Position numbers and translations under genes: made by a program. The notes under the pieces are model-generated. The model worked only from the letters and a program-made list of their open reading frames with translations, ran no database searches and had not been told where the DNA came from. Positions 1 through 64,000 of a stretch of 64,000 bases of DNA are shown here, piece by piece. The first letter of the stretch is position 1. Every line of letters begins with the position of its first letter. Source of the DNA: Clostridiales bacterium (GTDB lineage: Bacteria; Bacillota; Clostridia; Christensenellales; CAG-138); the NCBI GenBank assembly GCA_918244965.1, contig CAKJYC010000004.1:1-64000 (forward strand). The letters run 5' to 3'.

Positions 1-4
1 GCAT
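1..4 (-). CDS. 5' end of a gene leaving the window leftward
   Basis: An ATG on the minus strand (complement of CAT at 2-4) lies 7 bases after a perfect AGGAGG ribosome site (complement of 12-17). Only the start codon is inside the window, so the product cannot be named. The masked ribosome site upstream resembles the protection seen at the ends of some insertion sequences, so a transposase is one guess. Confidence 0.4.
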
Positions 5-11
5 CTTAATG

Positions 12-80
12 TCCTCCTGATGTGTTATTTCGGTGTAACTGGCAGGTCACACTTGTACTATAACACATCAGGAGTTTTTT
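12..80 (-). promoter_or_regulatory. Inverted repeat masking a ribosome site, with internal promoter
   Basis: CTCCTGATGTGTTAT (14-28) and its exact complement at 60-74 form a 15-bp stem with a 31-nt loop, followed on the plus strand by six Ts (75-80). Read on the minus strand, the inner arm contains the AGGAGG ribosome site of the gene starting at position 4. An extended -10 box (TGT TATAGT, complement of 57-62) sits at the end of the outer arm, so a transcript from it would start in the loop and lack the outer arm. Only transcripts entering from outside would fold up and hide the ribosome site. On the plus strand the same stem plus T-run could act as a terminator. Confidence 0.6.
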
Positions 81-109
81 GACTGTTTCACCGGTTAACC
101 TCTACTGAA

Positions 110-132
110 CCCCGCCACTATGGCGGGGTTTT
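110..132 (+). terminator. Rho-independent terminator
   Basis: CCCCGCCA, loop CTA, TGGCGGGG, then TTTT. A compact GC-rich 8-bp stem with a T-run on the plus strand. No plus-strand gene precedes it inside the window, so it probably serves a gene to the left, possibly one separated from it by an insertion. Confidence 0.7.
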
Positions 133-146
133 CGGAATACAACCAA

Positions 147-171
147 AAGGATCCGGAAAGCCGGATCCTTT
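147..171 (-). terminator. Terminator of the ComEC-like gene
   Basis: AAAGGATCCGG, loop AAAG, CCGGATCCTTT, directly after the minus-strand stop codon at 176. A/T tracts on both sides make it usable from either direction. Confidence 0.75.
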
Positions 172-175
172 CTAT

Positions 176-985
176 TTACTGTGCCGGTTTGATCGTTCCG
201 CCGGATGCGGTCAGATGGATGTCGCCATCCTTTGTCTGCAATATGACGGGATCAAAAACGTCGATCGTTTCAAGTGTTTCCGTTTCTGCGGGGTTTTTCT
301 GAGAATCGCATATGATCACATAGGACGGCATCGTTGTTGCCATCAGCGCGAAGGTGTTGCTGTCATAGACGCCGTGGTGCGGCAGCTTCAGTACGTCGCA
401 GGTCAGATTGTGTGTTCCGTAAATCAGCCTGCTGAGCTCACTGCCTACAGCGTCGCCCATCAGAAGATATGTTTTCCCATTGTACCGGATCCTTGTGATC
501 AGCGACTGTTCGTTGTCGCTCTTGCCGTCGTATTCGACCGGCGAGGGCCAGATCGAGACGTCGGTCTCCCCGTATGTCAGGGCAAGGTCGGCGGTCAAAT
601 AGTCGACCTGCGCGTTTGATTGTGCGAGCGCGGCGTGCAGCTGGGTATGCTGCTTGGATTCCTTTTCATAGGAGGGCAAAACGACCCTGTCGATCGGAAT
701 GCATTGGATGATCGTATCCGCGCCGCCGATGTGATCCTTATCAAAGTGCGTCAGAACAAGCAGGTCGATCTTTTCCACGCCGAGCGCGCCGAGCTTCTCG
801 ACCAGCTCTTTGCCGTCACCGTTTTCGCCGGTGTCGATCATGACGACCGCATCGTTTGTTTTGATCAGTAGCGCATCCGCCTTTCCGACCGAAAAGGCAT
901 ACAGATCCAGCTGTTCGGGCGTCTTCGACAAGCCGCAGCCGAACAGCAGCAACAGTGTAAATGCAATGATACACAACCGTTTCAT
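176..985 (-). CDS. Secreted ComEC/Rec2-like metallo-beta-lactamase-fold lipoprotein
   Basis: A 269-residue protein with a lipoprotein signal (MKRLCIIAF..., lipobox LFGC at residues 14-17), so it should be tethered outside the membrane. The body is one metallo-beta-lactamase fold with the metal motif LTHFDKDHIGGAD and the later LPHHG motif, as in the C-terminal domain of the DNA-uptake channel ComEC but without the channel part. Stand-alone forms are common in Clostridia and their substrate is usually unknown (nuclease or phosphodiesterase). There is no ribosome site: the -10 box TATACT (complement of 992-997) ends six bases before the ATG, so the mRNA probably starts at the start codon. Confidence 0.8.
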   Translation of the reverse strand: MKRLCIIAFTLLLLFGCGLSKTPEQLDLYAFSVGKADALLIKTNDAVVMIDTGENGDGKELVEKLGALGVEKIDLLVLTHFDKDHIGGADTIIQCIPIDRVVLPSYEKESKQHTQLHAALAQSNAQVDYLTADLALTYGETDVSIWPSPVEYDGKSDNEQSLITRIRYNGKTYLLMGDAVGSELSRLIYGTHNLTCDVLKLPHHGVYDSNTFALMATTMPSYVIICDSQKNPAETETLETIDVFDPVILQTKDGDIHLTASGGTIKPAQ

Positions 986-991
986 GGCTTA

Positions 992-1041
992 AGTATACCC
1001 GAAAAATACGGCGTTGACAAGCCCGCAGATTGTGATATAAT
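992..1041. promoter_or_regulatory. Divergent promoters sharing one -35 box
   Basis: Leftward: TTGTCA (complement of 1015-1020), 17-bp spacer, TATACT (complement of 992-997), then six bases to the ATG at 985. Rightward: TTGACA (1014-1019), 16-bp spacer, TATAAT (1036-1041). The two -35 boxes are the two strands of the same seven bases, so RNA polymerase can occupy only one direction at a time. Confidence 0.75.
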
Positions 1042-1042
1042 T

Positions 1043-1071
1043 ATGACACGAACAAATGTTCGTATTATACT
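1043..1071 (+). promoter_or_regulatory. SOS-controlled promoter with LexA box in the spacer
   Basis: CGAACAAATGTTCG (1049-1062) matches the Bacillus LexA consensus CGAAC-RNRY-GTTCG at every position. It fills the 17-bp spacer between a -35-like ATGACA (1043-1048) and a -10 TATACT (1066-1071). It also lies at the expected start point of the stronger upstream promoter (TATAAT at 1036-1041). LexA bound here should block both. The window's own lexA gene has a related box. Confidence 0.8.
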
Positions 1072-1077
1072 ATGAAG

Positions 1078-1311
1078 ATGTATGTTGGCGTCGAAAGCTA
1101 TACGGATGAGAGCGGGCATACGCGGCCGCGTTTTGTGTACTGGTGCGACGGACGCCGCTTCGAGGTCCAGAAGATTCTGGACGAGCGGCGCGCCGTCAGC
1201 ATCGGCGCGGGCGGACGCGGGATCCGCTATACCTGTTTGATCGAGGGGCGAAAGCGGTTCCTGTTCTTCGAAAACCCGCGCTGGTTTGTCGACACCGTGA
1301 AAAATTCATAG
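1078..1311 (+). CDS. Small SOS-box protein of unknown function (DUF6504-like)
   Basis: A 77-residue basic protein (79 if the ATG at 1072 is used) with many aromatic and Arg residues, ending ENPRWFVDTVKNS. The pattern (RFVYWCDGRRFEVQKILD, then a Gly-rich turn, then hydrophobic strands and RWF) looks like a small beta-barrel. It recalls the actinobacterial DUF6504 family that, as I remember it, often sits beside error-prone polymerase genes; this is a tentative resemblance only. There is no ribosome site before either ATG. The -10 box TATACT ends six bases before the ATG at 1078, which favours that start on a leaderless mRNA. The perfect LexA box upstream implies a role in the DNA-damage response. 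Confidence 0.65.
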   Translation: MYVGVESYTDESGHTRPRFVYWCDGRRFEVQKILDERRAVSIGAGGRGIRYTCLIEGRKRFLFFENPRWFVDTVKNS

Positions 1312-1341
1312 GAAACAGTAGCAACCGCGAAAAAACTGTGT

Positions 1342-1347
1342 TATAAT
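1342..1347 (+). promoter_or_regulatory. -10 box upstream of the 106-residue hypothetical gene
   Basis: TATAAT at 1342-1347, 27 bases before the start codon at 1374. No good -35 box is visible at the right distance. Confidence 0.5.
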
Positions 1348-1373
1348 ATGAAATCATCAATATGGAGGCGTCT

Positions 1374-1694
1374 ATGGAACAGGAATACAGCGTGGAAAAC
1401 GCTAAGGCGTTTATCAAGCAGAAATTCATGGAGCAGGGGGATTTTCTCATTCTGAAGGAGGAGATCTTCGACGCGATGCTGGACCGGATCGTTGAACTGG
1501 ATGAGAGCTTTATGGAGTCATCCGGCGTCAACGACGGCGAGGTCTACGACGACGATAAGGCGTTCGACTATCTCTTCGAGGAGATGCAGAAATCCTTCCC
1601 GGAGCAGAAAATGTATTGCATGCGCTTCGTCGAGGACTACATGGACTACAGCGAAGGCTATCTCGAAAGCATCGGCGCGATCGAGTGGGATTGA
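1374..1694 (+). CDS. Conserved-looking acidic hypothetical protein
   Basis: A 106-residue, strongly acidic, mostly helical soluble protein beginning MEQEYSVENAKAF. An in-frame ATG at 1362 is rejected because the GGAGG ribosome site (1364-1368) overlaps it and sits five bases before the ATG at 1374. No signal peptide, membrane segment or metal motif is visible. Its stop codon overlaps the start region of the SGNH hydrolase gene, so the two are probably cotranscribed. I do not recognise the family. Confidence 0.7.
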   Translation: MEQEYSVENAKAFIKQKFMEQGDFLILKEEIFDAMLDRIVELDESFMESSGVNDGEVYDDDKAFDYLFEEMQKSFPEQKMYCMRFVEDYMDYSEGYLESIGAIEWD

Positions 1695-1699
1695 CGGCG

Positions 1700-2410
1700 T
1701 TGAAGGTCCTCTTTGTCGGCAACAGTCATACATACTTCAACGACATGCCGGAGCAATTTTCCCGCATGTGCGAATCGCTGACGGGCGAGCGGCCGGAGAT
1801 CACGATGCTTGCCTTCTCGAACCGTACGCTGACATGGCACGTCAGGGAATACTTCTCCGTGCGCTTTGCGCTGTTGTACGGATCGTATGATTATTGCGTG
1901 ATCCAGCAGTTCGGGCATCCGATCCCGCCGATCGAGGAGACCGAGCCGCCGCTTCAAAAGCTCTTGACGCTTTGTGAACAGGCCGGCACAAAACCGGTCC
2001 TCTACATGACGTGGGCAAAGCGCGAGGAACCGGAGAAGGCGGCATACATCAGCGACATCTACCGGACGCTGGCAAAGCGGTACAACACTATGCTTGCGCC
2101 GATGGCGGAGGTGTTTGAAGCGATCCGGACGGAACATCCGGAGATCGACCTGTACTGGCAAGACGGCTCACATGCGTCGCCGTACGGAGACTACCTGATT
2201 GCCGCAACGCTTGCGCTGCTTTTGACCGGCAGTACGGATGCCGCAAGGCTTCCGGACGTCCTGTTGGATTTCCGTGTGCAGTTCGATCGGGAAAAAGGTC
2301 CGCAGGCGGTTGAGAACGAAGAGGAGATAGAGATCGCCCCGAATCCCGCGTACACGGCGATCCTGCGCGATTACGCCGTAAAAGCGGTTCTGGCGCAGCA
2401 GAAACGATGA
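1700..2410 (+). CDS. SGNH/GDSL-fold hydrolase-like protein
   Basis: About 236 residues from a TTG start (LKVLFVGNSHTYFND). The opening GNSHTY block carries the nucleophile Ser of the SGNH fold, and the late block DGSHASPYGDYL carries the paired Asp and His of the catalytic triad. Such enzymes remove acyl groups from sugars or lipids. The start is uncertain: TTG at 1691 overlaps the previous stop, but the GTGGGA ribosome site (1685-1690) is better spaced for the TTG at 1700. The stop overlaps the start of the acyltransferase gene (ATGA), so acyl addition and removal on a surface polymer may be linked. Confidence 0.7.
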   Translation: MKVLFVGNSHTYFNDMPEQFSRMCESLTGERPEITMLAFSNRTLTWHVREYFSVRFALLYGSYDYCVIQQFGHPIPPIEETEPPLQKLLTLCEQAGTKPVLYMTWAKREEPEKAAYISDIYRTLAKRYNTMLAPMAEVFEAIRTEHPEIDLYWQDGSHASPYGDYLIAATLALLLTGSTDAARLPDVLLDFRVQFDREKGPQAVENEEEIEIAPNPAYTAILRDYAVKAVLAQQKR

Positions 2411-3621
2411 AGAGCACGGTTTCGAAAAGCCGCATAACGTCCGTGTTCGAGGTCGATACGGTGCACATCGGTGTATTGGACGGGATCCGTGCGCTTGCGG
2501 TACTGTGTGTGCTGTGGTTTCATTTCTGGCAGCAGACATGGCTGATGCCGGTGTACGAGACCTCGCTGCTCGGCTGGATGGGTGTTTCGAGGATCAATCC
2601 GGATACGCTGCGTCGCTGCGGGTATCTTTGCGTCGATCTGATGCTGCTGCTTTCCGCGTTCGTGCTGTATCTGCCGATCGCGCGAAGCGTGTTTTGCGGA
2701 ACGAAGCCGGATCCGGTCAAACGGTTCTGGCGGAAGCGGATCGCCCGCATCGTACCGAGCTACCTGTTCGCTGTGATCGTCATGTTCGTCGTTGCGTGCA
2801 TCGAAGGCATGTATCACGGGAAAGCGGGATTTGCGGTCAAGGACCTTCTGACGCACCTGACGTTTACACAGATGCTGTTCAACGACACGTATCTGTTTAC
2901 GGCGATCACGGCAGTCATGTGGACGGTGTGCATCGAAGTCGCGTTTTACCTGATCTTTCCGCTGCTCTCGAAGGCGTTTCGTGCAAAACCGCTGCTGACC
3001 TACGCAACGATGCTGCTGATCGGCTGCTGCTTCACCTACGGGATCGCACCTGCACTCGGTGAACCGCGCGTCATGGTCAACCGGTTTCTGACGTTTCTGC
3101 CGGTGTTTGCAAACGGCATGATGGCGGCGCATCTGTATGTCTGGTATGCCGAACGCGTGAAGCGCAAAACGATCCCGTCGATCGTAGGCACGATCTCGGC
3201 GGCCGCGGCGCTGTATGCGATCGCGCGGCTGTTTCAGATGTGTGTATCGACCGGTAAAGCGGGCGATCAGCAGATTTGGCAGATGCAGTACCGGATCGTT
3301 CTGTCGTTTGCGTTTACGGTCCTTCTGCTGGGGACTGCGATCTCCGCAAAGCCGATCCGCAAGATCCTGGACAATCGTGTTCTTGCTTCGATCGCCGCAG
3401 TATCCTACAACCTGTATCTTTGGCATCAGTGGATTATTGTGCGAATCTGCATGTCGTTCGGTGCAAAGAGCGGGAAGGATATTTCGGCGCGAGGCGCAGG
3501 ATTTCAATGGACGGTGACGCTCATGGGCCTTGTGGCTGCATTTGGCGTCGCGATACTGATCACATACGGGCTGGAACGCCCGTTGTCAAAACAAATTCTG
3601 AAAATAAGGAAGGAGATCTAA
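2407..3621 (+). CDS. Membrane acyltransferase, OafA/YrhL (acyltransferase 3) family
   Basis: A 404-residue polytopic membrane protein with about ten hydrophobic segments. The first helix has the family signature GVLDGIRALAVLCVLWFHF, including the essential His, and an Arg-rich loop (KRFWRKRIARIVPSY) follows, as in OafA-type enzymes. These transfer acetyl or other acyl groups from the cytoplasm to extracellular sugars or cell-wall polymers. The ATG overlaps the stop of the SGNH hydrolase gene by four bases, indicating translational coupling. The acceptor cannot be read from the sequence. Confidence 0.85.
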   Translation: MKSTVSKSRITSVFEVDTVHIGVLDGIRALAVLCVLWFHFWQQTWLMPVYETSLLGWMGVSRINPDTLRRCGYLCVDLMLLLSAFVLYLPIARSVFCGTKPDPVKRFWRKRIARIVPSYLFAVIVMFVVACIEGMYHGKAGFAVKDLLTHLTFTQMLFNDTYLFTAITAVMWTVCIEVAFYLIFPLLSKAFRAKPLLTYATMLLIGCCFTYGIAPALGEPRVMVNRFLTFLPVFANGMMAAHLYVWYAERVKRKTIPSIVGTISAAAALYAIARLFQMCVSTGKAGDQQIWQMQYRIVLSFAFTVLLLGTAISAKPIRKILDNRVLASIAAVSYNLYLWHQWIIVRICMSFGAKSGKDISARGAGFQWTVTLMGLVAAFGVAILITYGLERPLSKQILKIRKEI

Positions 3622-3622
3622 T

Positions 3623-3871
3623 ATGCATTACACGGCAAAGGTCAACAACGTATGTTCCACCAAGGTCGACTTCGATCTTGTGGACGGCAAGGTACACAAT
3701 GTCGTCTTTACCGGCGGTTGCAACGGCAATCTGAAGGCGATCGGCAAGCTGGTCGAGGGCATGGAGCGCGAAAAGCTCGTCAGCATTCTGAAAGGCAATA
3801 CCTGCGGACCGAGCAGCACATCCTGTGCGGATCAGCTCGCGCGAGCCGTGGAGCAGGCGGAGGAAGCATAA
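3623..3871 (+). CDS. TSCPD-domain protein, TIGR03905-like
   Basis: An 82-residue protein with the pattern FTGGCNGNLKAIGKL and the Cys block NTCGPSSTSCADQLA. This matches the short stand-alone TSCPD proteins of Clostridia, related to a C-terminal region found in some ribonucleotide reductases. Three cysteines (in GGC, NTC and SSTSC) suggest metal or redox chemistry, but the function of the stand-alone form is not established. It has an AAGGAG ribosome site, starts right after the acyltransferase stop and is followed at two bases by the glucokinase gene. Confidence 0.8.
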   Translation: MHYTAKVNNVCSTKVDFDLVDGKVHNVVFTGGCNGNLKAIGKLVEGMEREKLVSILKGNTCGPSSTSCADQLARAVEQAEEA

Positions 3872-3873
3872 CG

Positions 3874-4758
3874 ATGCGCTTCGGATATGATATCGGCGGC
3901 ACAAACATTGCCGCAGGCCTTTTGAACGACGAGAACAAGCTGATCGTCAAGGAATCCAGACCGTTCCCGCGCGGACAGGGAACAGATGCCGTGATCGGCG
4001 TCTGCGAGGCCCTGTATCGTTCGATCCTTGGAAAGGCGGACGTTTCCGAGGAACACATTACCGGCGTCGGCGTTGCAGTTCCCGGCAGCGTCAATGCGGA
4101 CAAGGGGATCGTCATCGACGCGCACAATCTCGGTTTTCATGATACGCCGCTCATGGATCTGCTCGGCGCTGCGCTGCATCAGCCCGTCGCGCTGATCAAC
4201 GATGCAGATGCGGCGACACTTGCAGAACACCGCATCGGCGCGCTGAAAGGTACGGAGACCGCAGCGCTGATCACGATCGGCACAGGCATCGGCGGCGGGT
4301 TGATTTTCAACGGCGAGCTGTATCGCGGCGGGCGCAAAAACGGAACCGAGCCGGGCCACATGGTGCTCAGAAACGGCGGCAGAAAATGCACCTGCGGCAT
4401 TGAAGGCTGTGCAGAAGCATATTGCTCTGCGACGCGTCTGACCGTCGACGGAGCCAAGCTCGGTCATCCGAGCGCAAAGGAATTGATCGACGCAGCAAGG
4501 AACGACGAACCGGAAGCGCTGCAGCTGTTCAAAACATATGTCGACGATCTCGGCAGCTATCTTGCTTCGATCGTCAATCTGCTTGATCCGGAACGGATCG
4601 CAATCGGCGGCGGCGTCTGCGGCGCAGGCAGTTTCTTGCTCGATCCGCTGCGCGCCGATGTGGAGCAGAAGTGCTTCTTTAAAACCTGTCCGGAGATCGT
4701 TGTTGCGTCTGCTGGCAATGACGCCGGCATCATCGGCGCTTGCCTGATCGCGGAATAA
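3874..4758 (+). CDS. ROK-family glucokinase-type sugar kinase
   Basis: 294 residues. The N-terminal phosphate loop FGYDIGGTNIAAGL, the central GTGIGGGLIFNGELY block and the zinc-binding motif CTCGIEGCAEAY (following the GHM of EPGHMVL) are all typical of ROK kinases, which phosphorylate glucose or related sugars with ATP. The ATG at 3874 is two bases after the TSCPD stop and gives the expected N terminus; longer in-frame readings overlap the TSCPD gene. A strong bidirectional terminator follows. Exact sugar preference (glucose, N-acetylglucosamine or mannose) is not decided by the motifs. Confidence 0.85.
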   Translation: MRFGYDIGGTNIAAGLLNDENKLIVKESRPFPRGQGTDAVIGVCEALYRSILGKADVSEEHITGVGVAVPGSVNADKGIVIDAHNLGFHDTPLMDLLGAALHQPVALINDADAATLAEHRIGALKGTETAALITIGTGIGGGLIFNGELYRGGRKNGTEPGHMVLRNGGRKCTCGIEGCAEAYCSATRLTVDGAKLGHPSAKELIDAARNDEPEALQLFKTYVDDLGSYLASIVNLLDPERIAIGGGVCGAGSFLLDPLRADVEQKCFFKTCPEIVVASAGNDAGIIGACLIAE

Positions 4759-4765
4759 GTGTATG

Positions 4766-4792
4766 AAAAAAGCGGCTCAAAAGCCGCTTTTT
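4766..4792. terminator. Bidirectional terminator between convergent genes
   Basis: AAAAAGCGGCT, loop CAA, AAGCCGCTTTTT. It serves the glucokinase gene on the plus strand and the SDR gene on the minus strand. Confidence 0.85.
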
Positions 4793-4804
4793 GCGTGCGC
4801 ACAA

Positions 4805-5530
4805 TTAAACCGTATACCCGCCGTCGCAGCAGAGTACCTGTCCGGTGACAAAGCGTGCACCGGCAAGATAGAATACGGCTTCGGCAACATCCTGCGGCGT
4901 GCCGAGTCGGCACAGCGGTGTATCCAAACGGAATGATTCCAGCTCGGCGTCGGACAGGTGCGCATTCATCGCAGTCGGAATAAGCCCCGGCGCAACGGCA
5001 TTCACGGTGACGTCGGACGGCGCAAGCTCCTTTGAAAGCGCTTTGGTAAAGCCGATGAGCGCGGCTTTCGAGGCAGAATAGACGACCTCGCACGAGCCCC
5101 CGACGACGCCCCACATGGATGAAATGTTGACGACGGAGCCGTGCTGTGCGCGAAGATCGTCTGTCAAAAGACGCGTCAGGCGCATCGCCGCGTGTACATT
5201 TGTATCGAAAACGTGATCATAGTCCGCATCGGTCGTTTCTGAAAACAGTTTTTGCGGAAGTGCGACGCCCGCGCAATTCACAAGGACGGAAATCCTGCCG
5301 AGACGCCGATGGATTTCGTACAGCATCTCCTGTACGGAGTCCGGATCGTTGAGATCGCATTGTAAAGCTGCATAGTCAGCATCTTCCGGAAGCGTACGGA
5401 TCAGCGTGTCGATCGCTTGCCGGTTGGAACGGTATTGCAGTGCGACGGCATAGCCGGCATCGGCAAAGCGCTTTGCGATCGCGGATCCGATCCCTCCGGA
5501 TGCGCCGGTTATCAGAGCAGTTCGTTTCAT
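4805..5530 (-). CDS. Short-chain dehydrogenase/reductase, FabG-like
   Basis: 241 residues. NAD(P)-binding motif TGASGGIGSAIA at residues 8-19, NCAG block, catalytic Ser (NISSMW) and Tyr-Lys pair (VVYSASKAALIGF), and the C-terminal DGGYTV. The length and motifs match 3-oxoacyl-ACP reductase-type SDRs, but many such paralogues act on other carbonyls, and no other fatty-acid gene is near, so the substrate is open. Its ATG overlaps the stop of the upstream lipoprotein gene by four bases, with a GGAGGGAAC ribosome site. Confidence 0.8.
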   Translation of the reverse strand: MKRTALITGASGGIGSAIAKRFADAGYAVALQYRSNRQAIDTLIRTLPEDADYAALQCDLNDPDSVQEMLYEIHRRLGRISVLVNCAGVALPQKLFSETTDADYDHVFDTNVHAAMRLTRLLTDDLRAQHGSVVNISSMWGVVGGSCEVVYSASKAALIGFTKALSKELAPSDVTVNAVAPGLIPTAMNAHLSDAELESFRLDTPLCRLGTPQDVAEAVFYLAGARFVTGQVLCCDGGYTV

Positions 5531-6021
5531 GTTCCCTCCGTAAAGCGGATCGAACGCATCATGGCGTCGAAAGCATGGATGTAATCGTCGGAATCCCGAT
5601 TCAGAAGCGTGAAGAAATACATCTGTTTCGCGCTGATCGCATAAATGATAAGATCGTGCTCACCCTGATCGATTGCAACCTTGCATGCAATGCGGCGTGC
5701 ATCACAGCCGTCGACCTTGCACACTTCGACAGATCCGACCGTCAGCGATTCATAGCCGCTCGTGGATTGCAGCGCTTCCCTGTATTCATCCGTCGTAAAC
5801 CTGTCAAAATACCAGTTCAGCTCGGTTGAGGAGAACGTGATCGAGCTTGACAGCAGAGGGTTCCCGTACGGTGCAAAGCATATGATCGGCATATTGTCGA
5901 CCGGTTCGAATGTGTCGGGCAGCTCTGCGGCAAAGTACGCATTTTGATATGCGTTCGCCGCTGCGCCGGAGCATCCGACGAGCATGAATAAGCAGAGGAG
6001 GAAGGGAAGAAGCCGCTTCAT
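5527..6021 (-). CDS. Small lipoprotein of unknown function
   Basis: 164 residues with a clear lipoprotein signal (MKRLLPFLLCLFMLVGC, lipobox LVGC). The mature part is a single globular domain with mixed strands (FEPVDNMPIICFAPYGNP; DDYIHAFDAMMRSIRF near the end), resembling PsbP/DUF-type lipoproteins that test as unnamed. The start at 6021 is chosen because GGAGG lies seven bases upstream and the ATG overlaps the flavin reductase stop (ATGA). It is the middle gene of a leftward three-gene operon. Confidence 0.75.
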   Translation of the reverse strand: MKRLLPFLLCLFMLVGCSGAAANAYQNAYFAAELPDTFEPVDNMPIICFAPYGNPLLSSSITFSSTELNWYFDRFTTDEYREALQSTSGYESLTVGSVEVCKVDGCDARRIACKVAIDQGEHDLIIYAISAKQMYFFTLLNRDSDDYIHAFDAMMRSIRFTEGT

Positions 6022-6497
6022 TCCGCTTCCTCCCAAACGCCCGTTATGACGCCGACCAGCATGGTATGCGTATCACCTTCGGCATAATAGCGATTGCGCA
6101 GCGTTTCATCGGAAAGAAGCTGTTCGTCAAGATCAATGCGATAGACGATACGGCACTCGATGTGATACCGGCAGCCGGCAAACCCGTCCTGCGCGCCGAA
6201 ACGGGCGGGGACAAGCGAGGCATGCAGCGCATCAATCTTGTTGACGTCGCGCCCGGACTTTGTTCCACAGGATGCAAGCTCCTTCTGCATGGTTCCCGTG
6301 AAGGGAACGCTGACGGTGAACGTGTCGCTATCCTTCAAAAGCGAATGGGTATAACGGCTTTGACGGACATAGACCGAGAACGTCGGTTTGCTCCAAAGTA
6401 CGCCGAACTGTCCCCATCCGATCGTCATGGGATTGCCCTTCACCATCAAAAACGCACCTTTTTTCAGTTGTTCAGCCGTATCCTGCATCCATGTCAT
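6018..6497 (-). CDS. Flavin reductase-like (FMN-binding split barrel) protein
   Basis: 159 residues. The opening GAFLMVKGNPMTIGWGQFGVLWSKPTFSV pattern and SRYTHSLLKDSDTFTVSVP are typical of the flavin reductase split-barrel family in Clostridia, which bind FMN and may reduce flavins or act as flavoredoxins. Ribosome site GGAGG lies nine bases before the ATG. A TATAAT box (complement of 6536-6541) lies upstream. First gene of the operon with the lipoprotein and the SDR enzyme; the link between the three is unknown. Confidence 0.75.
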   Translation of the reverse strand: MTWMQDTAEQLKKGAFLMVKGNPMTIGWGQFGVLWSKPTFSVYVRQSRYTHSLLKDSDTFTVSVPFTGTMQKELASCGTKSGRDVNKIDALHASLVPARFGAQDGFAGCRYHIECRIVYRIDLDEQLLSDETLRNRYYAEGDTHTMLVGVITGVWEEAE

Positions 6498-6558
6498 GCT
6501 GCTTCACCTCCGGTTATGATATCTTATTATAACGGATTAAACCGGAAAAATCCAGTAA

Positions 6559-6582
6559 AAAAGAAGCCCGAAGGCTTCTTTT
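6559..6582 (-). terminator. Terminator downstream of the DUF378 gene
   Basis: AAAAGAAGCC, loop CGAA, GGCTTCTTTT, eight bases after the minus-strand stop at 6592. Bidirectional in form. Confidence 0.85.
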
Positions 6583-6591
6583 GCGATTGAT

Positions 6592-6807
6592 TTATGCGTC
6601 GTCCTGCATAAACGATGTTTTCCGGACATTGCGTTGGAACAGCATCACGATTCCCCAGATCCCGCCGAGACCGACAAGAATGTAGAGAATGGTTGTTATG
6701 ACCGATCCGACGCCGAAGATCCATGTCACCAGATTGAAGTTGAACAGTCCGACCAGCAGCCAGTTCAGCGCTCCTACGATCATCAGGATCAAGGCAACGA
6801 TATTCAT
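6592..6807 (-). CDS. DUF378 small membrane protein (YuzA-like)
   Basis: 71 residues with two hydrophobic helices and the family pattern MNIVALILMIVGALNWLLVG, followed by YILVGLGGIWGI. DUF378 proteins are short two-helix membrane proteins of unknown role, common in Bacillota. An AAGGAG ribosome site sits eight bases before the ATG. The cytoplasmic tail is KTSFMQDDA. Last gene before the terminator at 6559-6582, probably in the transcript that starts with the zinc-ribbon membrane protein. Confidence 0.8.
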   Translation of the reverse strand: MNIVALILMIVGALNWLLVGLFNFNLVTWIFGVGSVITTILYILVGLGGIWGIVMLFQRNVRKTSFMQDDA

Positions 6808-6828
6808 GAAATCACTCCTTTCGCGACA

Positions 6829-7128
6829 TTAGTATGTACGCGAATCGAAGATATCATGCTCCTTTTTTTCGGGAAAGATTTCAATTTCAAACCGGTCGAA
6901 TGTAACAGGCTCCATAAAATCACGCGCTTTGAAAACTGTGTGTGAAAACTGATCAAGTTCACGTACATGCTTTTCCAGAACGACGGGGCGGGAGAGATCC
7001 AGTGCCTGACAGAGCTCGTGCAGCACAGGCATCCATCCTTCTATATCAGAAGGTCGTGCGAGAGCGAACTCCCGCACGACGTCTGATTGGATCCTTTGAT
7101 GTTGAATGGTTTTTGCCCAGATGCGCAT
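6829..7128 (-). CDS. Hypothetical protein, 99 residues
   Basis: Begins MRIWAKTIQHQRIQSDVVREF and ends DIFDSRTY. A soluble mixed alpha/beta protein without signal, metal or nucleotide motif. Proteins of this size and style (single barrel-like domain with FDRFEIEIFPE near the end) occur widely in Clostridia as uncharacterised genes. The ATG lies directly after the stop of the large membrane protein gene (TAACATG), so translation is probably coupled; the ribosome site (AAAGAAAG) is weak. In-frame starts further upstream would run inside the neighbouring gene and are rejected. Confidence 0.65.
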   Translation of the reverse strand: MRIWAKTIQHQRIQSDVVREFALARPSDIEGWMPVLHELCQALDLSRPVVLEKHVRELDQFSHTVFKARDFMEPVTFDRFEIEIFPEKKEHDIFDSRTY

Positions 7129-7129
7129 G

Positions 7130-9076
7130 TTATGCTTTCTTTGCAAACCAGCCGATGAACTCGGCGCAGCCGGTATCGCTGTAGGTGCCGGTGAAGTTGC
7201 AGTAAATGTTATACTTGCCGCCGACATTTTCACCGGGTGACCACTTGCCGCTGAAATTACGGACGTAAACGGTTTCACCGGACTTGTTGAGCGTCATCTT
7301 GACAATGACCTCGCCGTCGATCTCGATCGCTTCTACGACTGTAGCCGTAATGCGGATACCGTAGCTGCTCGTAGCGTACTGCGCTTGATTCGCAAGCAGC
7401 TCGTCGATCTTGACGTTCTTCGGGATCTCGATATACGTCTTGGTCTTGTTATAGTACTTGACGAACGCATTTTTGTCCTCAAAGCTCTTCGTTACGGTGA
7501 ACTTCGTACTGCCGCTTTCCGCGCCTTCCTTCACGGCGTCGAGCGTAATCACAGACATGCCGTAGAACGAAGGATCCATGGTGATCTGGAAGGAGAAGTT
7601 GCCGTCATTGTCGACGTTCACACTGCCGCAAAGCACGTTCGTGGAATTATCGCTTGTTGCAGTCAGTGTTGCGCCGGGCAGCGTCGTACCGGTGACGGTC
7701 AGCTTGCCGGATTTGTCAGCACGCAGTGCATCGGTCTTGACTTCGAGCTTCATTTCTTCCGGAATGAACTTGTAAGCATGAATTGTGATTTCCTTCGTGT
7801 CGGAAACACAATCATTCTTCGTGGCGACGATCGTTATGGTCTCTTCATCATCCTCGGTTGCGCCGGCCGGGAAGCTGAAGTCCTGCATGATCTTACCGCC
7901 CTGATATACGACCGTACCGACGCCGTTGATCGTAACCTCCGCGGCAGGATCGTCGATCGTCGCTTCGATCGTAACGGTGTTGGATTCAGGCGCCATGATC
8001 ACGCCGTTTTCATCCGCGACCGGTGCGGTAACGGTGATGTTCAGCTTCGGGAACGTGCGCGTAAACGACGGACAATTGACGCTGTACGAAGAACCGTCTG
8101 CACCCGTGATGGTGATGCTCGGCGTAAAGGTAACCTCGGAATCCTCAAGCGGTGTGTTGAGATAGAACACCTCGACCGGGATCTTGACCTTGCGCTGCAT
8201 GTCACGTTCTTCTTCGTTGACAAACTTATAATCGTCCTGATGCGGGAACTCGATGGTCAGCGTTGATTTCGCGGGAACAACGACCGTGATCGCGATAAAA
8301 TCTGCGTTGTTTTCATCGCGATACTCAAGAAGCTGTGCGTTCTTGGCGTCAAGATCGGTCTTTTCGGGCGCTTGCGTAGCGGCAGTGCCGGGCTCGGTCG
8401 ATGCAGTCTCGACAGGATCACCGGTGCCGGGGTTGTCAACTGCGGTCGTACCCTGCTTGCCGGGATCGTTGCTCTTCTTGCTGCAGCCAAGCTGATCCTT
8501 CAGGAAGATCCCTGCGATCACAACAATGATGCCGACGATCACGACGATGATCGCGATCAGCAGGACAGTGAACAAGGTGTTGTTCTTTTTCTTTTGTTGT
8601 TTGCGCTTGGGCGGCGTGGGTTCATACTCGAACGACTCATCGCTGTTTTCCAGCGCTTCTTCGTCGTTGTAAATGCTGTCTTCTTCGGCAGACTCTTCTG
8701 CGGGCGCGGGCTCTTTGTCGCTTTCTTCGGGTTCTTCCTGTGCGACAGGCTTACGACGAGAGGAATTGCGTGCAAACAAAAGAACCTCGGTATCCTCTTC
8801 GGGTTCTTCCTGTACCGGCTCGGATGCAGGCGTTTCAACAGCTTCAGGCGCTTTCTCCGGCTCCTGGTCGGGTTCGGGCTTGGGCTCCGGTTCCCTGACG
8901 CGTTCCGACTGTTCCGGTGCGACCCAGGAAGGACGGCTGAACCGGCGGGTCGGCTGCTGCTCTTCGACAGGCGCTGCAGGCTGTTCGGGCGCCGTTTCGC
9001 CCTTCAGATTTGCGGCGCAGACCTTGCAGAATGTTGCATGATCGGGATTATATGCTCCGCATTCCTTACAAATCAT
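7130..9076 (-). CDS. Zinc-ribbon, single-pass membrane protein with extracellular beta-sandwich domains
   Basis: 648 residues in four parts: an N-terminal zinc ribbon (CKECGAYNPDHATFCKVC, residues 3-20); a long Pro/Glu-rich acidic linker (about 25-155); one membrane helix (LFTVLLIAIIVVIVGIIVVI, about 167-190); and an extracellular part with at least three Ig-like or bacterial-filament-like repeats (for example NTVTIEATIDDPAAEVTINGV and GKLTVTGTTLPGATLTATS). The ribbon would be cytoplasmic and the repeats outside, suggesting envelope sensing or anchoring; this is inference. AGGAGG lies seven bases before the ATG. An extended -10 promoter is upstream. Confidence 0.75.
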   Translation of the reverse strand: MICKECGAYNPDHATFCKVCAANLKGETAPEQPAAPVEEQQPTRRFSRPSWVAPEQSERVREPEPKPEPDQEPEKAPEAVETPASEPVQEEPEEDTEVLLFARNSSRRKPVAQEEPEESDKEPAPAEESAEEDSIYNDEEALENSDESFEYEPTPPKRKQQKKKNNTLFTVLLIAIIVVIVGIIVVIAGIFLKDQLGCSKKSNDPGKQGTTAVDNPGTGDPVETASTEPGTAATQAPEKTDLDAKNAQLLEYRDENNADFIAITVVVPAKSTLTIEFPHQDDYKFVNEEERDMQRKVKIPVEVFYLNTPLEDSEVTFTPSITITGADGSSYSVNCPSFTRTFPKLNITVTAPVADENGVIMAPESNTVTIEATIDDPAAEVTINGVGTVVYQGGKIMQDFSFPAGATEDDEETITIVATKNDCVSDTKEITIHAYKFIPEEMKLEVKTDALRADKSGKLTVTGTTLPGATLTATSDNSTNVLCGSVNVDNDGNFSFQITMDPSFYGMSVITLDAVKEGAESGSTKFTVTKSFEDKNAFVKYYNKTKTYIEIPKNVKIDELLANQAQYATSSYGIRITATVVEAIEIDGEVIVKMTLNKSGETVYVRNFSGKWSPGENVGGKYNIYCNFTGTYSDTGCAEFIGWFAKKA

Positions 9077-9115
9077 ATATATACCTCCTATTGCAGTTCT
9101 GGTTTATACACAAGT

Positions 9116-9124
9116 ATTATATCA
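9116..9124 (-). promoter_or_regulatory. Extended -10 promoter of the zinc-ribbon membrane protein
   Basis: TGATATAAT on the minus strand, 39 bases before the start codon. The -35 position (CACTTC) is poor, as is common when a TGn extension is present. Confidence 0.6.
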
Positions 9125-9225
9125 TAAAATTTCACACAGAAGTGACTAATATGTAAACAATTTGCGATTTATCAAGTTTTTTTTGCCTGAAAACAGGGTT
9201 TTCGGTGTGATTGCGTGTTTCGTTC

Positions 9226-9254
9226 TTGAAACATTTTGAATAATATGGTATTAT
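9226..9254 (+). promoter_or_regulatory. Promoter of the cysteine desulfurase-thiI operon
   Basis: TTGAAA (9226-9231), 17-bp spacer, TATTAT (9249-9254) with a TGG extension just before the -10 box. Confidence 0.65.
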
Positions 9255-9279
9255 CAACATCGCATAAGGGTGAATGAAT

Positions 9280-10425
9280 ATGATCTATTTTGACAACAGC
9301 GCAACGACACAGACCCTGCCGGAAGCGGCGCAGCGCGCGGCGACGGCAATGACACAGGGGTTTTACAACCCGGCGGCGGCATACAGCGCCGCATACGCTG
9401 TAGAGAAGGAAGTCGAAAATGCGCGGAGCTTTGCCGCTTCGCTTTTGGGTGCAACTGCACAGGAGATCATCTATACCTCCGGCGGAACGGAATCGAACAA
9501 CATGGCGCTGTTCGGCTCTCTGCGTCCCGTTCGCGGCAAGAAACGCATTGTCATCACGGCGGTAGAGCATCCGTCGGTATTTGAAACGGCCAACGCCGCA
9601 GCGGATGCGTCCGGCGCAGAGCTTGTCTACGCGCCGCTGAAGGCGGACGGTACAGTTGATATCGAACGGCTGGGCGAGGTCCTGACCCGCGATACTGCGT
9701 TTGTCAGTATCATGCATGTCAACAACGAAGTCGGAAGCGTAAACGATCTTGTCCGCATCGCCGAAGCCGTCCGGACGTTTTCGCCGAACGCGATCCTGCA
9801 TGCGGACGGTGTTCAGGCATTTATGAAAACAGATCTGCACAAGCTTCCCGTAGACCTGTATTCCGTATCGGCGCATAAGCTCCATGCACCGAAGGGCGTC
9901 GGGTTTCTGTATCTTCGGAACGGGATCCGGTTTGCAGGCGGTCAGATCGGAGGCGGACAGGAACGAAACCTGCGCAGCGGCACAACGAACGTTCCGGGGA
10001 TCCTCGGATTCGATACCGCGCTGCGTACATATCATGCAAACAAGACGGCGTGGCATGCGCAGATGCGCCGCGTCAAAATGCGGTTGTATCGCAATCTCAT
10101 CACACTGCCCGACGTTGTACTGAACGGACCTGCCGCAGAGGAAGGCGCACCGCATATTCTGAACCTTTCGTTCCTCGGCGTCCGCGGAGAGGTGCTGCTT
10201 CATGCGTTGGAACGGTATGATGTGATCGTATCGACCGGTTCGGCCTGCTCGGCGAAAAAGCAGGGCAAGAACCGTATCCTGAATGCGATCGGCATCACCG
10301 GCGCGCGGCAGGACGGCGCGATCCGGTTCAGCTTCTGTCCGTTTAACACAGAGGAAGAGGCGGACGCCGCATCGAATGTGATCGAGGGACAGCTTCGCTT
10401 TCTGCGCAGATATAAAAGGAGATAA
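9280..10425 (+). CDS. Cysteine desulfurase (NifS/IscS class)
   Basis: 381 residues. PLP enzyme of aminotransferase class V with YFDNSATTQTLPEA at the N terminus, SGGTESNNMALFG, the HADGVQ block, the Schiff-base Lys in SVSAHKLHAPKGVG and the mobile Cys loop STGSACSAKK. It removes sulfur from cysteine and holds it as a persulfide for transfer. The start at 9280 is preferred over the ATG at 9274 because AAGGGTG (9266-9272) is seven bases upstream. ThiI begins two bases after the stop, so this enzyme is probably the dedicated sulfur donor for tRNA 4-thiouridine, as with NifZ-ThiI in Bacillus. Confidence 0.9.
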   Translation: MIYFDNSATTQTLPEAAQRAATAMTQGFYNPAAAYSAAYAVEKEVENARSFAASLLGATAQEIIYTSGGTESNNMALFGSLRPVRGKKRIVITAVEHPSVFETANAAADASGAELVYAPLKADGTVDIERLGEVLTRDTAFVSIMHVNNEVGSVNDLVRIAEAVRTFSPNAILHADGVQAFMKTDLHKLPVDLYSVSAHKLHAPKGVGFLYLRNGIRFAGGQIGGGQERNLRSGTTNVPGILGFDTALRTYHANKTAWHAQMRRVKMRLYRNLITLPDVVLNGPAAEEGAPHILNLSFLGVRGEVLLHALERYDVIVSTGSACSAKKQGKNRILNAIGITGARQDGAIRFSFCPFNTEEEADAASNVIEGQLRFLRRYKRR

Positions 10426-10427
10426 CA

Positions 10428-11597
10428 ATGGAAAAAGTCATATTGGTACGATATGCAGAGATCCATCTGAAGGGACTGAACCGCCCGTTCTTTGAACGCC
10501 TGCTTGTTGACCGCATCAAACAGGCGCTGAACCCGATCAAGGCAAACGTGACGCGCGAACAGGGACGCATCTTTGCCTACGGCGTCCCGGAAGAAGAGAT
10601 CGAGCGATGCGTTGATCGGCTTTGCCGCGTGTTCGGCATCCATTCCGTCAGCGTTGCGCGCTGCGTGGAAAAGGACTGGAACGCCATCCGGGAAGCCGCG
10701 ATCGAGGAGACGCGCCCGTATGCGTCCGGCGCGGACGGATTGACGTTCAAGTGCTTTGCACGTCGCGCGGACAAGCGGTTTCCGATGACGTCGGAGCAGA
10801 TTTGCCGCGAACTCGGCCATGAGCTTCTGGAAGCCTATCCGAATCTTTCGGTCGATGTGCATCATCCGAAGCTGCCGGTCACCGTTGAGATCCGTCAGAA
10901 CAATGCATTCGTGTACACGGGCGAGGTCCTTGGCGCAGGCGGCATGCCCGTCGGCTCAAACGGAAAGGCGATGCTCTTGATTTCCGGAGGCATCGACAGC
11001 CCCGTTGCAGGCTATATGATCGCAAAACGCGGAGTTATGCTTGACGCGATCCATTTTTACAGTTATCCTTATACAAGTGAACGCGCGCGTGACAAGGTGA
11101 TCGAATTGACAAAGCTGGTCGCGCGATATGCCGGACGGATCAATCTGTACCTGGTTCCGTTCACCGAGATTCAGCTGACGATCTACGACAAATGCCCTTC
11201 GACCGAAACCACGGTGCTGATGCGGCGGCTGATGATGAAGATCGCCGAGCGGATCGCGAAGGATACCGGGTCGCTTGCACTGATCACCGGTGAGTCGATC
11301 GGTCAGGTGGCAAGCCAGACGATCGAATCGCTCTGTGTGACAGACGATGCCGTTTCCATGCCGGTGTTCCGGCCGCTGATCGGCTTCGATAAGGAAGAGA
11401 TCGTTGAGAAGGCGGAGAAGATCGGCACGTTTGAAACGTCGATCCTCCCGTATGAGGACTGCTGTACGGTGTTTGTACCGAAGCATCCGGTCACAAAACC
11501 GAAGGTGGACAAGCTGCGCGAAAGTGAAGCACTTGTCGATTTTGAACCGCTGATCGAACAGGCGATCGCAGCGACGGAACGGATGGATATCCGCTGA
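10428..11597 (+). CDS. thiI: tRNA 4-thiouridine synthase ThiI
   Basis: 389 residues. N-terminal ferredoxin-like and THUMP domains (about 1-165) bind tRNA; the PP-loop ATPase domain follows with LLISGGIDSPVAGYMIAKRG. It adenylates U8 of tRNA and replaces oxygen with sulfur. Like Bacillus ThiI and unlike the E. coli enzyme it has no C-terminal rhodanese domain, so sulfur must come directly from the desulfurase encoded immediately upstream. The ATG follows that gene's stop with an AAGGAG ribosome site. Confidence 0.92.
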   Translation: MEKVILVRYAEIHLKGLNRPFFERLLVDRIKQALNPIKANVTREQGRIFAYGVPEEEIERCVDRLCRVFGIHSVSVARCVEKDWNAIREAAIEETRPYASGADGLTFKCFARRADKRFPMTSEQICRELGHELLEAYPNLSVDVHHPKLPVTVEIRQNNAFVYTGEVLGAGGMPVGSNGKAMLLISGGIDSPVAGYMIAKRGVMLDAIHFYSYPYTSERARDKVIELTKLVARYAGRINLYLVPFTEIQLTIYDKCPSTETTVLMRRLMMKIAERIAKDTGSLALITGESIGQVASQTIESLCVTDDAVSMPVFRPLIGFDKEEIVEKAEKIGTFETSILPYEDCCTVFVPKHPVTKPKVDKLRESEALVDFEPLIEQAIAATERMDIR

Positions 11598-11636
11598 ACA
11601 AAGTATCCTGGATTCTTACGGAAAGGAGGAATACAA

Positions 11637-11885
11637 ATGAAACTGATTCTTGCAATCATCGGACTCGCGCTTGTGCTTGTGATCATTGCTGGCGCTGTTC
11701 TGTACATTCTGAATGAAAAAGGCATCCTTAAGGGACCGCTGTCTGACTGGATCACCAAGGTGAAGAACAGCATTCTCGGTATCAAAGATGATACGGAGGA
11801 AATGATCGATCAGATGAAAAACAGTGAGATCGTGCCGGGCCGGGGAAGTATCGTTCTCTTTGCGGCAGAATGGAATCTTCTGTAA
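11637..11885 (+). CDS. Small single-pass membrane protein
   Basis: 82 residues: one N-terminal hydrophobic helix (LILAIIGLALVLVIIAGAVLYIL) and a short charged tail (DDTEEMIDQMKNSE). A strong AAGGAGG ribosome site lies seven bases before the ATG and a terminator follows at 11895. It is placed 39 bases after thiI and is probably cotranscribed. No family is recognised; the last 15 or so residues (GSIVLFAAEWNLL) look less constrained and may reflect a drifted stop. Confidence 0.65.
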   Translation: MKLILAIIGLALVLVIIAGAVLYILNEKGILKGPLSDWITKVKNSILGIKDDTEEMIDQMKNSEIVPGRGSIVLFAAEWNLL

Positions 11886-11894
11886 CGGTACCGG

Positions 11895-11924
11895 TCGCAG
11901 ATGCGGCTTCGCATTGCGATTTTT
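11895..11924 (+). terminator. Terminator of the desulfurase-thiI operon
   Basis: TCGCA-G-ATGCG, loop GCTT, CGCAT-TGCGA, then TTTTT. A ten-pair stem with one bulged G. Confidence 0.75.
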
Positions 11925-11928
11925 GTAC

Positions 11929-11960
11929 TTGACAAAACAGGAGCCGGGTGCTACTATAAC
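11929..11960 (+). promoter_or_regulatory. tRNA-Pro promoter
   Basis: Consensus -35 TTGACA (11929-11934); the -10 region TACTATAAC (11952-11960) gives a 17-bp spacer to TACTAT. GAGCCG (11941-11946) and CGGCTC (11964-11969) form an inverted repeat around the -10 box. Confidence 0.7.
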
Positions 11961-11977
11961 ATTCGGCTCCGATATCT

Positions 11978-12054
11978 CTGGGTGTAGCGCAGTTTGGTAG
12001 CGTGCTTGAATGGGGTTCAAGAGGCCGAGAGTTCAAATCTCTCCACCCAGACCA
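11978..12054 (+). tRNA. tRNA-Pro (anticodon GGG)
   Basis: 77 nt with an encoded CCA end. Acceptor stem CTGGGTG/CACCCAG pairs fully; anticodon stem CTTGA/TCAAG encloses the loop ATGGGGT, placing GGG at 12012-12014. The T-arm has GTTCAAAT. Anticodon GGG reads CCC and CCU proline codons. It has its own promoter and terminator. Confidence 0.95.
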
Positions 12055-12056
12055 TG

Positions 12057-12092
12057 TCGCTGTGAACGATGACTCGTTCGCAGCGATTTTTA
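12057..12092 (+). terminator. Terminator of tRNA-Pro
   Basis: TCGCTGTGAACGA, loop TGAC, TCGTTCGCAGCGA, then TTTTTATTT. A 13-position stem with one mismatch. Confidence 0.85.
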
Positions 12093-12173
12093 TTTGCATC
12101 TTTTTCGGAAATGGGGTAGATTCGGCGCATCAAATGTGATACAATCATTCCAGAAACAATCAGGAGGGCATTT

Positions 12174-13559
12174 ATGGAACGTACTGTCGCATGGAACACC
12201 TATAACAAAACCGATCTCAGAAAGCTCGAAGCCGTGTCGAAGGAATACCGCGCATTCCTGGACGCCGGCAAAACGGAACGCGAATGCGTTGCCGGCGCGA
12301 TTGAACGCGCAAAGGCAGCAGGCTATCGCGATCTCAAAGACGTCATCCGTGAGAACGGCGCACTGAAAGCGGGCGATCGCGTCTATGCGGACTGCATGGG
12401 CAAGGCGATCATGCTGTTTATCGTCGGCAAACAGCCGATGGAGAAGGGCTTCAACATCATCGGCGCACATATCGACTCGCCGCGCATGGACCTGAAGCAG
12501 AATCCGCTGTATGAGGATTCCGGCCTTGCGTACCTTGATACGCATTACTACGGCGGCATCAAAAAGTATCAGTGGGTCACGATCCCGCTGGCCTTGCACG
12601 GCGTCGTCGCAAAGAAGAACGGTACGCTCGTCAACATCGTGATCGGCGAGGATGAGAATGATCCGGTCGTCGGCATTTCGGACCTTTTGATCCACCTGTC
12701 CGCCGATCAGCTGCAGAAGAAAGCAGCCGTCGCCATTGAGGGCGAGGATCTGAACGTCATCATCGGCGGTATGCCGCTGAAGGACGAGGAGAAGGAGCCT
12801 GTCAAGGCGAATATGCTGAAGCTCCTCAAGGAGAAATACGACATTGAAGAAGAGGACTTCCTCTCCGCCGAAATCGAGGTCGTTCCGGCAGGCAGGAGCC
12901 GTGAGCTCGGCCTGGACCGCAGCATGATCATCGGCTACGGACACGACGATCGCGTATGCGCATTTGCACAGATCAAGGCGATGCTTGACGTCAAGACCAC
13001 TCCGGAATCTACCTGCTGCTGCATCCTTGCCGACAAGGAAGAGATCGGTTCCGTCGGAGCGACCGGCATGCATGCAAAATACTTTGAGAACACAGTCGCG
13101 GAGATCATGAACCTGACCGGCGAGTATTCCGAATTGAAGCTGCGCCGTGCGCTCACCAATGCGCATATGCTGTCCTGCGACGTCAGCGCCGGCTTCGATC
13201 CGAACTTTGCGGGTGTGTTTGAAAAGAAGAACAGCGCGTTCCTCGGAAAAGGCGTTTGCTTCAACAAATACACCGGCGCGCGCGGCAAGAGCGGCTCGAA
13301 CGACGCCAACGCCGAATACATGGCAAAGCTGCGCAAGTGGATGGACGACGCCAAGGTTCGCTATCAGACGGCCGAGCTCGGCAAGGTCGACGCGGGCGGC
13401 GGCGGCACGATCGCCTATATCTGCGCCGAATACGGCATGGAGGTTATCGACAGCGGAGTTGCCGTTCTGTCCATGCACGCGCCGTGGGAGATCATCTCCA
13501 AGGCTGACCTGTATGAAGCATTCAAAGCATACCGTGCATTCCTGCTCAAGGCGGAATGA
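12174..13559 (+). CDS. M18-family aminopeptidase
   Basis: 461 residues, the usual size of bacterial aminopeptidase 1 / M18 enzymes. Metal-binding motifs are GAHIDSPRMDLK (about 99-110), CILADKEEIGSVGATG and the C-terminal HAPWEIISKADLYEAF. It is a cytoplasmic dinuclear zinc peptidase that trims N-terminal residues from peptides. Ribosome site GGAGG lies seven bases before the ATG, with an extended -10 (TGATACAAT, 12137-12145) upstream and a terminator downstream, so it appears monocistronic. Confidence 0.88.
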   Translation: MERTVAWNTYNKTDLRKLEAVSKEYRAFLDAGKTERECVAGAIERAKAAGYRDLKDVIRENGALKAGDRVYADCMGKAIMLFIVGKQPMEKGFNIIGAHIDSPRMDLKQNPLYEDSGLAYLDTHYYGGIKKYQWVTIPLALHGVVAKKNGTLVNIVIGEDENDPVVGISDLLIHLSADQLQKKAAVAIEGEDLNVIIGGMPLKDEEKEPVKANMLKLLKEKYDIEEEDFLSAEIEVVPAGRSRELGLDRSMIIGYGHDDRVCAFAQIKAMLDVKTTPESTCCCILADKEEIGSVGATGMHAKYFENTVAEIMNLTGEYSELKLRRALTNAHMLSCDVSAGFDPNFAGVFEKKNSAFLGKGVCFNKYTGARGKSGSNDANAEYMAKLRKWMDDAKVRYQTAELGKVDAGGGGTIAYICAEYGMEVIDSGVAVLSMHAPWEIISKADLYEAFKAYRAFLLKAE

Positions 13560-13573
13560 CACAAATAGTTCAC

Positions 13574-13602
13574 AAGCGGAAGGGACTTCCTTCCGCTTTT
13601 TT
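13574..13602 (+). terminator. Terminator of the M18 aminopeptidase gene
   Basis: AAGCGGAAGG, loop GACTT, CCTTCCGCTT, then TTTT. Confidence 0.88.
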
Positions 13603-13604
13603 CG

Positions 13605-13633
13605 TGGACAAACGGCGGAATATGATGTATACT
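13605..13633 (+). promoter_or_regulatory. Promoter of the surface-protein cluster
   Basis: TGGACA (13605-13610), 17-bp spacer, TATACT (13628-13633), directly after the previous terminator. Confidence 0.7.
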
Positions 13634-13652
13634 GTGATAAAAGGTGAATTTT

Positions 13653-15275
13653 ATGCGCAGTAAGATCTGTATTATCATAATCCTTATACTGGTTGTCTTT
13701 TCGATAGCAGGCTGTCATACCGAAGAACCTGTTGCCGTTGTTGAAACACCCGTGCCTGAAACGCCTTCGCCGACCGAGACAGCAGAAAGCACGGTTATGC
13801 TCGAAGCGCTTTCGTCCGGAGAGGAGGAGGTCGCGATTACCGTTACAGAGCCTCCGACGCCAACACCTGTGCCCACTGCGGAACCGACGCCGGAACCGAC
13901 AGCGACCCCTGAACCAACCGCAACGCCGGAGCCGAATCCGTACGCCGGCATCTGGACGATTGAGGACCTGCCGCTTTCACTGGAGCTTCGAAACGACGGG
14001 ACATATGTTGTTTCGACGACCGACGAGGATCGGACCGGTACGTTTACATCTGATGCGTCAGGCGTTGAGCTGCACGTTTCCGAAACCCGGACCGTAAAAA
14101 TGACATATTATTCCAAATCGGACGTCATGAAGATCAACGATTTCAAGTTGATTCGGGATGATCTTATTTTGCTCACCGAGCTTGATATGATCCCGAAATC
14201 GTTCGTTGCGGAAAACGATGATCTGACAGTCACAGTTCGCGGCGCGGTCGTGGACGCCGTTTTGAAAAACGGGCGGCAGATGCAGCAGTACTGCTTTACC
14301 CTGCAGGGGCTTCAGCCGGCCGCCAAATCGCGCGATTGGTTCGACGTCACGGATTCCGGCGAACCATCCGATACGCTTCATGTTTTCAAATATGATGGCA
14401 AATATACATTGTGGACACGCGATGCAGAGGGGAATGCATATCAGCCGATCGACGTCACGGTGGTTTCCGGCTTCCGCTATCCCATTCGGGCGGAGGGGCT
14501 TGAATCCGTGCATACGTCCGTGAAAACACTGTTGAAAAACGAACATGTTTCGATCGACGATATGAATCGCAAGATCAGCCGTGATATCGTCGCAGCAGGA
14601 TTGTATACCCGTGCGGGCGTCGTTACGTCCGGCATATCGCTGATCTCGCATATGGCAGAGTACGGGTATTCCATCGTATATCAGGGCCACGGTGCCTATC
14701 AGGCTGCGAGAGACTGGGGCGTGAATCCGAATTGGGGCGCAAAGCTGGACAAGCCGACCTCCGATGCAAACGGCGTCTATTACTATACCGGCATGCAGTG
14801 CGTGGCAAGTATCGTATGGGCGAATAAGCAGGCAGGCATGAACATGTGCTCCGAGGTCAATTCCAAGATCGGTACGCTGGGAGAGCGCACAAAAGCGCGC
14901 GACAACAAGATCGACTATGACCGGGCCGAATCCGGCGATATCGTCAAAACCAGCACGGGACACTATCTGATGATCGTCGACCGTCTTGATCAGAATCGGG
15001 ATGGCGCAGACGACGCTTATCTGACCTACGAAATGTGGGCGCCGCATTTAACGCTGCTTGTCCAGACATTCCGTGCCATGCGCGGCAGAGAGTTTTTCTC
15101 GATGGACGCATATTTCGACAATACGGGCAGGAATACAAAAAAAGCGTCGTACTGGAAGAACACATTCCGTATTCCGCTCGAAGAGCTTCCTCTGTATCTG
15201 CAGGAGGCGCAGCAGACGGAGATGACCGGACGCAGCTTTGAAGCACTGCTCAACGATCTTGGATTCGAGAGGTAA
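13653..15275 (+). CDS. Lipoprotein with C-terminal cysteine-hydrolase-like domain
   Basis: 540 residues. Lipoprotein signal with lipobox IAGC (Cys at residue 21), then a Pro/Thr/Glu-rich spacer of about 60 residues (PTPEPTATPEP repeats), a small beta domain, and a C-terminal domain with GMQCVASIVWANKQAG followed by ESGDIVKTSTGHYLMIVD. The conserved-looking Cys near a helix start and the downstream His fit a papain-like NlpC/P60 or CHAP-type fold, so a peptidoglycan or peptide hydrolase is plausible but unproven. The ATG at 13653 is preferred over GTG at 13644 because AAGGTGA (13641-13647) is five bases upstream. First gene of a three-gene surface cluster. Confidence 0.75.
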   Translation: MRSKICIIIILILVVFSIAGCHTEEPVAVVETPVPETPSPTETAESTVMLEALSSGEEEVAITVTEPPTPTPVPTAEPTPEPTATPEPTATPEPNPYAGIWTIEDLPLSLELRNDGTYVVSTTDEDRTGTFTSDASGVELHVSETRTVKMTYYSKSDVMKINDFKLIRDDLILLTELDMIPKSFVAENDDLTVTVRGAVVDAVLKNGRQMQQYCFTLQGLQPAAKSRDWFDVTDSGEPSDTLHVFKYDGKYTLWTRDAEGNAYQPIDVTVVSGFRYPIRAEGLESVHTSVKTLLKNEHVSIDDMNRKISRDIVAAGLYTRAGVVTSGISLISHMAEYGYSIVYQGHGAYQAARDWGVNPNWGAKLDKPTSDANGVYYYTGMQCVASIVWANKQAGMNMCSEVNSKIGTLGERTKARDNKIDYDRAESGDIVKTSTGHYLMIVDRLDQNRDGADDAYLTYEMWAPHLTLLVQTFRAMRGREFFSMDAYFDNTGRNTKKASYWKNTFRIPLEELPLYLQEAQQTEMTGRSFEALLNDLGFER

Positions 15276-15278
15276 CGG

Positions 15279-16814
15279 ATGCGCAAACGATTCTGGAAAC
15301 AATTCGGGATTCTGTGCCTGATGGCGGCAATGCTGTTTGTTTTGCTGCCGGTACGCGTCGGGGCAGAAGACGCAAATGCCGAAAACCTGTCCAAGCAGTG
15401 CCGATATACCGCGGATTTCAAGTTGCATGACGAATGGCTGAAGGATGCTGATTTCGATACCGTCCAACGCATCAACAAGGGAAAAACGGTATCGGTCGAA
15501 TGGAACGATTCGGTTCCGGTCGCGTCCGTGTATCTTTCCTTCTACGGCGCACCTGTCGCATATACGGTAAGGCAATTCGATATAAACGGGCAGCTGCTAT
15601 CGGAAGAACCGGGTGTTCTGCTGTACAATGTCCTGATCGAAACGCTCGCGCAGACGCGCAAGGTCTCGATCCGTGCGGATGAGGATAATTGCTCTTTGTG
15701 TTCGCTGTACGCTTACGGCGCCGGTGCGGTCACGGACGTACATCCTTTTCTGCCGACCGTCGAAAAAGCTGATTACATGACGTTTGCAATGCATCCGGAT
15801 GACGACGTACTGTTTTTAGGCGCAGTCTATCCGCTGTATGAAGCAGATCGCGGCCTGACCGGCGTTTCCATGATCATGAGCACAAAACTGCCGGAGAAGT
15901 TTCAACGGCAGCGGCGGCAGGAGGATCTGAACAGCTCCTGGGCGCTCGGCCTGAAAACACAGCCGGTTTTCGGCGGATTCCCGGACATTCCGCAGGATTA
16001 CTATGAAAAGTTCCATCACACGTTTACAAAGGAAGACGTCACACGGTATGCGGTTACGCAGATCCGGAAGTATCGTCCTGAAGTCGTCATAACGCAGGAC
16101 CTGAACGGTGAATACGGACACTGGCAGCATAAGGTGCTTGCCGAGGGCGTTCGTGCAGCAGTTCCGCTTGCAGCAGACCCGAACTATCAGCCAAAAGGTT
16201 ATCCGGCGTCTGAAGCATGGCAGGTGAAGAAGCTGTATATCCATTTGTACCCGGAACACAGAATCACACTCGACGTCAATCGACCGATCGACGCATTGAA
16301 CGGACAATCTGCATTTGAAGCGGCAACGGCGGCGTTCCGGTACCACGAAACGCAGATCAAAAAAGACAATCATCATGTTTCCACAAAGGAATACAGCATT
16401 GCGGAATTCGGTCTTGCCTATACGGTCGTAGGCGATGATACGCAGGGCGTGAATGATATGTTCGAGCATGTGGATCCGTATGCGCTGTCTGTAACGCCGA
16501 CCCCGGAGCCGACCGCTGTTCCGACGCCGCAGCCAACGGATACGCCGGAACCTACGGAAGCACCGACTGCGGCGCCGACTGTCGCACCTGCTGCGTCCGG
16601 TACGCCTGCGCCGATCATTTCGGATACAGAGCTGGAGCAGAAGCACTCGACAGCCGACCCGACGGCGGCACCCGAAGTGCCGGCACAGCCTGATTCGGAA
16701 CCGGAAGAGAATACGAACGATTCCAAGACGACACTTCTGCTGATCGGCGGCGGACTCGTCCTATTGCTTTCCGGATTGCTTGCAGCACTGCTGATCGTAC
16801 GCAGAAGGAGATGA
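15279..16814 (+). CDS. Secreted, membrane-anchored PIG-L/LmbE-type deacetylase
   Basis: 511 residues. An N-terminal signal sequence precedes a beta-sandwich-like region; the PIG-L domain begins near residue 165 with the zinc motif MHPDDDVLFLGA and continues to ITQDLNGEYGHWQHKV, which supplies the remaining metal ligand. These enzymes remove acetyl groups from N-acetylglucosamine-type sugars. A Pro/Thr-rich linker (about 405-470) leads to a C-terminal membrane helix and RRRR tail, without an LPXTG motif. The active site should face the cell wall. It starts three bases after the preceding gene, so surface glycan editing is a likely shared role. Confidence 0.8.
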   Translation: MRKRFWKQFGILCLMAAMLFVLLPVRVGAEDANAENLSKQCRYTADFKLHDEWLKDADFDTVQRINKGKTVSVEWNDSVPVASVYLSFYGAPVAYTVRQFDINGQLLSEEPGVLLYNVLIETLAQTRKVSIRADEDNCSLCSLYAYGAGAVTDVHPFLPTVEKADYMTFAMHPDDDVLFLGAVYPLYEADRGLTGVSMIMSTKLPEKFQRQRRQEDLNSSWALGLKTQPVFGGFPDIPQDYYEKFHHTFTKEDVTRYAVTQIRKYRPEVVITQDLNGEYGHWQHKVLAEGVRAAVPLAADPNYQPKGYPASEAWQVKKLYIHLYPEHRITLDVNRPIDALNGQSAFEAATAAFRYHETQIKKDNHHVSTKEYSIAEFGLAYTVVGDDTQGVNDMFEHVDPYALSVTPTPEPTAVPTPQPTDTPEPTEAPTAAPTVAPAASGTPAPIISDTELEQKHSTADPTAAPEVPAQPDSEPEENTNDSKTTLLLIGGGLVLLLSGLLAALLIVRRRR

Positions 16815-16818
16815 TCGG

Positions 16819-18546
16819 ATGAAACGGTTTTTCATCGGTTTTATCATACTCATTACGGCATTTGCGCTTGCCTGTGCACAGGAGCCGCATGTCGTTGAAC
16901 AGCCTGCGGATACGGCTGCACCCGTTTCAGTCACGGCTGCTCCGGTCGAAACGGTCCCGCCGGCGGAAACGGATGTGGTCACGGTTGCGAAAACCGAATG
17001 GATCGTGACGGCGGAAGAGGGGATGCCGACGATCGAAACGCTTTCCGGCATGCATTCGCTGCGCTTTCTGGATTTACGTGCGCTGCCGCATACGGCATAT
17101 TCCGAGATCGAAGCGATCCGCGAAGCGCTTCCGAGCTGTCGTGTTCTCTGGAATCAGCTGTTGACGGACGGGGCGTTTGCGACGGATGCGGAGACGCTGA
17201 CGCTTCCGAACGCTACACCGGAGGACGTCCGCATGCTTTCCGTATTTGAACTGCTTCGATCGGTCGATGCGTCCGGCAGCACCGCATACGAAGACCTCTG
17301 CGCGTTCAAGGCGTCGCATCCGAATGTCGACGTGCATTATACACTTTCGCTCGGCGAACGAACAATCTCCGAGTCCGATACGTCGGTCGTCGTTCCGGAA
17401 GGATTCGATGCAGATCTGCTGATCGCCGACCTAAGATGGTTTCCGAATATTACAGAAGCGGATCTGCGCAGCAGCGGATGGGACGAAAAGGCAGTAACTG
17501 ATTTTGTTCAGGCCTTTCCGCAGATGAAGGTGCATCGCATGATCCGGATCGGCTCGTTGATGCTTGATTCCGATGCGGAGTTCCTGGACCTTCGCGAACA
17601 AAGCGATCTGTCGACAAGTGAACTGCTGGCGGTATTATCCGCATTTCCGTCCTTAAAAACGCTTGCGCTTCCTGCCGTGATGAATGAAACCGACGCAGCG
17701 GCGATCCGGGATGCCTATCAGACCGTCAATATTGTCGGGCCTGTTTCTGCGTTCGGGAAAACCTATGAAGGCTGGGCCGAAGAGATCGACATTTCCACAG
17801 TCAAGCTCGGCGGACCGGAGGAGGCAGCAGAGCTTTTGGATCAACTGCCGTTTTTGAAAACGGCTGTTATGTGCGATTGCGGGTTATCCAACGATCAGAT
17901 GGAGACGCTGCTGAACGCATATCCGAATGTGAAGTTTGTCTGGACGATCGAGATCGGCAAACGAAAACTCCGTACCGACGCCATCGGGTTTTCAACAAAG
18001 AATCCCTCGAAGTACACGAATCCGAACTCGTCTGACGCGTACAACCAATCCGTCAAAAAGGCGATCCGGCTGAAGGAGGGCGACATTGAAGCGCTGAAAT
18101 ACTGCACGGATCTGGAAGCGCTCGATCTCGGCCATAACTATCTGACCAACAACGATCTTCAGGTGATCGCCGGATTGACGAAGCTGAAGATCCTGATCCT
18201 TGCGGACAACAAGATCACGGATATTTCCGCACTGACGACACTCAAGGACCTTGAATACATCGAACTGTTCATGAACAAGATCCCCGACCTGTCGCCGCTC
18301 GCGGAAATGCCGTCGCTGATCGACGTGAATGTTTGCAACACGGGCGTGTCGGATCTTTCGCCGCTCATGGAACTGAAAAACGCAAAGCGTCTCTGGTACG
18401 CGATGAATCCGTTTTCCAAAGACCAGGCTGCGGCGGTCAAGGCCGCGCTGCCGGACTGTCTCTGCAATTACACAACGCGTGACGAGACCGGAGACGGCTG
18501 GCGGACCGATCCGCGCTATCATTGGATGCGGTCATATTTCAAATAA
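16819..18546 (+). CDS. Leucine-rich-repeat lipoprotein
   Basis: 575 residues. Lipobox ALAC at residues 17-20 after a short signal sequence, a Thr/Pro-rich stretch, several degenerate leucine-rich-like units in the middle (for example SLKTLALPAVMNETDAAAI), and about four clear SDS22/internalin-type repeats near the C terminus (LEALDLGHNYLTNNDLQVI; LKILILADNKITDISAL; LEYIELFMNKIPDLSPL). Such repeats bind protein or glycan partners at the cell surface. AAGGAG lies upstream of the ATG, and the gene follows the deacetylase by four bases, closing the cluster. Confidence 0.82.
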   Translation: MKRFFIGFIILITAFALACAQEPHVVEQPADTAAPVSVTAAPVETVPPAETDVVTVAKTEWIVTAEEGMPTIETLSGMHSLRFLDLRALPHTAYSEIEAIREALPSCRVLWNQLLTDGAFATDAETLTLPNATPEDVRMLSVFELLRSVDASGSTAYEDLCAFKASHPNVDVHYTLSLGERTISESDTSVVVPEGFDADLLIADLRWFPNITEADLRSSGWDEKAVTDFVQAFPQMKVHRMIRIGSLMLDSDAEFLDLREQSDLSTSELLAVLSAFPSLKTLALPAVMNETDAAAIRDAYQTVNIVGPVSAFGKTYEGWAEEIDISTVKLGGPEEAAELLDQLPFLKTAVMCDCGLSNDQMETLLNAYPNVKFVWTIEIGKRKLRTDAIGFSTKNPSKYTNPNSSDAYNQSVKKAIRLKEGDIEALKYCTDLEALDLGHNYLTNNDLQVIAGLTKLKILILADNKITDISALTTLKDLEYIELFMNKIPDLSPLAEMPSLIDVNVCNTGVSDLSPLMELKNAKRLWYAMNPFSKDQAAAVKAALPDCLCNYTTRDETGDGWRTDPRYHWMRSYFK

Positions 18547-18558
18547 CTGCAATCGTGC

Positions 18559-18587
18559 TTGCAACCGGCGATCGGTTGCGGTATAAT
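18559..18587 (+). promoter_or_regulatory. Promoter with palindromic operator-like spacer
   Basis: TTGCAA (18559-18564), 17-bp spacer, TATAAT (18582-18587). The inverted repeat GCAACCG-GCGAT-CGGTTGC (18561-18579) overlaps the -35 box and fills the spacer, a typical repressor position. It is not followed by a T-run, so a terminator role for the surface cluster is less likely. Confidence 0.65.
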
Positions 18588-18611
18588 AAACAAAAAACAG
18601 GAGGTGCGGAT

Positions 18612-19022
18612 TTGATTCAAATCATCTTCGGGGAAAAGGGGTCCGGCAAAACGAAACGGATCCTCGAACTGGCCAATCAGGCTGCGGAGAATGCAAAGGG
18701 CAGCGTCGTTTTCATTGATGAGGACGACCGGTATATGTACGATCTGAATTTGTCCGTCCGTTTTATCAATGCGACGGAGTATGCGCTTTCCGGACCGAAA
18801 ATGTTTTACGGGTTTTTGTGCGGGATCGCGGCGTCGGATCATGACCTTGAGTATATTGTGATCGACAGCTTCATGCATCTGGTTCATCACGATCTTGTTT
18901 CCTTGAAAGAGATGTTCGATCGGCTGGAGTCGTTTTCCAATGCGCACGGTATTCGGCTGATTCTGTCTCTGTCATGCGCGCCGGAACAGCTTCCGGAGTA
19001 TCTGAAGGCATATACGGTATAG
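18612..19022 (+). CDS. Small P-loop NTPase-like protein
   Basis: 136 residues from a TTG start with the ribosome site AGGAGGTG (18599-18606) six bases upstream; an in-frame ATG at 18522 lies in the previous gene and is rejected. The Walker A motif is GEKGSGKTKR (residues 6-15) and a Walker B-like strand is EYIVIDSFMHL. Length is far below that of standard AAA or Zeta-like proteins. Similar short ATP-binding proteins are widespread in Clostridia without a known role. It has its own promoter with a palindromic operator and its own terminator, so it is a separately controlled unit. Confidence 0.7.
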   Translation: MIQIIFGEKGSGKTKRILELANQAAENAKGSVVFIDEDDRYMYDLNLSVRFINATEYALSGPKMFYGFLCGIAASDHDLEYIVIDSFMHLVHHDLVSLKEMFDRLESFSNAHGIRLILSLSCAPEQLPEYLKAYTV

Positions 19023-19050
19023 CGCTGCGCTGCAAAGCAGATTATGATCG

Positions 19051-19085
19051 GGGGCTGTGAAAACAGATCTTTCACAGCTCCTTTT
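19051..19085 (+). terminator. Terminator of the P-loop gene
   Basis: GGGGCTGTGAAA, seven-base loop, TTTCACAGCTCC, then TTTT; a 12-pair stem with one G-T pair. It shows that a GTG at 19057, in frame with the next gene, is not a start codon. Confidence 0.8.
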
Positions 19086-19110
19086 ATCAAACGGGAGAAT
19101 GACATCGAAT

Positions 19111-20352
19111 ATGGAGTATTCGCAATCAAACAAACCGAAAACCAAATCATCCGGAATACAGATGCGCAGATTGCTGATTTACTGGTCAGTCACGATCGCG
19201 ATCGCGGTCTTTATTGCAGTCATGATCACGCGCGTTGCCGTCTGGAATGCCTTCCGGCACCAATACGGACAGGACGAAGGACATCTTGTGTTCTCCGTAC
19301 GCGAAGCGCGTGAAATCCTGCGACAGAACTATTTCTATTATGAAGAGGACGAACAGGCACTGACGGAAGCGGCGCTGAAGGGAATTGCTGCGGCGACAGG
19401 GGACCGGTATGCCGAATACTACACGGCAGACGAATACGAAGAACTGCAGAAGCAGAACAGGCGCACTTTTGTCGGCATCGGCATCCTCACGCAATACAGC
19501 GAAGAAAAGGGCGCTGTCGAGATCCTCGAAGTGTACGAAAACACACCTGCGAGCGAAGCGGGTCTCCTGCCCGGAGACATCATCACGGAGATCAACGGCG
19601 TTGCGTATGACGGACAGATGCTCAATGACTTCCTGAACAGCATCCGCGCGGAGGACGGAGCAGAGAACACACTCGTGATTCGACGCGGACAAGAGACGCT
19701 CAGCTTTCGGATCATCGCGCGCGAGGTGCATACACCCTCCGTTTCATATCGGATGCTGACCGATACGATCGGATACATTCATGTACAGACCTTCCACGGC
19801 ACTTGCGTAGAGGAGACGGAGAATGCGCTTGAAATACTCCGTGCAAAAGGGATGACGTCGCTGGTACTTGATCTCCGGGACAATCTCGGCGGTTCGCTGT
19901 ACGATGCAATAGATATCACGGATCTGTTTCTGCCGAAGGACAGCGTTGTTACGACGCTGCGCACAAGAAACGGCGAGGAGACGGTTTACAAGACGGAAAA
20001 GGGCAGCATTGACATCAAGACGGCGCTGCTGGTGAACGGAATGTCCGCATCGGCAAGCGAACTTGTCGCAGGCGCGATGAAGGATCATGACGCTGCATAT
20101 CTGATCGGCACAAAGACGTACGGCAAAGGGATCGTTCAGTCATTCTATCAGATCGGCGAAACCAAGGGCTGGATGAAGATCACGACCGAAGCGTACTATA
20201 CGCCGAACGGCGTCTGCGTGCAGGACAACGGAATTCAGCCGGACCTGTTTATCGAGCTGCCGGACGAGGCAAAACAGTATTCGATCGACAACATTCCGAC
20301 TGAACTGGACACGCAGCTTAAGGCTGCGATCGACTATCTGGAGGGCAACTGA
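19111..20352 (+). CDS. S41-family carboxy-terminal processing protease (CtpA-like)
   Basis: About 413 residues: an N-terminal membrane helix (LLIYWSVTIAIAVFIAVMI), a short helical region, a PDZ domain (about 100-180: TPASEAGLLPGDIITEINGV) and the S41 catalytic domain with LDLRDNLGG, the nucleophile Ser in NGMSASASELVAGA and the Lys in GTKTYGKGIVQ. It cleaves C-terminal regions of envelope proteins outside the membrane. The start is uncertain between ATG 19099, ATG 19111 and ATG 19162; the GGGAG at 19093-19097 fits 19111 best, though the 13-base gap is long. The stop overlaps the sahH start by one base. Confidence 0.85.
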   Translation: MEYSQSNKPKTKSSGIQMRRLLIYWSVTIAIAVFIAVMITRVAVWNAFRHQYGQDEGHLVFSVREAREILRQNYFYYEEDEQALTEAALKGIAAATGDRYAEYYTADEYEELQKQNRRTFVGIGILTQYSEEKGAVEILEVYENTPASEAGLLPGDIITEINGVAYDGQMLNDFLNSIRAEDGAENTLVIRRGQETLSFRIIAREVHTPSVSYRMLTDTIGYIHVQTFHGTCVEETENALEILRAKGMTSLVLDLRDNLGGSLYDAIDITDLFLPKDSVVTTLRTRNGEETVYKTEKGSIDIKTALLVNGMSASASELVAGAMKDHDAAYLIGTKTYGKGIVQSFYQIGETKGWMKITTEAYYTPNGVCVQDNGIQPDLFIELPDEAKQYSIDNIPTELDTQLKAAIDYLEGN

Positions 20353-21602
20353 TGGAACAGAATTGTTTGATACGGGACCGGTCGTTGTATCCGTCCGGAC
20401 TCGATAAAATCGAATGGGTCAGGCGCAACATGCGGCTTCTGAACGGGATCGAAGAACGGTTTCGCGCAGAACAACCGTTTACGGGACTGAAGATCGCGCT
20501 TTCCGTACACCTGGAAGCAAAGACGGCCTATCTCTGCAAGGTGCTGAAGGCAGGCGGCGCCGAAATGTTTGTGACGGGAAGCAATCCGCTTTCGACACAG
20601 GACGATGTAGCGGCAGCGCTTGTTCAGGAAGGAATGTCCGTGTATGCTGTTCACGGCGCTTCGCCCGAACTGTACGACACATGCCTTCAACATGTGCTCG
20701 CATCGGAACCCGATATCATCATCGACGACGGCGGCGATCTCGTGACGATGCTACATACAAGGATGCCGCACCTGATTCCGAAGATTCGCGGCGGCTGTGA
20801 GGAGACGACGACCGGCGTGCACCGACTTCTCGCCATGCAGAAGGACGGTTCGCTACGGTTCCCGATGTTCGATGTGAACGACGCACAATGCAAGCATCTG
20901 TTTGATAACCGATACGGCACGGGTCAATCGGTGTTCGACGGAATTGACCGCACGACGAACCTGATCGTGGCGGGAAAAACCGTTGTGGTAGCCGGGTACG
21001 GCTGGTGCGGGCGCGGCGTCGCGATGCGTGCGAAGGGCTTAGGCGCGCGTGTCATCGTCACGGAAATTGACCCCGTCAAGGCGATCGAGGCAGTCATGGA
21101 CGGTTTCACAGTCATGCCGATGGCAGAAGCTGCGCCGATCGGAGACGTATTCATTACCGTCACCGGTATGTGCGACGTCGTTACGACAGAGCATATGTCC
21201 CGAATGAAAAACGGCGTGCTGCTTTGCAATGCGGGGCATTTCGATGTGGAGATCGACGCAGCCGGTCTGAAACGGATCGCCGTCGAATCGCGGCAGATGA
21301 AGCCGAATATCACCGGGTACCGTCTTCCGAACGGCAACTGGCTGTATCTGCTTGCAGAAGGTCGACTTGTGAACCTTGCATCCGGCGACGGGCATCCGGC
21401 CGAAATCATGGATATGAGTTTTGCGATCCAGGCGCTCTGCGCAAGGGAACTTACAGTGAATCCGCCGAAGGAAGCGCGTGTGTATGCCGTTCCGGAGGCA
21501 ATAGACGCCTACGTTGCGAATGAAAAGCTGCGCAGCATCGGCGCCGGCATCGACGTTCTGAACGATTCGCAAAAAGAATATGCAAATTCTTGGAAAGTTT
21601 AG
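20352..21602 (+). CDS. ahcY: Adenosylhomocysteinase
   Basis: 416 residues, the usual length. It hydrolyses S-adenosylhomocysteine to homocysteine and adenosine, removing the inhibitor left by methyltransferases. Visible motifs are SVHLEAKTAYL, the substrate block IIDDGGDLVTML, CEETTTGVHRL, the NAD-binding loop VVVAGYGWCGRGVAMRAKGLGA and CNAGHFDVEID. The C-terminal tail ends NSWKV rather than the common KPDHYRY, as in many bacterial and archaeal forms. The start codon overlaps the protease stop, so the two are cotranscribed without an obvious metabolic link. Confidence 0.9.
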   Translation: MEQNCLIRDRSLYPSGLDKIEWVRRNMRLLNGIEERFRAEQPFTGLKIALSVHLEAKTAYLCKVLKAGGAEMFVTGSNPLSTQDDVAAALVQEGMSVYAVHGASPELYDTCLQHVLASEPDIIIDDGGDLVTMLHTRMPHLIPKIRGGCEETTTGVHRLLAMQKDGSLRFPMFDVNDAQCKHLFDNRYGTGQSVFDGIDRTTNLIVAGKTVVVAGYGWCGRGVAMRAKGLGARVIVTEIDPVKAIEAVMDGFTVMPMAEAAPIGDVFITVTGMCDVVTTEHMSRMKNGVLLCNAGHFDVEIDAAGLKRIAVESRQMKPNITGYRLPNGNWLYLLAEGRLVNLASGDGHPAEIMDMSFAIQALCARELTVNPPKEARVYAVPEAIDAYVANEKLRSIGAGIDVLNDSQKEYANSWKV

Positions 21603-21603
21603 G

Positions 21604-21632
21604 TTTACAGATTCATTTCTTTGTGTTATACT
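21604..21632 (+). promoter_or_regulatory. Promoter of the EF-G-like gene
   Basis: TTTACA (21604-21609), 17-bp spacer, TATACT (21627-21632) with a TGT extension. Confidence 0.75.
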
Positions 21633-21709
21633 GAATTGATTAAATTGGGTTAATCCGTGTAGACGGATGCAATTTTGAACACACACAAATTCCAACAGGG
21701 GGAACACAC

Positions 21710-23767
21710 ATGAAATTGTACACGGCGAATGAGATTCGCAACATCGGCGTCTTCGGACACGGCGGCGAGGGCAAAACGACTTTGACGGAAGCTATGCTGT
21801 ATAACGCAGGGCTTGTCGACCGCTTCCCGAACAATGCACCCACGACGGACTTCGATCCTGAGGAGATCAAGCGTTCCATCTCGATCAACATGGCGCTTGC
21901 ACCCTTGGAGTGGAAGAACACCAAGATCAACCTGATCGACGCGCCCGGCTTCTTTGATTTTTATGGCGAAGTGACGGCTGCAATGGCGCTTTGCGATGCA
22001 GCGCTGATCGTGATCAGCGCGGTTTCCGGTCCGGCAGTCGGCGCGGAAAAGACCATGGCGATGTGCAAGGAACAGCACAAGGCGCGCATGATGGTCATCA
22101 ACCAGATGGATCGCGACAACGCGAACTTTGAGAAGGCCATGCAGGCTGTCAACGAAAAGTTCGGTGTCAACGTCGTTCCGATCCAGCTGCCTATTATGCA
22201 GGGCAACGTCTTCAAAGGCTACGTCGATATCGTCAACATGACGGCAAAGATGTTCGAAGGCAAGGGCGAAAAGGAAGTCCCGATTCCCTCCAATCTCGAA
22301 TCCGAAGCGCAGGAGCTTTATGAGAAGCTGACCGAAGCGGCGGCCGAAGCGGATGAAGATCTCATGATGGAATATCTTGAGACGATGGAGCTTTCCCGTG
22401 AGCAGATCCTGATGGGTCTCTCCAAGGGCGTGCTGGACGGCGATATCACGCCCGTCTGCTGCACCTCCGCGCTCAACAACATCGGCGTCACCACGCTGCT
22501 CGACAACATTCTGCACTATCTGCCCACGGCGGCGGATGCGAAGCTCCCGAAGGCGTTCAAGGGCGGTCAGGAGATCGAGCTCACCCGTGACGGCAAGATG
22601 GTTTGCCACATCTACAAGACGGTCAACGACCAGTTCGGCAAGTACAGCATCGTGAAGGTCCATCGCGGCACACTCGACGGCGGTGTTTCCCTGTTCAATG
22701 CGAATCAGGAGAAATCCGAGAAGCCCACGGCGCCCGTCATGCTGCGCGGCAAGAAGACCATTGCGGTCGATAAGCTGCATGCAGGCGATATCGGTGCGAT
22801 CCCGAAGCTGCAGCTGTCCAACACCAATGAAACGCTTTGCGACGCAAGCGACGTCGTGACCGTGGAGCAGGTCAAGTTCCCGGAACCCTGCATCGGTCTC
22901 GCAGTCACCGCAAAGAAGCAGGGTGAAGAGGATAAGGTCATCGGCGGCCTCAACAAGCTGCTGGAAGAGGATCCGACCATTGCGATCGAAAAGAATGCAG
23001 AGACCGGTGACGTCCTGCTGAAAGGCCTCGGCGAAATGCATCTGGATGTGACCTGCGCGAAGATCCGCAACAAGAGCAACGTTGAAGCGCAGCTCAACGA
23101 TCCGCGCATTCCGTACCGTGAGACGATCCGCTCCACGGCGGAAGCGGAAGGCAAGCATAAGAAGCAGTCCGGCGGCAGCGGTCAGTTCGGCGTCGTCCAG
23201 ATGCGGTTTGAGCCGGCACCCGAAGGTGTTGACTTCGAGTTTGTCAACGCGATCGTCGGCGGTGTTGTTCCGAAAGAATACATCCCGGCAGTTGAAAAGG
23301 GCCTGCGTGAAGCGATGCTTCACGGCGTCCTGGCCGGCTATCCGATGGTCGGCATCAAGGCAACGCTGTACGACGGCAAGTATCATCCGGTCGATTCTAA
23401 GGAAGTCGCGTTCAAGAGCGCAGCAAGACTGTCCTATAAGGCGGCATGCGTGAAGGCGAGCCCCGCTCTGACCGAGCCGATCTACACCTACTACATCTGG
23501 GTCCCGAACGAGAACGTCGGTGACATCATGGGCGACCTCAGCCGCCGCCGCGGCAGAATGCTCGGTATGACGCCGCATAACGGCGGCACCGAGATCGTCG
23601 CGGAAGCGCCGTTTTCCGAGATGTTCAAGTATGCGACCGACCTGCGTTCCATGACACAGGCGCGCGGCTCCTTCCGCAGCGAGTTCACCCGTTACGAGGA
23701 TGTTCCCGCCGAGCAGGCGAAGAAGATCATCGAGCAGGCGAAGCGCGAGGACGAGGAAGAAGAATAA
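21710..23767 (+). CDS. Elongation factor G-like GTPase (EF-G paralogue)
   Basis: 685 residues with all five EF-G domains by length and order. The G1 motif is GHGGEGKTTL (16-25). The G3 motif reads DAPGFFDF (77-84), so the catalytic His of translational GTPases (DTPGH) is Phe81 here. G4 reads NQMD (131-134) instead of NKXD. These are hallmarks of the EF-G-like branch rather than canonical FusA, and no rpsL, rpsG or tuf genes are beside it. The role is probably ribosome-linked but not ordinary translocation. It is monocistronic with a good promoter, a GGGGGAACACAC-ATG start and a terminator. Confidence 0.85.
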   Translation: MKLYTANEIRNIGVFGHGGEGKTTLTEAMLYNAGLVDRFPNNAPTTDFDPEEIKRSISINMALAPLEWKNTKINLIDAPGFFDFYGEVTAAMALCDAALIVISAVSGPAVGAEKTMAMCKEQHKARMMVINQMDRDNANFEKAMQAVNEKFGVNVVPIQLPIMQGNVFKGYVDIVNMTAKMFEGKGEKEVPIPSNLESEAQELYEKLTEAAAEADEDLMMEYLETMELSREQILMGLSKGVLDGDITPVCCTSALNNIGVTTLLDNILHYLPTAADAKLPKAFKGGQEIELTRDGKMVCHIYKTVNDQFGKYSIVKVHRGTLDGGVSLFNANQEKSEKPTAPVMLRGKKTIAVDKLHAGDIGAIPKLQLSNTNETLCDASDVVTVEQVKFPEPCIGLAVTAKKQGEEDKVIGGLNKLLEEDPTIAIEKNAETGDVLLKGLGEMHLDVTCAKIRNKSNVEAQLNDPRIPYRETIRSTAEAEGKHKKQSGGSGQFGVVQMRFEPAPEGVDFEFVNAIVGGVVPKEYIPAVEKGLREAMLHGVLAGYPMVGIKATLYDGKYHPVDSKEVAFKSAARLSYKAACVKASPALTEPIYTYYIWVPNENVGDIMGDLSRRRGRMLGMTPHNGGTEIVAEAPFSEMFKYATDLRSMTQARGSFRSEFTRYEDVPAEQAKKIIEQAKREDEEEE

Positions 23768-23781
23768 TTCCGAAAGGATCA

Positions 23782-23810
23782 GGGAGCGCATCATGCGCTC
23801 CCGGTTTTTT
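23782..23810 (+). terminator. Terminator of the EF-G-like gene
   Basis: GGGAGCGCA, loop TCA, TGCGCTCCC, then GG and TTTTTT. The T-run ends two bases before the start codon of the next gene. Confidence 0.85.
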
Positions 23811-23812
23811 AT

Positions 23813-24358
23813 ATGGAAAAGCAGTTTCAATGCAGCAAAGACACTCTGAAAAAGGCGCGAACCACGTTTCTGTTCTATGCGATAGGACTGCTTGTCCTTG
23901 GCATTCTGTTCTCCCTGCCGTTCTTATTGGGAAAGCAGAACAGGCTTGTATGGAATATTGTCATTTATGCACTGCTTGCCGCCTTTTTCATTTATCAGGG
24001 ATACCGTTCTTTCCGCGTGCTTCGTTCGCTGCAGCATTCCGTTATTCAGACAGACGGTGTGACCGTTTCGGGGATCCATACAGAGGACCCGTTTCAAAAG
24101 GGCATTCCGTTTGAGATCTGCGTAAAGGATATCACCGGAGTCGATGAAACAGTTACAATGACAAAGAAAACAGATGACGTCGGGGATCATCGGCGCACAC
24201 TGTGCCGAACGCCGTTTGAATCGTCGACGGTGCAAGGATACCGGTCCTTTCGCATAGAGACCGGGAACGTTTCTTATACCCTCTTTGGAATCGAATTGAC
24301 AGATGAGATCAAGAACGTACTTATGACAGAGTCAAGTGAAATAAACCGGCGAGATTGA
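23813..24358 (+). CDS. Hypothetical two-helix membrane protein
   Basis: 181 residues: a charged N terminus (MEKQFQCSKDTLKKAR), two hydrophobic helices (FYAIGLLVLGILFSLPFLL; WNIVIYALLAAFFIYQGY) and a cytoplasmic beta-rich domain with a PH-like look (SVIQTDGVTVSGIHTEDPF). The function is unknown. The ATG follows the T-run of the upstream terminator by two bases and has no ribosome site, so initiation is unexplained. The last codons and stop form the left arm of the shared terminator at 24341-24371. Confidence 0.65.
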   Translation: MEKQFQCSKDTLKKARTTFLFYAIGLLVLGILFSLPFLLGKQNRLVWNIVIYALLAAFFIYQGYRSFRVLRSLQHSVIQTDGVTVSGIHTEDPFQKGIPFEICVKDITGVDETVTMTKKTDDVGDHRRTLCRTPFESSTVQGYRSFRIETGNVSYTLFGIELTDEIKNVLMTESSEINRRD

Positions 24359-24371
24359 ATCGCCGGTTTAT
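24341..24371. terminator. Shared terminator containing both stop codons
   Basis: AAACCGGCGA, seven-base loop, TCGCCGGTTT. Both convergent genes stop inside the hairpin (24358 on the plus strand, 24368 on the minus strand). Confidence 0.75.
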
Positions 24372-26188
24372 TCATGATCCGGATGGAAGTATTGGTAGAC
24401 AGATCGGGCAGCCGCCGCAGTCATACCTTTTACTGCCGAAAGCTCTTCGACGCTTGCCGCTTTGATCGACTCAACTGTGAGAAATGCATCGAACAATGCG
24501 CGCTTGCGTTTCTCTCCGACGCCGCCAATCGAATCGAGAATGGAATACAACGCGCTTTTGCTGCGGAGATTCCGGTGATATGAGATCGCAAAACGGTGCG
24601 CTTCGTCGCGCAGACGTTCGATCAGATGTAAGGGAGCGCTGCTTTTCGGCAAAACGATAGGCTCGTCGCGGTCCGGAAGATAGATCAGCTCATCGGATTC
24701 CGCAAGCGAACAGATCGGGATATGTGTCAGGTTCAGCTTCTGCAGCACGTCAACGCCGACCGCAAGCTGCGTTTTACCGCCGTCGAGGATCAGAAGATCC
24801 GGCAGCTCGCCTTGCGAAGAAAGGCGTCGCGTCAGCACCTCTTGCATGGCAAGAAGATCGTCGCCGCCGGCGTCCGTCCGAATCCGGAAATGCCGGTATG
24901 CCGTTTTGTCCGGTTTGCCGTCACGGAACACGACCATGGAAGCGACGGTATTGGTCCCCATCAGATGTGAGTTGTCGAAGCATTCGACACGGGACGGGAT
25001 TTCATCGAGACATAGGATAGCTGACAGTTCTGCCAACGCGCCTTCGCCGCGTTCCCATGTGCGCATCTGGATTTTTTCGTTCTTTTCAAGCAGCGCTGTG
25101 CAGTTCTGCACGGCCATGTCCGTCAGTTGATGCTTGGTCCCTCGCACCGGAACGGCAACGGAAACTGCACGTTTCCGTTTGCTCCGCAGCCATTCTTCAA
25201 TTTCCGGCATGTCCGTGCACGCCTCGGCAAGCAATACGAGCGGAGGGATCTCGATACCGTCGTTGCCGTAATACTGCAACAGGAAGGCATGCAGCCACTG
25301 CGCCGGATCGTCATCGCCGTCGCCTTCAAGCGGGAACGCGTGCGTACCGATCACCTTTCCGCCGCGGACATACAGCGAGAACACCATGCGATATCCGTTG
25401 CGCGAACCGATGGCAAACACGTCCGCACATAAATCGTTCGCGCTGATCGCTGCCTGCTTTTCGCGCAGGGCAAGCGTCGCTTTCAGCTTATCGCGAAGCA
25501 ATGCGGCGCGTTCAAAGTCCATCGCTTCCGATGCTTCTTCCATTTTCTCTTTCAGGTAGGGGATCAGATCGCCGCTTTTTCCGTTTAACATGCGAATTGC
25601 ATCATTCAGATAGACGTGATACTGCTCCCGCGTGATTTCACCGCTGCAAGGCGCACAGCATTTCCCGACATGATACAACAGGCAGGGACGTTCGTTTCTT
25701 GCACGCATGGATGCGATGCTCTTTTTGCAATGCCGCAGGGGGAACAGATCATACACAAGCCGCAGCTCCTCCTGTACGGACGGACCGACAATATAAGGAC
25801 CGAGATAGGTCGCGCCATCGGGCTTGACACGGCGCACGATCTCGATACGCGGGAAATCCTGCTTCATGTCGATGCGGAAATACGGGAAATGTTTGTCATC
25901 CTTCAAGAGAATGTTGTACTTCGGCATGAATTCTTTGATCAGATTGCTTTCAAGGGACAGCGCTTCAACCTCGCTGTGCACTTCGATCGTTTCAAAATCC
26001 GCAATGTGCGAGACCATAGCACGAACCTTCGGCGAATGGTTTTTGGACGACTGAAAATACTGCCGGACACGGTTCTTGAGAATCTTTGCCTTTCCGACAT
26101 AGATGACCGTACCGGTCTCGTCCAGCATTTTATAGACGCCCGGCTTTTCCGGCAGCAATGCAATTTTATCTTCCAGTACGGTATTCAT
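24368..26188 (-). CDS. uvrC: Excinuclease ABC subunit C
   Basis: 606 residues. N-terminal GIY-YIG nuclease (KPGVYKMLDETGTVIYVGKA, about 14-33), a central UVR helical motif (around 200), the RNase H-like C-terminal nuclease with ECFDNSHLMGTNTVASMVVF and LILDGGK, and a C-terminal helix-hairpin-helix pair. With UvrA and UvrB it cuts on both sides of bulky DNA lesions. The ATG at 26188 overlaps the Maf stop by four bases. It is the last gene of an exoIII-maf-uvrC operon. No LexA box is visible before the operon. Confidence 0.93.
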   Translation of the reverse strand: MNTVLEDKIALLPEKPGVYKMLDETGTVIYVGKAKILKNRVRQYFQSSKNHSPKVRAMVSHIADFETIEVHSEVEALSLESNLIKEFMPKYNILLKDDKHFPYFRIDMKQDFPRIEIVRRVKPDGATYLGPYIVGPSVQEELRLVYDLFPLRHCKKSIASMRARNERPCLLYHVGKCCAPCSGEITREQYHVYLNDAIRMLNGKSGDLIPYLKEKMEEASEAMDFERAALLRDKLKATLALREKQAAISANDLCADVFAIGSRNGYRMVFSLYVRGGKVIGTHAFPLEGDGDDDPAQWLHAFLLQYYGNDGIEIPPLVLLAEACTDMPEIEEWLRSKRKRAVSVAVPVRGTKHQLTDMAVQNCTALLEKNEKIQMRTWERGEGALAELSAILCLDEIPSRVECFDNSHLMGTNTVASMVVFRDGKPDKTAYRHFRIRTDAGGDDLLAMQEVLTRRLSSQGELPDLLILDGGKTQLAVGVDVLQKLNLTHIPICSLAESDELIYLPDRDEPIVLPKSSAPLHLIERLRDEAHRFAISYHRNLRSKSALYSILDSIGGVGEKRKRALFDAFLTVESIKAASVEELSAVKGMTAAAARSVYQYFHPDHE

Positions 26189-26760
26189 GTACGGTCCTGT
26201 GTGATCGCGCCGGCCTGCAGCAGCATCTCGTACAGAACGGGGGCGGGGAGGCCGACGACATTGAAATAGTTTCCTTCCACAGATTCGACAAATACACAGC
26301 CGAGGCCCTGTACGCCGTAGGAGCCGGCTTTGTCGAGCGGATCGCCCGTTGAGACGTACCAACGGATCTCCGCATCTGTCATCGGGCGAAACTTTACCTT
26401 TGTGGTGACACAGCGCACATCCGAATAGCCGTTTTTCAGAACAGCGAGCCCGGTGTAGACCGTATGTGATCGTCCCTGCATGCGATGAAGCGTGCGGATC
26501 GCATCGTCGGGAGACGCAGGCTTTCCGATGATCTCACCGTCTAAATCAACCACTGTGTCAGCGCCGATCACGCATGCGTCCGGATGCAGATGCAGTGCAT
26601 ACGCCGCCTTCTGAGCAGCGAGATGCTCGACCGTTTCCGGAACAGAAAGTCCTGCCGGAACAAGTTCCGGTTCTGTACAGACCTCCGTTTGAAAATGCAG
26701 TCCCATGAACGCCATGATTTCATGGCGGCGAGGCGATTGCGAAGCCAGAATCAGTTCCAT
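26185..26760 (-). CDS. maf: Maf-family nucleoside triphosphate pyrophosphatase
   Basis: 191 residues, the normal size. Signature LILASQSPRRHEIM at the N terminus, then VIGADTVVDLDGEIIGKP and the AGSYGVQGLG block. Maf proteins hydrolyse modified or non-canonical nucleoside triphosphates and can affect septum formation. The start at 26760 is preferred (GGGAGGGAAC just upstream) over an in-frame codon four residues earlier. It overlaps the exoIII stop by ten bases and the uvrC start by four, a tightly coupled nucleotide-pool and DNA-repair operon. Confidence 0.9.
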   Translation of the reverse strand: MELILASQSPRRHEIMAFMGLHFQTEVCTEPELVPAGLSVPETVEHLAAQKAAYALHLHPDACVIGADTVVDLDGEIIGKPASPDDAIRTLHRMQGRSHTVYTGLAVLKNGYSDVRCVTTKVKFRPMTDAEIRWYVSTGDPLDKAGSYGVQGLGCVFVESVEGNYFNVVGLPAPVLYEMLLQAGAITQDRT

Positions 26761-27515
26761 GTTCCCTCCCACAGCAGTCCGACGGGACAGTGATCGCTGC
26801 CCTGTACATCGGAATAGATCATTGCGTCCTTGATGCGGCAGGCATCCTGTTTGCGGACGAGGAAATAGTCAATGCGCCATCCGGCGTTCCGTTCCCGCGC
26901 GCGGAAGCGATAGCTCCACCACGAATACGCGTCCTTTCGATCCGGATAGAGTGCGCGGAAAGAGTCCGCAAAACCGGCTTCAAGAAGCGCGCCGAACATG
27001 GCACGCTCTTCGTCGGAGAAACCGGCATTGCCGCGATTCTGCGCGGGATTCTTGAGGTCGATCTCGCGATGCGCAACATTCAGATCGCCGCAGTAAATCA
27101 CCGGACCTTTTTCGGCAAGTTCACAAAGGTATGCGCGGATCGCGGCTTCCCAAGCGGTCCGGAACGGCAGCCGCTTCAGTTCATCCTGGGCGTTCGGAAC
27201 GTATGCGGTCACAAACGTGAAGGACGGATAGAAAAGCGTGATCGTGCGCCCCTCGGAATCGAACCGGTCATCGCCGATCCCGAAGCAAACCTCGGTCGGT
27301 TGCCGCTTTGTATAAACCGCAGTCCCGGAGTAACCCTTTTTCTGCGCGCTGCAGTAGTAGGTCAGGTATCCTTCCGGCGCATAGTCAAGCTGTTCCGGCT
27401 GTGCCTTGGTTTCCTGCAGCGCAATGATATCCGGCGATTCCTTTTGCAGAAAATCGTCGAATCCCTTCTGAAGACAGGCACGAAGCCCGTTGACATTCCA
27501 ACTGATCAGTTTCAT
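26751..27515 (-). CDS. xth: Exodeoxyribonuclease III / AP endonuclease
   Basis: 254 residues. ISWNVNGLRACL, IIALQETKAQ, YCGDLNVAH and the C-terminal QGSDHCPVGLLW give the complete metal and catalytic residue set of ExoIII-type AP endonucleases, which cut at abasic sites in base-excision repair. The ATG at 27515 has no ribosome site; a -10 TATAAT (complement of 27522-27527) ends exactly six bases upstream, so the transcript likely begins at the start codon. A TTG three bases upstream is in frame but would lie before the predicted mRNA start. First gene of the repair operon. Confidence 0.9.
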   Translation of the reverse strand: MKLISWNVNGLRACLQKGFDDFLQKESPDIIALQETKAQPEQLDYAPEGYLTYYCSAQKKGYSGTAVYTKRQPTEVCFGIGDDRFDSEGRTITLFYPSFTFVTAYVPNAQDELKRLPFRTAWEAAIRAYLCELAEKGPVIYCGDLNVAHREIDLKNPAQNRGNAGFSDEERAMFGALLEAGFADSFRALYPDRKDAYSWWSYRFRARERNAGWRIDYFLVRKQDACRIKDAMIYSDVQGSDHCPVGLLWEGTWN

Positions 27516-27521
27516 CAATCT

Positions 27522-27572
27522 ATTATATAAAACATTTCAGGTGTTGACAAGACCAAAGATAAATGATAGCAT
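27522..27572. promoter_or_regulatory. Divergent promoters of xth and the Crp-like gene sharing a -35 box
   Basis: Leftward: TTGTCA (complement of 27545-27550), 17-bp spacer, TATAAT (complement of 27522-27527), six bases, ATG. Rightward: TTGACA (27544-27549), 17-bp spacer, TAGCAT (27567-27572). The -35 boxes overlap by five bases on opposite strands, as at 1014-1020. Confidence 0.8.
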
Positions 27573-27605
27573 ATCTGTATCAAATGAAACGGAAGTGAAT
27601 GGATT

Positions 27606-28265
27606 TTGAGTACACTGTTGAATGCGTCAAGATACGCAAGACAACTTGGCGGCACGGTCCTGTTCTCCGGCGTTTCAGAGGACAAGATTCGCGCGTGGCT
27701 GATCCGCGCCGAAGTGACGGTTGCGGAATACGAAATCGGGGAATACCTGTTTACAAGAAACGATAAGGACGTTCGACTCGGTATTTTGCTGCGAGGGGCG
27801 GCAGAGGTACGACGGGAAAGCGCAGACGGCGTCATGCACATGAGCGTACTGAATCGCAACGATCTGTTCGGAGCCGCTTCGCTGTTCGGAAACGATCATC
27901 CGTATGTTACCGATATCCGCTGCATTAAGCGTGTACGTGTGATGATCATCAGCGAGGACGCGCTTTTGGAGCTTCTCTCCGAAAGCAAGACGGTCCTGCG
28001 GAATTACCTGTCCTATTTGAACAGCCGTATTCGTTTTCTCAATCGTCGCCTGGACGCGTTTTCCAAAAACACCGTCACGGCACGCGTGATGACATTCCTT
28101 TCCGGTGAAGCAATCGACCGTGTCGTTTGCGTAGGCAGTATGACGAAGCTGTCGGAAGCATTGTGCGTCAGCCGCGCAACGCTGTATCGGGCATTGGAAT
28201 CGCTCGAAAGCACGCACAAAATCCGCAGGAGCGGAAAAGAAATCATCTTATTGGAGGATATGTAA
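27606..28265 (+). CDS. Crp/Fnr-family transcription regulator
   Basis: 219 residues from a TTG start (GGAAGTG about nine bases upstream). An N-terminal cyclic-nucleotide-binding-type beta barrel (about 20-130, with LGILLRGAAEVRR and NRNDLFGAASLFG), a long dimer helix and a C-terminal winged helix (SMTKLSEALCVSRATLYRALESLES). There is no Cys cluster for an Fe-S centre and the classic cAMP-contact Arg/Glu motif is not obvious, so the effector is unknown. It is followed at one base by the ABC importer genes, which it probably controls. Confidence 0.82.
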   Translation: MSTLLNASRYARQLGGTVLFSGVSEDKIRAWLIRAEVTVAEYEIGEYLFTRNDKDVRLGILLRGAAEVRRESADGVMHMSVLNRNDLFGAASLFGNDHPYVTDIRCIKRVRVMIISEDALLELLSESKTVLRNYLSYLNSRIRFLNRRLDAFSKNTVTARVMTFLSGEAIDRVVCVGSMTKLSEALCVSRATLYRALESLESTHKIRRSGKEIILLEDM

Positions 28266-28266
28266 C

Positions 28267-29235
28267 TTGAAAAAAATCGCTTTGATCTGTCTGTCTCTCG
28301 TTATGATGCTGACAGCATTTGCATGCGGCAAAACACAGACAGCCGAACAGCCTGTTCCCGAAGAACCCGTGCGCGTCGCGGCGCTTGCCGGTCCGACCGG
28401 CATGGGCCTTGCTTATATGATGCAGGACATGCAGGACCGGTATTCCGTTGAGCTGTTTACCGCACCCGATCAGGTGACGGCAAAGATCGTCAACGGTGAA
28501 GTCGATATTGCAGCCGTCCCGGTCAACCTCGCATCTGTTCTGTATACGAAAACGGAGGGGAACGTGAATGTGATCGCGATCAATACGCTCGGTGTACTGT
28601 ATCTGCTTGAAACCGGCAATTCGATCAATTCGATCGCGGACCTCGCCGGAAAGACTGTTTATGCCACCGGTCAGGGAAGCACGCCGGAATACATTCTGCA
28701 GTATCTGCTTGACGCGAACGGACTGACCGATCAGGTCGCTGTCGAATACATTGCGGACAATTCCGCGCTGATCGCCATGCTGGCAGACGGTAGTGCCGAG
28801 ATCGCGCTGCTTCCGGAGCCGCACGTTTCGGTTGCCTGTGCACAGAATCAGAATGTTCGCGTTGCGTTGAAGGTCAACGACCTTTGGAGCGAAAAGAACG
28901 ACACGCAGCTGGTGCAGGGTGTGTATATCGTTCGTACGGATTACCTCAAGAACCACAAAACGCAGGTCGATGCGTTCCTGAAGGATGCAAAGGAATCCGC
29001 GCAGAAGGTCGTGACTGAGGCTGACGCCGCAGCAGTTATCGCCGCGCAGGGGATCATCGGGAAGGAAGCGATCGCCAAGCGTGCGATCCCGAACTGCAAC
29101 ATCACCTTGCTGACCGGAGCCGAGATGAAAGCGAACGTGCTCGCAATGCTGACGGTGCTGTTCAACGCAAATCCGAAATCCGTTGGCGGCAAGCTGCCTG
29201 CAGACGATTTCTATTATGAGGCGAATCCTTCGTAA
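28267..29235 (+). CDS. ABC importer substrate-binding lipoprotein (SsuA/NMT1-like)
   Basis: 322 residues from a TTG start with GGAGG nine bases upstream. Lipobox AFAC near residue 20 anchors it outside. The VRVAALAGPTGMGLAYMM opening and the later NSINSIADLAGKTVYATGQGSTPEYIL block match periplasmic-binding fold proteins of the nitrate/sulfonate/taurine/thiamine-precursor group. Permease and ATPase genes follow. The substrate cannot be assigned: the binding-pocket motifs of SsuA, TauA and ThiY are not diagnostic here. Confidence 0.82.
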   Translation: MKKIALICLSLVMMLTAFACGKTQTAEQPVPEEPVRVAALAGPTGMGLAYMMQDMQDRYSVELFTAPDQVTAKIVNGEVDIAAVPVNLASVLYTKTEGNVNVIAINTLGVLYLLETGNSINSIADLAGKTVYATGQGSTPEYILQYLLDANGLTDQVAVEYIADNSALIAMLADGSAEIALLPEPHVSVACAQNQNVRVALKVNDLWSEKNDTQLVQGVYIVRTDYLKNHKTQVDAFLKDAKESAQKVVTEADAAAVIAAQGIIGKEAIAKRAIPNCNITLLTGAEMKANVLAMLTVLFNANPKSVGGKLPADDFYYEANPS

Positions 29236-29965
29236 AGCATTCCGAATCTGCGTTCCGATCGCAGTTTATATCGCAGTATGGCAGCTGTTGTCGATGCTTG
29301 TCGGCAACAGCTTGCTGTTGCCTTCCCCCTGCGAAACCCTGCAGTCCGTTCGTGATGTTCTGACAACCGGCAGAGGCTGGCAGGCGATCGGGCTGACGCT
29401 GCTCCGGATCGTTTCTGGGTATTTGCTGGGCTGTACGCTCGGTGTTGCGCTTGCAGTTCTGACGTCGCATTTTGAAACCGCGAACTGGCTGCTGAAGCCG
29501 CTCAGGTCGCTTGTGAAAACGACGCCGATCACGTCCTTTGCACTGATCCTTCTCGTGTCAGTTGTGTCCGGGATTGTGCCGGTCATTGTTGCAGCGATCG
29601 TCGTCGTGCCGATGATCTGGCAGACGACGGAAGAAGCGATCCGAAACCGCAGCATACAGCTGGAGGAAATGGCAACGGTCTATCTGACGCCGTGGAAGAA
29701 GCTGCGCTATGTAACGCTGCCGCAGATTCTGCCCCGGTTTTTCTCTACGGCTTCCGTTTCTCTCGGTTTTGCATGGAAGGCGGTCATTACGGCGGAAATC
29801 CTATCACTGCCGCGTTTCGGCATCGGCCGCGAAATGCAAAGCATCAAATCTTATATGGAAACTTCCGAGCTGTTTGCATGGACGCTGCTTGTCATCTGCA
29901 TGTCGGTGCTGATGGAGTCCGGATTCCGGATCCTGTTGAGAAAGGCAGGGCAGAGGTATGATTAA
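29216..29965 (+). CDS. ABC importer permease (SsuC/TauC-like)
   Basis: 249 residues with about six membrane helices and the inner-membrane EAA-type loop (EEMATVYLTPWKKLRYVTLPQILPRF) that contacts the ATPase. The fold matches permeases of the nitrate/sulfonate/taurine group. The start at ATG 29216 overlaps the binding-protein gene by 20 bases and lacks a good ribosome site, suggesting coupled translation; the first hydrophobic helix (ICVPIAVYIAVWQLLSML) starts soon after. The stop overlaps the ATPase start by eight bases. Confidence 0.85.
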   Translation: MRRILRKAFRICVPIAVYIAVWQLLSMLVGNSLLLPSPCETLQSVRDVLTTGRGWQAIGLTLLRIVSGYLLGCTLGVALAVLTSHFETANWLLKPLRSLVKTTPITSFALILLVSVVSGIVPVIVAAIVVVPMIWQTTEEAIRNRSIQLEEMATVYLTPWKKLRYVTLPQILPRFFSTASVSLGFAWKAVITAEILSLPRFGIGREMQSIKSYMETSELFAWTLLVICMSVLMESGFRILLRKAGQRYD

Positions 29966-30509
29966 GCTCTCAGACATTTCGATCCGATTCGGCGAAAAGC
30001 AGGTGTTGACGAATTTCTCGACCCAGCTTCCGGATCGCGGCGTCGTTCTTCTGTCCGGTGAATCCGGGATCGGCAAAACGACACTGCTTCGCATTCTGTG
30101 CGGACTGACACAACCCGATTCGGGAACGATTACGGGACTTGAAACACGAAAGGTATCCGTCGTCTTTCAGGAACCGCGATTGATCGAACACTTGACGGCA
30201 CTCGAAAACGTTTCCCTTGTTTCCGACCGGAAAACGGCTGTCAGGCTATTGACCGATTTGAATCTTGAAAAAGAGATGAATCAAAGGGCGGCGAAGCTGT
30301 CCGGCGGGCAGAAGCAGCGCGTATCGCTTGCCAGAGCGTTTTCTTTTTCCGATGACGTCGTTTTGCTTGACGAACCGTTTTCCGGACTGGACGACCAGAA
30401 TAAACTGCGTGCTGCGCGTCTGATTCGGACCGCACAGCTTGCTCTTGTTGTCACGCACGACGCAACCGACGCCGAATTGCTTTCTGCCGATAAAATTATT
30501 ACGCTTTGA
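29958..30509 (+). CDS. ABC importer ATPase
   Basis: 183 residues, shorter than the usual 240 or so of this class because the C-terminal region beyond the H-loop is missing. Walker A GESGIGKTTL, Q-loop VVFQEPRLI, signature LSGGQKQRVSLARAF, Walker B VVLLDEPFSGLD and the switch His in LVVTHDATDAE are all present, so it should still hydrolyse ATP. The start overlaps the permease gene. A new promoter begins right after the stop. Confidence 0.88.
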   Translation: MIKLSDISIRFGEKQVLTNFSTQLPDRGVVLLSGESGIGKTTLLRILCGLTQPDSGTITGLETRKVSVVFQEPRLIEHLTALENVSLVSDRKTAVRLLTDLNLEKEMNQRAAKLSGGQKQRVSLARAFSFSDDVVLLDEPFSGLDDQNKLRAARLIRTAQLALVVTHDATDAELLSADKIITL

Positions 30510-30510
30510 C

Positions 30511-30539
30511 TTGCACTTTTTCCGCATATGTGATATGAT
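30511..30539 (+). promoter_or_regulatory. Promoter of the alpha/beta hydrolase operon
   Basis: TTGCAC (30511-30516), 17-bp spacer, TATGAT (30534-30539) with a TGA extension. Confidence 0.7.
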
Positions 30540-30569
30540 ACTTTATCAATATTATGCGGAGGTATGCGT

Positions 30570-31508
30570 ATGGGTATTGTTGTGCGGGACAAACGTTTCC
30601 CTTCTTCCACCGGGATCTGTGACGTTCGCTATCGCATCTGGGCACCTGAAGATCCGCGTGCATGCGTACAGATCATTCACGGCATGGCGGAGCATATCGA
30701 ACGGTATCATGATTTTGCAATGTTCCTTGCCGAGAACGGGTTCCTCGTATACGGCATGGATCTTCCGGGGCACGGCAAGTCCATCGGCAAGGATCAGCCG
30801 AAGGGATTCTTCGGTGAGAAGAACGGCTGGGACAACCTGATCAAAGACAATAAAACCATGCATGACACCGTGATGAAGGATCATCCTTCTTTGGCGTGCA
30901 TTCTCTTCGGCCATTCGATGGGCAGCTTTCTTGCAAGAACATATGCCGGTCGCATGGGCGTTGATTTTGATGCATTCGTTTTTTCCGGCACTGCCGGCGC
31001 AAACCCTGCGCTGCCGGTCGCAAAAATGCTTGCCAAAGGCGCGATCAAGAAGGGCAAAGGCGCGGTTCCGAACGTATCGCTGAACAAACTGGGGTTCGGC
31101 GCGTACAACAAGAAGTTCAAGGAAGCAAGAACGGAATTTGACTGGCTTTCGCGCGATACGGCTTCCGTGGATAAATACATCGAGGATCCTCTCTGCGGTT
31201 TCGTTTTTACCTCATGCGCATTCTATGATCTGTTTACGGGACTTCAGGAGGTTTCCAATCTGAATTGGGCGAAGCGTGTACCGAACCGTCCGATTTTCCT
31301 GATGTCCGGTTCCAACGATCCCGTCGGCGCCATGGGGAAGGGCGTCAGACAAGTCTGCGGATGGCTTGAAAAGAGCGGACACAAGGTCTCCATGAAGCTC
31401 TATCCGGAAGGACGGCATGAGATGCTGAACGAAACGAACCGGAAGGAGGTTTACGGCGACGTACTGCTCTTCCTCGAAGCGGTTTGCACGACCGGTGAAA
31501 CAGAATGA
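30570..31508 (+). CDS. Alpha/beta hydrolase, monoacylglycerol-lipase-like
   Basis: 312 residues. The opening VQIIHGMAEHIERY with HG oxyanion region, YGMDLPGHGKS, the nucleophile elbow FGHSMGSFLA, the acid in MSGSNDPVGAMG and the His in YPEGRHEML form a full catalytic triad of the serine-aminopeptidase/lysophospholipase group. It is cytoplasmic, with no signal peptide. GGAGG (30558-30562) sits seven bases before ATG 30570, which is preferred over ATG 30564. The stop overlaps the next gene's start (ATGA). Confidence 0.85.
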   Translation: MGIVVRDKRFPSSTGICDVRYRIWAPEDPRACVQIIHGMAEHIERYHDFAMFLAENGFLVYGMDLPGHGKSIGKDQPKGFFGEKNGWDNLIKDNKTMHDTVMKDHPSLACILFGHSMGSFLARTYAGRMGVDFDAFVFSGTAGANPALPVAKMLAKGAIKKGKGAVPNVSLNKLGFGAYNKKFKEARTEFDWLSRDTASVDKYIEDPLCGFVFTSCAFYDLFTGLQEVSNLNWAKRVPNRPIFLMSGSNDPVGAMGKGVRQVCGWLEKSGHKVSMKLYPEGRHEMLNETNRKEVYGDVLLFLEAVCTTGETE

Positions 31509-32173
31509 GCGGCGTATTGATCTACCGTGATGCAAAAACCGTCGGCGTCAGCGCCGCAACGATGATCGCAAGCCATCTTTTGACGGATCCGGGCTGCGTC
31601 GTAGGCGTCGATTATCATGAGACGCTTCTGCCCGTATTCGATTCGCTCTCTGCGATGACTGAGAACGGATTGATCGACTGGGGCGAAGCGAAGATTTTCC
31701 AGCTCTTTGAGTTCCTTCCGGATGAAACCGGAGAACAGCGGATCGCTAATCTTTTGGGGAAAGCGTTGTTTGCTAAAACGGACATTTCGGAAAAGCAATA
31801 CGTGGTTCCGTTTTCCAAGGAGCTTTCAAAGGAGGATACTGCGCGAGCATTCGAGACCTCGATCCTCGATGCCGGAGGACTTGATGTTGCGTTGATCGCT
31901 GTCAGACGTGACGGATCGTTGTTCATGAACCGTTCCTACGACTGTATGCCGGAAACGCATGACGAAATGATTGACGGGGATGGATTTATCACAGCCGGGC
32001 TGACTGCTTTGATGCACGCAAAGCATCTGATCGTGGTAGGCGCCGGCCGAAATGCTGCGGATGCGGTCAGGGCAATGCTGAAGGGAACGCTTTCGGAATC
32101 GCCGCTTGCGTCCTTGCGCCTGCATCCGTCCGTAACCTTTGTGTTTGATGAAGAAGCTGCAGAAATGCTTTGA
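31505..32173 (+). CDS. Glucosamine-6-phosphate deaminase/6-phosphogluconolactonase-like protein
   Basis: 222 residues. Residues near the N terminus (GVSAATMIASHLL) and the C-terminal LTALMHAKHLIVVGAGRNAADAVRAMLKG block follow the NagB/Pgl/RpiA sugar-phosphate isomerase fold, where the latter holds the family's catalytic-loop helix. The middle part, with VDYHETLLPVFDSL, is divergent, and the active-site Asp-His pair of NagB is not obvious, so the substrate and even activity are uncertain. Coupled by a four-base overlap to the alpha/beta hydrolase gene. Confidence 0.65.
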   Translation: MSGVLIYRDAKTVGVSAATMIASHLLTDPGCVVGVDYHETLLPVFDSLSAMTENGLIDWGEAKIFQLFEFLPDETGEQRIANLLGKALFAKTDISEKQYVVPFSKELSKEDTARAFETSILDAGGLDVALIAVRRDGSLFMNRSYDCMPETHDEMIDGDGFITAGLTALMHAKHLIVVGAGRNAADAVRAMLKGTLSESPLASLRLHPSVTFVFDEEAAEML

Positions 32174-32214
32174 TATACCAGAATGGATTAACTGACGATT
32201 GAGGAGGAAATACT

Positions 32215-32955
32215 ATGTCCGGACATTCCAAATGGGCAAATATTAAGAACAAGAAAGAAAAGACCGACGCCCAAAAAGGTAAGATCTTTACAAAGATCGG
32301 CCGTGAGATCGCTATCGCTGTCAAAGAGGGCGGCGGCGCCGATCCGGCGAACAATTCCAAGCTGCGCGACGTCATTGCAAAAGCAAAGGCGGCAAACATG
32401 CCGAACGACAATATTTCGCGTTCCATCAAGAAGGCGAGCGGCGACGGCAACAGCGTGGATTATGAAGAGGTCGTATACGAGGGCTACGGCCCCGGCAACA
32501 TTGCTGTGATCGTAAACGTTCTGACCGACAACCGCAACCGTATTGCTGCGGAAATGCGGCATATCTTCTCCAAAAGCGGCGGCAACATGGGCGCTTCCGG
32601 CTCCGTTGCATGGATGTTCGATAAGAAGGGCCTGATCGTCATTGAACGCACCGCGCTGATGGATGAAGATGAAGTCATGATGCAGGCGCTTGACGCCGGC
32701 GCGGAGGATTTTGTCGCGCAGGACGATGCGTTTGAAGTCTACACCGCTCCCGCAGACTTTTCCGCCGTTCGTGAAAATCTGGAAGGACTCGGCTACAACT
32801 TCATTTCTGCTGAGATCGGTCAGATCCCCAAAAATACCACGAACATTACGGATCCGGAAACGATCGAAAAGATCGAACGCTTCCTGGAACGCATGGACGA
32901 CAATGACGACGTGCAGGAAGTGTTCCATAACGGCGTCTGGGAAGAAAAAGAATAA
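32215..32955 (+). CDS. yebC: YebC/PmpR/TACO1-family protein
   Basis: 246 residues. The start MSGHSKWANIKNKKEK is the unmistakable family signature; DNNRNRIAAEMRHIFSK and the acidic C terminus are also typical. Older work called it a transcription regulator; more recent work links the family to ribosome function at difficult codons such as polyproline stretches. That would fit a genome with Pro-rich surface linkers, but this is inference. GAGGAGGAAATACT precedes the ATG. Confidence 0.93.
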   Translation: MSGHSKWANIKNKKEKTDAQKGKIFTKIGREIAIAVKEGGGADPANNSKLRDVIAKAKAANMPNDNISRSIKKASGDGNSVDYEEVVYEGYGPGNIAVIVNVLTDNRNRIAAEMRHIFSKSGGNMGASGSVAWMFDKKGLIVIERTALMDEDEVMMQALDAGAEDFVAQDDAFEVYTAPADFSAVRENLEGLGYNFISAEIGQIPKNTTNITDPETIEKIERFLERMDDNDDVQEVFHNGVWEEKE

Positions 32956-33000
32956 TCTGCATTACACTGACGTATAAAGAATAGCAAAGGAGGTTCAATC

Positions 33001-33357
33001 ATGGCGATTTCTGTCGCGAACGATTTGGGAACCATTACCGTTTCCGAGGATCTGATTGCAACGATTGCCGGTTATGCGGCGGTAGAGAATTACGGGATCG
33101 TCGGCATGTGCGCAAGAAGCGCAGGCGATGCGATCGTTGAATTATTCGGAAAAGAGAATCTGCAGAAGGGCGTTCTGGTTGAAAAGGTAAGCGACACGCA
33201 GGTTGATGTTTCGCTGCACGTTGCGCTTCAATACGGCGTCTCTTTGCCTGCTGTTTCACAGAACACAAAGCAAAATGTGCGTTATCGGATTGAGGATCTG
33301 ACCGGGGTTTCGGTTCGCTGCGTGAATATCTTTGTGGAAAGTATTCGCGTTCAGTAA
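33001..33357 (+). CDS. Asp23/Gls24-family protein
   Basis: 118 residues, one Asp23 domain (ISVANDLGTITVSEDLIATIAGYAAVENYGIVGM; NVRYRIEDLTGVSVRCVNIFVESIRV at the end). These small proteins form envelope-associated assemblies in Bacillota and the gene usually sits before the DAK2/fakA gene, exactly as here, corresponding to Bacillus yloU. An AAAGGAGG ribosome site is present. No membrane anchor is visible, so a partner is needed for envelope location. Confidence 0.88.
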   Translation: MAISVANDLGTITVSEDLIATIAGYAAVENYGIVGMCARSAGDAIVELFGKENLQKGVLVEKVSDTQVDVSLHVALQYGVSLPAVSQNTKQNVRYRIEDLTGVSVRCVNIFVESIRVQ

Positions 33358-33379
33358 GCGAATTTCGGAGGGTTGAGCA

Positions 33380-35035
33380 TTGAAAATACAAACAATCAAC
33401 GGCGCGCTTTTGCGGGATCTGTTTCTCGGAGGAGCAGCCAATCTGGAAAAAAACAAGGCATATATAGATTCCCTGAACGTTTTTCCGGTTCCGGACGGCG
33501 ATACGGGAACAAATATGTCCATGACCATGCAGGGAGCGATCAAGGATCTTCGCTCCATGCCGGACACGGTTACAGTCGGTCAGGTCATGGACGCCGTTTC
33601 ACTCGGCGCGCTCAAGAATGCGCGCGGCAATTCCGGCGTTATCCTGTCGCAGCTGTTCAGGGGCTATCAGCAAATCTGCAAGGGGCAGGAAACCATCTCG
33701 GTCGCTATGCTTGCAGATGCGCTTGAAACCGGCACGAACGCAGCATACAAGGCGGTCCTTCGTCCCAAGGAGGGCACGATCCTGACTGTTTCACGCATGA
33801 TCTCGCAGGCCTCGGTCGCTTTGACCAAGCGCAAAAAGAGCATCTCGCTGGCGGATTTCCTTGATTCGATGCTGACTGTCGGTCAGGAGGCGCTGGACAA
33901 TACGCCGAATCTGCTTCCCGTTCTGAAGGAAGCGGGTGTCGTCGACAGCGGCGGCTTCGGCCTTCTGACGGTCTATCGCGGGTTCAAAGCCGTTCTTTCC
34001 GGTGAAGAGCTTCCCGATCTTGCACAGGAAGCCGAAGAGGAAGAGCTTCCCGAAGAAAACGAAGGCGCAAACCTCGATCATTTCTCGACAGAAGACATCG
34101 AGTTCGGATATTGTACGGAATTCTTCATCGTTCGTCTGATTGAAGGCTTTTCCGAGGATGACCTTGCAAAGCTGCGTGACCATCTGGTGCGTGTCGGCGA
34201 TTCCGTCGTCGTTGCCGCAGGAGACGATTTTGTTAAGGTGCATGTGCATTCCAATTGCCCCGGCAAGATTCTGCAGTTTGCTATGCGCTTCGGTGAGCTT
34301 GATCGACTTAAGATCGAAAACATGCGCGAACAAAACCGACAGCTGATCGAACAGAAAAAGCGCAATGAAAAGGAATATGGACTGATCGCTGTCAGCGCCG
34401 GTGAGGGGATCGACGATATCTTCCGCAGCTTCTCTGTCGATCGGATCATTTCCGGCGGACAGACCATGAATCCGAGCATTGACACGATCGTAAACGCGAT
34501 TGATCACTGCAACGCGCGCAACGTTTTTGTGCTTCCTAACAATTCCAATATCATCCTTGCTGCTCAGCAGGCACAGAATCTGTGCTCCTGCAACGTTATC
34601 GTTCTTCCCACGAAGACGATTCCGCAAGGCATTGCGGCGGCAATGGCGTTCAATCCGGAACTTTCGCTTGACGAGAATCAGACGAACATGCAGGAAGCCA
34701 TGAACGTGATCGTTTCCGGTGCCGTGACATACGCGATTCGTGAAACGCATTACAACGGAAACGACATCAAAGAAGGCGATATCATCGGGATCATTGACAA
34801 CGACATTGTAGCTGTTGCGGAAAACGTCAATGACGCTGTCGAACAGATCGTGAAGAAGATGATCGAGAAACGCGGGATCGACGATCCCATCGTCAATCTA
34901 TATTACGGCGATGCTGTCGAAGAAGAGGATGCGGAAGCGCTTTCGGAACGCCTGCAGGATCTCTTTGAAGATGCGGAGTGCATTGCAACACGCGGCGGTC
35001 AGCCATTGTATTATTACTATCTGTCCGTGGAATAA
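33380..35035 (+). CDS. Fatty-acid kinase subunit FakA-like (DAK2 domain, YloV family)
   Basis: 551 residues from a TTG start with GGAGGG upstream. The N-terminal DhaL/DAK2 domain carries the nucleotide and metal motif VFPVPDGDTGTNMSMTM; the C-terminal half is the FakA-specific domain (IDDIFRSFSVDRIISGGQTMNPS; FVLPNNSNIILAAQQA). With FakB lipid-binding proteins it phosphorylates exogenous fatty acids to feed phospholipid synthesis. No fakB is in this window. The Asp23-FakA-RecG order is the common Bacillota arrangement. Confidence 0.88.
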   Translation: MKIQTINGALLRDLFLGGAANLEKNKAYIDSLNVFPVPDGDTGTNMSMTMQGAIKDLRSMPDTVTVGQVMDAVSLGALKNARGNSGVILSQLFRGYQQICKGQETISVAMLADALETGTNAAYKAVLRPKEGTILTVSRMISQASVALTKRKKSISLADFLDSMLTVGQEALDNTPNLLPVLKEAGVVDSGGFGLLTVYRGFKAVLSGEELPDLAQEAEEEELPEENEGANLDHFSTEDIEFGYCTEFFIVRLIEGFSEDDLAKLRDHLVRVGDSVVVAAGDDFVKVHVHSNCPGKILQFAMRFGELDRLKIENMREQNRQLIEQKKRNEKEYGLIAVSAGEGIDDIFRSFSVDRIISGGQTMNPSIDTIVNAIDHCNARNVFVLPNNSNIILAAQQAQNLCSCNVIVLPTKTIPQGIAAAMAFNPELSLDENQTNMQEAMNVIVSGAVTYAIRETHYNGNDIKEGDIIGIIDNDIVAVAENVNDAVEQIVKKMIEKRGIDDPIVNLYYGDAVEEEDAEALSERLQDLFEDAECIATRGGQPLYYYYLSVE

Positions 35036-35043
35036 CGGTTCAC

Positions 35044-35066
35044 AGCCGCCGGCAGGCGGCTTTTTT
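35044..35066 (+). terminator. Terminator-like hairpin between fakA and recG
   Basis: AGCCGCC, loop GGCA, GGCGGCT, then TTTTTT; the T-run ends two bases before the recG start codon. Confidence 0.75.
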
Positions 35067-35068
35067 CT

Positions 35069-37051
35069 ATGGAATTGCAAGACGTCAAGGGAATCGGGCC
35101 GAAGCGGATCGAACTGCTCAGACAGCTTCATATCGAATCAGCGGAGGATCTTCTGCGGTATTATCCGAAGGAGTATATCGACTATACGCGTCTGTCCGCA
35201 ATCCGCGAACTGACGGAAGGAGAGCACGCGACGATCCGCGTCTGCGTGCTGTCGGAGCCGAGCGTATTCTATTACAAGGGCAGGCACATCGTTTCCGTGC
35301 GTGTATCCGATGAAACCGGAACTGCTGTGCTGCGATGGCTGAATCAACCGTATCGGATCAGCCAATTCCACACTGGTGACTGCTTTCTCGCATCCGGGAT
35401 TGTCAACAAAAAACGCGGGACGGTTCTGTATAATCCGCAGATCAACCGGACGAACAACGGGATCGTTCCTGTCTATGCAAGCATCAAGGGACTGACGCAG
35501 ACGGTCATTCGCAGTGCAATCGGCGCAATTCTCGAACAATATGATCTGGTCGATCATTTGCCCTTGAAATGGCGGGAACAATACCGGCTGGCCGGATTCA
35601 GGGATGCGATTACCGAAATACATTTTCCGACGTCAACAGAGGCGCTGCAGGCGGCAAGGCGCAGGCTGTCCTTTGAGGATGCGTTCCTGTACTTTACGGC
35701 TGTCGGTTCTGCAAAATCGGAACGCAAACGCAGAAACGGATTTGCATTTCATATCGCGGATCGAGACGCTTTCCTGAATACACTCCCGTTTACTCCGACG
35801 GATGCGCAGCGCAAAGTGATGTCGGAAATCGAATCCGATATGCAGTCCGACGTACCGATGAACCGCCTTGTGCAGGGCGACGTCGGCTCCGGAAAAACGG
35901 TCGTCGCGGAGTACGCGCTGTATATTGCATCGCGGAACAGGAAACAGGGCGTACTGCTTGCGCCGACCGAGTTGTTGGCAGAGCAGCATTTTCATAAGCT
36001 GAAGAATCGATTTCCGGATGCTGTTCTGTACGTCGGGAGTATGAAGAAGGCACAAAAAGACGAAGCGCTTGCACGAATTGAACGTGGGGATACACAGGTT
36101 GTGATCGGTACGCATGCACTGCTGTCCGACAATGTCCGTTTCTTTGATCTCGGTCTTGTTGTCACCGACGAACAGCATCGATTCGGTGTGCTGCAGCGCG
36201 CAAAAATCGAAACAAAGGGGATACGGCCCGATGTGTTGGTTATGTCCGCAACGCCGATCCCGCGTACGATCGCACTCCTGATCTATGCCGATCTTGATCT
36301 ATCCGTGATCAATGCCATGCCGCCGGGACGAAAGCCCGTCAAAACGCATTTTGTTCCGGCTGCAAAGCGTAAGGACCTGTATCGCCATATTTCGGACAAG
36401 GCAAAGGCGGGGGAACGCGCGTTTGTCGTTTGTCCGCTGATCGAACCCACGGAAGGCTTTGACGGACTTTCATTGCAGGAGCTTGTACCGGAAATACGCA
36501 CGCTGATGCCGGAAATACGTGTCGGTTATCTGCACGGACAGATGCCGGAAGAGGAGAAAACTGCGGCCATGGAAGCGTTCCGTACGGGAAAGACGCCGGT
36601 CCTTGTTTCGACGACGGTCGTGGAAGTCGGTGTCGACGTGCCTGAGGCAACCGTCATGGTGATCGAGGGCGCAGACCATTTCGGCCTTGCGACGCTGCAT
36701 CAGCTGCGCGGACGCGTCGGCAGAAGCAGCATGGAGTCACATTGCTATCTGCTTGCCGATAAGCTCAGTCAGCATGCAAAACAGCGAATCGAAACGCTGA
36801 TTGGCACGAGCGACGGCTTCCTGATTGCGCAGAAGGATTTTGAGATGCGCGGCAGCGGAGACCTGTTCGGGGTTCGACAGAGCGGCGAGGGAGATCTGAA
36901 CGGATTCCTTACAGGATGTTCTGTTGATACGATTCGAGATGCGTCCAATGCGACAAAAGAAGTCCTCACGGTTCCGACCGTAGTAAACAATTCGCTGATC
37001 GAAGAAGCATGCAGACGTTTCCGATTGCCCGGCATCATTGCGCATAACTGA
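35069..37051 (+). CDS. recG: ATP-dependent DNA helicase RecG
   Basis: 660 residues. N-terminal wedge/OB domain (VKGIGPKRIELLRQL at the start), then helicase motifs I (LVQGDVGSGKTVVAEYAL), Ia (LAPTELLAEQHF), II (VVTDEQHRFGV), III (VMSATPIPRT) and V/VI (HQLRGRVGR). It reverses stalled replication forks and branches. The ATG lies just after a terminator T-run with no ribosome site, yet the N terminus matches the family, so the start is right and initiation is unusual. A bidirectional terminator follows directly. Confidence 0.93.
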   Translation: MELQDVKGIGPKRIELLRQLHIESAEDLLRYYPKEYIDYTRLSAIRELTEGEHATIRVCVLSEPSVFYYKGRHIVSVRVSDETGTAVLRWLNQPYRISQFHTGDCFLASGIVNKKRGTVLYNPQINRTNNGIVPVYASIKGLTQTVIRSAIGAILEQYDLVDHLPLKWREQYRLAGFRDAITEIHFPTSTEALQAARRRLSFEDAFLYFTAVGSAKSERKRRNGFAFHIADRDAFLNTLPFTPTDAQRKVMSEIESDMQSDVPMNRLVQGDVGSGKTVVAEYALYIASRNRKQGVLLAPTELLAEQHFHKLKNRFPDAVLYVGSMKKAQKDEALARIERGDTQVVIGTHALLSDNVRFFDLGLVVTDEQHRFGVLQRAKIETKGIRPDVLVMSATPIPRTIALLIYADLDLSVINAMPPGRKPVKTHFVPAAKRKDLYRHISDKAKAGERAFVVCPLIEPTEGFDGLSLQELVPEIRTLMPEIRVGYLHGQMPEEEKTAAMEAFRTGKTPVLVSTTVVEVGVDVPEATVMVIEGADHFGLATLHQLRGRVGRSSMESHCYLLADKLSQHAKQRIETLIGTSDGFLIAQKDFEMRGSGDLFGVRQSGEGDLNGFLTGCSVDTIRDASNATKEVLTVPTVVNNSLIEEACRRFRLPGIIAHN

Positions 37052-37078
37052 AAAATCGCCGCAATCACGGCGATTTTT
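37051..37078. terminator. Bidirectional terminator after recG
   Basis: AAAAATCGCCG, loop CAATCA, CGGCGATTTTT. Also serves the second SASP gene on the minus strand. Confidence 0.88.
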
Positions 37079-37095
37079 CAGTCGGGTCTTTTCGA

Positions 37096-37308
37096 TTATC
37101 TCATCATGGACGAGGATCCGTTCATGTTGTTTTGAGCGTATGCAATCATACGCTTGACCATTTCGCCGCCGACGGAACCCGCCTCGCGGGAAGTCAGGTC
37201 ACCATTGTAGCCCTGCTTCAGATCCACGTTGAGAGAGCTAGCCACTTCATGCTTGAAGCTCTGAAGCGCCTGTTTGCTTTCAGGAATCAAAGCACCGTTT
37301 CTGCTCAT
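37096..37308 (-). CDS. Alpha/beta-type small acid-soluble spore protein
   Basis: 70 residues. The core SFKHEVASSLNVDLKQGYNG and the block LTSREAGSVGGEMVKRMI are diagnostic of the family. These proteins coat spore DNA, protect it from UV and heat, and are degraded by the GPR protease at germination; the Glu-Val/Ala cut region (KHEVASSL) is present. An AAGGAG ribosome site precedes the ATG. The Met/Ser-rich tail MNGSSSMMR is specific to this copy. Arranged in tandem with a second SASP gene 21 bases upstream. Confidence 0.93.
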   Translation of the reverse strand: MSRNGALIPESKQALQSFKHEVASSLNVDLKQGYNGDLTSREAGSVGGEMVKRMIAYAQNNMNGSSSMMR

Positions 37309-37329
37309 ATTGATTTACTCCTTTCCGTT

Positions 37330-37530
37330 TTAGTGAAGGTTTTTTTCCGCATAAGCGATCATGCGTTTGACCATTTCGCCGCCGATGCTGCCGGCCTCGC
37401 GGGACGTCAGATCGCCGTTGTAACCCTGTTTCAGGTCGATATTCAGCGAGGAAGCAACTTCACTCTTAAACGACTGAAGCTTGCTCTTCGACTCGGATCC
37501 GGTATTGCCGTTGCTGTTATTGCGCGCCAT
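37330..37530 (-). CDS. Alpha/beta-type small acid-soluble spore protein (second copy)
   Basis: 66 residues with the same core (SFKSEVASSLNIDLKQGYNG, then LTSREAGSIGGEMVKRMI) and a different N terminus (MARNNSNGNTGSESKSK). An AAGGAGG ribosome site lies eight bases before the ATG. The two copies are near-identical over about 45 residues, indicating a tandem duplication with free ends. Transcription by the forespore sigma factor G is expected; I could not find a convincing sigma-G promoter in 37531-37680. Confidence 0.93.
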   Translation of the reverse strand: MARNNSNGNTGSESKSKLQSFKSEVASSLNIDLKQGYNGDLTSREAGSIGGEMVKRMIAYAEKNLH

Positions 37531-37626
37531 GTTTTCACCTCCTTGTCGGCTTTGTTACCCTTACTTTCTGCAAATTGTGCAAAAATATGAACGGTAAAAT
37601 ATGGCGAATATCAGTAAAATCTGTTC

Positions 37627-37655
37627 TTGAATGCGAGAATGGAATGATGTATAAT
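37627..37655 (+). promoter_or_regulatory. Promoter of the miaB-mutSL operon
   Basis: TTGAAT (37627-37632), 17-bp spacer, TATAAT (37650-37655), 29 bases before the miaB start codon. Confidence 0.75.
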
Positions 37656-37684
37656 AAATAGATAAAATATGGAGACAAAGCTGA

Positions 37685-39094
37685 ATGAAATCCAATCTTT
37701 TCATTTCGGAACAGGAATTGAACGAACAACGACGGATTGCGGCTGACCTGTATCGGGAGATTGCACCGCGCAATCTGACTTTCTTTGTAGAGACGTTCGG
37801 ATGTCAGATGAACGTACGCGACAGCGAAACGATCCGCGGGTGGCTGACCGAGATCGGTTATTCGGAGGCAGCAGAAAAAGAATCTGCCGATTTGATCCTG
37901 TTTAACACATGCTGCGTACGCGATCATGCGGAAAAGCGGCTGATGGGGAATATTGGTGCACTGAAAGAGCTGAAGGACAACAATCCGGGACTGATCATCG
38001 GCGTCTGCGGCTGCATGATGCAGCAGGAGGGTATCGCGAAAAAGCTGCTAAAGCGTTTTCCGCATGTAAGTCTGATTTTCGGAACGAACGTGCTGCACAG
38101 GATCCCCGAAATGCTGCGTGCTGTCATGAACGGTGAACGTATTGCCGTAACCGACCGTGCGAACGATGCGATTGCGGAAACACTGCCGCGGCTTCGCGAT
38201 AATCAGAGAAGCGCGTTTGTCAACATCATGTACGGCTGCGACAATTACTGCTCGTACTGTATCGTACCGTATGTGCGCGGACATGAACGGTCACGGCGTC
38301 CGGAAAATGTGCGAAACGAGATCGAATCTCTGGTATCGAACGGGATCACTGAAATCACACTGCTCGGACAGAATGTCAACTCTTACGGCAACGACGGTTC
38401 TGCCGGCATGCACTTTGCGGACCTTCTGCGATATGTGTCCGATGTTCCCGGACTGAAACGGCTGCGTTTCATGTCGTCTCATCCGAAAGATCTGAATGAG
38501 GATGTCATGCAGGCGATCGCCGAACTGCCGAACGTATGCCACCATGTGCATCTGCCTGTACAGTCCGGCAATAATGAGATCTTAAGAAGGATGAACCGCA
38601 AATATACGCGCGAACACTATCTTTCGATCATCGAACGGATGCGTACACTGGTTCCGGATATCGAGTTTACGACCGATATCATCGTCGGATTTCCCGGAGA
38701 GACAGAGGAGGCGTTCGAGGATACGCTTTCGCTGGTCGAAACAGTCGGGTTTGCCGCTGCGTTCACGTTTGCATATTCGCCCCGACAAGGGACGGTCGCT
38801 GCCAGGATGGAAGACCAGATTCCGGAATCGGTCAAAAAGCGTCGACTGCAAAGCTTGAATGCACTGCAAGCGCAAAAAACAATCGAAAACAATGAAAAAT
38901 ACATCGGACATGTCGGCGAGGTGCTGGTCGAAGGCTTTGACGAACGAGGACCCGAAACCATGCTGTACGGGAAGTACCAGAACTTTAAGATGGTATACTT
39001 TCCCGGCGATCCGATGCTGTTGAACCGATATATCACGGTTCAGGTGAATAAAACAAACAAAAATTCTTTATTGGGAGAAATGATCCATGCATGA
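37685..39094 (+). CDS. miaB: tRNA-2-methylthio-N6-isopentenyladenosine synthase MiaB
   Basis: 469 residues. N-terminal domain with three Fe-S cysteines (FGCQMNVRDSE, NTCCVRDHAEKR, GCMMQQEG), radical-SAM motif CDNYCSYCIVPYVRGHERSR, and a C-terminal TRAM domain. It adds a methylthio group to i6A37 of tRNAs reading UNN codons; the isopentenyl group is made by MiaA, encoded four genes downstream. The GGAG ribosome site is ten bases before the ATG. First gene of the operon. Confidence 0.94.
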   Translation: MKSNLFISEQELNEQRRIAADLYREIAPRNLTFFVETFGCQMNVRDSETIRGWLTEIGYSEAAEKESADLILFNTCCVRDHAEKRLMGNIGALKELKDNNPGLIIGVCGCMMQQEGIAKKLLKRFPHVSLIFGTNVLHRIPEMLRAVMNGERIAVTDRANDAIAETLPRLRDNQRSAFVNIMYGCDNYCSYCIVPYVRGHERSRRPENVRNEIESLVSNGITEITLLGQNVNSYGNDGSAGMHFADLLRYVSDVPGLKRLRFMSSHPKDLNEDVMQAIAELPNVCHHVHLPVQSGNNEILRRMNRKYTREHYLSIIERMRTLVPDIEFTTDIIVGFPGETEEAFEDTLSLVETVGFAAAFTFAYSPRQGTVAARMEDQIPESVKKRRLQSLNALQAQKTIENNEKYIGHVGEVLVEGFDERGPETMLYGKYQNFKMVYFPGDPMLLNRYITVQVNKTNKNSLLGEMIHA

Positions 39095-39419
39095 ATTGAA
39101 AACGTATCTGGAACTCAGTGAAAAAGTCAAGGCCGATACAGCGTTGATGGAGCTGATCGACGAATACCAGAAAGAGACAAAACAGCTGATGGACCTTCTG
39201 CAGGATCCGAACTATGACGCACAGGAGGCGATCCGCCTGACAAACGACGTAGAATGGATGTCCGGGCAGATTTCGTCCAATCCGCTGTATCAGGAATTCG
39301 TTGCTGCAAAGGATGCGCTTGATCGAGTGCTCCGTGAAAAAGCGGCAATGTCCATGCCTTGCGATTGCAACTGCAGCACATGCAAAGCGGAATGCAGCTC
39401 ACGGGAGGAAACGAAATGA
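39087..39419 (+). CDS. YlbF/YmcA-family protein with C-terminal cysteine cluster
   Basis: 110 residues, mostly helical (coiled-coil type), as in Bacillus YlbF and YmcA (RicF and RicA). It occupies the position of ymcA between miaB and mutS. Residues 92-103 carry five cysteines (CDCNCSTCKAEC), suggesting an iron-sulfur or zinc site; the Bacillus RicAFT complex binds Fe-S clusters and directs RNase Y maturation of mRNAs. Overlaps the miaB end by eight bases and the mutS start by four. Confidence 0.82.
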   Translation: MHELKTYLELSEKVKADTALMELIDEYQKETKQLMDLLQDPNYDAQEAIRLTNDVEWMSGQISSNPLYQEFVAAKDALDRVLREKAAMSMPCDCNCSTCKAECSSREETK

Positions 39420-42013
39420 GCGAACTGACGCCGATGATGCGCCAATACATGGAGGTCAAGCAGCAATATCCGGACTGCTTCCTCTTCTACCGTCTCGGCG
39501 ACTTTTACGAGATGTTTTTTGACGATGCGATCGAAGGCTCCAAGATCCTGGAGCTGACGCTGACGGGACGCGACTGCGGGCTGGAGGAACGTGCGCCCAT
39601 GTGCGGTGTTCCGTATCATGCGGTCGATTCGTACGTCAACAAGATGATCTCTTTGGGCCACAAGGTTGCGATCTGTGAGCAGATGGAGGATCCTGCGCTT
39701 GCCAAGGGGCTTGTGACACGATCTGTCACGCGTGTCATTACGCCGGGAACCGTCATCGAGGAAAAGATGCTTGACAGCGCAAAAAACAATTATATCTTTG
39801 CGCTGAATTATTCGCAAAACGGGATCGGATACGCGTACTCCGATATTTCGACCGGCGTTTTCTATTGCTGCGAGGTATATGGCTCGAACGCTTCGGTCAT
39901 TCTGTTTGATGAACTGACGCGCCTGATGCCGTCTGAAATCGTTGCAAACGAGCTTCTCTTTGAACAGGACTATCTGACTAAGCGCATCCGCTCCGGCTAT
40001 TATCTCGAAAAGCTGCCGAACGTGCGATTCCATCCGGAGCAGGCGGAGAACCGCTTGAAACAGCACTTTGCCGTGTCCTCGATGAAGGGGTACGGTCTGG
40101 ACGGAAAGACGCTTGCCGTCGGCGCGGCCGGCGCGCTGCTTTCGTATCTGGAGGATACGCAGAAGAACGCGTTAACGCATATTCACTCGATCAGGCTTCT
40201 GAATCGTTCGTCGTTTATGCAGCTTGATGCATCTACGCGCCGCAATCTCGAACTGACGCAGCCGCTGCAGTTTAACGGCAGCAAGAAAAGCACGTTGCTG
40301 TATCTTCTGGATGCGACAAAGACCAGCATGGGCGCGCGTCTTTTGCGCAGTTGGATCGACTGTCCGCTTCAGTCAAAGGATGAGATCGTATACCGCCTTC
40401 AAGCAGTCGATACGTTTGCAAAGGACCTCCGCACAAGAAAGATGCTCGGAGAGTACTTGGATTCCGTATACGATATCGAGCGTCTGACAAGCAAGATCGC
40501 GTACGGGACGATCAACGGGCGCGACTGTATCGCGCTTCTGAATTCGCTGCGGCAAATCACGCCGATCACGATGCTGTTGTGCGGAATACCGACCGAAGCG
40601 ATCGACGCCATCGTGCGAGAACTCGATCCGATGGATGATGTGATCGCGCTGATCGATTCTGCGATTTCACCGAATCCACCCGTCAATATCAAGGACGGAG
40701 GACTGATTCGCAAAGGATACAACGCAGAGGTCGATGAGCTTAGAGCTGTATCCGGAGACAGTCAGAGCATGCTCGATCGCATCGTACAGCGTGAACGTGA
40801 AGCGACCGGAATCAAAACACTGCGGATCGGCTACAATCGTGTATTCGGTTACTATATCGAGGTCACAAAGTCCTTTACGCAGAATGTTCCGTATTATTAC
40901 GAGCGCAAACAAACGCTTGCAAATGCGGAACGATACATTACGCCGGAACTGAAGGAGCTTGAACAAAAGATCCTGAACGCGGCGGATCGGCTGCTGGAGC
41001 TTGAAACCGAGCTGTTCCAGGAGATCAAAAAGACGCTCCTTGCCTGCACGGAAAGGATGCAGCAGGACGCAGTACTGCTGGCGCGGCTTGACGTATTCCG
41101 CGCGCTTGCGGAGGTTGCCGTTTCCAACCGATACGTGATGCCGGTCATCTCGGATGCACCGGTGATCCGGATCAAAAACGGACGTCATCCGATTGTCGAG
41201 AAAGCCATGAAGAATGGGTTCATTCCGAATGACGTGCAGCTCGACGTCGAAAACAACCGCCTGCTGATCGTCACCGGCCCGAATATGGCCGGAAAATCGA
41301 CCTATATGCGTCAAGTCGCGCTTATTACGCTGATGGCGCATATCGGATCCTTTGTACCGGCGGACGAAGCGGAGATCGGCATCGTTGACCGCATCTTTAC
41401 GCGGATCGGCGCGAGCGATGACCTCGCATCCGGCCAGAGCACCTTCATGGTCGAAATGAGCGAGATGGCGAACATCATCAACAACGCAACGAAGGACAGC
41501 CTGTTGATCCTTGATGAGATCGGTCGCGGCACAAGCACGTTTGACGGTCTTTCGATCGCCTGGTCTGTGCTTGAACATATTGCAAATCCGATCCTCTGCG
41601 GCGCAAAGACGCTGTTTGCTACACATTATCACGAATTGACGGAGCTCGAAGGCAAGTTGGACGGCGTTGTAAACTACCGTATCACGGTCAAGGAGATCGG
41701 CGACGACGTTCTGTTTCTGCGCAAGATCGTGAAGGGCAGTGCGGATAAGAGCTTCGGCATCCAGGTTGCGCGGCTTGCCGGTTTACCGGATACCGTGATT
41801 TCTCGTGCAAAAGAGATCCTCGGCGAATTGGAACAGTCGGATCTCTTGACGCGAGAACCGAGCAAGGAGACCGGAAGGGAACCGGAGACCGTCGGAAACC
41901 GTGTTGAACAGTCGATTCTGAACGATCTCAAAAAGATCGATCTCGATCATATGACGCCGATCGAAGCGTTTATGAAGCTGCATACATATCTGGATGCGAT
42001 GAAGGGGGAATAG
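39416..42013 (+). CDS. mutS: DNA mismatch repair protein MutS
   Basis: 865 residues, normal MutS1 size. The mismatch-reading motif FYRLGDFYEMFFDDA (Phe and Glu that contact the mispair) lies near residue 24; connector, lever and clamp domains follow; the ABC-type ATPase has Walker A VTGPNMAGKSTYMRQ, signature STFMVEMSEMANI and Walker B LLILDEIGRGTSTFDG. A C-terminal extension ends HTYLDAMKGE. The ATG at 39416 has GGGAGG upstream and overlaps the YlbF stop; an in-frame ATG at 39359 inside that gene is rejected. Confidence 0.95.
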   Translation: MSELTPMMRQYMEVKQQYPDCFLFYRLGDFYEMFFDDAIEGSKILELTLTGRDCGLEERAPMCGVPYHAVDSYVNKMISLGHKVAICEQMEDPALAKGLVTRSVTRVITPGTVIEEKMLDSAKNNYIFALNYSQNGIGYAYSDISTGVFYCCEVYGSNASVILFDELTRLMPSEIVANELLFEQDYLTKRIRSGYYLEKLPNVRFHPEQAENRLKQHFAVSSMKGYGLDGKTLAVGAAGALLSYLEDTQKNALTHIHSIRLLNRSSFMQLDASTRRNLELTQPLQFNGSKKSTLLYLLDATKTSMGARLLRSWIDCPLQSKDEIVYRLQAVDTFAKDLRTRKMLGEYLDSVYDIERLTSKIAYGTINGRDCIALLNSLRQITPITMLLCGIPTEAIDAIVRELDPMDDVIALIDSAISPNPPVNIKDGGLIRKGYNAEVDELRAVSGDSQSMLDRIVQREREATGIKTLRIGYNRVFGYYIEVTKSFTQNVPYYYERKQTLANAERYITPELKELEQKILNAADRLLELETELFQEIKKTLLACTERMQQDAVLLARLDVFRALAEVAVSNRYVMPVISDAPVIRIKNGRHPIVEKAMKNGFIPNDVQLDVENNRLLIVTGPNMAGKSTYMRQVALITLMAHIGSFVPADEAEIGIVDRIFTRIGASDDLASGQSTFMVEMSEMANIINNATKDSLLILDEIGRGTSTFDGLSIAWSVLEHIANPILCGAKTLFATHYHELTELEGKLDGVVNYRITVKEIGDDVLFLRKIVKGSADKSFGIQVARLAGLPDTVISRAKEILGELEQSDLLTREPSKETGREPETVGNRVEQSILNDLKKIDLDHMTPIEAFMKLHTYLDAMKGE

Positions 42014-42016
42014 CGT

Positions 42017-43840
42017 ATGCCTGTGATTCGTGTATTGAAACCGCAGGTTGCAAATCAAATTGCCGCAGGCGAAGTCGTAGAACGACCGGCTTCCGTTGTG
42101 AAAGAGCTGATCGAAAATGCAATTGATGCCGGCGCAACGGCAATCGGCATACGCATCGAAAACGGCGGCATGCGCAGCATTACCGTGACTGACAACGGCT
42201 GCGGTATTGCAAAGGAAGACTGCAGGAATGCATTTCTTCGTCATGCAACCAGCAAGATCGAAACAGCGGAGGACCTGTCGCATGTACTGACGCTCGGATT
42301 TCGCGGTGAAGCGCTTGCGTCGATTGCATCCGTATCGAAGGTGACCATGACGACCCGCCCGAAGGATGCAGACGTTGGCACAATGATTGTTTACGACAAC
42401 GGCGTAATCGTCAAAGAAGAGGATGCGCCATGCGTATTCGGGACCTCCTTTACCGTTGAAGAGCTGTTTGCTTCGGTTCCCGCAAGGTTGAAATTCCTAA
42501 AATCTGCACGCACCGAAGCAGGCTACATCGGAGACTACATCAGCAAGATGATCCTTGCGCGGCCTGAGATTTCCTTCCGCTATGAATCCGACGGAAAGAT
42601 CGTTTATGAGACATACGGAGACGGAAGTCTGTTCAATGCTGTTTTCTGCGTTTACGGTGCGGCGATCGCGGATAAGCTTGTTCCGGTTGCGTATGACAAC
42701 GGCTACATAAAGGTGACGGGCTATTTGGGACTGCCGGAAATCTCACGGAACAATCGCACCTATCAGACGCTGTTCATCAACGGACGTTCCGTCCGCGCAG
42801 CGTCTGTATCGGCAGCGGTACTGCAGGCATACGACACACGACTGATGATTGGCAGGTTTCCGTTCTTTGTGATCAACCTGTCGCTTGCACCGCAGGAGGT
42901 CGACGTCAATGTACATCCGACCAAGGCAGAAGTGCGGTTTGCGGATGAGAATCGCGTATTTACGTCCGTTTCAGCAGCATCAAGGCTTGCGCTCGATACC
43001 GTATCACAGCATGTTGAATCCGCGTTCGAGCATGTTCAGCCGAAGCAGCCGGACGCGGATCAAGCACAGCCGGAGCGTACGTATACACCTGCTCCCAAAG
43101 TGGACTTCCATGCGTATTCATCCAATCAGCCGGCATTTCATTACAGGGAGAGCGGACCGATCCGCACGTTCGAGCAAAAAGGAAGCGTTGGCAGCGTACC
43201 GAGCTTTACGATCGAAACAGATCGTCCCGCACCTCGCAAGAAGGAAGATGCCGAAACGCTTTTCAGTACAGAACTGCCGGACATCATCGGCTGCATCTTT
43301 CAGACCTACTGGCTCGTGACTCGCGGTGATACGCTGTACCTGATCGATCAGCACGCGGCACACGAACGCAGACTGTATGACGATCTTTGTTCGCGCAAAA
43401 CCGAGCTTACCGCACAGCGTCTGCTCGTCCCGCGCGAGGTGAAGCTGACGCCCTCGGAAATGTCCGTATGGGAGGCAAACGGTTCCGTATTATCGGATCT
43501 TGGATTCGGCTTGACAAAGACCGGCGCGATGACGCTGCTGATGTCCGAAGTGCCGGTCTTGAATGGACAGCTTTTGAATGAAGCGTACCTTATGACGGTT
43601 CTTTCGATGCTTTCCGAACAGACACAGAATGCTGCCGGTGCGCTGTTAAAGGAACAGCTGATGCAGACGGCATGCAAACATGCGATCAAAGGCGGTGAGC
43701 CTGTCACACGTGAAGAGATCGCATCGCTTCTGGAACTGTTCCTGAACGGTGAGATTCCGCTGACCTGTCCGCACGGACGGCCTGTCGTGGTACGAATCAC
43801 AAAAACGGAGCTTGAAAAAATGTTCCGCAGAATCGTATGA
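42017..43840 (+). CDS. mutL: DNA mismatch repair protein MutL
   Basis: 607 residues. GHKL ATPase domain with IAAGEVVERPASVVKELIENA, DNGCGI and TLGFRGEAL; a linker of low complexity (about 330-410); a C-terminal endonuclease domain with DQHAAHERRLYDD, ACKHAIKGGE and the zinc motif CPHGRP. As in most bacteria without MutH, MutL itself nicks the new strand. The usual DQHA-X2-E-X4-E motif has Asp in place of the last Glu. GGGGG lies upstream of the ATG, which is three bases after mutS. Confidence 0.94.
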   Translation: MPVIRVLKPQVANQIAAGEVVERPASVVKELIENAIDAGATAIGIRIENGGMRSITVTDNGCGIAKEDCRNAFLRHATSKIETAEDLSHVLTLGFRGEALASIASVSKVTMTTRPKDADVGTMIVYDNGVIVKEEDAPCVFGTSFTVEELFASVPARLKFLKSARTEAGYIGDYISKMILARPEISFRYESDGKIVYETYGDGSLFNAVFCVYGAAIADKLVPVAYDNGYIKVTGYLGLPEISRNNRTYQTLFINGRSVRAASVSAAVLQAYDTRLMIGRFPFFVINLSLAPQEVDVNVHPTKAEVRFADENRVFTSVSAASRLALDTVSQHVESAFEHVQPKQPDADQAQPERTYTPAPKVDFHAYSSNQPAFHYRESGPIRTFEQKGSVGSVPSFTIETDRPAPRKKEDAETLFSTELPDIIGCIFQTYWLVTRGDTLYLIDQHAAHERRLYDDLCSRKTELTAQRLLVPREVKLTPSEMSVWEANGSVLSDLGFGLTKTGAMTLLMSEVPVLNGQLLNEAYLMTVLSMLSEQTQNAAGALLKEQLMQTACKHAIKGGEPVTREEIASLLELFLNGEIPLTCPHGRPVVVRITKTELEKMFRRIV

Positions 43841-44793
43841 ACGAGAAACCTGTCGTTCTTTGTATCGTTGGACCGACAGCATGCGGAAAAACTGCCTTAT
43901 CGGTTGCAGCTGCGCTTGCGCTGAACGGGGAAATCGTTTCTGCTGACGCTGTTGCGGCCTATCGCGGACTGGACATCGGCTCTGCCAAACCGAACGTTTC
44001 CGAACGCAAGGGCGTGCCGCATCATCTGATCGATTGTGCGGAAATCACCGACGACAGCTTTACGGTATCGACCTTTCGCTCGCTTGCGCGCGATGCGATC
44101 GAAGGCATTCATTCGCGCGGGAAGCTGCCGATTGTCGTCGGCGGCAGCGGCCTGTATCTGGATGCAATCTTTGCCGATATGCGCTTTTCAGCGCCTTCAG
44201 ACACGGATGTTCGCGCTTCGATAGAGAATGAATACGATACGGATCGAAATGCTGTTTTTGAAGCACTCAAGCGTTCCGATCCTGTCACGGCAGCGAGGCT
44301 CCATCCGAACGACAAAAGACGGGTCGTTCGCGCAATGGAGGTATACCGTATAACAGGGAAGTCGTTTTCAGAGCTGAACGCTTCTTTTGAAACCGCACAG
44401 CAAGAGGATGATACGTATCGGTCTGTTCGAATCGGATTGAACATGGATCGCAGTCTTCTGTATGAACGGATCAACGAACGCGTTGAACAGATGATCGCGG
44501 ACGGGCTCGTTGAGGAAGCGTTTCACCTGTTTGATCTCGGTTATACGCCGGATCGGTATCGCGCAATGCAGTCGATCGGATATGCAGAGCTCATTGACGT
44601 CTACCGGGACACAGATACAATAGAAAACGCGATAGAAAGGATCAAGCTCAATACCCGGCATTTTGCAAAAAGACAGATCACCTGGTTCAAGCGAAACAGA
44701 TCCACAATATGGTTCGATCCGCTCAGAACACCGACAGAAGAGATCATCAGTAAGATTACGGAGTATATCAATGGACATACAGACAACAATTGA
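43837..44793 (+). CDS. miaA: tRNA dimethylallyltransferase MiaA
   Basis: 318 residues. P-loop IVGPTACGKTALSVA (about 9-23), the substrate motif EIVSADAVAAYRGLDIGSAKP, PHHLIDC and GSGLYLDA are the standard blocks. It adds the isopentenyl group to A37 of tRNA, the step before MiaB. The ATG overlaps the mutL stop by four bases. In many Bacillota hfq follows; here the next gene is the ynbB-type gene directly. Confidence 0.94.
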   Translation: MNEKPVVLCIVGPTACGKTALSVAAALALNGEIVSADAVAAYRGLDIGSAKPNVSERKGVPHHLIDCAEITDDSFTVSTFRSLARDAIEGIHSRGKLPIVVGGSGLYLDAIFADMRFSAPSDTDVRASIENEYDTDRNAVFEALKRSDPVTAARLHPNDKRRVVRAMEVYRITGKSFSELNASFETAQQEDDTYRSVRIGLNMDRSLLYERINERVEQMIADGLVEEAFHLFDLGYTPDRYRAMQSIGYAELIDVYRDTDTIENAIERIKLNTRHFAKRQITWFKRNRSTIWFDPLRTPTEEIISKITEYINGHTDNN

Positions 44794-46006
44794 ACAGGCG
44801 GAAGCGCGTGCGCAAAAAGCGTATCAGAAAGCCGAAAGGACAGCAATCATCTGTCAGGAGCGAGTGCTTGCCGCATTTCAGAAGCATCGAATTTCGGCGC
44901 GTCATTTTGCACCGACGGAAGGATACGGGTATGACGATATCGGCAGAGACGCTCTGGATGAGTTGTTTGCCGATGCACTTCAGGCGGAATCCGCGCTTGT
45001 GCGTCCGCAGATCGCGAACGGTACGCACGCAATCTTCCTTGCGCTGTCCGGCGTCACGGAGCCGGGGGATACCATCCTTTCGCTGACCGGCGCACCGTAT
45101 GATACGCTGGAAAGCGCTGTAGGATTGAACGGCGATCTGCCGAATGCCCTGACACGGTTCGGGATCCGGTTTCATTCGGTTCCGTTTGCAGACGACGAGA
45201 TCGATCTTGAAGAGGCAGGGGAGCTGCTGAAAAACGATCCTTCCGTAAAAATGGTCTATCTGCAACGTTCGAGAGGCTATGCGTGGCGCAAAGCGCTGAC
45301 GATTCGCGAGATCCGTGAAACGATTGCGTTTGTTCGCAAGATCAGACCTGATGTCATCGTATTCATCGACAACTGTTACGGCGAGTTTACGGAGACAGAG
45401 GAACCGACGGCGGTCGGCGCGGACTTGATGGCGGGAAGTCTCATCAAGAATTGCGGCGGCGGCATTGCGCCTACCGGCGGATACATTACCGGCAGGAAGG
45501 ACCTGATCGAAGCGGTTGCATTTCGACAAACCGTACCGGGATGCGGCAAAGAGATTGGTTCTTATGCCGCTTCCTATCGGCCGTTTTATCAGGGGCTGTT
45601 CATGGCGCCGCACACCGTTTTGCAGTGCATGAAGAGTGCGATCCTGTTTGCCGCATTGTTTGAAACGCTCCAATATAATACGCTCCCGTCCGTCAACGAC
45701 GAAAGGAGCGATATCATACAATCGGTACAGTTTCGTACAAAAGAAGAGATGATCGCGTTCACGCAGGCGGTACAGGCGGCTGCACCGATCGACAGCTTCG
45801 TTGTGCCGGAACCGTGGGATATGCCGGGCTACACAGATCAGGTCATCATGGCTGCTGGGGCGTTTGTGCAGGGCGCAACGACAGAGCTTTCTGCGGACGG
45901 CCCGATTCGAGAGCCGTATACGGCCTATCTGCAGGGGGCGCTGACCTATGAACATGCCGTACTGGCTGCAAGGTCCGTGCTGAAGGCGTTAATAACTCCG
46001 CATTAA
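44771..46006 (+). CDS. YnbB-type PLP enzyme (methionine gamma-lyase family, aluminum resistance protein)
   Basis: 411 residues. Typical family blocks: HFAPTEGYGYDDIGRDALDEL, ESALVRPQIANGTHAIF, VFIDNCYGEFTE and the PLP-Lys block MAGSLIKNCGGGIAPTGGYI. Related to Cys/Met metabolism PLP enzymes; the reaction in this branch has not been settled, and the old name comes from an aluminum-resistance screen. The start at 44771 has GGAG seven bases upstream and overlaps miaA by 23 bases. Its end overlaps lexA (opposite strand) by 18 bases. Confidence 0.9.
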   Translation: MDIQTTIEQAEARAQKAYQKAERTAIICQERVLAAFQKHRISARHFAPTEGYGYDDIGRDALDELFADALQAESALVRPQIANGTHAIFLALSGVTEPGDTILSLTGAPYDTLESAVGLNGDLPNALTRFGIRFHSVPFADDEIDLEEAGELLKNDPSVKMVYLQRSRGYAWRKALTIREIRETIAFVRKIRPDVIVFIDNCYGEFTETEEPTAVGADLMAGSLIKNCGGGIAPTGGYITGRKDLIEAVAFRQTVPGCGKEIGSYAASYRPFYQGLFMAPHTVLQCMKSAILFAALFETLQYNTLPSVNDERSDIIQSVQFRTKEEMIAFTQAVQAAAPIDSFVVPEPWDMPGYTDQVIMAAGAFVQGATTELSADGPIREPYTAYLQGALTYEHAVLAARSVLKALITPH

Positions 46007-46600
46007 ACCTGTCACGCAACCTAGGATCTCAACGCGGTCTGACGGATAGAGCATTGGGGAGAAGGCTTCGTTTTCCGGACGGAGCTCGATCTCCTTTTCT
46101 TTTTGGAAAAAGCGTTTGACGGTGACTTCTTCGCCGTCGACGCGCGCTACGACAATATCGCCGTCGTGCGGAACCGCGTCCTGTTCAACGACAATGATAT
46201 CACGATCGAAGATCCCGGCATTGTACATACTGTCGCCGTCTACACGGAGCATAAAAACGTCGCTCCTTACGCCGTGTACGAGCATAGACGGAATCGGAAA
46301 TTCGTCCTCACGGTTCTCATGCGCATGGATCGGATACCCGGCGGCAACTTTTCCGAGAAGCGGAACGGACTCTGAACGATCGGCAATCGGTGCGGCGACA
46401 GTATAGGAACGTTTTTTGTTCGGATCGACTGAAAGGATGCCTTCGTCGATCAGCTGCCGAAGATATCGGTGCACAGAGGCAGGGGATGTCAACCCGACGC
46501 CCGTGCAGATTTCACGAACCGTAGGCGGATAACCGTTTTTTCTTTGTTCGTTCAGAATAAACTGAAAGATCTTGTCCTTTGCATCGCTGATTTTGCGCAT
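45989..46600 (-). CDS. lexA: SOS repressor LexA
   Basis: 203 residues. Winged-helix DNA-binding domain (about 1-65: PPTVREICTGVGLTSPASVHRYL) and the S24 self-cleavage domain with the Ala87-Gly88 cut site (KVAAGYP), Ser124 (DGDSMYNAG) and Lys162 (EEVTVKRF). RecA filaments trigger self-cleavage and derepress SOS genes. GGAGGTGGGACG precedes the ATG. Its promoter carries a LexA box, so it is autoregulated, and the perfect box at 1049-1062 is a likely second target. Confidence 0.94.
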   Translation of the reverse strand: MRKISDAKDKIFQFILNEQRKNGYPPTVREICTGVGLTSPASVHRYLRQLIDEGILSVDPNKKRSYTVAAPIADRSESVPLLGKVAAGYPIHAHENREDEFPIPSMLVHGVRSDVFMLRVDGDSMYNAGIFDRDIIVVEQDAVPHDGDIVVARVDGEEVTVKRFFQKEKEIELRPENEAFSPMLYPSDRVEILGCVTGLMRSY

Positions 46601-46618
46601 CGTCCCACCTCCGTGATG

Positions 46619-46658
46619 ATTGTATCACAGCTGTCTGAAAAATGCAAACAAATGTTCG
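46619..46658 (-). promoter_or_regulatory. lexA promoter with SOS box
   Basis: TTGCAT (complement of 46642-46647), 17-bp spacer, TACAAT (complement of 46619-46624) with TGA extension. The LexA box CGAACATTTGTTTG (complement of 46645-46658) overlaps the -35 box by three bases and departs from the consensus in its last half-site (GTTTG for GTTCG). Confidence 0.8.
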
Positions 46659-46666
46659 TAATATTT

Positions 46667-47758
46667 TCAGGATTCGTCGGAAGAAGGAGAGGGCTCAGGA
46701 GAATCTTCGCGAAGCTTAATGTATTTTGCAGCAAGTCGGCTCTTTTCTTCCGTCATAGCGGCATAATGCTTGCGGGTCGTGTTGACGTCTTTGTGACCGA
46801 GCACATCGGCAACCAGATAGATGTCGCCGCTCTCCTGATAGAGCATCGTACCGTAAGTGCTGCGCAGTTTATGCGGCGTGATCTTTTTCAACGGCGTTGC
46901 GATCTGCGCATACTTTTTCACAAGGTTTTCAACGGCGCGCGGTGTGATGCGTTTTCTCTGCATGGACAGAAAGAACGCGGATTCATGTCCGGCAATCGGG
47001 ATAACAGTTTTTCGTTCTTCAAGATACTCCAAAAGTGCGGCGCGTACTTCCGGACCAAAAGCAAGCGTTTCCTGATTGCCGCCTTTGCGTGTAACAATGA
47101 ATTCATTTTTAGAAAAATCCACATCGTTCAGGTCGATTCCGACAAGCTCGGAGATTCGGATTCCGGTGCCGAGAAACAGAGAGAGGATCGCGACGTCGCG
47201 CAGCTTCGTCGCATCGTGGTATCTGCGCTGTGCCTTACTCAAACCGCTGCCTTGCTCGGCAGAATCGAGAAGATCCGCGACCTCGTTGGCCTCAAGTCGA
47301 ATAATGGCTTTTTCATGCAGCTTCGGCGTGTCGACCAACGCAGCACAATTTGTTTTGATCAACTCTTTTTTATATAAATATTTAAATAATGCACGAATAG
47401 CCGATAATTTGCGGGATTTCGCACGTTCATTGTTTTCGATCAGTTTTTCGACTTCTGCGGTTTGGTTCTTATACAGTGAGATGTATTCCAGATAAAGCTC
47501 AATATCAAGGGAGCAGAGGAGTTCCAGATCGGTGCATGACAGATCCCGGATCGCTTTATCGGAAAACCGATCGATTTGTCCGGACGTCAAAAATCGAAAG
47601 AATGTACGAAGATCGACAGCATATCCGTAACGTGTCAATACCGACGTCGTCGGTTCGATGGCTCGAAAATATAACCGGCAAAAACCGGGCAGTTCCGATA
47701 AAACGTTTCTGAAGCGCTCGGTCATGATTTGTTTCTTTTCGAGCTGGTAATCACTCAT
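46667..47758 (-). CDS. XerS-like tyrosine recombinase
   Basis: 363 residues. N-terminal SAM-like core-binding domain (about 15-135) and a catalytic domain with the complete residue set: Arg201 (GTGIRISELVG), Lys225, His296 and Arg299 (HKLRSTYG), His322 (LGHKD) and Tyr332 (RKHYAAM). The N-terminal ELPGFCRLYFRAIEPTTS pattern belongs to a chromosomal family of Clostridia rather than a phage integrase. It probably acts alone, like streptococcal XerS, in chromosome dimer resolution. The start at 47758 has GGAGG seven bases upstream. A 14-6-14 inverted repeat lies just upstream of the promoter. Confidence 0.85.
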   Translation of the reverse strand: MSDYQLEKKQIMTERFRNVLSELPGFCRLYFRAIEPTTSVLTRYGYAVDLRTFFRFLTSGQIDRFSDKAIRDLSCTDLELLCSLDIELYLEYISLYKNQTAEVEKLIENNERAKSRKLSAIRALFKYLYKKELIKTNCAALVDTPKLHEKAIIRLEANEVADLLDSAEQGSGLSKAQRRYHDATKLRDVAILSLFLGTGIRISELVGIDLNDVDFSKNEFIVTRKGGNQETLAFGPEVRAALLEYLEERKTVIPIAGHESAFFLSMQRKRITPRAVENLVKKYAQIATPLKKITPHKLRSTYGTMLYQESGDIYLVADVLGHKDVNTTRKHYAAMTEEKSRLAAKYIKLREDSPEPSPSSDES

Positions 47759-47791
47759 GCAACAGCCTCCAAATCGGGAAGAATAAGATTT

Positions 47792-47833
47792 TTCGTATAT
47801 ACGAATTATAACAAAACTATTCGTTAAAGACAA
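47792..47833 (-). promoter_or_regulatory. Recombinase promoter with palindrome at the start point
   Basis: TTGTCT (complement of 47828-47833), 17-bp spacer, TATAAT (complement of 47805-47810). The perfect palindrome TTCGTATATACGAA (47792-47805) lies from the -10 edge to about +7, an operator position. Confidence 0.65.
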
Positions 47834-47848
47834 GTTTAACGAATAGTT
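47815..47848. repeat. Perfect 14-6-14 inverted repeat, candidate dif site
   Basis: AACTATTCGTTAAA (47815-47828), spacer GACAAG (47829-47834), TTTAACGAATAGTT (47835-47848). The arms match at all 14 positions. The 6-bp centre is the spacing used by Xer recombinases. It is the first element upstream of the recombinase gene, as difSL is for xerS. It overlaps the -35 box, so an operator or a weak terminator for rnhA are alternatives. Confidence 0.55.
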
Positions 47849-47884
47849 GTTTACAGAAAGGATACATTTTCGGCGTATTATGCG

Positions 47885-48367
47885 TTATTCGGGCTTCAAA
47901 CCGTCTGCGTCAGTCGATTCTGTGCATTCGTCCTGAAGTGCTTTGATCGCATCGCGTGCCAGTTTGTCACAGCGATTGTTTTCAGCATTGTCCGAATGTC
48001 CTTTAACTTTATGAAAGCATACAACATGCGTTTCACATAGCGCAAGCAATTGTTCCCATAGATCGCGATTGTCGACTTCGCCGCGGTTTGCCGTTTTCCA
48101 ACCGTTTTGCTGCCAGCGTTTCAGCCAGCCTTTTTCAAAAGCGCCGCACAGATATGCGCTGTCGGTATACAGATCGACTGAGCAGCTGCGTTTCAAAAGT
48201 CGCAATGCTTCGATCGCAGCAGTCAGCTCCATGCGGTTGTTTGTCGTTTCTGCGGCGTTCCCACTGGCTTCTTTGCGATGCGAACCGTACAACAGCACGC
48301 AGCCCCAGCCGCCCGGTCCCGGATTGCGCGAACAAGCGCCGTCAGTGTAGATGTCGACCCGATCCAT
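47885..48367 (-). CDS. rnhA: Ribonuclease HI
   Basis: 160 residues. Active-site residues Asp9 (YTDGACSRNPGPGGWG), Glu47 (NNRMELTAAIEAL), Asp69 (LYTDSAYL) and the C-terminal HSDNAENNRCDKLARDA are present, giving an active E. coli-type RNase H1 that removes RNA from RNA-DNA hybrids. The basic handle helix region (GWLKRWQQNGWKTANRG) is also present. A short acidic tail follows. GAGGAAAC precedes the ATG, which is six bases after the SPOR protein stop. Confidence 0.93.
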   Translation of the reverse strand: MDRVDIYTDGACSRNPGPGGWGCVLLYGSHRKEASGNAAETTNNRMELTAAIEALRLLKRSCSVDLYTDSAYLCGAFEKGWLKRWQQNGWKTANRGEVDNRDLWEQLLALCETHVVCFHKVKGHSDNAENNRCDKLARDAIKALQDECTESTDADGLKPE

Positions 48368-48373
48368 GTTTCC

Positions 48374-49270
48374 TCATTTCCGATCAAAAAATAATATATA
48401 ATCTATAATCACAGACAATTGCAGATGCTTGAGATCGCCGGAAAGCATCTCTGTCTGTATGGTATCATGTTCTTTCAGGAATGTCGAGAGCTTTGTCTCA
48501 TATTTTTCGATGAGTTCACGAATCGGTTTGATGGAATCGTCTTTAATTTGTACAAGATTACGTTCGATTTCTGCGCATTCTTTTTGCATTGAGTGCAGAC
48601 GGTTCAACAGCTCCGTCGGATCACATTCCGCTTTGTCAAAGGCCAGAGCAAGTCCGCAGAGTGTTTCCGGAACCGTGTTCATAAGTTTTACTAAAGTGCG
48701 GATTGCATCTGCCGCCTCTTTATCTCCGTCGATCGTCAGCTTCAACGCATGCTTTTCAACGATATACGGCGTTGCCTCAAATCCGTCTGCACGCACTTGT
48801 GCTTGCACTTTCACAAGACTCGTTTCATTGGTATATGCGGCAGCAAATACGCGATACACAGACCCGTCCGGATACACAACTCCTGCTGCGCCGAGCCGAC
48901 GCAGCTCTTCTGCATGCGCCTGTGCATCGGATTCTTCTATGAATGCGCCCATTTGGAGAATATAGAACGGCGTTTCTTCAATTGAAATGGTTTCCTTTGT
49001 CTTTTCAGACGGTTTCGGCGCAGGACTGTTCTGCTCGATTTTAGCATCCTGTTGCTGAAGAGCCGCCGCGATCTCCTTATCTTCAGACGGCCCCGAAATA
49101 CAGCCGTATACCGGAATCACGACATTGTCCAGCAGAAAACTGCCGACCGGAGACAGAACAACGATTGTTGCGATCAAGATGATGCTGAAGATAACGATCA
49201 ATGCAGTCCATACGCGCCCGGAACGTGACGTATGGTTGCGTTTTACAGGCATATGTCTGTGCTTTTCCAT
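48374..49270 (-). CDS. Membrane-anchored SPOR-domain protein
   Basis: 298 residues: short basic cytoplasmic N terminus, one membrane helix (VWTALIVIFSIILIATIVVL, about 19-40), a linker, an SPOR domain (about 105-170: FYILQMGAFIEESDAQAHAEEL, VYRVFAAAYTNET) and a long coiled-coil tail (about 225-285). SPOR domains bind denuded peptidoglycan at septa, so a division- or sporulation-linked role is likely. AAGGAGG lies eight bases before the ATG. Confidence 0.82.
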   Translation of the reverse strand: MEKHRHMPVKRNHTSRSGRVWTALIVIFSIILIATIVVLSPVGSFLLDNVVIPVYGCISGPSEDKEIAAALQQQDAKIEQNSPAPKPSEKTKETISIEETPFYILQMGAFIEESDAQAHAEELRRLGAAGVVYPDGSVYRVFAAAYTNETSLVKVQAQVRADGFEATPYIVEKHALKLTIDGDKEAADAIRTLVKLMNTVPETLCGLALAFDKAECDPTELLNRLHSMQKECAEIERNLVQIKDDSIKPIRELIEKYETKLSTFLKEHDTIQTEMLSGDLKHLQLSVIIDYILFFDRK

Positions 49271-49339
49271 AGAAAAAACCTCCTTGCGATGTTGTTACAG
49301 CATACGCACGGAAGGTTTCCTATATGTCATGTACGTGTA

Positions 49340-51169
49340 TTATTCTTTTTCCGGAGGATCCTGCATCGGCATAATGATATCCGGAACCGATGAGAGCGGG
49401 ATCGCGTTGCTGACATATTTCTTCAGCGTGAAGCGGAAGCACGTCCACTCCCCTTCCTTGCTGTCGACCTCGATCTGTTCCTCAAGCTGGTCCATAATCT
49501 TCTTCGCAATGGAAAGACCAAGCCCGGTACCGCCGTCCTTACGCGACTGGTCGACCTTATAGAACCGCTCGAATACGCGGCTCATGTTTTCCTTCGAAAT
49601 GCCGATACCGTCATCCCAGACCTCTATCATCACTTCGTGCGGTGTGTCGGACGCACGAAGGCGGATCCTGGTCTTTGCATAGCGAAGTGCATTGTCGATC
49701 AGGATCACGAGTACCTGCTCGATGCGATCGCGATCGCTGAGCACAGGCGACAAAGATTCTTCTGTTTCAAGTTCAATGGTGATGTTGCGCTTCCTTGCTT
49801 CGGTCTGGAAGCTTTGACGAACCTCTTCCAAAAGCTCGTTTGCATCAAACATCGTCATTTCCATTGCTTCCGTGCCAGCTTGCAGACGGGAAAGCTGCAG
49901 CATATCCGTGATCAGTCTGGAAAGTCGTTCCACTTCATGCAGCATGATCGTATAGTAGCGCTTCTGTGCTTCCGGATCCTTTACCATACCATCGGACAAC
50001 GGCTCCAAAAGACCGCGCAGCGAGGTTAACGGCGTGCGCAGCTCATGGCTGATGTTTGCAACATACTCGTTGCGCATGCGTTCCAGCTTTTCGATTTCCG
50101 TTGCGTCCTTAAACAGACCTACAGCGCCGATACAGCCTTCCGTATCGGATAGCACAGGCACGATCGAGATCCAAAGCACGCGTTCTCCGGGCAGGTTGTA
50201 ATGGAACATACGCGGCTCTTCGGAATCTACGACAGCCTCAAACGCCTCCCATACGGAACGGTCAGGGACGAGATCCAACGTAGTATGTACATCGACGGAT
50301 CCGAACATTTTCATCAACGCCGGGTTATAGTGTGTCAATACGCCTTGTTTGTCGATCGCGGCAACGCCGTCGCTAAAGCTGGATAAGATGTAACCCAACT
50401 GACGTTTCTCATTCTCAAGCTGACGGATCGTCGAAGAAAGCGCTCTGCTCATGTTGTTGAGCGTACGCGCAAACAATCCAAGCTCGCCGGGATATCCGTC
50501 CTTGGCGCGCACATCGTAATTGCCTTTGGAAAGCTGTTTGGCGACCTGTGTCATCTCTGTAATCGGATGCAGCATCTGGTTGACAGCAAAATATGCCGTC
50601 AGTATCAGAAGCGGAAGCAGCAAGAGCATGACAAGCCACAGCGATCGGGTCAGTCTGGAGAACGCACTATTGATGTTACTGATCTCTCGGATCAAAACAA
50701 AGCAACCGGATGGCCGCGATTCGTTCCAGGCATACAGCGGTCTTCCGATGCAGATCGCAGCGGTTCTTCCGCTGATCTTGTAGTCGTCCAACTCGACTGT
50801 CTGACCGGAGAACAGCTTTTGACAAATGCTGAGCAATCGTTCATCCAGAACGATGCTTTCATTGTTCGTGCTTGTCACATATGTATTCCGCAGCGTATCG
50901 CCGATGATCAGGATATATGACGTGTTCTTCGAAGATGACAAAGAATCCAGATACCACTGGCAGGACGCGTTTACAAAGTCGGGTCCGTACGGCTGAGAAT
51001 ACAGCTGCTGTACGCTGTCCGCAGATTGATTCAGCGATTTGTGCTCCAAATCTATGTAGGTTCTTCTACCGAAATAAGTATACGCAAGAACCAGCAGCAC
51101 GTTTCCGATGATCAGCAGCACGATGCAGATCAGAAAAGCTCTGCGAAATACCTCTCCTCTGCGTTTCAT
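49340..51169 (-). CDS. Sensor histidine kinase (WalK/PhoR-like)
   Basis: 609 residues. Two membrane helices (about 9-31 and 175-197) enclose an extracellular sensor domain; then HAMP (about 198-250: HPITEMTQVAKQLSKGNYDV), PAS (about 262-370), HisKA with the phospho-His in NISHELRTPLTSLRG, and HATPase with NALRYA, DDGIGISKENMSRVFERFYKVD and GGTGLGLSIAKKI. The architecture equals that of WalK, but a walK operon normally includes walH/walI and htrA, which are absent, so PhoR-type function is equally possible. Encoded six bases after its response regulator. Confidence 0.88.
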   Translation of the reverse strand: MKRRGEVFRRAFLICIVLLIIGNVLLVLAYTYFGRRTYIDLEHKSLNQSADSVQQLYSQPYGPDFVNASCQWYLDSLSSSKNTSYILIIGDTLRNTYVTSTNNESIVLDERLLSICQKLFSGQTVELDDYKISGRTAAICIGRPLYAWNESRPSGCFVLIREISNINSAFSRLTRSLWLVMLLLLPLLILTAYFAVNQMLHPITEMTQVAKQLSKGNYDVRAKDGYPGELGLFARTLNNMSRALSSTIRQLENEKRQLGYILSSFSDGVAAIDKQGVLTHYNPALMKMFGSVDVHTTLDLVPDRSVWEAFEAVVDSEEPRMFHYNLPGERVLWISIVPVLSDTEGCIGAVGLFKDATEIEKLERMRNEYVANISHELRTPLTSLRGLLEPLSDGMVKDPEAQKRYYTIMLHEVERLSRLITDMLQLSRLQAGTEAMEMTMFDANELLEEVRQSFQTEARKRNITIELETEESLSPVLSDRDRIEQVLVILIDNALRYAKTRIRLRASDTPHEVMIEVWDDGIGISKENMSRVFERFYKVDQSRKDGGTGLGLSIAKKIMDQLEEQIEVDSKEGEWTCFRFTLKKYVSNAIPLSSVPDIIMPMQDPPEKE

Positions 51170-51175
51170 ACGAGT

Positions 51176-51865
51176 TTACGGGTTTTCTAACTCAAATTTG
51201 TAGCCGACGCCGTAAATGGTTTTAATGCTCCAGCCCAGTCCCTCGGAATCGAGCTTGGCGCGAAGGCGTTTGATGTGCGTGTCGACCGTTCTGGTTTCGC
51301 CTGCAAAGTCATACCCCCACACGCGGGACAGAAGCGTATCGCGTGTGAATACTTGTCCCGGATTGGACGCGAGCATGTACAGGATCTCAATCTCTTTCGG
51401 CGTGCAGATGATATGCTTGCCGCGTAGTGTAACGGAATAGCTGTTGAGATCAATGACAAGGCCGTTGTACGTCAGCAGATTCGGATCATTCGATTCTTCC
51501 TTTTTTTCAACACGGCGCAGAATTGCCTTGACGCGCGCGACGACCTCGCGCGGGCTGAACGGTTTTACGATATAATCGTCTGCACCGAGCTCAAGGCCGA
51601 GAATCCGATCGATCTCCTCCCCCTTTGCTGTCAGCATGACGATCGGAAGCGCGGATGTCTTGCGGATCTCGCGGCAGACGTCGATACCGGATTTCTTCGG
51701 CATCATGATATCAAGGATCATCAATGAAACGGAACTGTCGGCTTTTTCCAGGCCCTCTTCTCCGTCAAATGCGTCAATGACTTCATAGCCTTCGGCTTCG
51801 AAATAAATACGTAAGGATTCATGTACAACGGGCTCGTCGTCACAAATCAGAATTCTTGCAGCCAT
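51176..51865 (-). CDS. OmpR/PhoB-family response regulator
   Basis: 229 residues. Receiver domain with CDDEPVVHESL, the phospho-Asp in LMILDIMMPKKSG, LTAKG and the Lys in DYIVKPF; then an OmpR-type winged helix (GLVIDLNSYSVTLRGKHII; TVDTHIKRLRAKLD). The start at 51865 has GGGAGGG seven bases upstream. It forms a two-component operon with the following kinase; the PBP1A gene lies just upstream on the same strand with a separate promoter. Confidence 0.9.
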   Translation of the reverse strand: MAARILICDDEPVVHESLRIYFEAEGYEVIDAFDGEEGLEKADSSVSLMILDIMMPKKSGIDVCREIRKTSALPIVMLTAKGEEIDRILGLELGADDYIVKPFSPREVVARVKAILRRVEKKEESNDPNLLTYNGLVIDLNSYSVTLRGKHIICTPKEIEILYMLASNPGQVFTRDTLLSRVWGYDFAGETRTVDTHIKRLRAKLDSEGLGWSIKTIYGVGYKFELENP

Positions 51866-51893
51866 CAAAATACCCTCCCAGTTTTCTGATTCT

Positions 51894-51921
51894 ATTATAT
51901 CAGGCGGACAGATTCCGGCAA
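51894..51921 (-). promoter_or_regulatory. Promoter of the two-component operon
   Basis: TTGCCG (complement of 51916-51921), 16-bp spacer, TATAAT (complement of 51894-51899) with a TGA extension. Confidence 0.7.
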
Positions 51922-51966
51922 GTGGTTTCCATAATCGTTTTCCCTAATTTCACAGGAATGCCATGA

Positions 51967-54651
51967 TTACGGCAGAGACAGCAGACGGTTGTACTCCTGC
52001 AGAAGCAGATCGTATGCCGCATGATAATCATCCGTATTCGATGCGCTGCGCATACGGTCTATGAGATCGGCCAGATATGCTTTCTCTGCATCGGAAATCA
52101 ATTCGTTGTCCTGCATCAGCGACTCGACCGCGAAGATCAGCGCGTCGCCTTTTTGTTTGAGCGCATCGAGAGAAGAATCGATCGTACAGACCGGGAACTC
52201 TGCAATGAACTGCGCAATGCTGCGATCGGTTCTCACCCACGTATCTTCAAACAGTTTATCGAGGATATCGTCGCTCAAATTGTAGAACGGATTGCCCGGA
52301 CGCAGCAGAACAAACGTACGCTGTTCGATATCGTCAGGATCGCAGAATTTGCCGGCGATCGCGCCGGAATGCTTGCAGATCGACAGCGTCACATGCATAT
52401 CGCAGGCCTCTGTCGGCACGTTTGAATATGTGAACCAATCCGTCACGGTCTTATATCCGGAAAACGCTTTCCTGCTGTTCTGATAGTGTACGCAGGCGTC
52501 AGAAGCGAGCTTACCGGAAATCGGACAAACGGTACGCTGTACAAGGCCAAGCGTTGTTTCTGTTTCTTTGATGATCGGATCGCTTTGTACGCCGTTCATC
52601 AGAGGCTCCATAAACAGATGCCAGAGCTCCGCCGCGTATGCACCGCCGGTCGAGTTTGTTTCGAGCTTGTTTGCAGGATAATCGTGACCGATCCAAACGA
52701 CGGCGGTATACTTACAGGTCATGCCCGCAAAGAATACGCTTGCATAGTCGGAATTGGTACCGGTCTTCCCCGCTACTTCGTATCCGTCAATTCTGGCTTT
52801 GGAGCCGGTACCGGATTCGACTGCATTCTTTAGTATGTCGACGAGCAAATATGCCGTTGCCGGATCGGAATAAACCTTCACCTGCGTTCCGCGGATCACA
52901 TCGGCATTCAGGATCACATTGCCCTCGTTGTCCGTGACCTTTGTAAAGGACAGCGGCTCGTTATAATACCCGTTGTTGGCGATGGCGGCATATGCAGCGC
53001 ACATTTCAAGCGGCGAGATACCGCTTGTGCCGAGCGCGAGACCGGGGCCGTCTTTATTGATACGCGATTCGGGAATGCCGAGGCGCTTCATATACGCAAC
53101 AGCGCGGTCAATCCCCACATATTTTGAGAACAGCATGCGTGCGGCAACGACATTCAGAGATTGAACCAATCCGTATCGGAGCGTGACAGGACCGTAATGC
53201 TTTTTTTGAAGCCCGCCTTCCGGATAGCCTTTCTCGCCGCCCCATCCGTCGATGTTGCCTTCGGTGTTCGCTACGATCGTTGCGGGAGAAGCCCCGTTGT
53301 CAAGCGCCGGGCCGTAAATACTGAGCGGCTTAATGGACGATCCTACCTCTACATAGCTTTGCGTTGCACGATTCAAGCCCTTGCGGATGATCGGTTCTGT
53401 GCGTCCGCCGATGATCGCGCGGATTTCACCGGTCGACTGATCCATGACGACCGCAGCCGCCTGCGGCTCGATCGTTTCGATCGTAATGCTGTCGGAGATC
53501 GTTTCCGTAATCACGTTCTGACTCATATCCGCCAGCTTCGGATAACCGTCCCAATTCGTAATTGCAGACTGTACAGTATTCTGCACATTGGGATCGAGTG
53601 TCGTGTAGATGCGGTAACCGCCGGTCCTGAGCTTGTTTTCGTACAGCTGACGGTTTTGCGTATTATTGACCACACCATCCTTTTGGAGCCAATGCGTGAT
53701 CACGTCATCGATACAGTACTCCACAAAGTACGCATAATCGTACATCCTGCTGTTTTCGGATTTCGGGATGATGTACAGCTCTTCATTCAGCGCATTCAGA
53801 TACTGCTCACGCGTGATCTTGTCGTTTTCGTACATACGCGCAAGGACGGTATTCGTGCGCGCGACCGTGTATTTCTCATACGCATCCTCGTCGCGGCCGT
53901 AGGTTTCCCAATAGTAATTCAGGCGCGGATTGTATCGGTACGGGTTTTGCGTTAGACCTGCAATCAAAGCGCATTCGCGTACCGTCAGCTCGTTCAGATC
54001 CTTGCCGAAGTAGTCTTTGGCAGCGGTTTTGACGCCGTAGTTCGATCCGCCGAGATAGATATCATTCAGATATGCTTCGAGTATGTCATCCTTCCCCATG
54101 ACCTTTTCGCATTGCAGTGCAAGAAAGGCTTCCTGGATTTTCCGCTTATAGGTGCGTTCAGCTCCAAGGACTTTATTCTTGATCAACTGCTGCGTGATCG
54201 TGCTGCCGCCGGATGAGTTGCTGTTGCCGAGAATCTCCAGCGCGGCAGAAAACAGGCGCTTGAAATCGACGCCGCTGTGCTTATAGAAGCGAACGTCTTC
54301 CACGGAAATGAATGCGTTGCGCAGCATCTCCGGAATATCTTCAAGATCGACCCAGTCACGGTACTCAATTGCCGTGATCGACATGAGCTCATTGCCGTTC
54401 ATGTCATAGAGATAGGAAGTACGGTCGCTCTTGGTCAGCTGTGCGATATCAAATACGGGCGTAGTGTCGATATATGCCTTCAAAACACCATAGGCGAGAC
54501 CTGCACCGGCCATGCCGACGATCAGGATCGCAACAAGCAACAGTTTGAGCGATAAAAACAACACGTCCAAAGCAAACAGCTTTCGCCCTTTGTTTTGCGT
54601 GAAAAGAGATTCTTTTCCGATAGGAAACCGTTTTTTTGCATTACTTTCCAT
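51967..54651 (-). CDS. Class A penicillin-binding protein (PBP1A-type)
   Basis: 894 residues. Short cytoplasmic tail, one membrane anchor (about 33-58), glycosyltransferase domain with catalytic Glu118 (ISVEDVRFYKHSGVDFKR) and GGSTITQQLIKN, then a transpeptidase domain with SxxK in VGSSIKPLSIYG, SLN in LVQSLNVVAARM and KTG in VAGKTGTNSDYAS. It polymerises and crosslinks peptidoglycan. The C-terminal 150 residues, with several Cys (VCPISGKLASDACVHY), form a cap region. No ribosome site: the -10 box TATACT ends six bases before the ATG, suggesting a leaderless mRNA. Confidence 0.92.
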   Translation of the reverse strand: MESNAKKRFPIGKESLFTQNKGRKLFALDVLFLSLKLLLVAILIVGMAGAGLAYGVLKAYIDTTPVFDIAQLTKSDRTSYLYDMNGNELMSITAIEYRDWVDLEDIPEMLRNAFISVEDVRFYKHSGVDFKRLFSAALEILGNSNSSGGSTITQQLIKNKVLGAERTYKRKIQEAFLALQCEKVMGKDDILEAYLNDIYLGGSNYGVKTAAKDYFGKDLNELTVRECALIAGLTQNPYRYNPRLNYYWETYGRDEDAYEKYTVARTNTVLARMYENDKITREQYLNALNEELYIIPKSENSRMYDYAYFVEYCIDDVITHWLQKDGVVNNTQNRQLYENKLRTGGYRIYTTLDPNVQNTVQSAITNWDGYPKLADMSQNVITETISDSITIETIEPQAAAVVMDQSTGEIRAIIGGRTEPIIRKGLNRATQSYVEVGSSIKPLSIYGPALDNGASPATIVANTEGNIDGWGGEKGYPEGGLQKKHYGPVTLRYGLVQSLNVVAARMLFSKYVGIDRAVAYMKRLGIPESRINKDGPGLALGTSGISPLEMCAAYAAIANNGYYNEPLSFTKVTDNEGNVILNADVIRGTQVKVYSDPATAYLLVDILKNAVESGTGSKARIDGYEVAGKTGTNSDYASVFFAGMTCKYTAVVWIGHDYPANKLETNSTGGAYAAELWHLFMEPLMNGVQSDPIIKETETTLGLVQRTVCPISGKLASDACVHYQNSRKAFSGYKTVTDWFTYSNVPTEACDMHVTLSICKHSGAIAGKFCDPDDIEQRTFVLLRPGNPFYNLSDDILDKLFEDTWVRTDRSIAQFIAEFPVCTIDSSLDALKQKGDALIFAVESLMQDNELISDAEKAYLADLIDRMRSASNTDDYHAAYDLLLQEYNRLLSLP

Positions 54652-54657
54652 GTGTAA

Positions 54658-54666
54658 AGTATATCA
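54658..54666 (-). promoter_or_regulatory. Extended -10 promoter of the PBP1A gene, leaderless spacing
   Basis: TGATATACT on the minus strand with the -10 box TATACT at 54658-54663; only TTACAC separates it from the ATG at 54651. The -35 position (CTTCCG) is weak. Confidence 0.65.
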
Positions 54667-54734
54667 TACTTTTCCCGATTCGGAAGAGTTTTTTACCGAA
54701 TTCACAAAAATAACACGTTCCTGTGAAAAAAAGC

Positions 54735-54763
54735 TTGCCTTTTTCAAAAGAATGCCGTATAAT
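54735..54763 (+). promoter_or_regulatory. tRNA-Ala promoter
   Basis: TTGCCT (54735-54740), 17-bp spacer, TATAAT (54758-54763), 11 bases before the tRNA. Confidence 0.75.
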
Positions 54764-54774
54764 ACCATCTGTTC

Positions 54775-54851
54775 GGGGCTTTAGCGAAGTTGGCTATCGC
54801 GCTACACTGGCAGTGTAGAGATCAGGGGTTCGACTCCCCTAAGCTCCACCA
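54775..54851 (+). tRNA. tRNA-Ala (anticodon GGC)
   Basis: 77 nt with encoded CCA. Acceptor GGGGCTT/AAGCTCC contains the G3-U70 pair that defines alanine identity. Anticodon stem CTACA/TGTAG encloses CTGGCAG, with GGC at 54809-54811, reading GCC and GCU codons. It is the only plus-strand gene in a long minus-strand stretch. Confidence 0.95.
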
Positions 54852-54854
54852 AAT

Positions 54855-54880
54855 GAGCCGCGCAAATGCGCGGCTCTTGC
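54855..54880. terminator. Terminator shared by tRNA-Ala and dfrA
   Basis: GAGCCGCGC, loop AAAT, GCGCGGCTC, then TTGCT. The stem is strong but the T-run is poor. Confidence 0.6.
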
Positions 54881-54893
54881 TATATCCTGTGGA

Positions 54894-55397
54894 TTACAAA
54901 GACTTTAGATCGGTATTCGTATACGTCAGATAGCGGAAGGATACGTCGTTTTCTGTTTGCCTCTCTCCGGCATCTGAAAGAATCCAGTTCGGAAGCTGAT
55001 TCAGATTCGGAAAGAAACGATCGGAATCTACGTCTGTTTCGGTCATCGTAACCAGCGCAGAGGAACAAAACGGCAAAAGCAACCGATAGATCTGTTCGCC
55101 CCCGCAGACAAATACGGAATCCGGCCTTCGATCCGCAAGAAGCGCGCGCAATTGAGACAGATCCCGACAGGCCATCGCGCCTTCCATCGCATAATCCGGA
55201 TCGCGGCTGAAAACGATGTTTTCACGGCCGGGCAGCGGCAGACCGTTCGGAAAGGTCGCAAGCGTTTTGCGTCCGACGATGATGGTATTTCCCGAAGTCA
55301 GCGTGCGAAAACGGCGCATGTCGGAACGAATGCGCACAAGAAGTCTGTTCTCTTTTCCGATCCCCCATTCTTCGGAGACGTTTACGATTGCAATCAT
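54894..55397 (-). CDS. dfrA: Dihydrofolate reductase
   Basis: 167 residues. N-terminal IAIVNVSEEWGIGKENRLLVRI with the substrate-site region, GNTIIVGRKTLATFP, and the cofactor block VFVCGGEQIYRLLLP. It regenerates tetrahydrofolate from the dihydrofolate produced by thymidylate synthase, whose gene ends three bases upstream. The Asp of the catalytic site is in RSDMRRFR. No clear ribosome site is present, so translation probably depends on coupling to thyA. Confidence 0.9.
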   Translation of the reverse strand: MIAIVNVSEEWGIGKENRLLVRIRSDMRRFRTLTSGNTIIVGRKTLATFPNGLPLPGRENIVFSRDPDYAMEGAMACRDLSQLRALLADRRPDSVFVCGGEQIYRLLLPFCSSALVTMTETDVDSDRFFPNLNQLPNWILSDAGERQTENDVSFRYLTYTNTDLKSL

Positions 55398-55400
55398 GAT

Positions 55401-56231
55401 TCAGATCGCGACGGGAATGGTCCCGTCAAAAGGATGATACTTGTAATCTTCCATCCGGAAGCTCTTCGTTGTGAAAGCATAAAAGTCCGTCACATTCGGA
55501 TCGACCGAAAACTTCGGCGCATCATACGATTCCAGCTTCAGCATACGTTCGACCATTTCCACATGCCTGTCATAGATATGACAATCAGCAATGACGTGTA
55601 CAAGCTCGCCGGGTTCCAGGCCGGACACCTGTGCAAACATATGAATAAGCGCTGCGTATTGTACGACGTTCCAGTTGTTTGCGGTCAACATATCCTGGGA
55701 ACGCTGATTCAGGATGGCATTGAGTTTGTTTCCGGCAACGTTGAAGGTCATGCTGTACGCGCAAGGATACAGATGCATTTCGTGAAGGTCCTGAAAGTTG
55801 TACATGCTCGTCAGGATCCTGCGGCTTGCCGGATCATGCGTGAGCTGCCACAGTACGCGATCGACCTGATCGAATTCCCCCTCCGGATATCGGTGCTTCT
55901 GTGCAAGCTGATACCCGTATGCCTTGCCGATCGAACCGGTTTCATCTGCCCAGCTGTCCCAGATGCGGCTTGAAAGATCGTGCACATCGTTGGATTTCTT
56001 CTGCCAGATCCACAGAAGCTCATCGATTGCCGATTTCCAATAGGTCCTGCGCAGCGTCATGATCGGAAACTCTTTCTGAAGATCGTACCGGTTGACGATG
56101 CCGAACAGCTTGACTGTATGCGCGGGCGTACCGTCCTCCCAATGCGGACGTACGGAAAGCGAGGTGTCCCAAACACCCTCGCTTAAGATCCTTCGGCAAT
56201 TTTCAATATAGACCTGATCCGCGTAGCTCAT
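55401..56231 (-). CDS. thyA: Thymidylate synthase
   Basis: 276 residues. Catalytic Cys157 in LYPCAYSMTF, then NQRSQDMLTANNWNVVQYA and the dUMP-binding HIYDRHVEMVERML. It methylates dUMP using methylene-tetrahydrofolate. The usual PCH is PCA (Ala158) and the usual GD-HIY is ADCHIY, as in a distinct clostridial ThyA branch. The start at 56231 has GGAGG seven bases upstream; that ribosome site lies inside a long inverted repeat. Forms an operon with dfrA. Confidence 0.9.
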   Translation of the reverse strand: MSYADQVYIENCRRILSEGVWDTSLSVRPHWEDGTPAHTVKLFGIVNRYDLQKEFPIMTLRRTYWKSAIDELLWIWQKKSNDVHDLSSRIWDSWADETGSIGKAYGYQLAQKHRYPEGEFDQVDRVLWQLTHDPASRRILTSMYNFQDLHEMHLYPCAYSMTFNVAGNKLNAILNQRSQDMLTANNWNVVQYAALIHMFAQVSGLEPGELVHVIADCHIYDRHVEMVERMLKLESYDAPKFSVDPNVTDFYAFTTKSFRMEDYKYHPFDGTIPVAI

Positions 56232-56235
56232 AACA

Positions 56236-56286
56236 AAACCTCCGATATGATCGGTATCATTATACCACAATCGGAGGTTTACGCAA
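56236..56286 (-). promoter_or_regulatory. thyA promoter inside an inverted repeat that masks the ribosome site
   Basis: TTGCGT (complement of 56281-56286), 16-bp spacer, TATAAT (complement of 56259-56264). AAACCTCCGAT (56236-56246) and ATCGGAGGTTT (56270-56280) are exact 11-bp complements; the downstream arm holds the GGAGG of thyA and the upstream arm lies in the promoter spacer, before the transcript start. A second palindrome, GGTAT-CATT-ATACC (56253-56266), covers the -10 box. Confidence 0.7.
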
Positions 56287-56288
56287 GA

Positions 56289-56753
56289 TTATGTTTTTGT
56301 GATAAAGACGTTTGAGCAGTTTTTACACGTCACCCGGATCTTGCCCTTGTGTCTCGGCGCACGCATGCGGAGCTTACATTGCGGGCATTTGAAATACCGG
56401 TATGTTTTGCGGTCCTTCCATTCCTGCTTTTTGGAGGAGAACCAGCGGCGAATCCGCTGCGTCCGGTACAGATAGCGTGTGTTTTCCTTCTGCCGTTTAG
56501 CAATGTTCCGAGAGAATACACGAAACGCCCAGTAAGCCATCAACGCGATCCCGATCCCATATACAACATAGTACAAGATGCGGAACACGTTGTATGCGCC
56601 GATCATCTCATGACGCAGAAACAGCAAGGAAAGGAACGTGAACAGAATCGCAGTCAAAAGACATCCGAGACTCAGCCGGTTCAGAAACTTTGCAAAGGCG
56701 TCGACGCCGTTGCGTCCCTGCATAAAACGATATAAACGATTACGAAAGCTCAT
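56289..56753 (-). CDS. Membrane protein with C-terminal zinc ribbon
   Basis: 154 residues: two membrane helices (about 29-47 and 59-80), a basic stretch (NIAKRQKENTRYLYRTQRI) and a C-terminal zinc ribbon (FKCPQCKLRMRAPRHKGKI, then CKNCSNVF). The ribbon should be cytoplasmic. Its start overlaps the end of the J-domain protein gene by 14 bases, so the two are coupled and may act together at the membrane. The function is unknown; similar unnamed pairs with DnaJ-like genes are seen in Clostridia. Confidence 0.72.
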   Translation of the reverse strand: MSFRNRLYRFMQGRNGVDAFAKFLNRLSLGCLLTAILFTFLSLLFLRHEMIGAYNVFRILYYVVYGIGIALMAYWAFRVFSRNIAKRQKENTRYLYRTQRIRRWFSSKKQEWKDRKTYRYFKCPQCKLRMRAPRHKGKIRVTCKNCSNVFITKT

Positions 56754-57321
56754 ATTGATCTCCTATGACGTTTTCCGTCACCTGTGTTTGCACGGTTTCC
56801 TGCTCTTTCCCGCTCTCGACAAAAAAAGGATAATAACAGGTATACAGGAATCCGTTCACGACACATTTTACAAACAAAAAGACCAGAACAAACAGAAGAA
56901 CAAGATAGATGAGACGGAAGGTCCGTCGCTGCGGCGCCTGATTTGTTCTGCGCTGTTGCTCTTCAAAGATAGAGCTCCAGCCGAACGGCGGCTCGTTTTC
57001 GTTGGTCGCATTTCCTCCCGTATAGGAGCCTCCGTAGTATCCCTGGCCCGTACGGTAATATGTCTGCCAGGGATTGGAACCGTATCCGTACTGCTGGTAC
57101 GTTGCCTGCTGTCGTTCCGAAGCGCGGTATGCGGCGCGCTTTTCTGCCGATTTGATCTGATCGTACGCAACATTGACGTCGTTCATCTTCGCTGCAGCGG
57201 ACGGATCGTTGGGGTTCAGGTCCGGATGGTATTTTTTGGCAAGCCGTCTGTATGCGTTTCGGATTTCTTCATCCGTCGCCGTTTCCGGAACGCCGAGAAC
57301 CGTATACGGATTCTTTGCCAT
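56740..57321 (-). CDS. Membrane-anchored J-domain protein
   Basis: 193 residues. N-terminal J domain (about 3-65) with NPYTVLGVPETATDEEIRNAYRRLAKKYHPDLN, including the HPD tripeptide that stimulates DnaK. A Tyr/Gly/Gln-rich middle (YGYGSNPWQTYYRTGQGYYGG) and a C-terminal membrane helix (LIYLVLLFVLVFLFVKCVV) follow. It is a type III J-protein, expected to recruit DnaK to the membrane. The start at 57321 gives the normal N terminus; GGGGG lies about eleven bases upstream. Confidence 0.82.
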   Translation of the reverse strand: MAKNPYTVLGVPETATDEEIRNAYRRLAKKYHPDLNPNDPSAAAKMNDVNVAYDQIKSAEKRAAYRASERQQATYQQYGYGSNPWQTYYRTGQGYYGGSYTGGNATNENEPPFGWSSIFEEQQRRTNQAPQRRTFRLIYLVLLFVLVFLFVKCVVNGFLYTCYYPFFVESGKEQETVQTQVTENVIGDQYELS

Positions 57322-57464
57322 GCCGAACTGATCCCCCTTTCTTTTCATCTTTTGTTATGTTACTCAATTTTAATCGATTCGTCAATGCAGTTCACAAGAT
57401 TGTTGCATTTCATCTGCAATTTTGTACAGAATGGGTTCTGATGCTCCTTTGACGGTATTGTGAA

Positions 57465-57493
57465 TTGACACGGAAACGATCTCATGATAGTAT
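57465..57493 (+). promoter_or_regulatory. Promoter of the GT-C-like membrane protein
   Basis: TTGACA (57465-57470), 17-bp spacer, TAGTAT (57488-57493), 19 bases before the 20-codon ORF. Confidence 0.7.
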
Positions 57494-57512
57494 ACAAAAG
57501 GAGGAAGACGAT

Positions 57513-57575
57513 ATGAATCCTGCAAGAATGATTGCGGACAATCTCTGTGACGTTGTTCCGTCGGCTGTAAAATGA
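57513..57575 (+). CDS. 20-codon ORF translationally coupled to the next gene
   Basis: ATG at 57513 with GGAGGA (57500-57505) seven bases upstream; the peptide is MNPARMIADNLCDVVPSAVK, and its TGA (57573-57575) overlaps the ATG of the membrane protein at 57572 (ATGA). The large gene has no ribosome site of its own, so ribosomes finishing this ORF probably start it. It may be a leader peptide or simply the initiation device. It lacks homopolymeric codon runs typical of attenuators. Confidence 0.6.
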   Translation: MNPARMIADNLCDVVPSAVK

Positions 57576-59935
57576 TTGCTGTTTGTTACTTGATATTATT
57601 TGTGATTTCAGGGCTGTTCGTCTCTGAAGTCGTTTTTCAAAAACATGCTTTCCGAAACCGCGTCTGGCTCGGTCTGGTGATCGGACTACTGCTGCTGACG
57701 TGGCTTCCTTCCTTGTTTGCATTTGTTTTCGGATTCACGCTTCTTGCGAATCTGCTCGCAGCGATCGTCGCCGCTGTGCTGATCGCCGTATCTGCCGTTA
57801 TGCTGGTTAGACAGCACAAAACCGGATTCCGGCGTTCCGGAATCGTCAAAAGAGATCTGACGGCACTGCTGCTGATCATACCGATCCTTTTGATCTGCTT
57901 CTCGCTTTTGAATACACATATTCTTTTCCCGCACGAAGACGGCAGCATATGGGTCGGTCAGGTAACCTACGGCGATCTTGCCATGCACCTCGGCTTTATC
58001 ACGAGCATTGCGGAGCAGACGACCTTCCCGCCGCAATACAGCATCTTTCCGGGCCATGCGCTGAATTATCCGTTTCTGTGTGAAACATCCGGCGCATCGC
58101 TCTTTCAGCTCGGTCTTTCCGTTCGCCTGGCGTATATCCTGTCCGCAGGGTATGCTTTTGCCGTCGTTGTACTCGGCGTCTATTGTTTCTTCCGTCAATG
58201 GCTGAAAAAGAGAACACGCGCGATCTTCGCAACGGTTTTATTCTTCTTCGGCGGAGGATTCGGTTTCCTGTACTTCTTTGATCTTTCCAAATCTGGCGGC
58301 CTGCTCGCACCGATGATCCATATCCGTAATCAGACGGTATCACAGTCCCTTCTGGATGGGTTTTACCTTACTCCGACCAATATACCGGCGCTTGGTCTGC
58401 GATGGGTCAATCCGATCGTCGACATGCTGATCCCGCAGCGCGCGACGCTGTTCGGATGGGCATTCCTCTTCCCCTGCCTTTATCTGCTGCACAGCTTCAC
58501 ATTTGAAGGAAAGCGTTCCAATCTGATTCCGCTTGCGCTGTTTGCCGGGTTGCTGCCGATGATCCATACCCATTCGTTCCTCGCGCTCGGCGTTATCAGC
58601 GCTGTGTGGTGCGTGATCGATCTGATTTCTGTTAGATTTCGACCGAAGCGTTTGGTCGATTGGCTTCTGTACGGAGGAATTGCATGTGCGCTTGCCGCGC
58701 CGCAGCTGTTCCTGTTCACATTCAGGCAGACGTCGGAAAGCGGAATGGTACACTTCCATCTGAACTGGGCGAACACAACCGATTCTTTTCTCTGGTTTTA
58801 CATCAAGAATCTAGGGCTGATCTTCCTTTTGATGCCGGTCGCATTTTTGATCCTGCCCAAACGGGATAAGAAAGTCTATGCCGGCGCGATCGTTCTCTGG
58901 CTGATTGCAGAAGTCATCGAGTTTCAGCCGAACGATTATGATAACAACAAACTGCTGTTTATCTGGTTTGCGTTCACCTGCGGGATGTCTGCAAAGCTGC
59001 TGTTCGTCCTGCGCGAGCGCATTCTGCATTGGATCCGCAAAAAGTATACTGCAGAATCTCGTCAGTATTCGTATTGGATCGGCATTTCGGTCGTTATTAC
59101 AGGCGTTACGTTGTACTTTCTGTTTAAGCTTGCGTTTGATTCCGAGTACGGAACGCAGATGCTTCCCGGTACTGCACTGACACTGTTCTTCTCTGCGGGG
59201 CTGTTGCTGTCGTTCTGTATCGGTGCATGGAAAGGAAGCTGCATCAGCCGGAAACAGCTGATCCGCCTTTGCGTTCCGACCGCGTTCTCATGCTGGATCC
59301 TGTTTTTGACGCTGTTCACCTGGCTCACACAGTATTCATATAAGGCCTATGTGATCAGTCGCTTCTCCGTATTTGTTACGATCATTTCGGGGATTGCCGC
59401 ACTTCTTCTGCTGTTGCTTGTAAAGGCATATGAATCGAATGAGGCCTCACGTGTTCGCTTCTCCGGCGTCAGCGTTTCACTTGCTGCAGTATCGTTCCTG
59501 CTTGTGTTCGTGTTTACGGCTTCCTCGGCGATGACGATTCTGCGCGAGCTCAACAGCGAGTATCAGGTCTATACAAAGGACGAAGCGGAGCTTGCAGAGC
59601 AGATCCGCAGCAATACCGAGCCGGATGCGATCATCCTTGCCAACAGTTATCATTGGAATGTTGTGACACCGCTGACCGGTCGCAGCATCGTTACCGGGAC
59701 CGGGACTTTTCTGTACTATCATGGAATTGAAACGTCGGAGCGCGAAGCAGACGTCGTGCTGATGTTTGAAGCGCCTGCGGAAAACGAAGACCTGTTTAAA
59801 CTGTACGGCGTGACACACGTGCTGTTTACAAATGCCGAACGCGGAACGTACGACATTGATTATGACTACTTTGAGAAGCATGGGACAGTCGTCGCTGAAA
59901 ACGATTCCGGACAACTGTATCTGCTGAATCCATAA
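57572..59935 (+). CDS. Large polytopic membrane protein, GT-C glycosyltransferase-like
   Basis: 787 residues with roughly 14 hydrophobic segments. The first long extracytoplasmic loop holds TYGDLAMHLGFITSI, an Asp-x-x-x-His pattern like the metal and catalytic motif of GT-C enzymes, followed by the ALNYPFLCETSGASLF region seen in DUF2298/YfhO-type proteins. A C-terminal soluble domain ends AENDSGQLYLLNP. These enzymes move a sugar from a lipid-linked donor onto surface polymers. It is one of only two plus-strand transcripts to the right of 46 kb. Donor and acceptor are unknown. Confidence 0.7.
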   Translation: MIAVCYLILFVISGLFVSEVVFQKHAFRNRVWLGLVIGLLLLTWLPSLFAFVFGFTLLANLLAAIVAAVLIAVSAVMLVRQHKTGFRRSGIVKRDLTALLLIIPILLICFSLLNTHILFPHEDGSIWVGQVTYGDLAMHLGFITSIAEQTTFPPQYSIFPGHALNYPFLCETSGASLFQLGLSVRLAYILSAGYAFAVVVLGVYCFFRQWLKKRTRAIFATVLFFFGGGFGFLYFFDLSKSGGLLAPMIHIRNQTVSQSLLDGFYLTPTNIPALGLRWVNPIVDMLIPQRATLFGWAFLFPCLYLLHSFTFEGKRSNLIPLALFAGLLPMIHTHSFLALGVISAVWCVIDLISVRFRPKRLVDWLLYGGIACALAAPQLFLFTFRQTSESGMVHFHLNWANTTDSFLWFYIKNLGLIFLLMPVAFLILPKRDKKVYAGAIVLWLIAEVIEFQPNDYDNNKLLFIWFAFTCGMSAKLLFVLRERILHWIRKKYTAESRQYSYWIGISVVITGVTLYFLFKLAFDSEYGTQMLPGTALTLFFSAGLLLSFCIGAWKGSCISRKQLIRLCVPTAFSCWILFLTLFTWLTQYSYKAYVISRFSVFVTIISGIAALLLLLLVKAYESNEASRVRFSGVSVSLAAVSFLLVFVFTASSAMTILRELNSEYQVYTKDEAELAEQIRSNTEPDAIILANSYHWNVVTPLTGRSIVTGTGTFLYYHGIETSEREADVVLMFEAPAENEDLFKLYGVTHVLFTNAERGTYDIDYDYFEKHGTVVAENDSGQLYLLNP

Positions 59936-59937
59936 TT

Positions 59938-59970
59938 AAAAAGGCGTCCGTCTGTCCGGTCGCCTTTTAT
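59938..59970. terminator. Bidirectional terminator
   Basis: AAAAGGCG, inner CCG/CGG pair, CGCCTTTT. It separates the convergent GT-C-like gene and cysteine desulfidase gene. Confidence 0.8.
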
Positions 59971-59979
59971 GCTGTACGA

Positions 59980-61260
59980 TTATTTGCAGTCAGACTGCAT
60001 GATGCTGATGATCGTCTGGTCTGTAGTGACCATACCCTCGGAAGCGATCCTGCCGATGTTCTGTACCGTTGCGTCCGCGTTCGGTGCAACAATGCCTTCA
60101 CCGCGATAGAACTGCTGTTGATGCAGATACATTTGATAGCCGAGAATGCCCGTGTCGATCGCGGCTGCAATCTTCGCGGCACAAGAGGGCTTTGCACCGT
60201 CGCAGATGGTGCCGGAGATCATTGCGATCGAATTCACCAGCGTATGCGCAACGACGGTTTCATCGCCGCCGAGCAGATATGCAATGCCCGCGCCCGCAGC
60301 GCAGCCAGCGCTGATTGCGCCGCAGAATGCGGAAAGACGACCGATCCCGGCCTTTTGGTAGACGGTCAGAAGGTCGGATACGAGCATAGCACGGTACATC
60401 CGTTCTTTGTTGATCCGGTAATGCCGCGCGTAGCAAATGACCGGTACGGATGCGGTGATGCCCTGATTGCCGGAGCCGCACAGGATCGCGACCGGCATCT
60501 CGCATCCGCTCATGCGTGCGTCGCTTCCTGCTGCAGCATACGCGCGTGCGATCGTTTTGGCGTCGGACACATTTTCGGAAAGCAGGATCTTGCCGATATT
60601 CGCGCCGTAATCGCCGGACAGACCTTCTTCACAGATCGCCATATTATAGTCGATTTGCATATCCAAAAGATCCTTTACCTCGTCAAGATCAATGTGATTT
60701 GCATACTCTATGATGTCGTGCAGATTCAAACAGGATTTGTCGGTCAGATTATCCTCGCTTTGTGCGAGGATCGGACGCTTGAGGATGGATTCGCCGTTTT
60801 TCATGATTTCGACGATGTTCGCATGGTTGTTTGCGATGACCACGCGTGAATACGATGTTCTTGCGTAAAGCGTAACGCTGATGTACAAAGGACAGTCGGT
60901 TTCTGCGCAGGATACGTCGATGTTGACAGTATCCATAAAATGCGCGACGGATGCGCGCTGCTCCTTATCAACCGTTCCGATGACCTGCATTCCCTTGTCA
61001 GCGTCGCCGCATACGATTCCTGCTGCAACAGCTGCCCGGATCCCTTTCAGCCCGTTTGTGTTCGGTACAACGACGCTTTTGACGTTTTTCAAAATATTGC
61101 CGCTGACCGAGACGGTAACAGCCGTCGGCTGCATGCCGAGCACCTGATGCGCTTTTGCGGCGCAGTAAGCGATCGAGATCGGTTCCGTACAGCCTGTGGC
61201 GGGAATGATCTCTTCTCTGAGGATCTTGGAATATGCTTCCCTGTTTTGAATCTCTGGCAT
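59980..61260 (-). CDS. L-cysteine desulfidase / UPF0597 (CyuA) family
   Basis: 426 residues. The start EIIPATGCTEPISIAYCAAKA carries the Cys that binds the Fe-S cluster in the L-serine dehydratase alpha-like family; the later blocks CETGDNRGEN-type spacing appear as SCAETDCPLYISV, and AFCGAISAGCAAGAGIAYLL and GTICDGAKPSCAAKIA supply more cysteines. Members break down cysteine to sulfide, ammonia and pyruvate and may also act on serine. The start at 61260 has a GGGGG ribosome site eight bases upstream; an earlier in-frame codon lies inside the RNase P terminator and is rejected. Confidence 0.85.
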   Translation of the reverse strand: MPEIQNREAYSKILREEIIPATGCTEPISIAYCAAKAHQVLGMQPTAVTVSVSGNILKNVKSVVVPNTNGLKGIRAAVAAGIVCGDADKGMQVIGTVDKEQRASVAHFMDTVNIDVSCAETDCPLYISVTLYARTSYSRVVIANNHANIVEIMKNGESILKRPILAQSEDNLTDKSCLNLHDIIEYANHIDLDEVKDLLDMQIDYNMAICEEGLSGDYGANIGKILLSENVSDAKTIARAYAAAGSDARMSGCEMPVAILCGSGNQGITASVPVICYARHYRINKERMYRAMLVSDLLTVYQKAGIGRLSAFCGAISAGCAAGAGIAYLLGGDETVVAHTLVNSIAMISGTICDGAKPSCAAKIAAAIDTGILGYQMYLHQQQFYRGEGIVAPNADATVQNIGRIASEGMVTTDQTIISIMQSDCK

Positions 61261-61277
61261 GAATAATACCCCCAAGT

Positions 61278-61297
61278 AAAAAATGACGGTGAGCAAG
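61278..61297 (-). terminator. Terminator merged with the RNase P RNA P1 helix
   Basis: The 3' arm of P1 (CTTGCTCACCGTCA, complement of 61284-61297) is followed at once by six Ts (complement of 61278-61283). The closing helix of the RNA thus doubles as the final pairing next to the T-run. Confidence 0.65.
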
Positions 61298-61629
61298 CCG
61301 TAAGCCGAGTTCTGTCAAAGGACGATCATCTATCTACGCGCGCCGTTGCCGGCGTGCTCAAGCGATTATCAAGAGCGTAGCGGGCCGCTATTGAATGCTC
61401 TCATTTCAATCTTGCACCGGGTGGGGTTTACAGAACGGACAAGTCGCCATGCCGTTGGTGAGCTCTTACCTCGCCTTTCCATCCTTACCCGAATCATCGG
61501 GCGGTATATCTCTGTTGCACTTTCCTTGAAGTCGCCTTCACCGGGTGTTACCCGGCACCCTTGCCCTGCGGTGCTCGGACTTTCCTCACCTCTAAAAAGA
61601 GCCGCGATCGTCTGTCTTACTCACCGTCA
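61284..61629 (-). ncRNA. rnpB: RNase P RNA (A-type)
   Basis: About 346 nt. Universal blocks are visible on the minus strand: GAGGAAAGTCCGAGC near the 5' end, AACAGAGATATACCGCC, AAGAGCTCACC and ACAGAACTCGGCTTA near the 3' end. The ends pair in a 14-bp P1 helix: TGACGGTGAGTAAG (complement of 61616-61629) with CTTGCTCACCGTCA (complement of 61284-61297). It is the catalytic RNA that trims tRNA 5' ends. It begins four bases after the stop of the zinc-ribbon gene, so it either is processed from that transcript or has a promoter inside the gene. Confidence 0.95.
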
Positions 61630-61633
61630 AACA

Positions 61634-62356
61634 TCAATCGTTGTCTGCGTACAGGAGCCTGCCGCAATTGTCGCATTCAAGGATCATATCCTCGCCGATC
61701 AGCCTGCGGATCGCAAGGCTCGGCAGCGACATATTACACCCGCTGCATTTGCCGTCGCGGACCTCCACGACAGGAATGTTGTGATGCATCCGAACCCGTT
61801 TATACCGATTCATCAGCGCCGGATTGACACGTTTTTCAAGCTCTGCCATCTTCCGGTCGGCTGCCAGCATGTCGATCGCTGCGTCATCTTTTTCCTTCTG
61901 GCAAAGCGCTTTCAGCTGATCGTATTCCTTCTTTGCTTTGATTCCCTGCTGACGCGTTTTCTGGTATTCCACAACGGCGTCGTCAATGCTCCGGAACAGC
62001 TGCTTAATCTCCTTTTCGAGATTGCTCGCTTCGCGCTGAAGCTTTTCGATATCGTGACGGAACTCGGTCATCTCCTCGGACGTGCATTCTTCGTCGCCCT
62101 TGAGCGTTTCAAATTCGGAGGTCTCAAGATCGAGACGATCCAGGAGCGTTTTGTACTGCGTATTCAGCCGGAACATCGAAGCGGAAAACGCCTCCATATC
62201 GTCCGACAGCTTCTGCAGCGTCGCCTGCTGCTGCTTGATGAACTTGGCGCGCTTATTCATCTTGATGCGGTTTTCCGTCGTTTTCAGATCGGCCTCGATC
62301 TGCTGTTTTTCAATGTCTGCTTCCTGATAGGCGAGCAATGCAACCGGTTTACTCAT
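61634..62356 (-). CDS. C4-type zinc ribbon, coiled-coil protein (DUF164/CT398 family)
   Basis: 240 residues: a long coiled-coil hairpin (about 10-185) and a C-terminal zinc ribbon (CSGCNMSLPSLAIR, then CDNCGRLLY). The family is conserved and commonly found beside rnpB, nif3 and trmK, as here; a nucleic-acid role is suspected. AAGGAGG lies eight bases before the ATG at 62356; an in-frame start 15 codons earlier is rejected. Second-to-last member of a leftward mnmA-trmK-nif3-ribbon-rnpB string. Confidence 0.85.
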   Translation of the reverse strand: MSKPVALLAYQEADIEKQQIEADLKTTENRIKMNKRAKFIKQQQATLQKLSDDMEAFSASMFRLNTQYKTLLDRLDLETSEFETLKGDEECTSEEMTEFRHDIEKLQREASNLEKEIKQLFRSIDDAVVEYQKTRQQGIKAKKEYDQLKALCQKEKDDAAIDMLAADRKMAELEKRVNPALMNRYKRVRMHHNIPVVEVRDGKCSGCNMSLPSLAIRRLIGEDMILECDNCGRLLYADND

Positions 62357-62369
62357 CTCTGATTCCTCC

Positions 62370-63134
62370 TTAAAGGCTCCGCAGCGTCGCGGCGCCTGCA
62401 TGTGTTAACTTATATTGTACATCATAATTTGCATTCTGTAAACGGGTAATCAACGGTTTCAGTACGGGAAATTCTGTTTCATAATGTCCCATCACGCAGC
62501 ATCGGAGTCCCAGCTGACAAGCATCGAGCGCTTGACCGTGTTTCATTTCGCCTGTCACGAACGCGTCGCATCCCGCATCGGAAACGAACCGGACGTCTCC
62601 GCCGCCGGAGCCGCCGATCACAGCGACCGTTTCAACTGTCTTTTCGGGATCTCCGACATATCTGCCCTTGCTGTTCAAAACGGAATCGCATAACGCGGCG
62701 AACTCGGAAAACGGCATAGGATTCTTCAATCGACCGATCCGGCCGAGGTTCTCCGGCGGAAGCGGTCGAATGTCACATAAAGACAGCAGATTGGCAAGGA
62801 CATCGTTCACGCCGCCCGCGGCTGCATCCAGATTCGTATGCGCGGCAAAGTGACCGATCCCGTGTCGAATCAGCGCATATGCCGCAGCCGTTTCCGGAGC
62901 GTGTACAGAGAACGATTTGACCGGCTCCCAGAAGATCGGATGATGCGTCAGCACCAGATCAAACCCGCCCGCAATCGCTTCTTCTGCAACCGGCAACGTC
63001 AGGTCAAGCGCGACAAGCACTTTTTCGATCGACGGATGATCCGGTTCGATCAGCAACCCGACGTTGTCGAAATCCAAGGCAAGCGTTTTCGGGGCAATCG
63101 ACTCCATAAGGTCGCAGAATTCTTTCAGCTTCAT
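62370..63134 (-). CDS. Nif3-like dinuclear metal centre protein (YqfO/GCH1 type 2 family)
   Basis: 254 residues. Metal ligands appear in VLTHHPIFW, AAHTNLDAAAGGVNDVLA and the C-terminal GHYETEF; VIGGSGGGDVRFV and DAFVTGEMKHG are also typical. It lacks the PII-like insertion of longer YqfO proteins. Such proteins form hexameric toroids; the biochemical role is not settled. GAGGAG precedes the ATG at 63134, which is 14 bases after the trmK stop. Confidence 0.9.
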   Translation of the reverse strand: MKLKEFCDLMESIAPKTLALDFDNVGLLIEPDHPSIEKVLVALDLTLPVAEEAIAGGFDLVLTHHPIFWEPVKSFSVHAPETAAAYALIRHGIGHFAAHTNLDAAAGGVNDVLANLLSLCDIRPLPPENLGRIGRLKNPMPFSEFAALCDSVLNSKGRYVGDPEKTVETVAVIGGSGGGDVRFVSDAGCDAFVTGEMKHGQALDACQLGLRCCVMGHYETEFPVLKPLITRLQNANYDVQYKLTHAGAATLRSL

Positions 63135-63148
63135 GTATTTCTCCTCAT

Positions 63149-64000
<852 letters not shown>

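Follow-up and report, generated by a model that had tools for sequence, protein, structure and literature searches.

The question raised by this locus is what function is served by a perfect inverted repeat that lies in the gap between rnhA and a tyrosine recombinase gene in a clostridial genome. The repeat lies at positions 47815 to 47848 of the window, that is, the whole 64,000-nucleotide stretch of DNA that was analyzed, and reads AACTATTCGTTAAA-GACAAG-TTTAACGAATAGTT. Its two 14-bp arms are 100% complementary and flank a 6-bp center, just as a previous sequence-only reading of this DNA had described it. A perfect 14-6-14 repeat has a chance of 4^-14 at a given place and of about 2e-4 in the whole window. 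The repeat and its surroundings comprise the following features:

46667 to 47758, minus strand: gene for the single Xer tyrosine recombinase (363 aa; Phage_integrase domain, catalytic residues), presumed to act on the site
47805 to 47810, minus strand: TATAAT, -10 box in the promoter of the recombinase gene; most relatives have TAnAAT with this spacing
47815 to 47828, plus strand: left arm of the putative dif site, a recombinase half-site; perfect inverted repeat, symmetric and conserved in relatives
47828 to 47833, minus strand: TTGTCT, -35 box in the promoter of the recombinase gene, within the site center; kept with the -10 box in relatives
47829 to 47834, plus strand: asymmetric 6-bp center GACAAG (CTTGTC on the minus strand), the presumed exchange region setting polarity
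47835 to 47848, plus strand: right arm of the putative dif site, a recombinase half-site; perfect inverted repeat
47893, no strand: position at which the cumulative GC skew of the window peaks (from the skew profile), plus-to-minus switch, replication terminus

Several lines of evidence bear on this question. First, the repeat lies where the GC skew changes sign. Skew in the window was positive up to the repeat and negative beyond it, and position 47893, only 62 bp from the center of the site, was both the peak of the cumulative skew and the best single change point. Similar distances were found in relatives. For instance, in a genome of the same genus (G077), of whose 471-kb contig 400 kb was read, the skew peak was 192 bp from the site, and in G046 it was ∼0.4 kb away. 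In two complete chromosomes of the order (G165 and G233), the site was ∼1.3 kb from the peak of 200-kb stretches, and 20-kb samples taken round the circle showed one plus-to-minus switch, at the site. The site and dnaA were 1.36 Mb apart in the first of these chromosomes (2.56 Mb) and 1.57 Mb apart in the second (2.97 Mb), or 53% of the circle in each. Furthermore, the skew of the left flank exceeded that of the right flank in 20 out of 20 further family loci. A position at the skew switch opposite oriC, as expected for a dif site, was thus found, with the peak at the site in the window itself and dnaA opposite in the two complete chromosomes. Because the genome under study is a 95-contig assembly, the opposition to oriC comes from relatives only.

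Second, the site occurs once per genome and is conserved. Even when 3 mismatches were tolerated, no second copy was detected in the 95%-complete, 2.33-Mb assembly, and each genome that matched, this assembly included, had a single match. The degenerate motif was present exactly once in 68 of the 103 family genomes, compared to 0 for a backwards control pattern, and nearly all of these sites were 20 to 140 bp upstream of the recombinase gene, so the proposed conservation next to the same recombinase holds in relatives. The exact pattern was missing from the other 35 genomes, many of which are incomplete and some of which carry variants, e.g., ATCTTTTCGCAAAA in locus L029. The named relatives are gut and rumen Clostridia and Christensenella. 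The two arms covary, a good example being genus g23, which has ACATTGCG/CGCAATGT compared to ACTATTCG/CGAATAGT. Among 42 distinct chromosomal sites, 10 of the 13 arm positions were always symmetric and the mid-center positions were asymmetric, a result that the search pattern fixes in part. In the class as a whole (393 genomes), the motif was found in 13 genomes, all of them among the 71 with the recombinase (called at E ≤ 1e-60), compared to 0 of the 322 others (P = 8e-11).

The site extends to other clostridial families in a less symmetric form. Of 19 further relatives, 18 had a version of the site <1 kb upstream of the recombinase gene, and most of these versions were asymmetric, e.g., ACTATGCGCAAAA-TAAAAG-TTTTACGAATAGT. 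These other families (loci L408 to L424) showed a conserved arm, ACTATGCGCAAAA, and a looser one, with a center that was mostly TACAAG or GACAAG. The perfect palindrome is thus one end of a series, and in other families one arm is strong and the other is weaker.

Third, the gene next to the site encodes the only candidate Xer protein of this 95%-complete genome, since the other two Phage_integrase genes resemble mobile-element integrases. Its start is 56 bp from the repeat; rnhA (47885 to 48367, minus strand) lies on the other side of the repeat, and lexA follows the recombinase gene. The Phage_integrase domain (Pfam) scored 105.8 bits, and the catalytic set that the sequence-only reading had seen as complete was indeed recovered in full (R201, K225, H296, R299, H322, and Y332). 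The genome also encodes an FtsK with a gamma domain (100.7 bits). Palindromic sites beside tyrosine recombinases are common in mobile elements, and the repeat might be viewed as the attachment site of such an element with the neighboring gene as its integrase. That is hardly credible here, considering that the gene sits between lexA and rnhA and was matched in 94 of the 103 family genomes, most of them at full length. It is also the sole tyrosine recombinase in two genomes that are 98 to 99% complete (G395 and G380), ≤0.4 kb from the site in both, and no second copy of the site was found flanking any element.

The promoter of the recombinase gene overlaps the repeat. On the minus strand, 17 bp separate the sequence TTGTCT from a perfect TATAAT, and TTGTCT-N17-TAnAAT was retained in most relatives, which bears out the earlier claim that the -35 box lies within the repeat. 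Bound recombinase would cover this box and would thereby repress its own gene, making autoregulation plausible. In genus g20 (loci L016, L018, L020, L023, L024, and L027), the start codon is ∼6 bases after the -10 box, and so the transcript may be nearly leaderless. A -35 box inside the center, with a perfectly spaced -10 box in many relatives, also speaks for an operator only, at which the recombinase or another regulator would act on the overlapping promoter and recombination would play no part. We consider this very unlikely, however, as an operator offers no reason for a terminus position opposite oriC, and identical arms are found in phages that have neither that gene nor that promoter (see below).

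Further evidence against an operator comes from loci where the site and the gene are apart, by kilobases or on different contigs, as in genus g22 and in Lachnospiraceae, and the site is still single copy. In g22, the site and the gene are either separated by 7.6 kb or on different contigs, and the skew peak was 0.2 to 1.5 kb from the site. Among the Lachnospiraceae-type loci, 13 combined a clear skew peak with a distance of >1 kb between site and gene (L049 was left out because its gene was not at the assumed coordinate). Eight of these 13 sites, compared to none of the 13 genes, were ≤130 bp from the peak. The site was nearer to the peak than the gene in 10 of the 13 (sign test, ∼0.09), which is only suggestive, and we therefore rely on the closeness of the site to the peak. 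At some Lachnospiraceae loci, several kb lay between the site and the local peak of the skew. Taken together, the peak mostly follows the site and not the gene when the two are apart, and this separates a dif site from an operator. In two g22 genomes (L175 to L178; G054:C17 and G055:C15), a contig end was found ∼1 kb or less from the site, which may reflect variable or repeated DNA at dif.

A repeat downstream of rnhA could also act as its intrinsic terminator. A terminator scan flagged the repeat as a 14-bp stem with a 6-nt loop and a T-containing tail (0.3 expected), and the RNA fold was better than that of shuffled sequences (z = -3.4). However, the stem has only 3 G-C pairs, relatives retain the arms but carry GTGTTAAAAT rather than a T run, and the asymmetric arms of other Clostridia would make a poorer stem. 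Conservation of the arms was also seen, in part, at sites that have no gene ahead of them. Nor would a terminator be expected to be unique in each genome, to lie at the skew switch, or to recur letter for letter in phages. A terminator is thus exceedingly unlikely.

Single copy, conservation, and position at the skew switch are all as expected for a dif site, and we put the probability at about 95% that the repeat is the place where a single-recombinase Xer system resolves chromosome dimers, judging from comparisons of sequence. In the mechanism that we propose, two monomers of the neighboring recombinase would bind the two 13- to 14-bp arms, and the two sites of a chromosome dimer would be brought together at the septum, presumably under the control of FtsK. 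Strand exchange across the 6-bp center, at the presumed cleavage positions, would then resolve the dimer into two monomers. Because the arms are identical, the polarity of the site can be set by the asymmetric center alone. This half-site identity offers a clean natural test, a one-enzyme system in which polarity would come from the center alone. The sequence of the site appears to be undescribed, as the sequence-only reading had supposed; open-access literature on the arm sequence and on clostridial XerS/dif contained no description of it. It would provide the dif sequence that has been lacking for a large set of Clostridia from gut and rumen, among them Christensenellaceae and many Lachnospiraceae, and could serve as a terminus marker for metagenome-assembled genomes.

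The recombinase had been called XerS-like, and this was upheld for the architecture of the system and not for membership in the XerS family. Like XerS/difSL of streptococci and lactococci, the system has a single recombinase of ∼360 aa with the site directly upstream and at the terminus, and the present arms resemble TTTCCGAAAA of difSL (PMC5357621). Unlike difSL, which is a 31-bp site with an 11-bp center (PMC5357621), the site has a center of 6 bp and perfect symmetry, and the upstream placement (56 bp here) is not kept in g22 or in most Lachnospiraceae. The best NCBIfam model for the recombinase was XerS (NF003462) at 196.9 bits, which is below the cut-off of 267 bits. Three proteins that scored above this cut-off were 26 to 30% identical to the recombinase, no nearer than ordinary XerC/D-like proteins, and no comparable palindrome was found upstream of the three NCBIfam-XerS genes examined. 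In the tree, the clostridial recombinases formed a clade of their own (100/99 support), with XerS on a long branch that fell on their side of the midpoint root and no streptococcal sequence knowingly included; because of the long branches, the deeper placement of the clade is unsure. Given the score below the cut-off, the separate clade, and the 6-bp center, the system would function like XerS/difSL and is not a member of it by the tests run. It seems to represent an additional type of Xer system with a single recombinase.

Two other systems share some of these features. XerCD/dif of Escherichia coli and Bacillus subtilis also has two half-sites, a 6-bp center, and a single copy at the terminus (PMC5357621, PMC3025954), but it uses two recombinases compared to one here, where the gene adjoins the site. 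The arms here are identical and differ from the B. subtilis-type dif that seeded the Firmicutes dif predictions, which covered XerCD genomes only (PMC3025954). XerH/difH of Helicobacter and Campylobacter likewise has a single recombinase beside the site and a center of 6 to 10 bp (PMC5357621), but the arms are different and the protein is distant (E = 7e-8 for PDB 5jjv compared to 5e-22 for XerD, 1a0p).

The same arms were also found in phages. The motif with a 6-bp center was present in at least 120 IMG/VR stretches, compared to 0 with a 5-bp center, 2 with a 7-bp center, and 0 with scrambled arms; by our own estimate, ∼0.01 would be expected by chance. A total of 83 viral loci were examined, of which three (L244, L245, and L249) were set aside because of a host-type recombinase, leaving 80. 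These three IMG/VR contigs, which carry both the host-type recombinase and the site, are probably host terminus DNA called viral or prophages near dif. At least 80 phage contigs (L145 to L152 and L190 to L264) had the same 13-bp arms around diverse 6-bp centers, which differed from one another and from the [GCT]ACAAG that makes up most chromosomal centers in the family.

Some trends were apparent in the placement of the phage copies. In 68 of the 80, the site adjoined a terminase large-subunit gene and/or a member of a small ORF family, one exemplar of which is a terminase small subunit. The small ORF typically ended 0 to 100 bp before the site, and the terminase gene was directed away from it in 48 of 49 cases. 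Most sites were flanked by such a small ORF on one side and the large-subunit gene on the other. The centers were oriented relative to the terminase gene, position 6 being G in 33 of 49. The large subunits belonged to two unrelated-looking families, which makes a cos site recognized by the terminase less likely. About half of the 34 viral records tested had an integrase of their own. A classification of the small viral contigs as microviruses was rejected, as their proteins were terminases and portals; the true Microviridae that carry the site are other records (see below).

A precedent for such placement is loxP of phage P1, whose 13-bp arms enclose a short asymmetric spacer close to the start of packaging, a layout that the phage copies share. 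The loxP spacer is 8 bp, however, and its recombinase, Cre, is encoded by the phage, the presumed enzyme here being the host's. Our best guess for the tailed-phage copies, by analogy, would be a role like that of loxP near pac of P1. More specifically, tailed phages of these Clostridia may carry dif-arm copies with a private center by the terminase genes, at the start of packaging. Host Xer would then resolve multimers or circularize DNA with terminal redundancy, a task that P1 performs with its own Cre/lox, and the private center would prevent exchange with the host chromosome or between different phages. We hold this tentatively, at slightly less than even odds; resolution of plasmid-prophage multimers or simple binding of the host enzyme are possible alternatives. 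Open-access literature on Xer sites near terminase genes yielded nothing relevant. In general, we infer from the sequences that mobile elements may borrow the host enzyme with a private center. This exposes a widespread and directly testable link of phages to the chromosome-resolution enzyme of their hosts.

Near matches were also seen in other elements. Two complete Microviridae genomes had them outside annotated genes (L362:3167-3200 and L363:1618-1650), and these copies perhaps serve Xer-dependent integration, as in gokushoviruses. Plasmid BLAST matches in Enterococcus prgB genes were dropped as partial chance matches. Degenerate versions were present in the 243-kb plasmid of Roseburia sp. 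831b (L365:4001-4029) and in pRGI00704 (L364:2563-2598), suggesting multimer resolution by the host enzyme.
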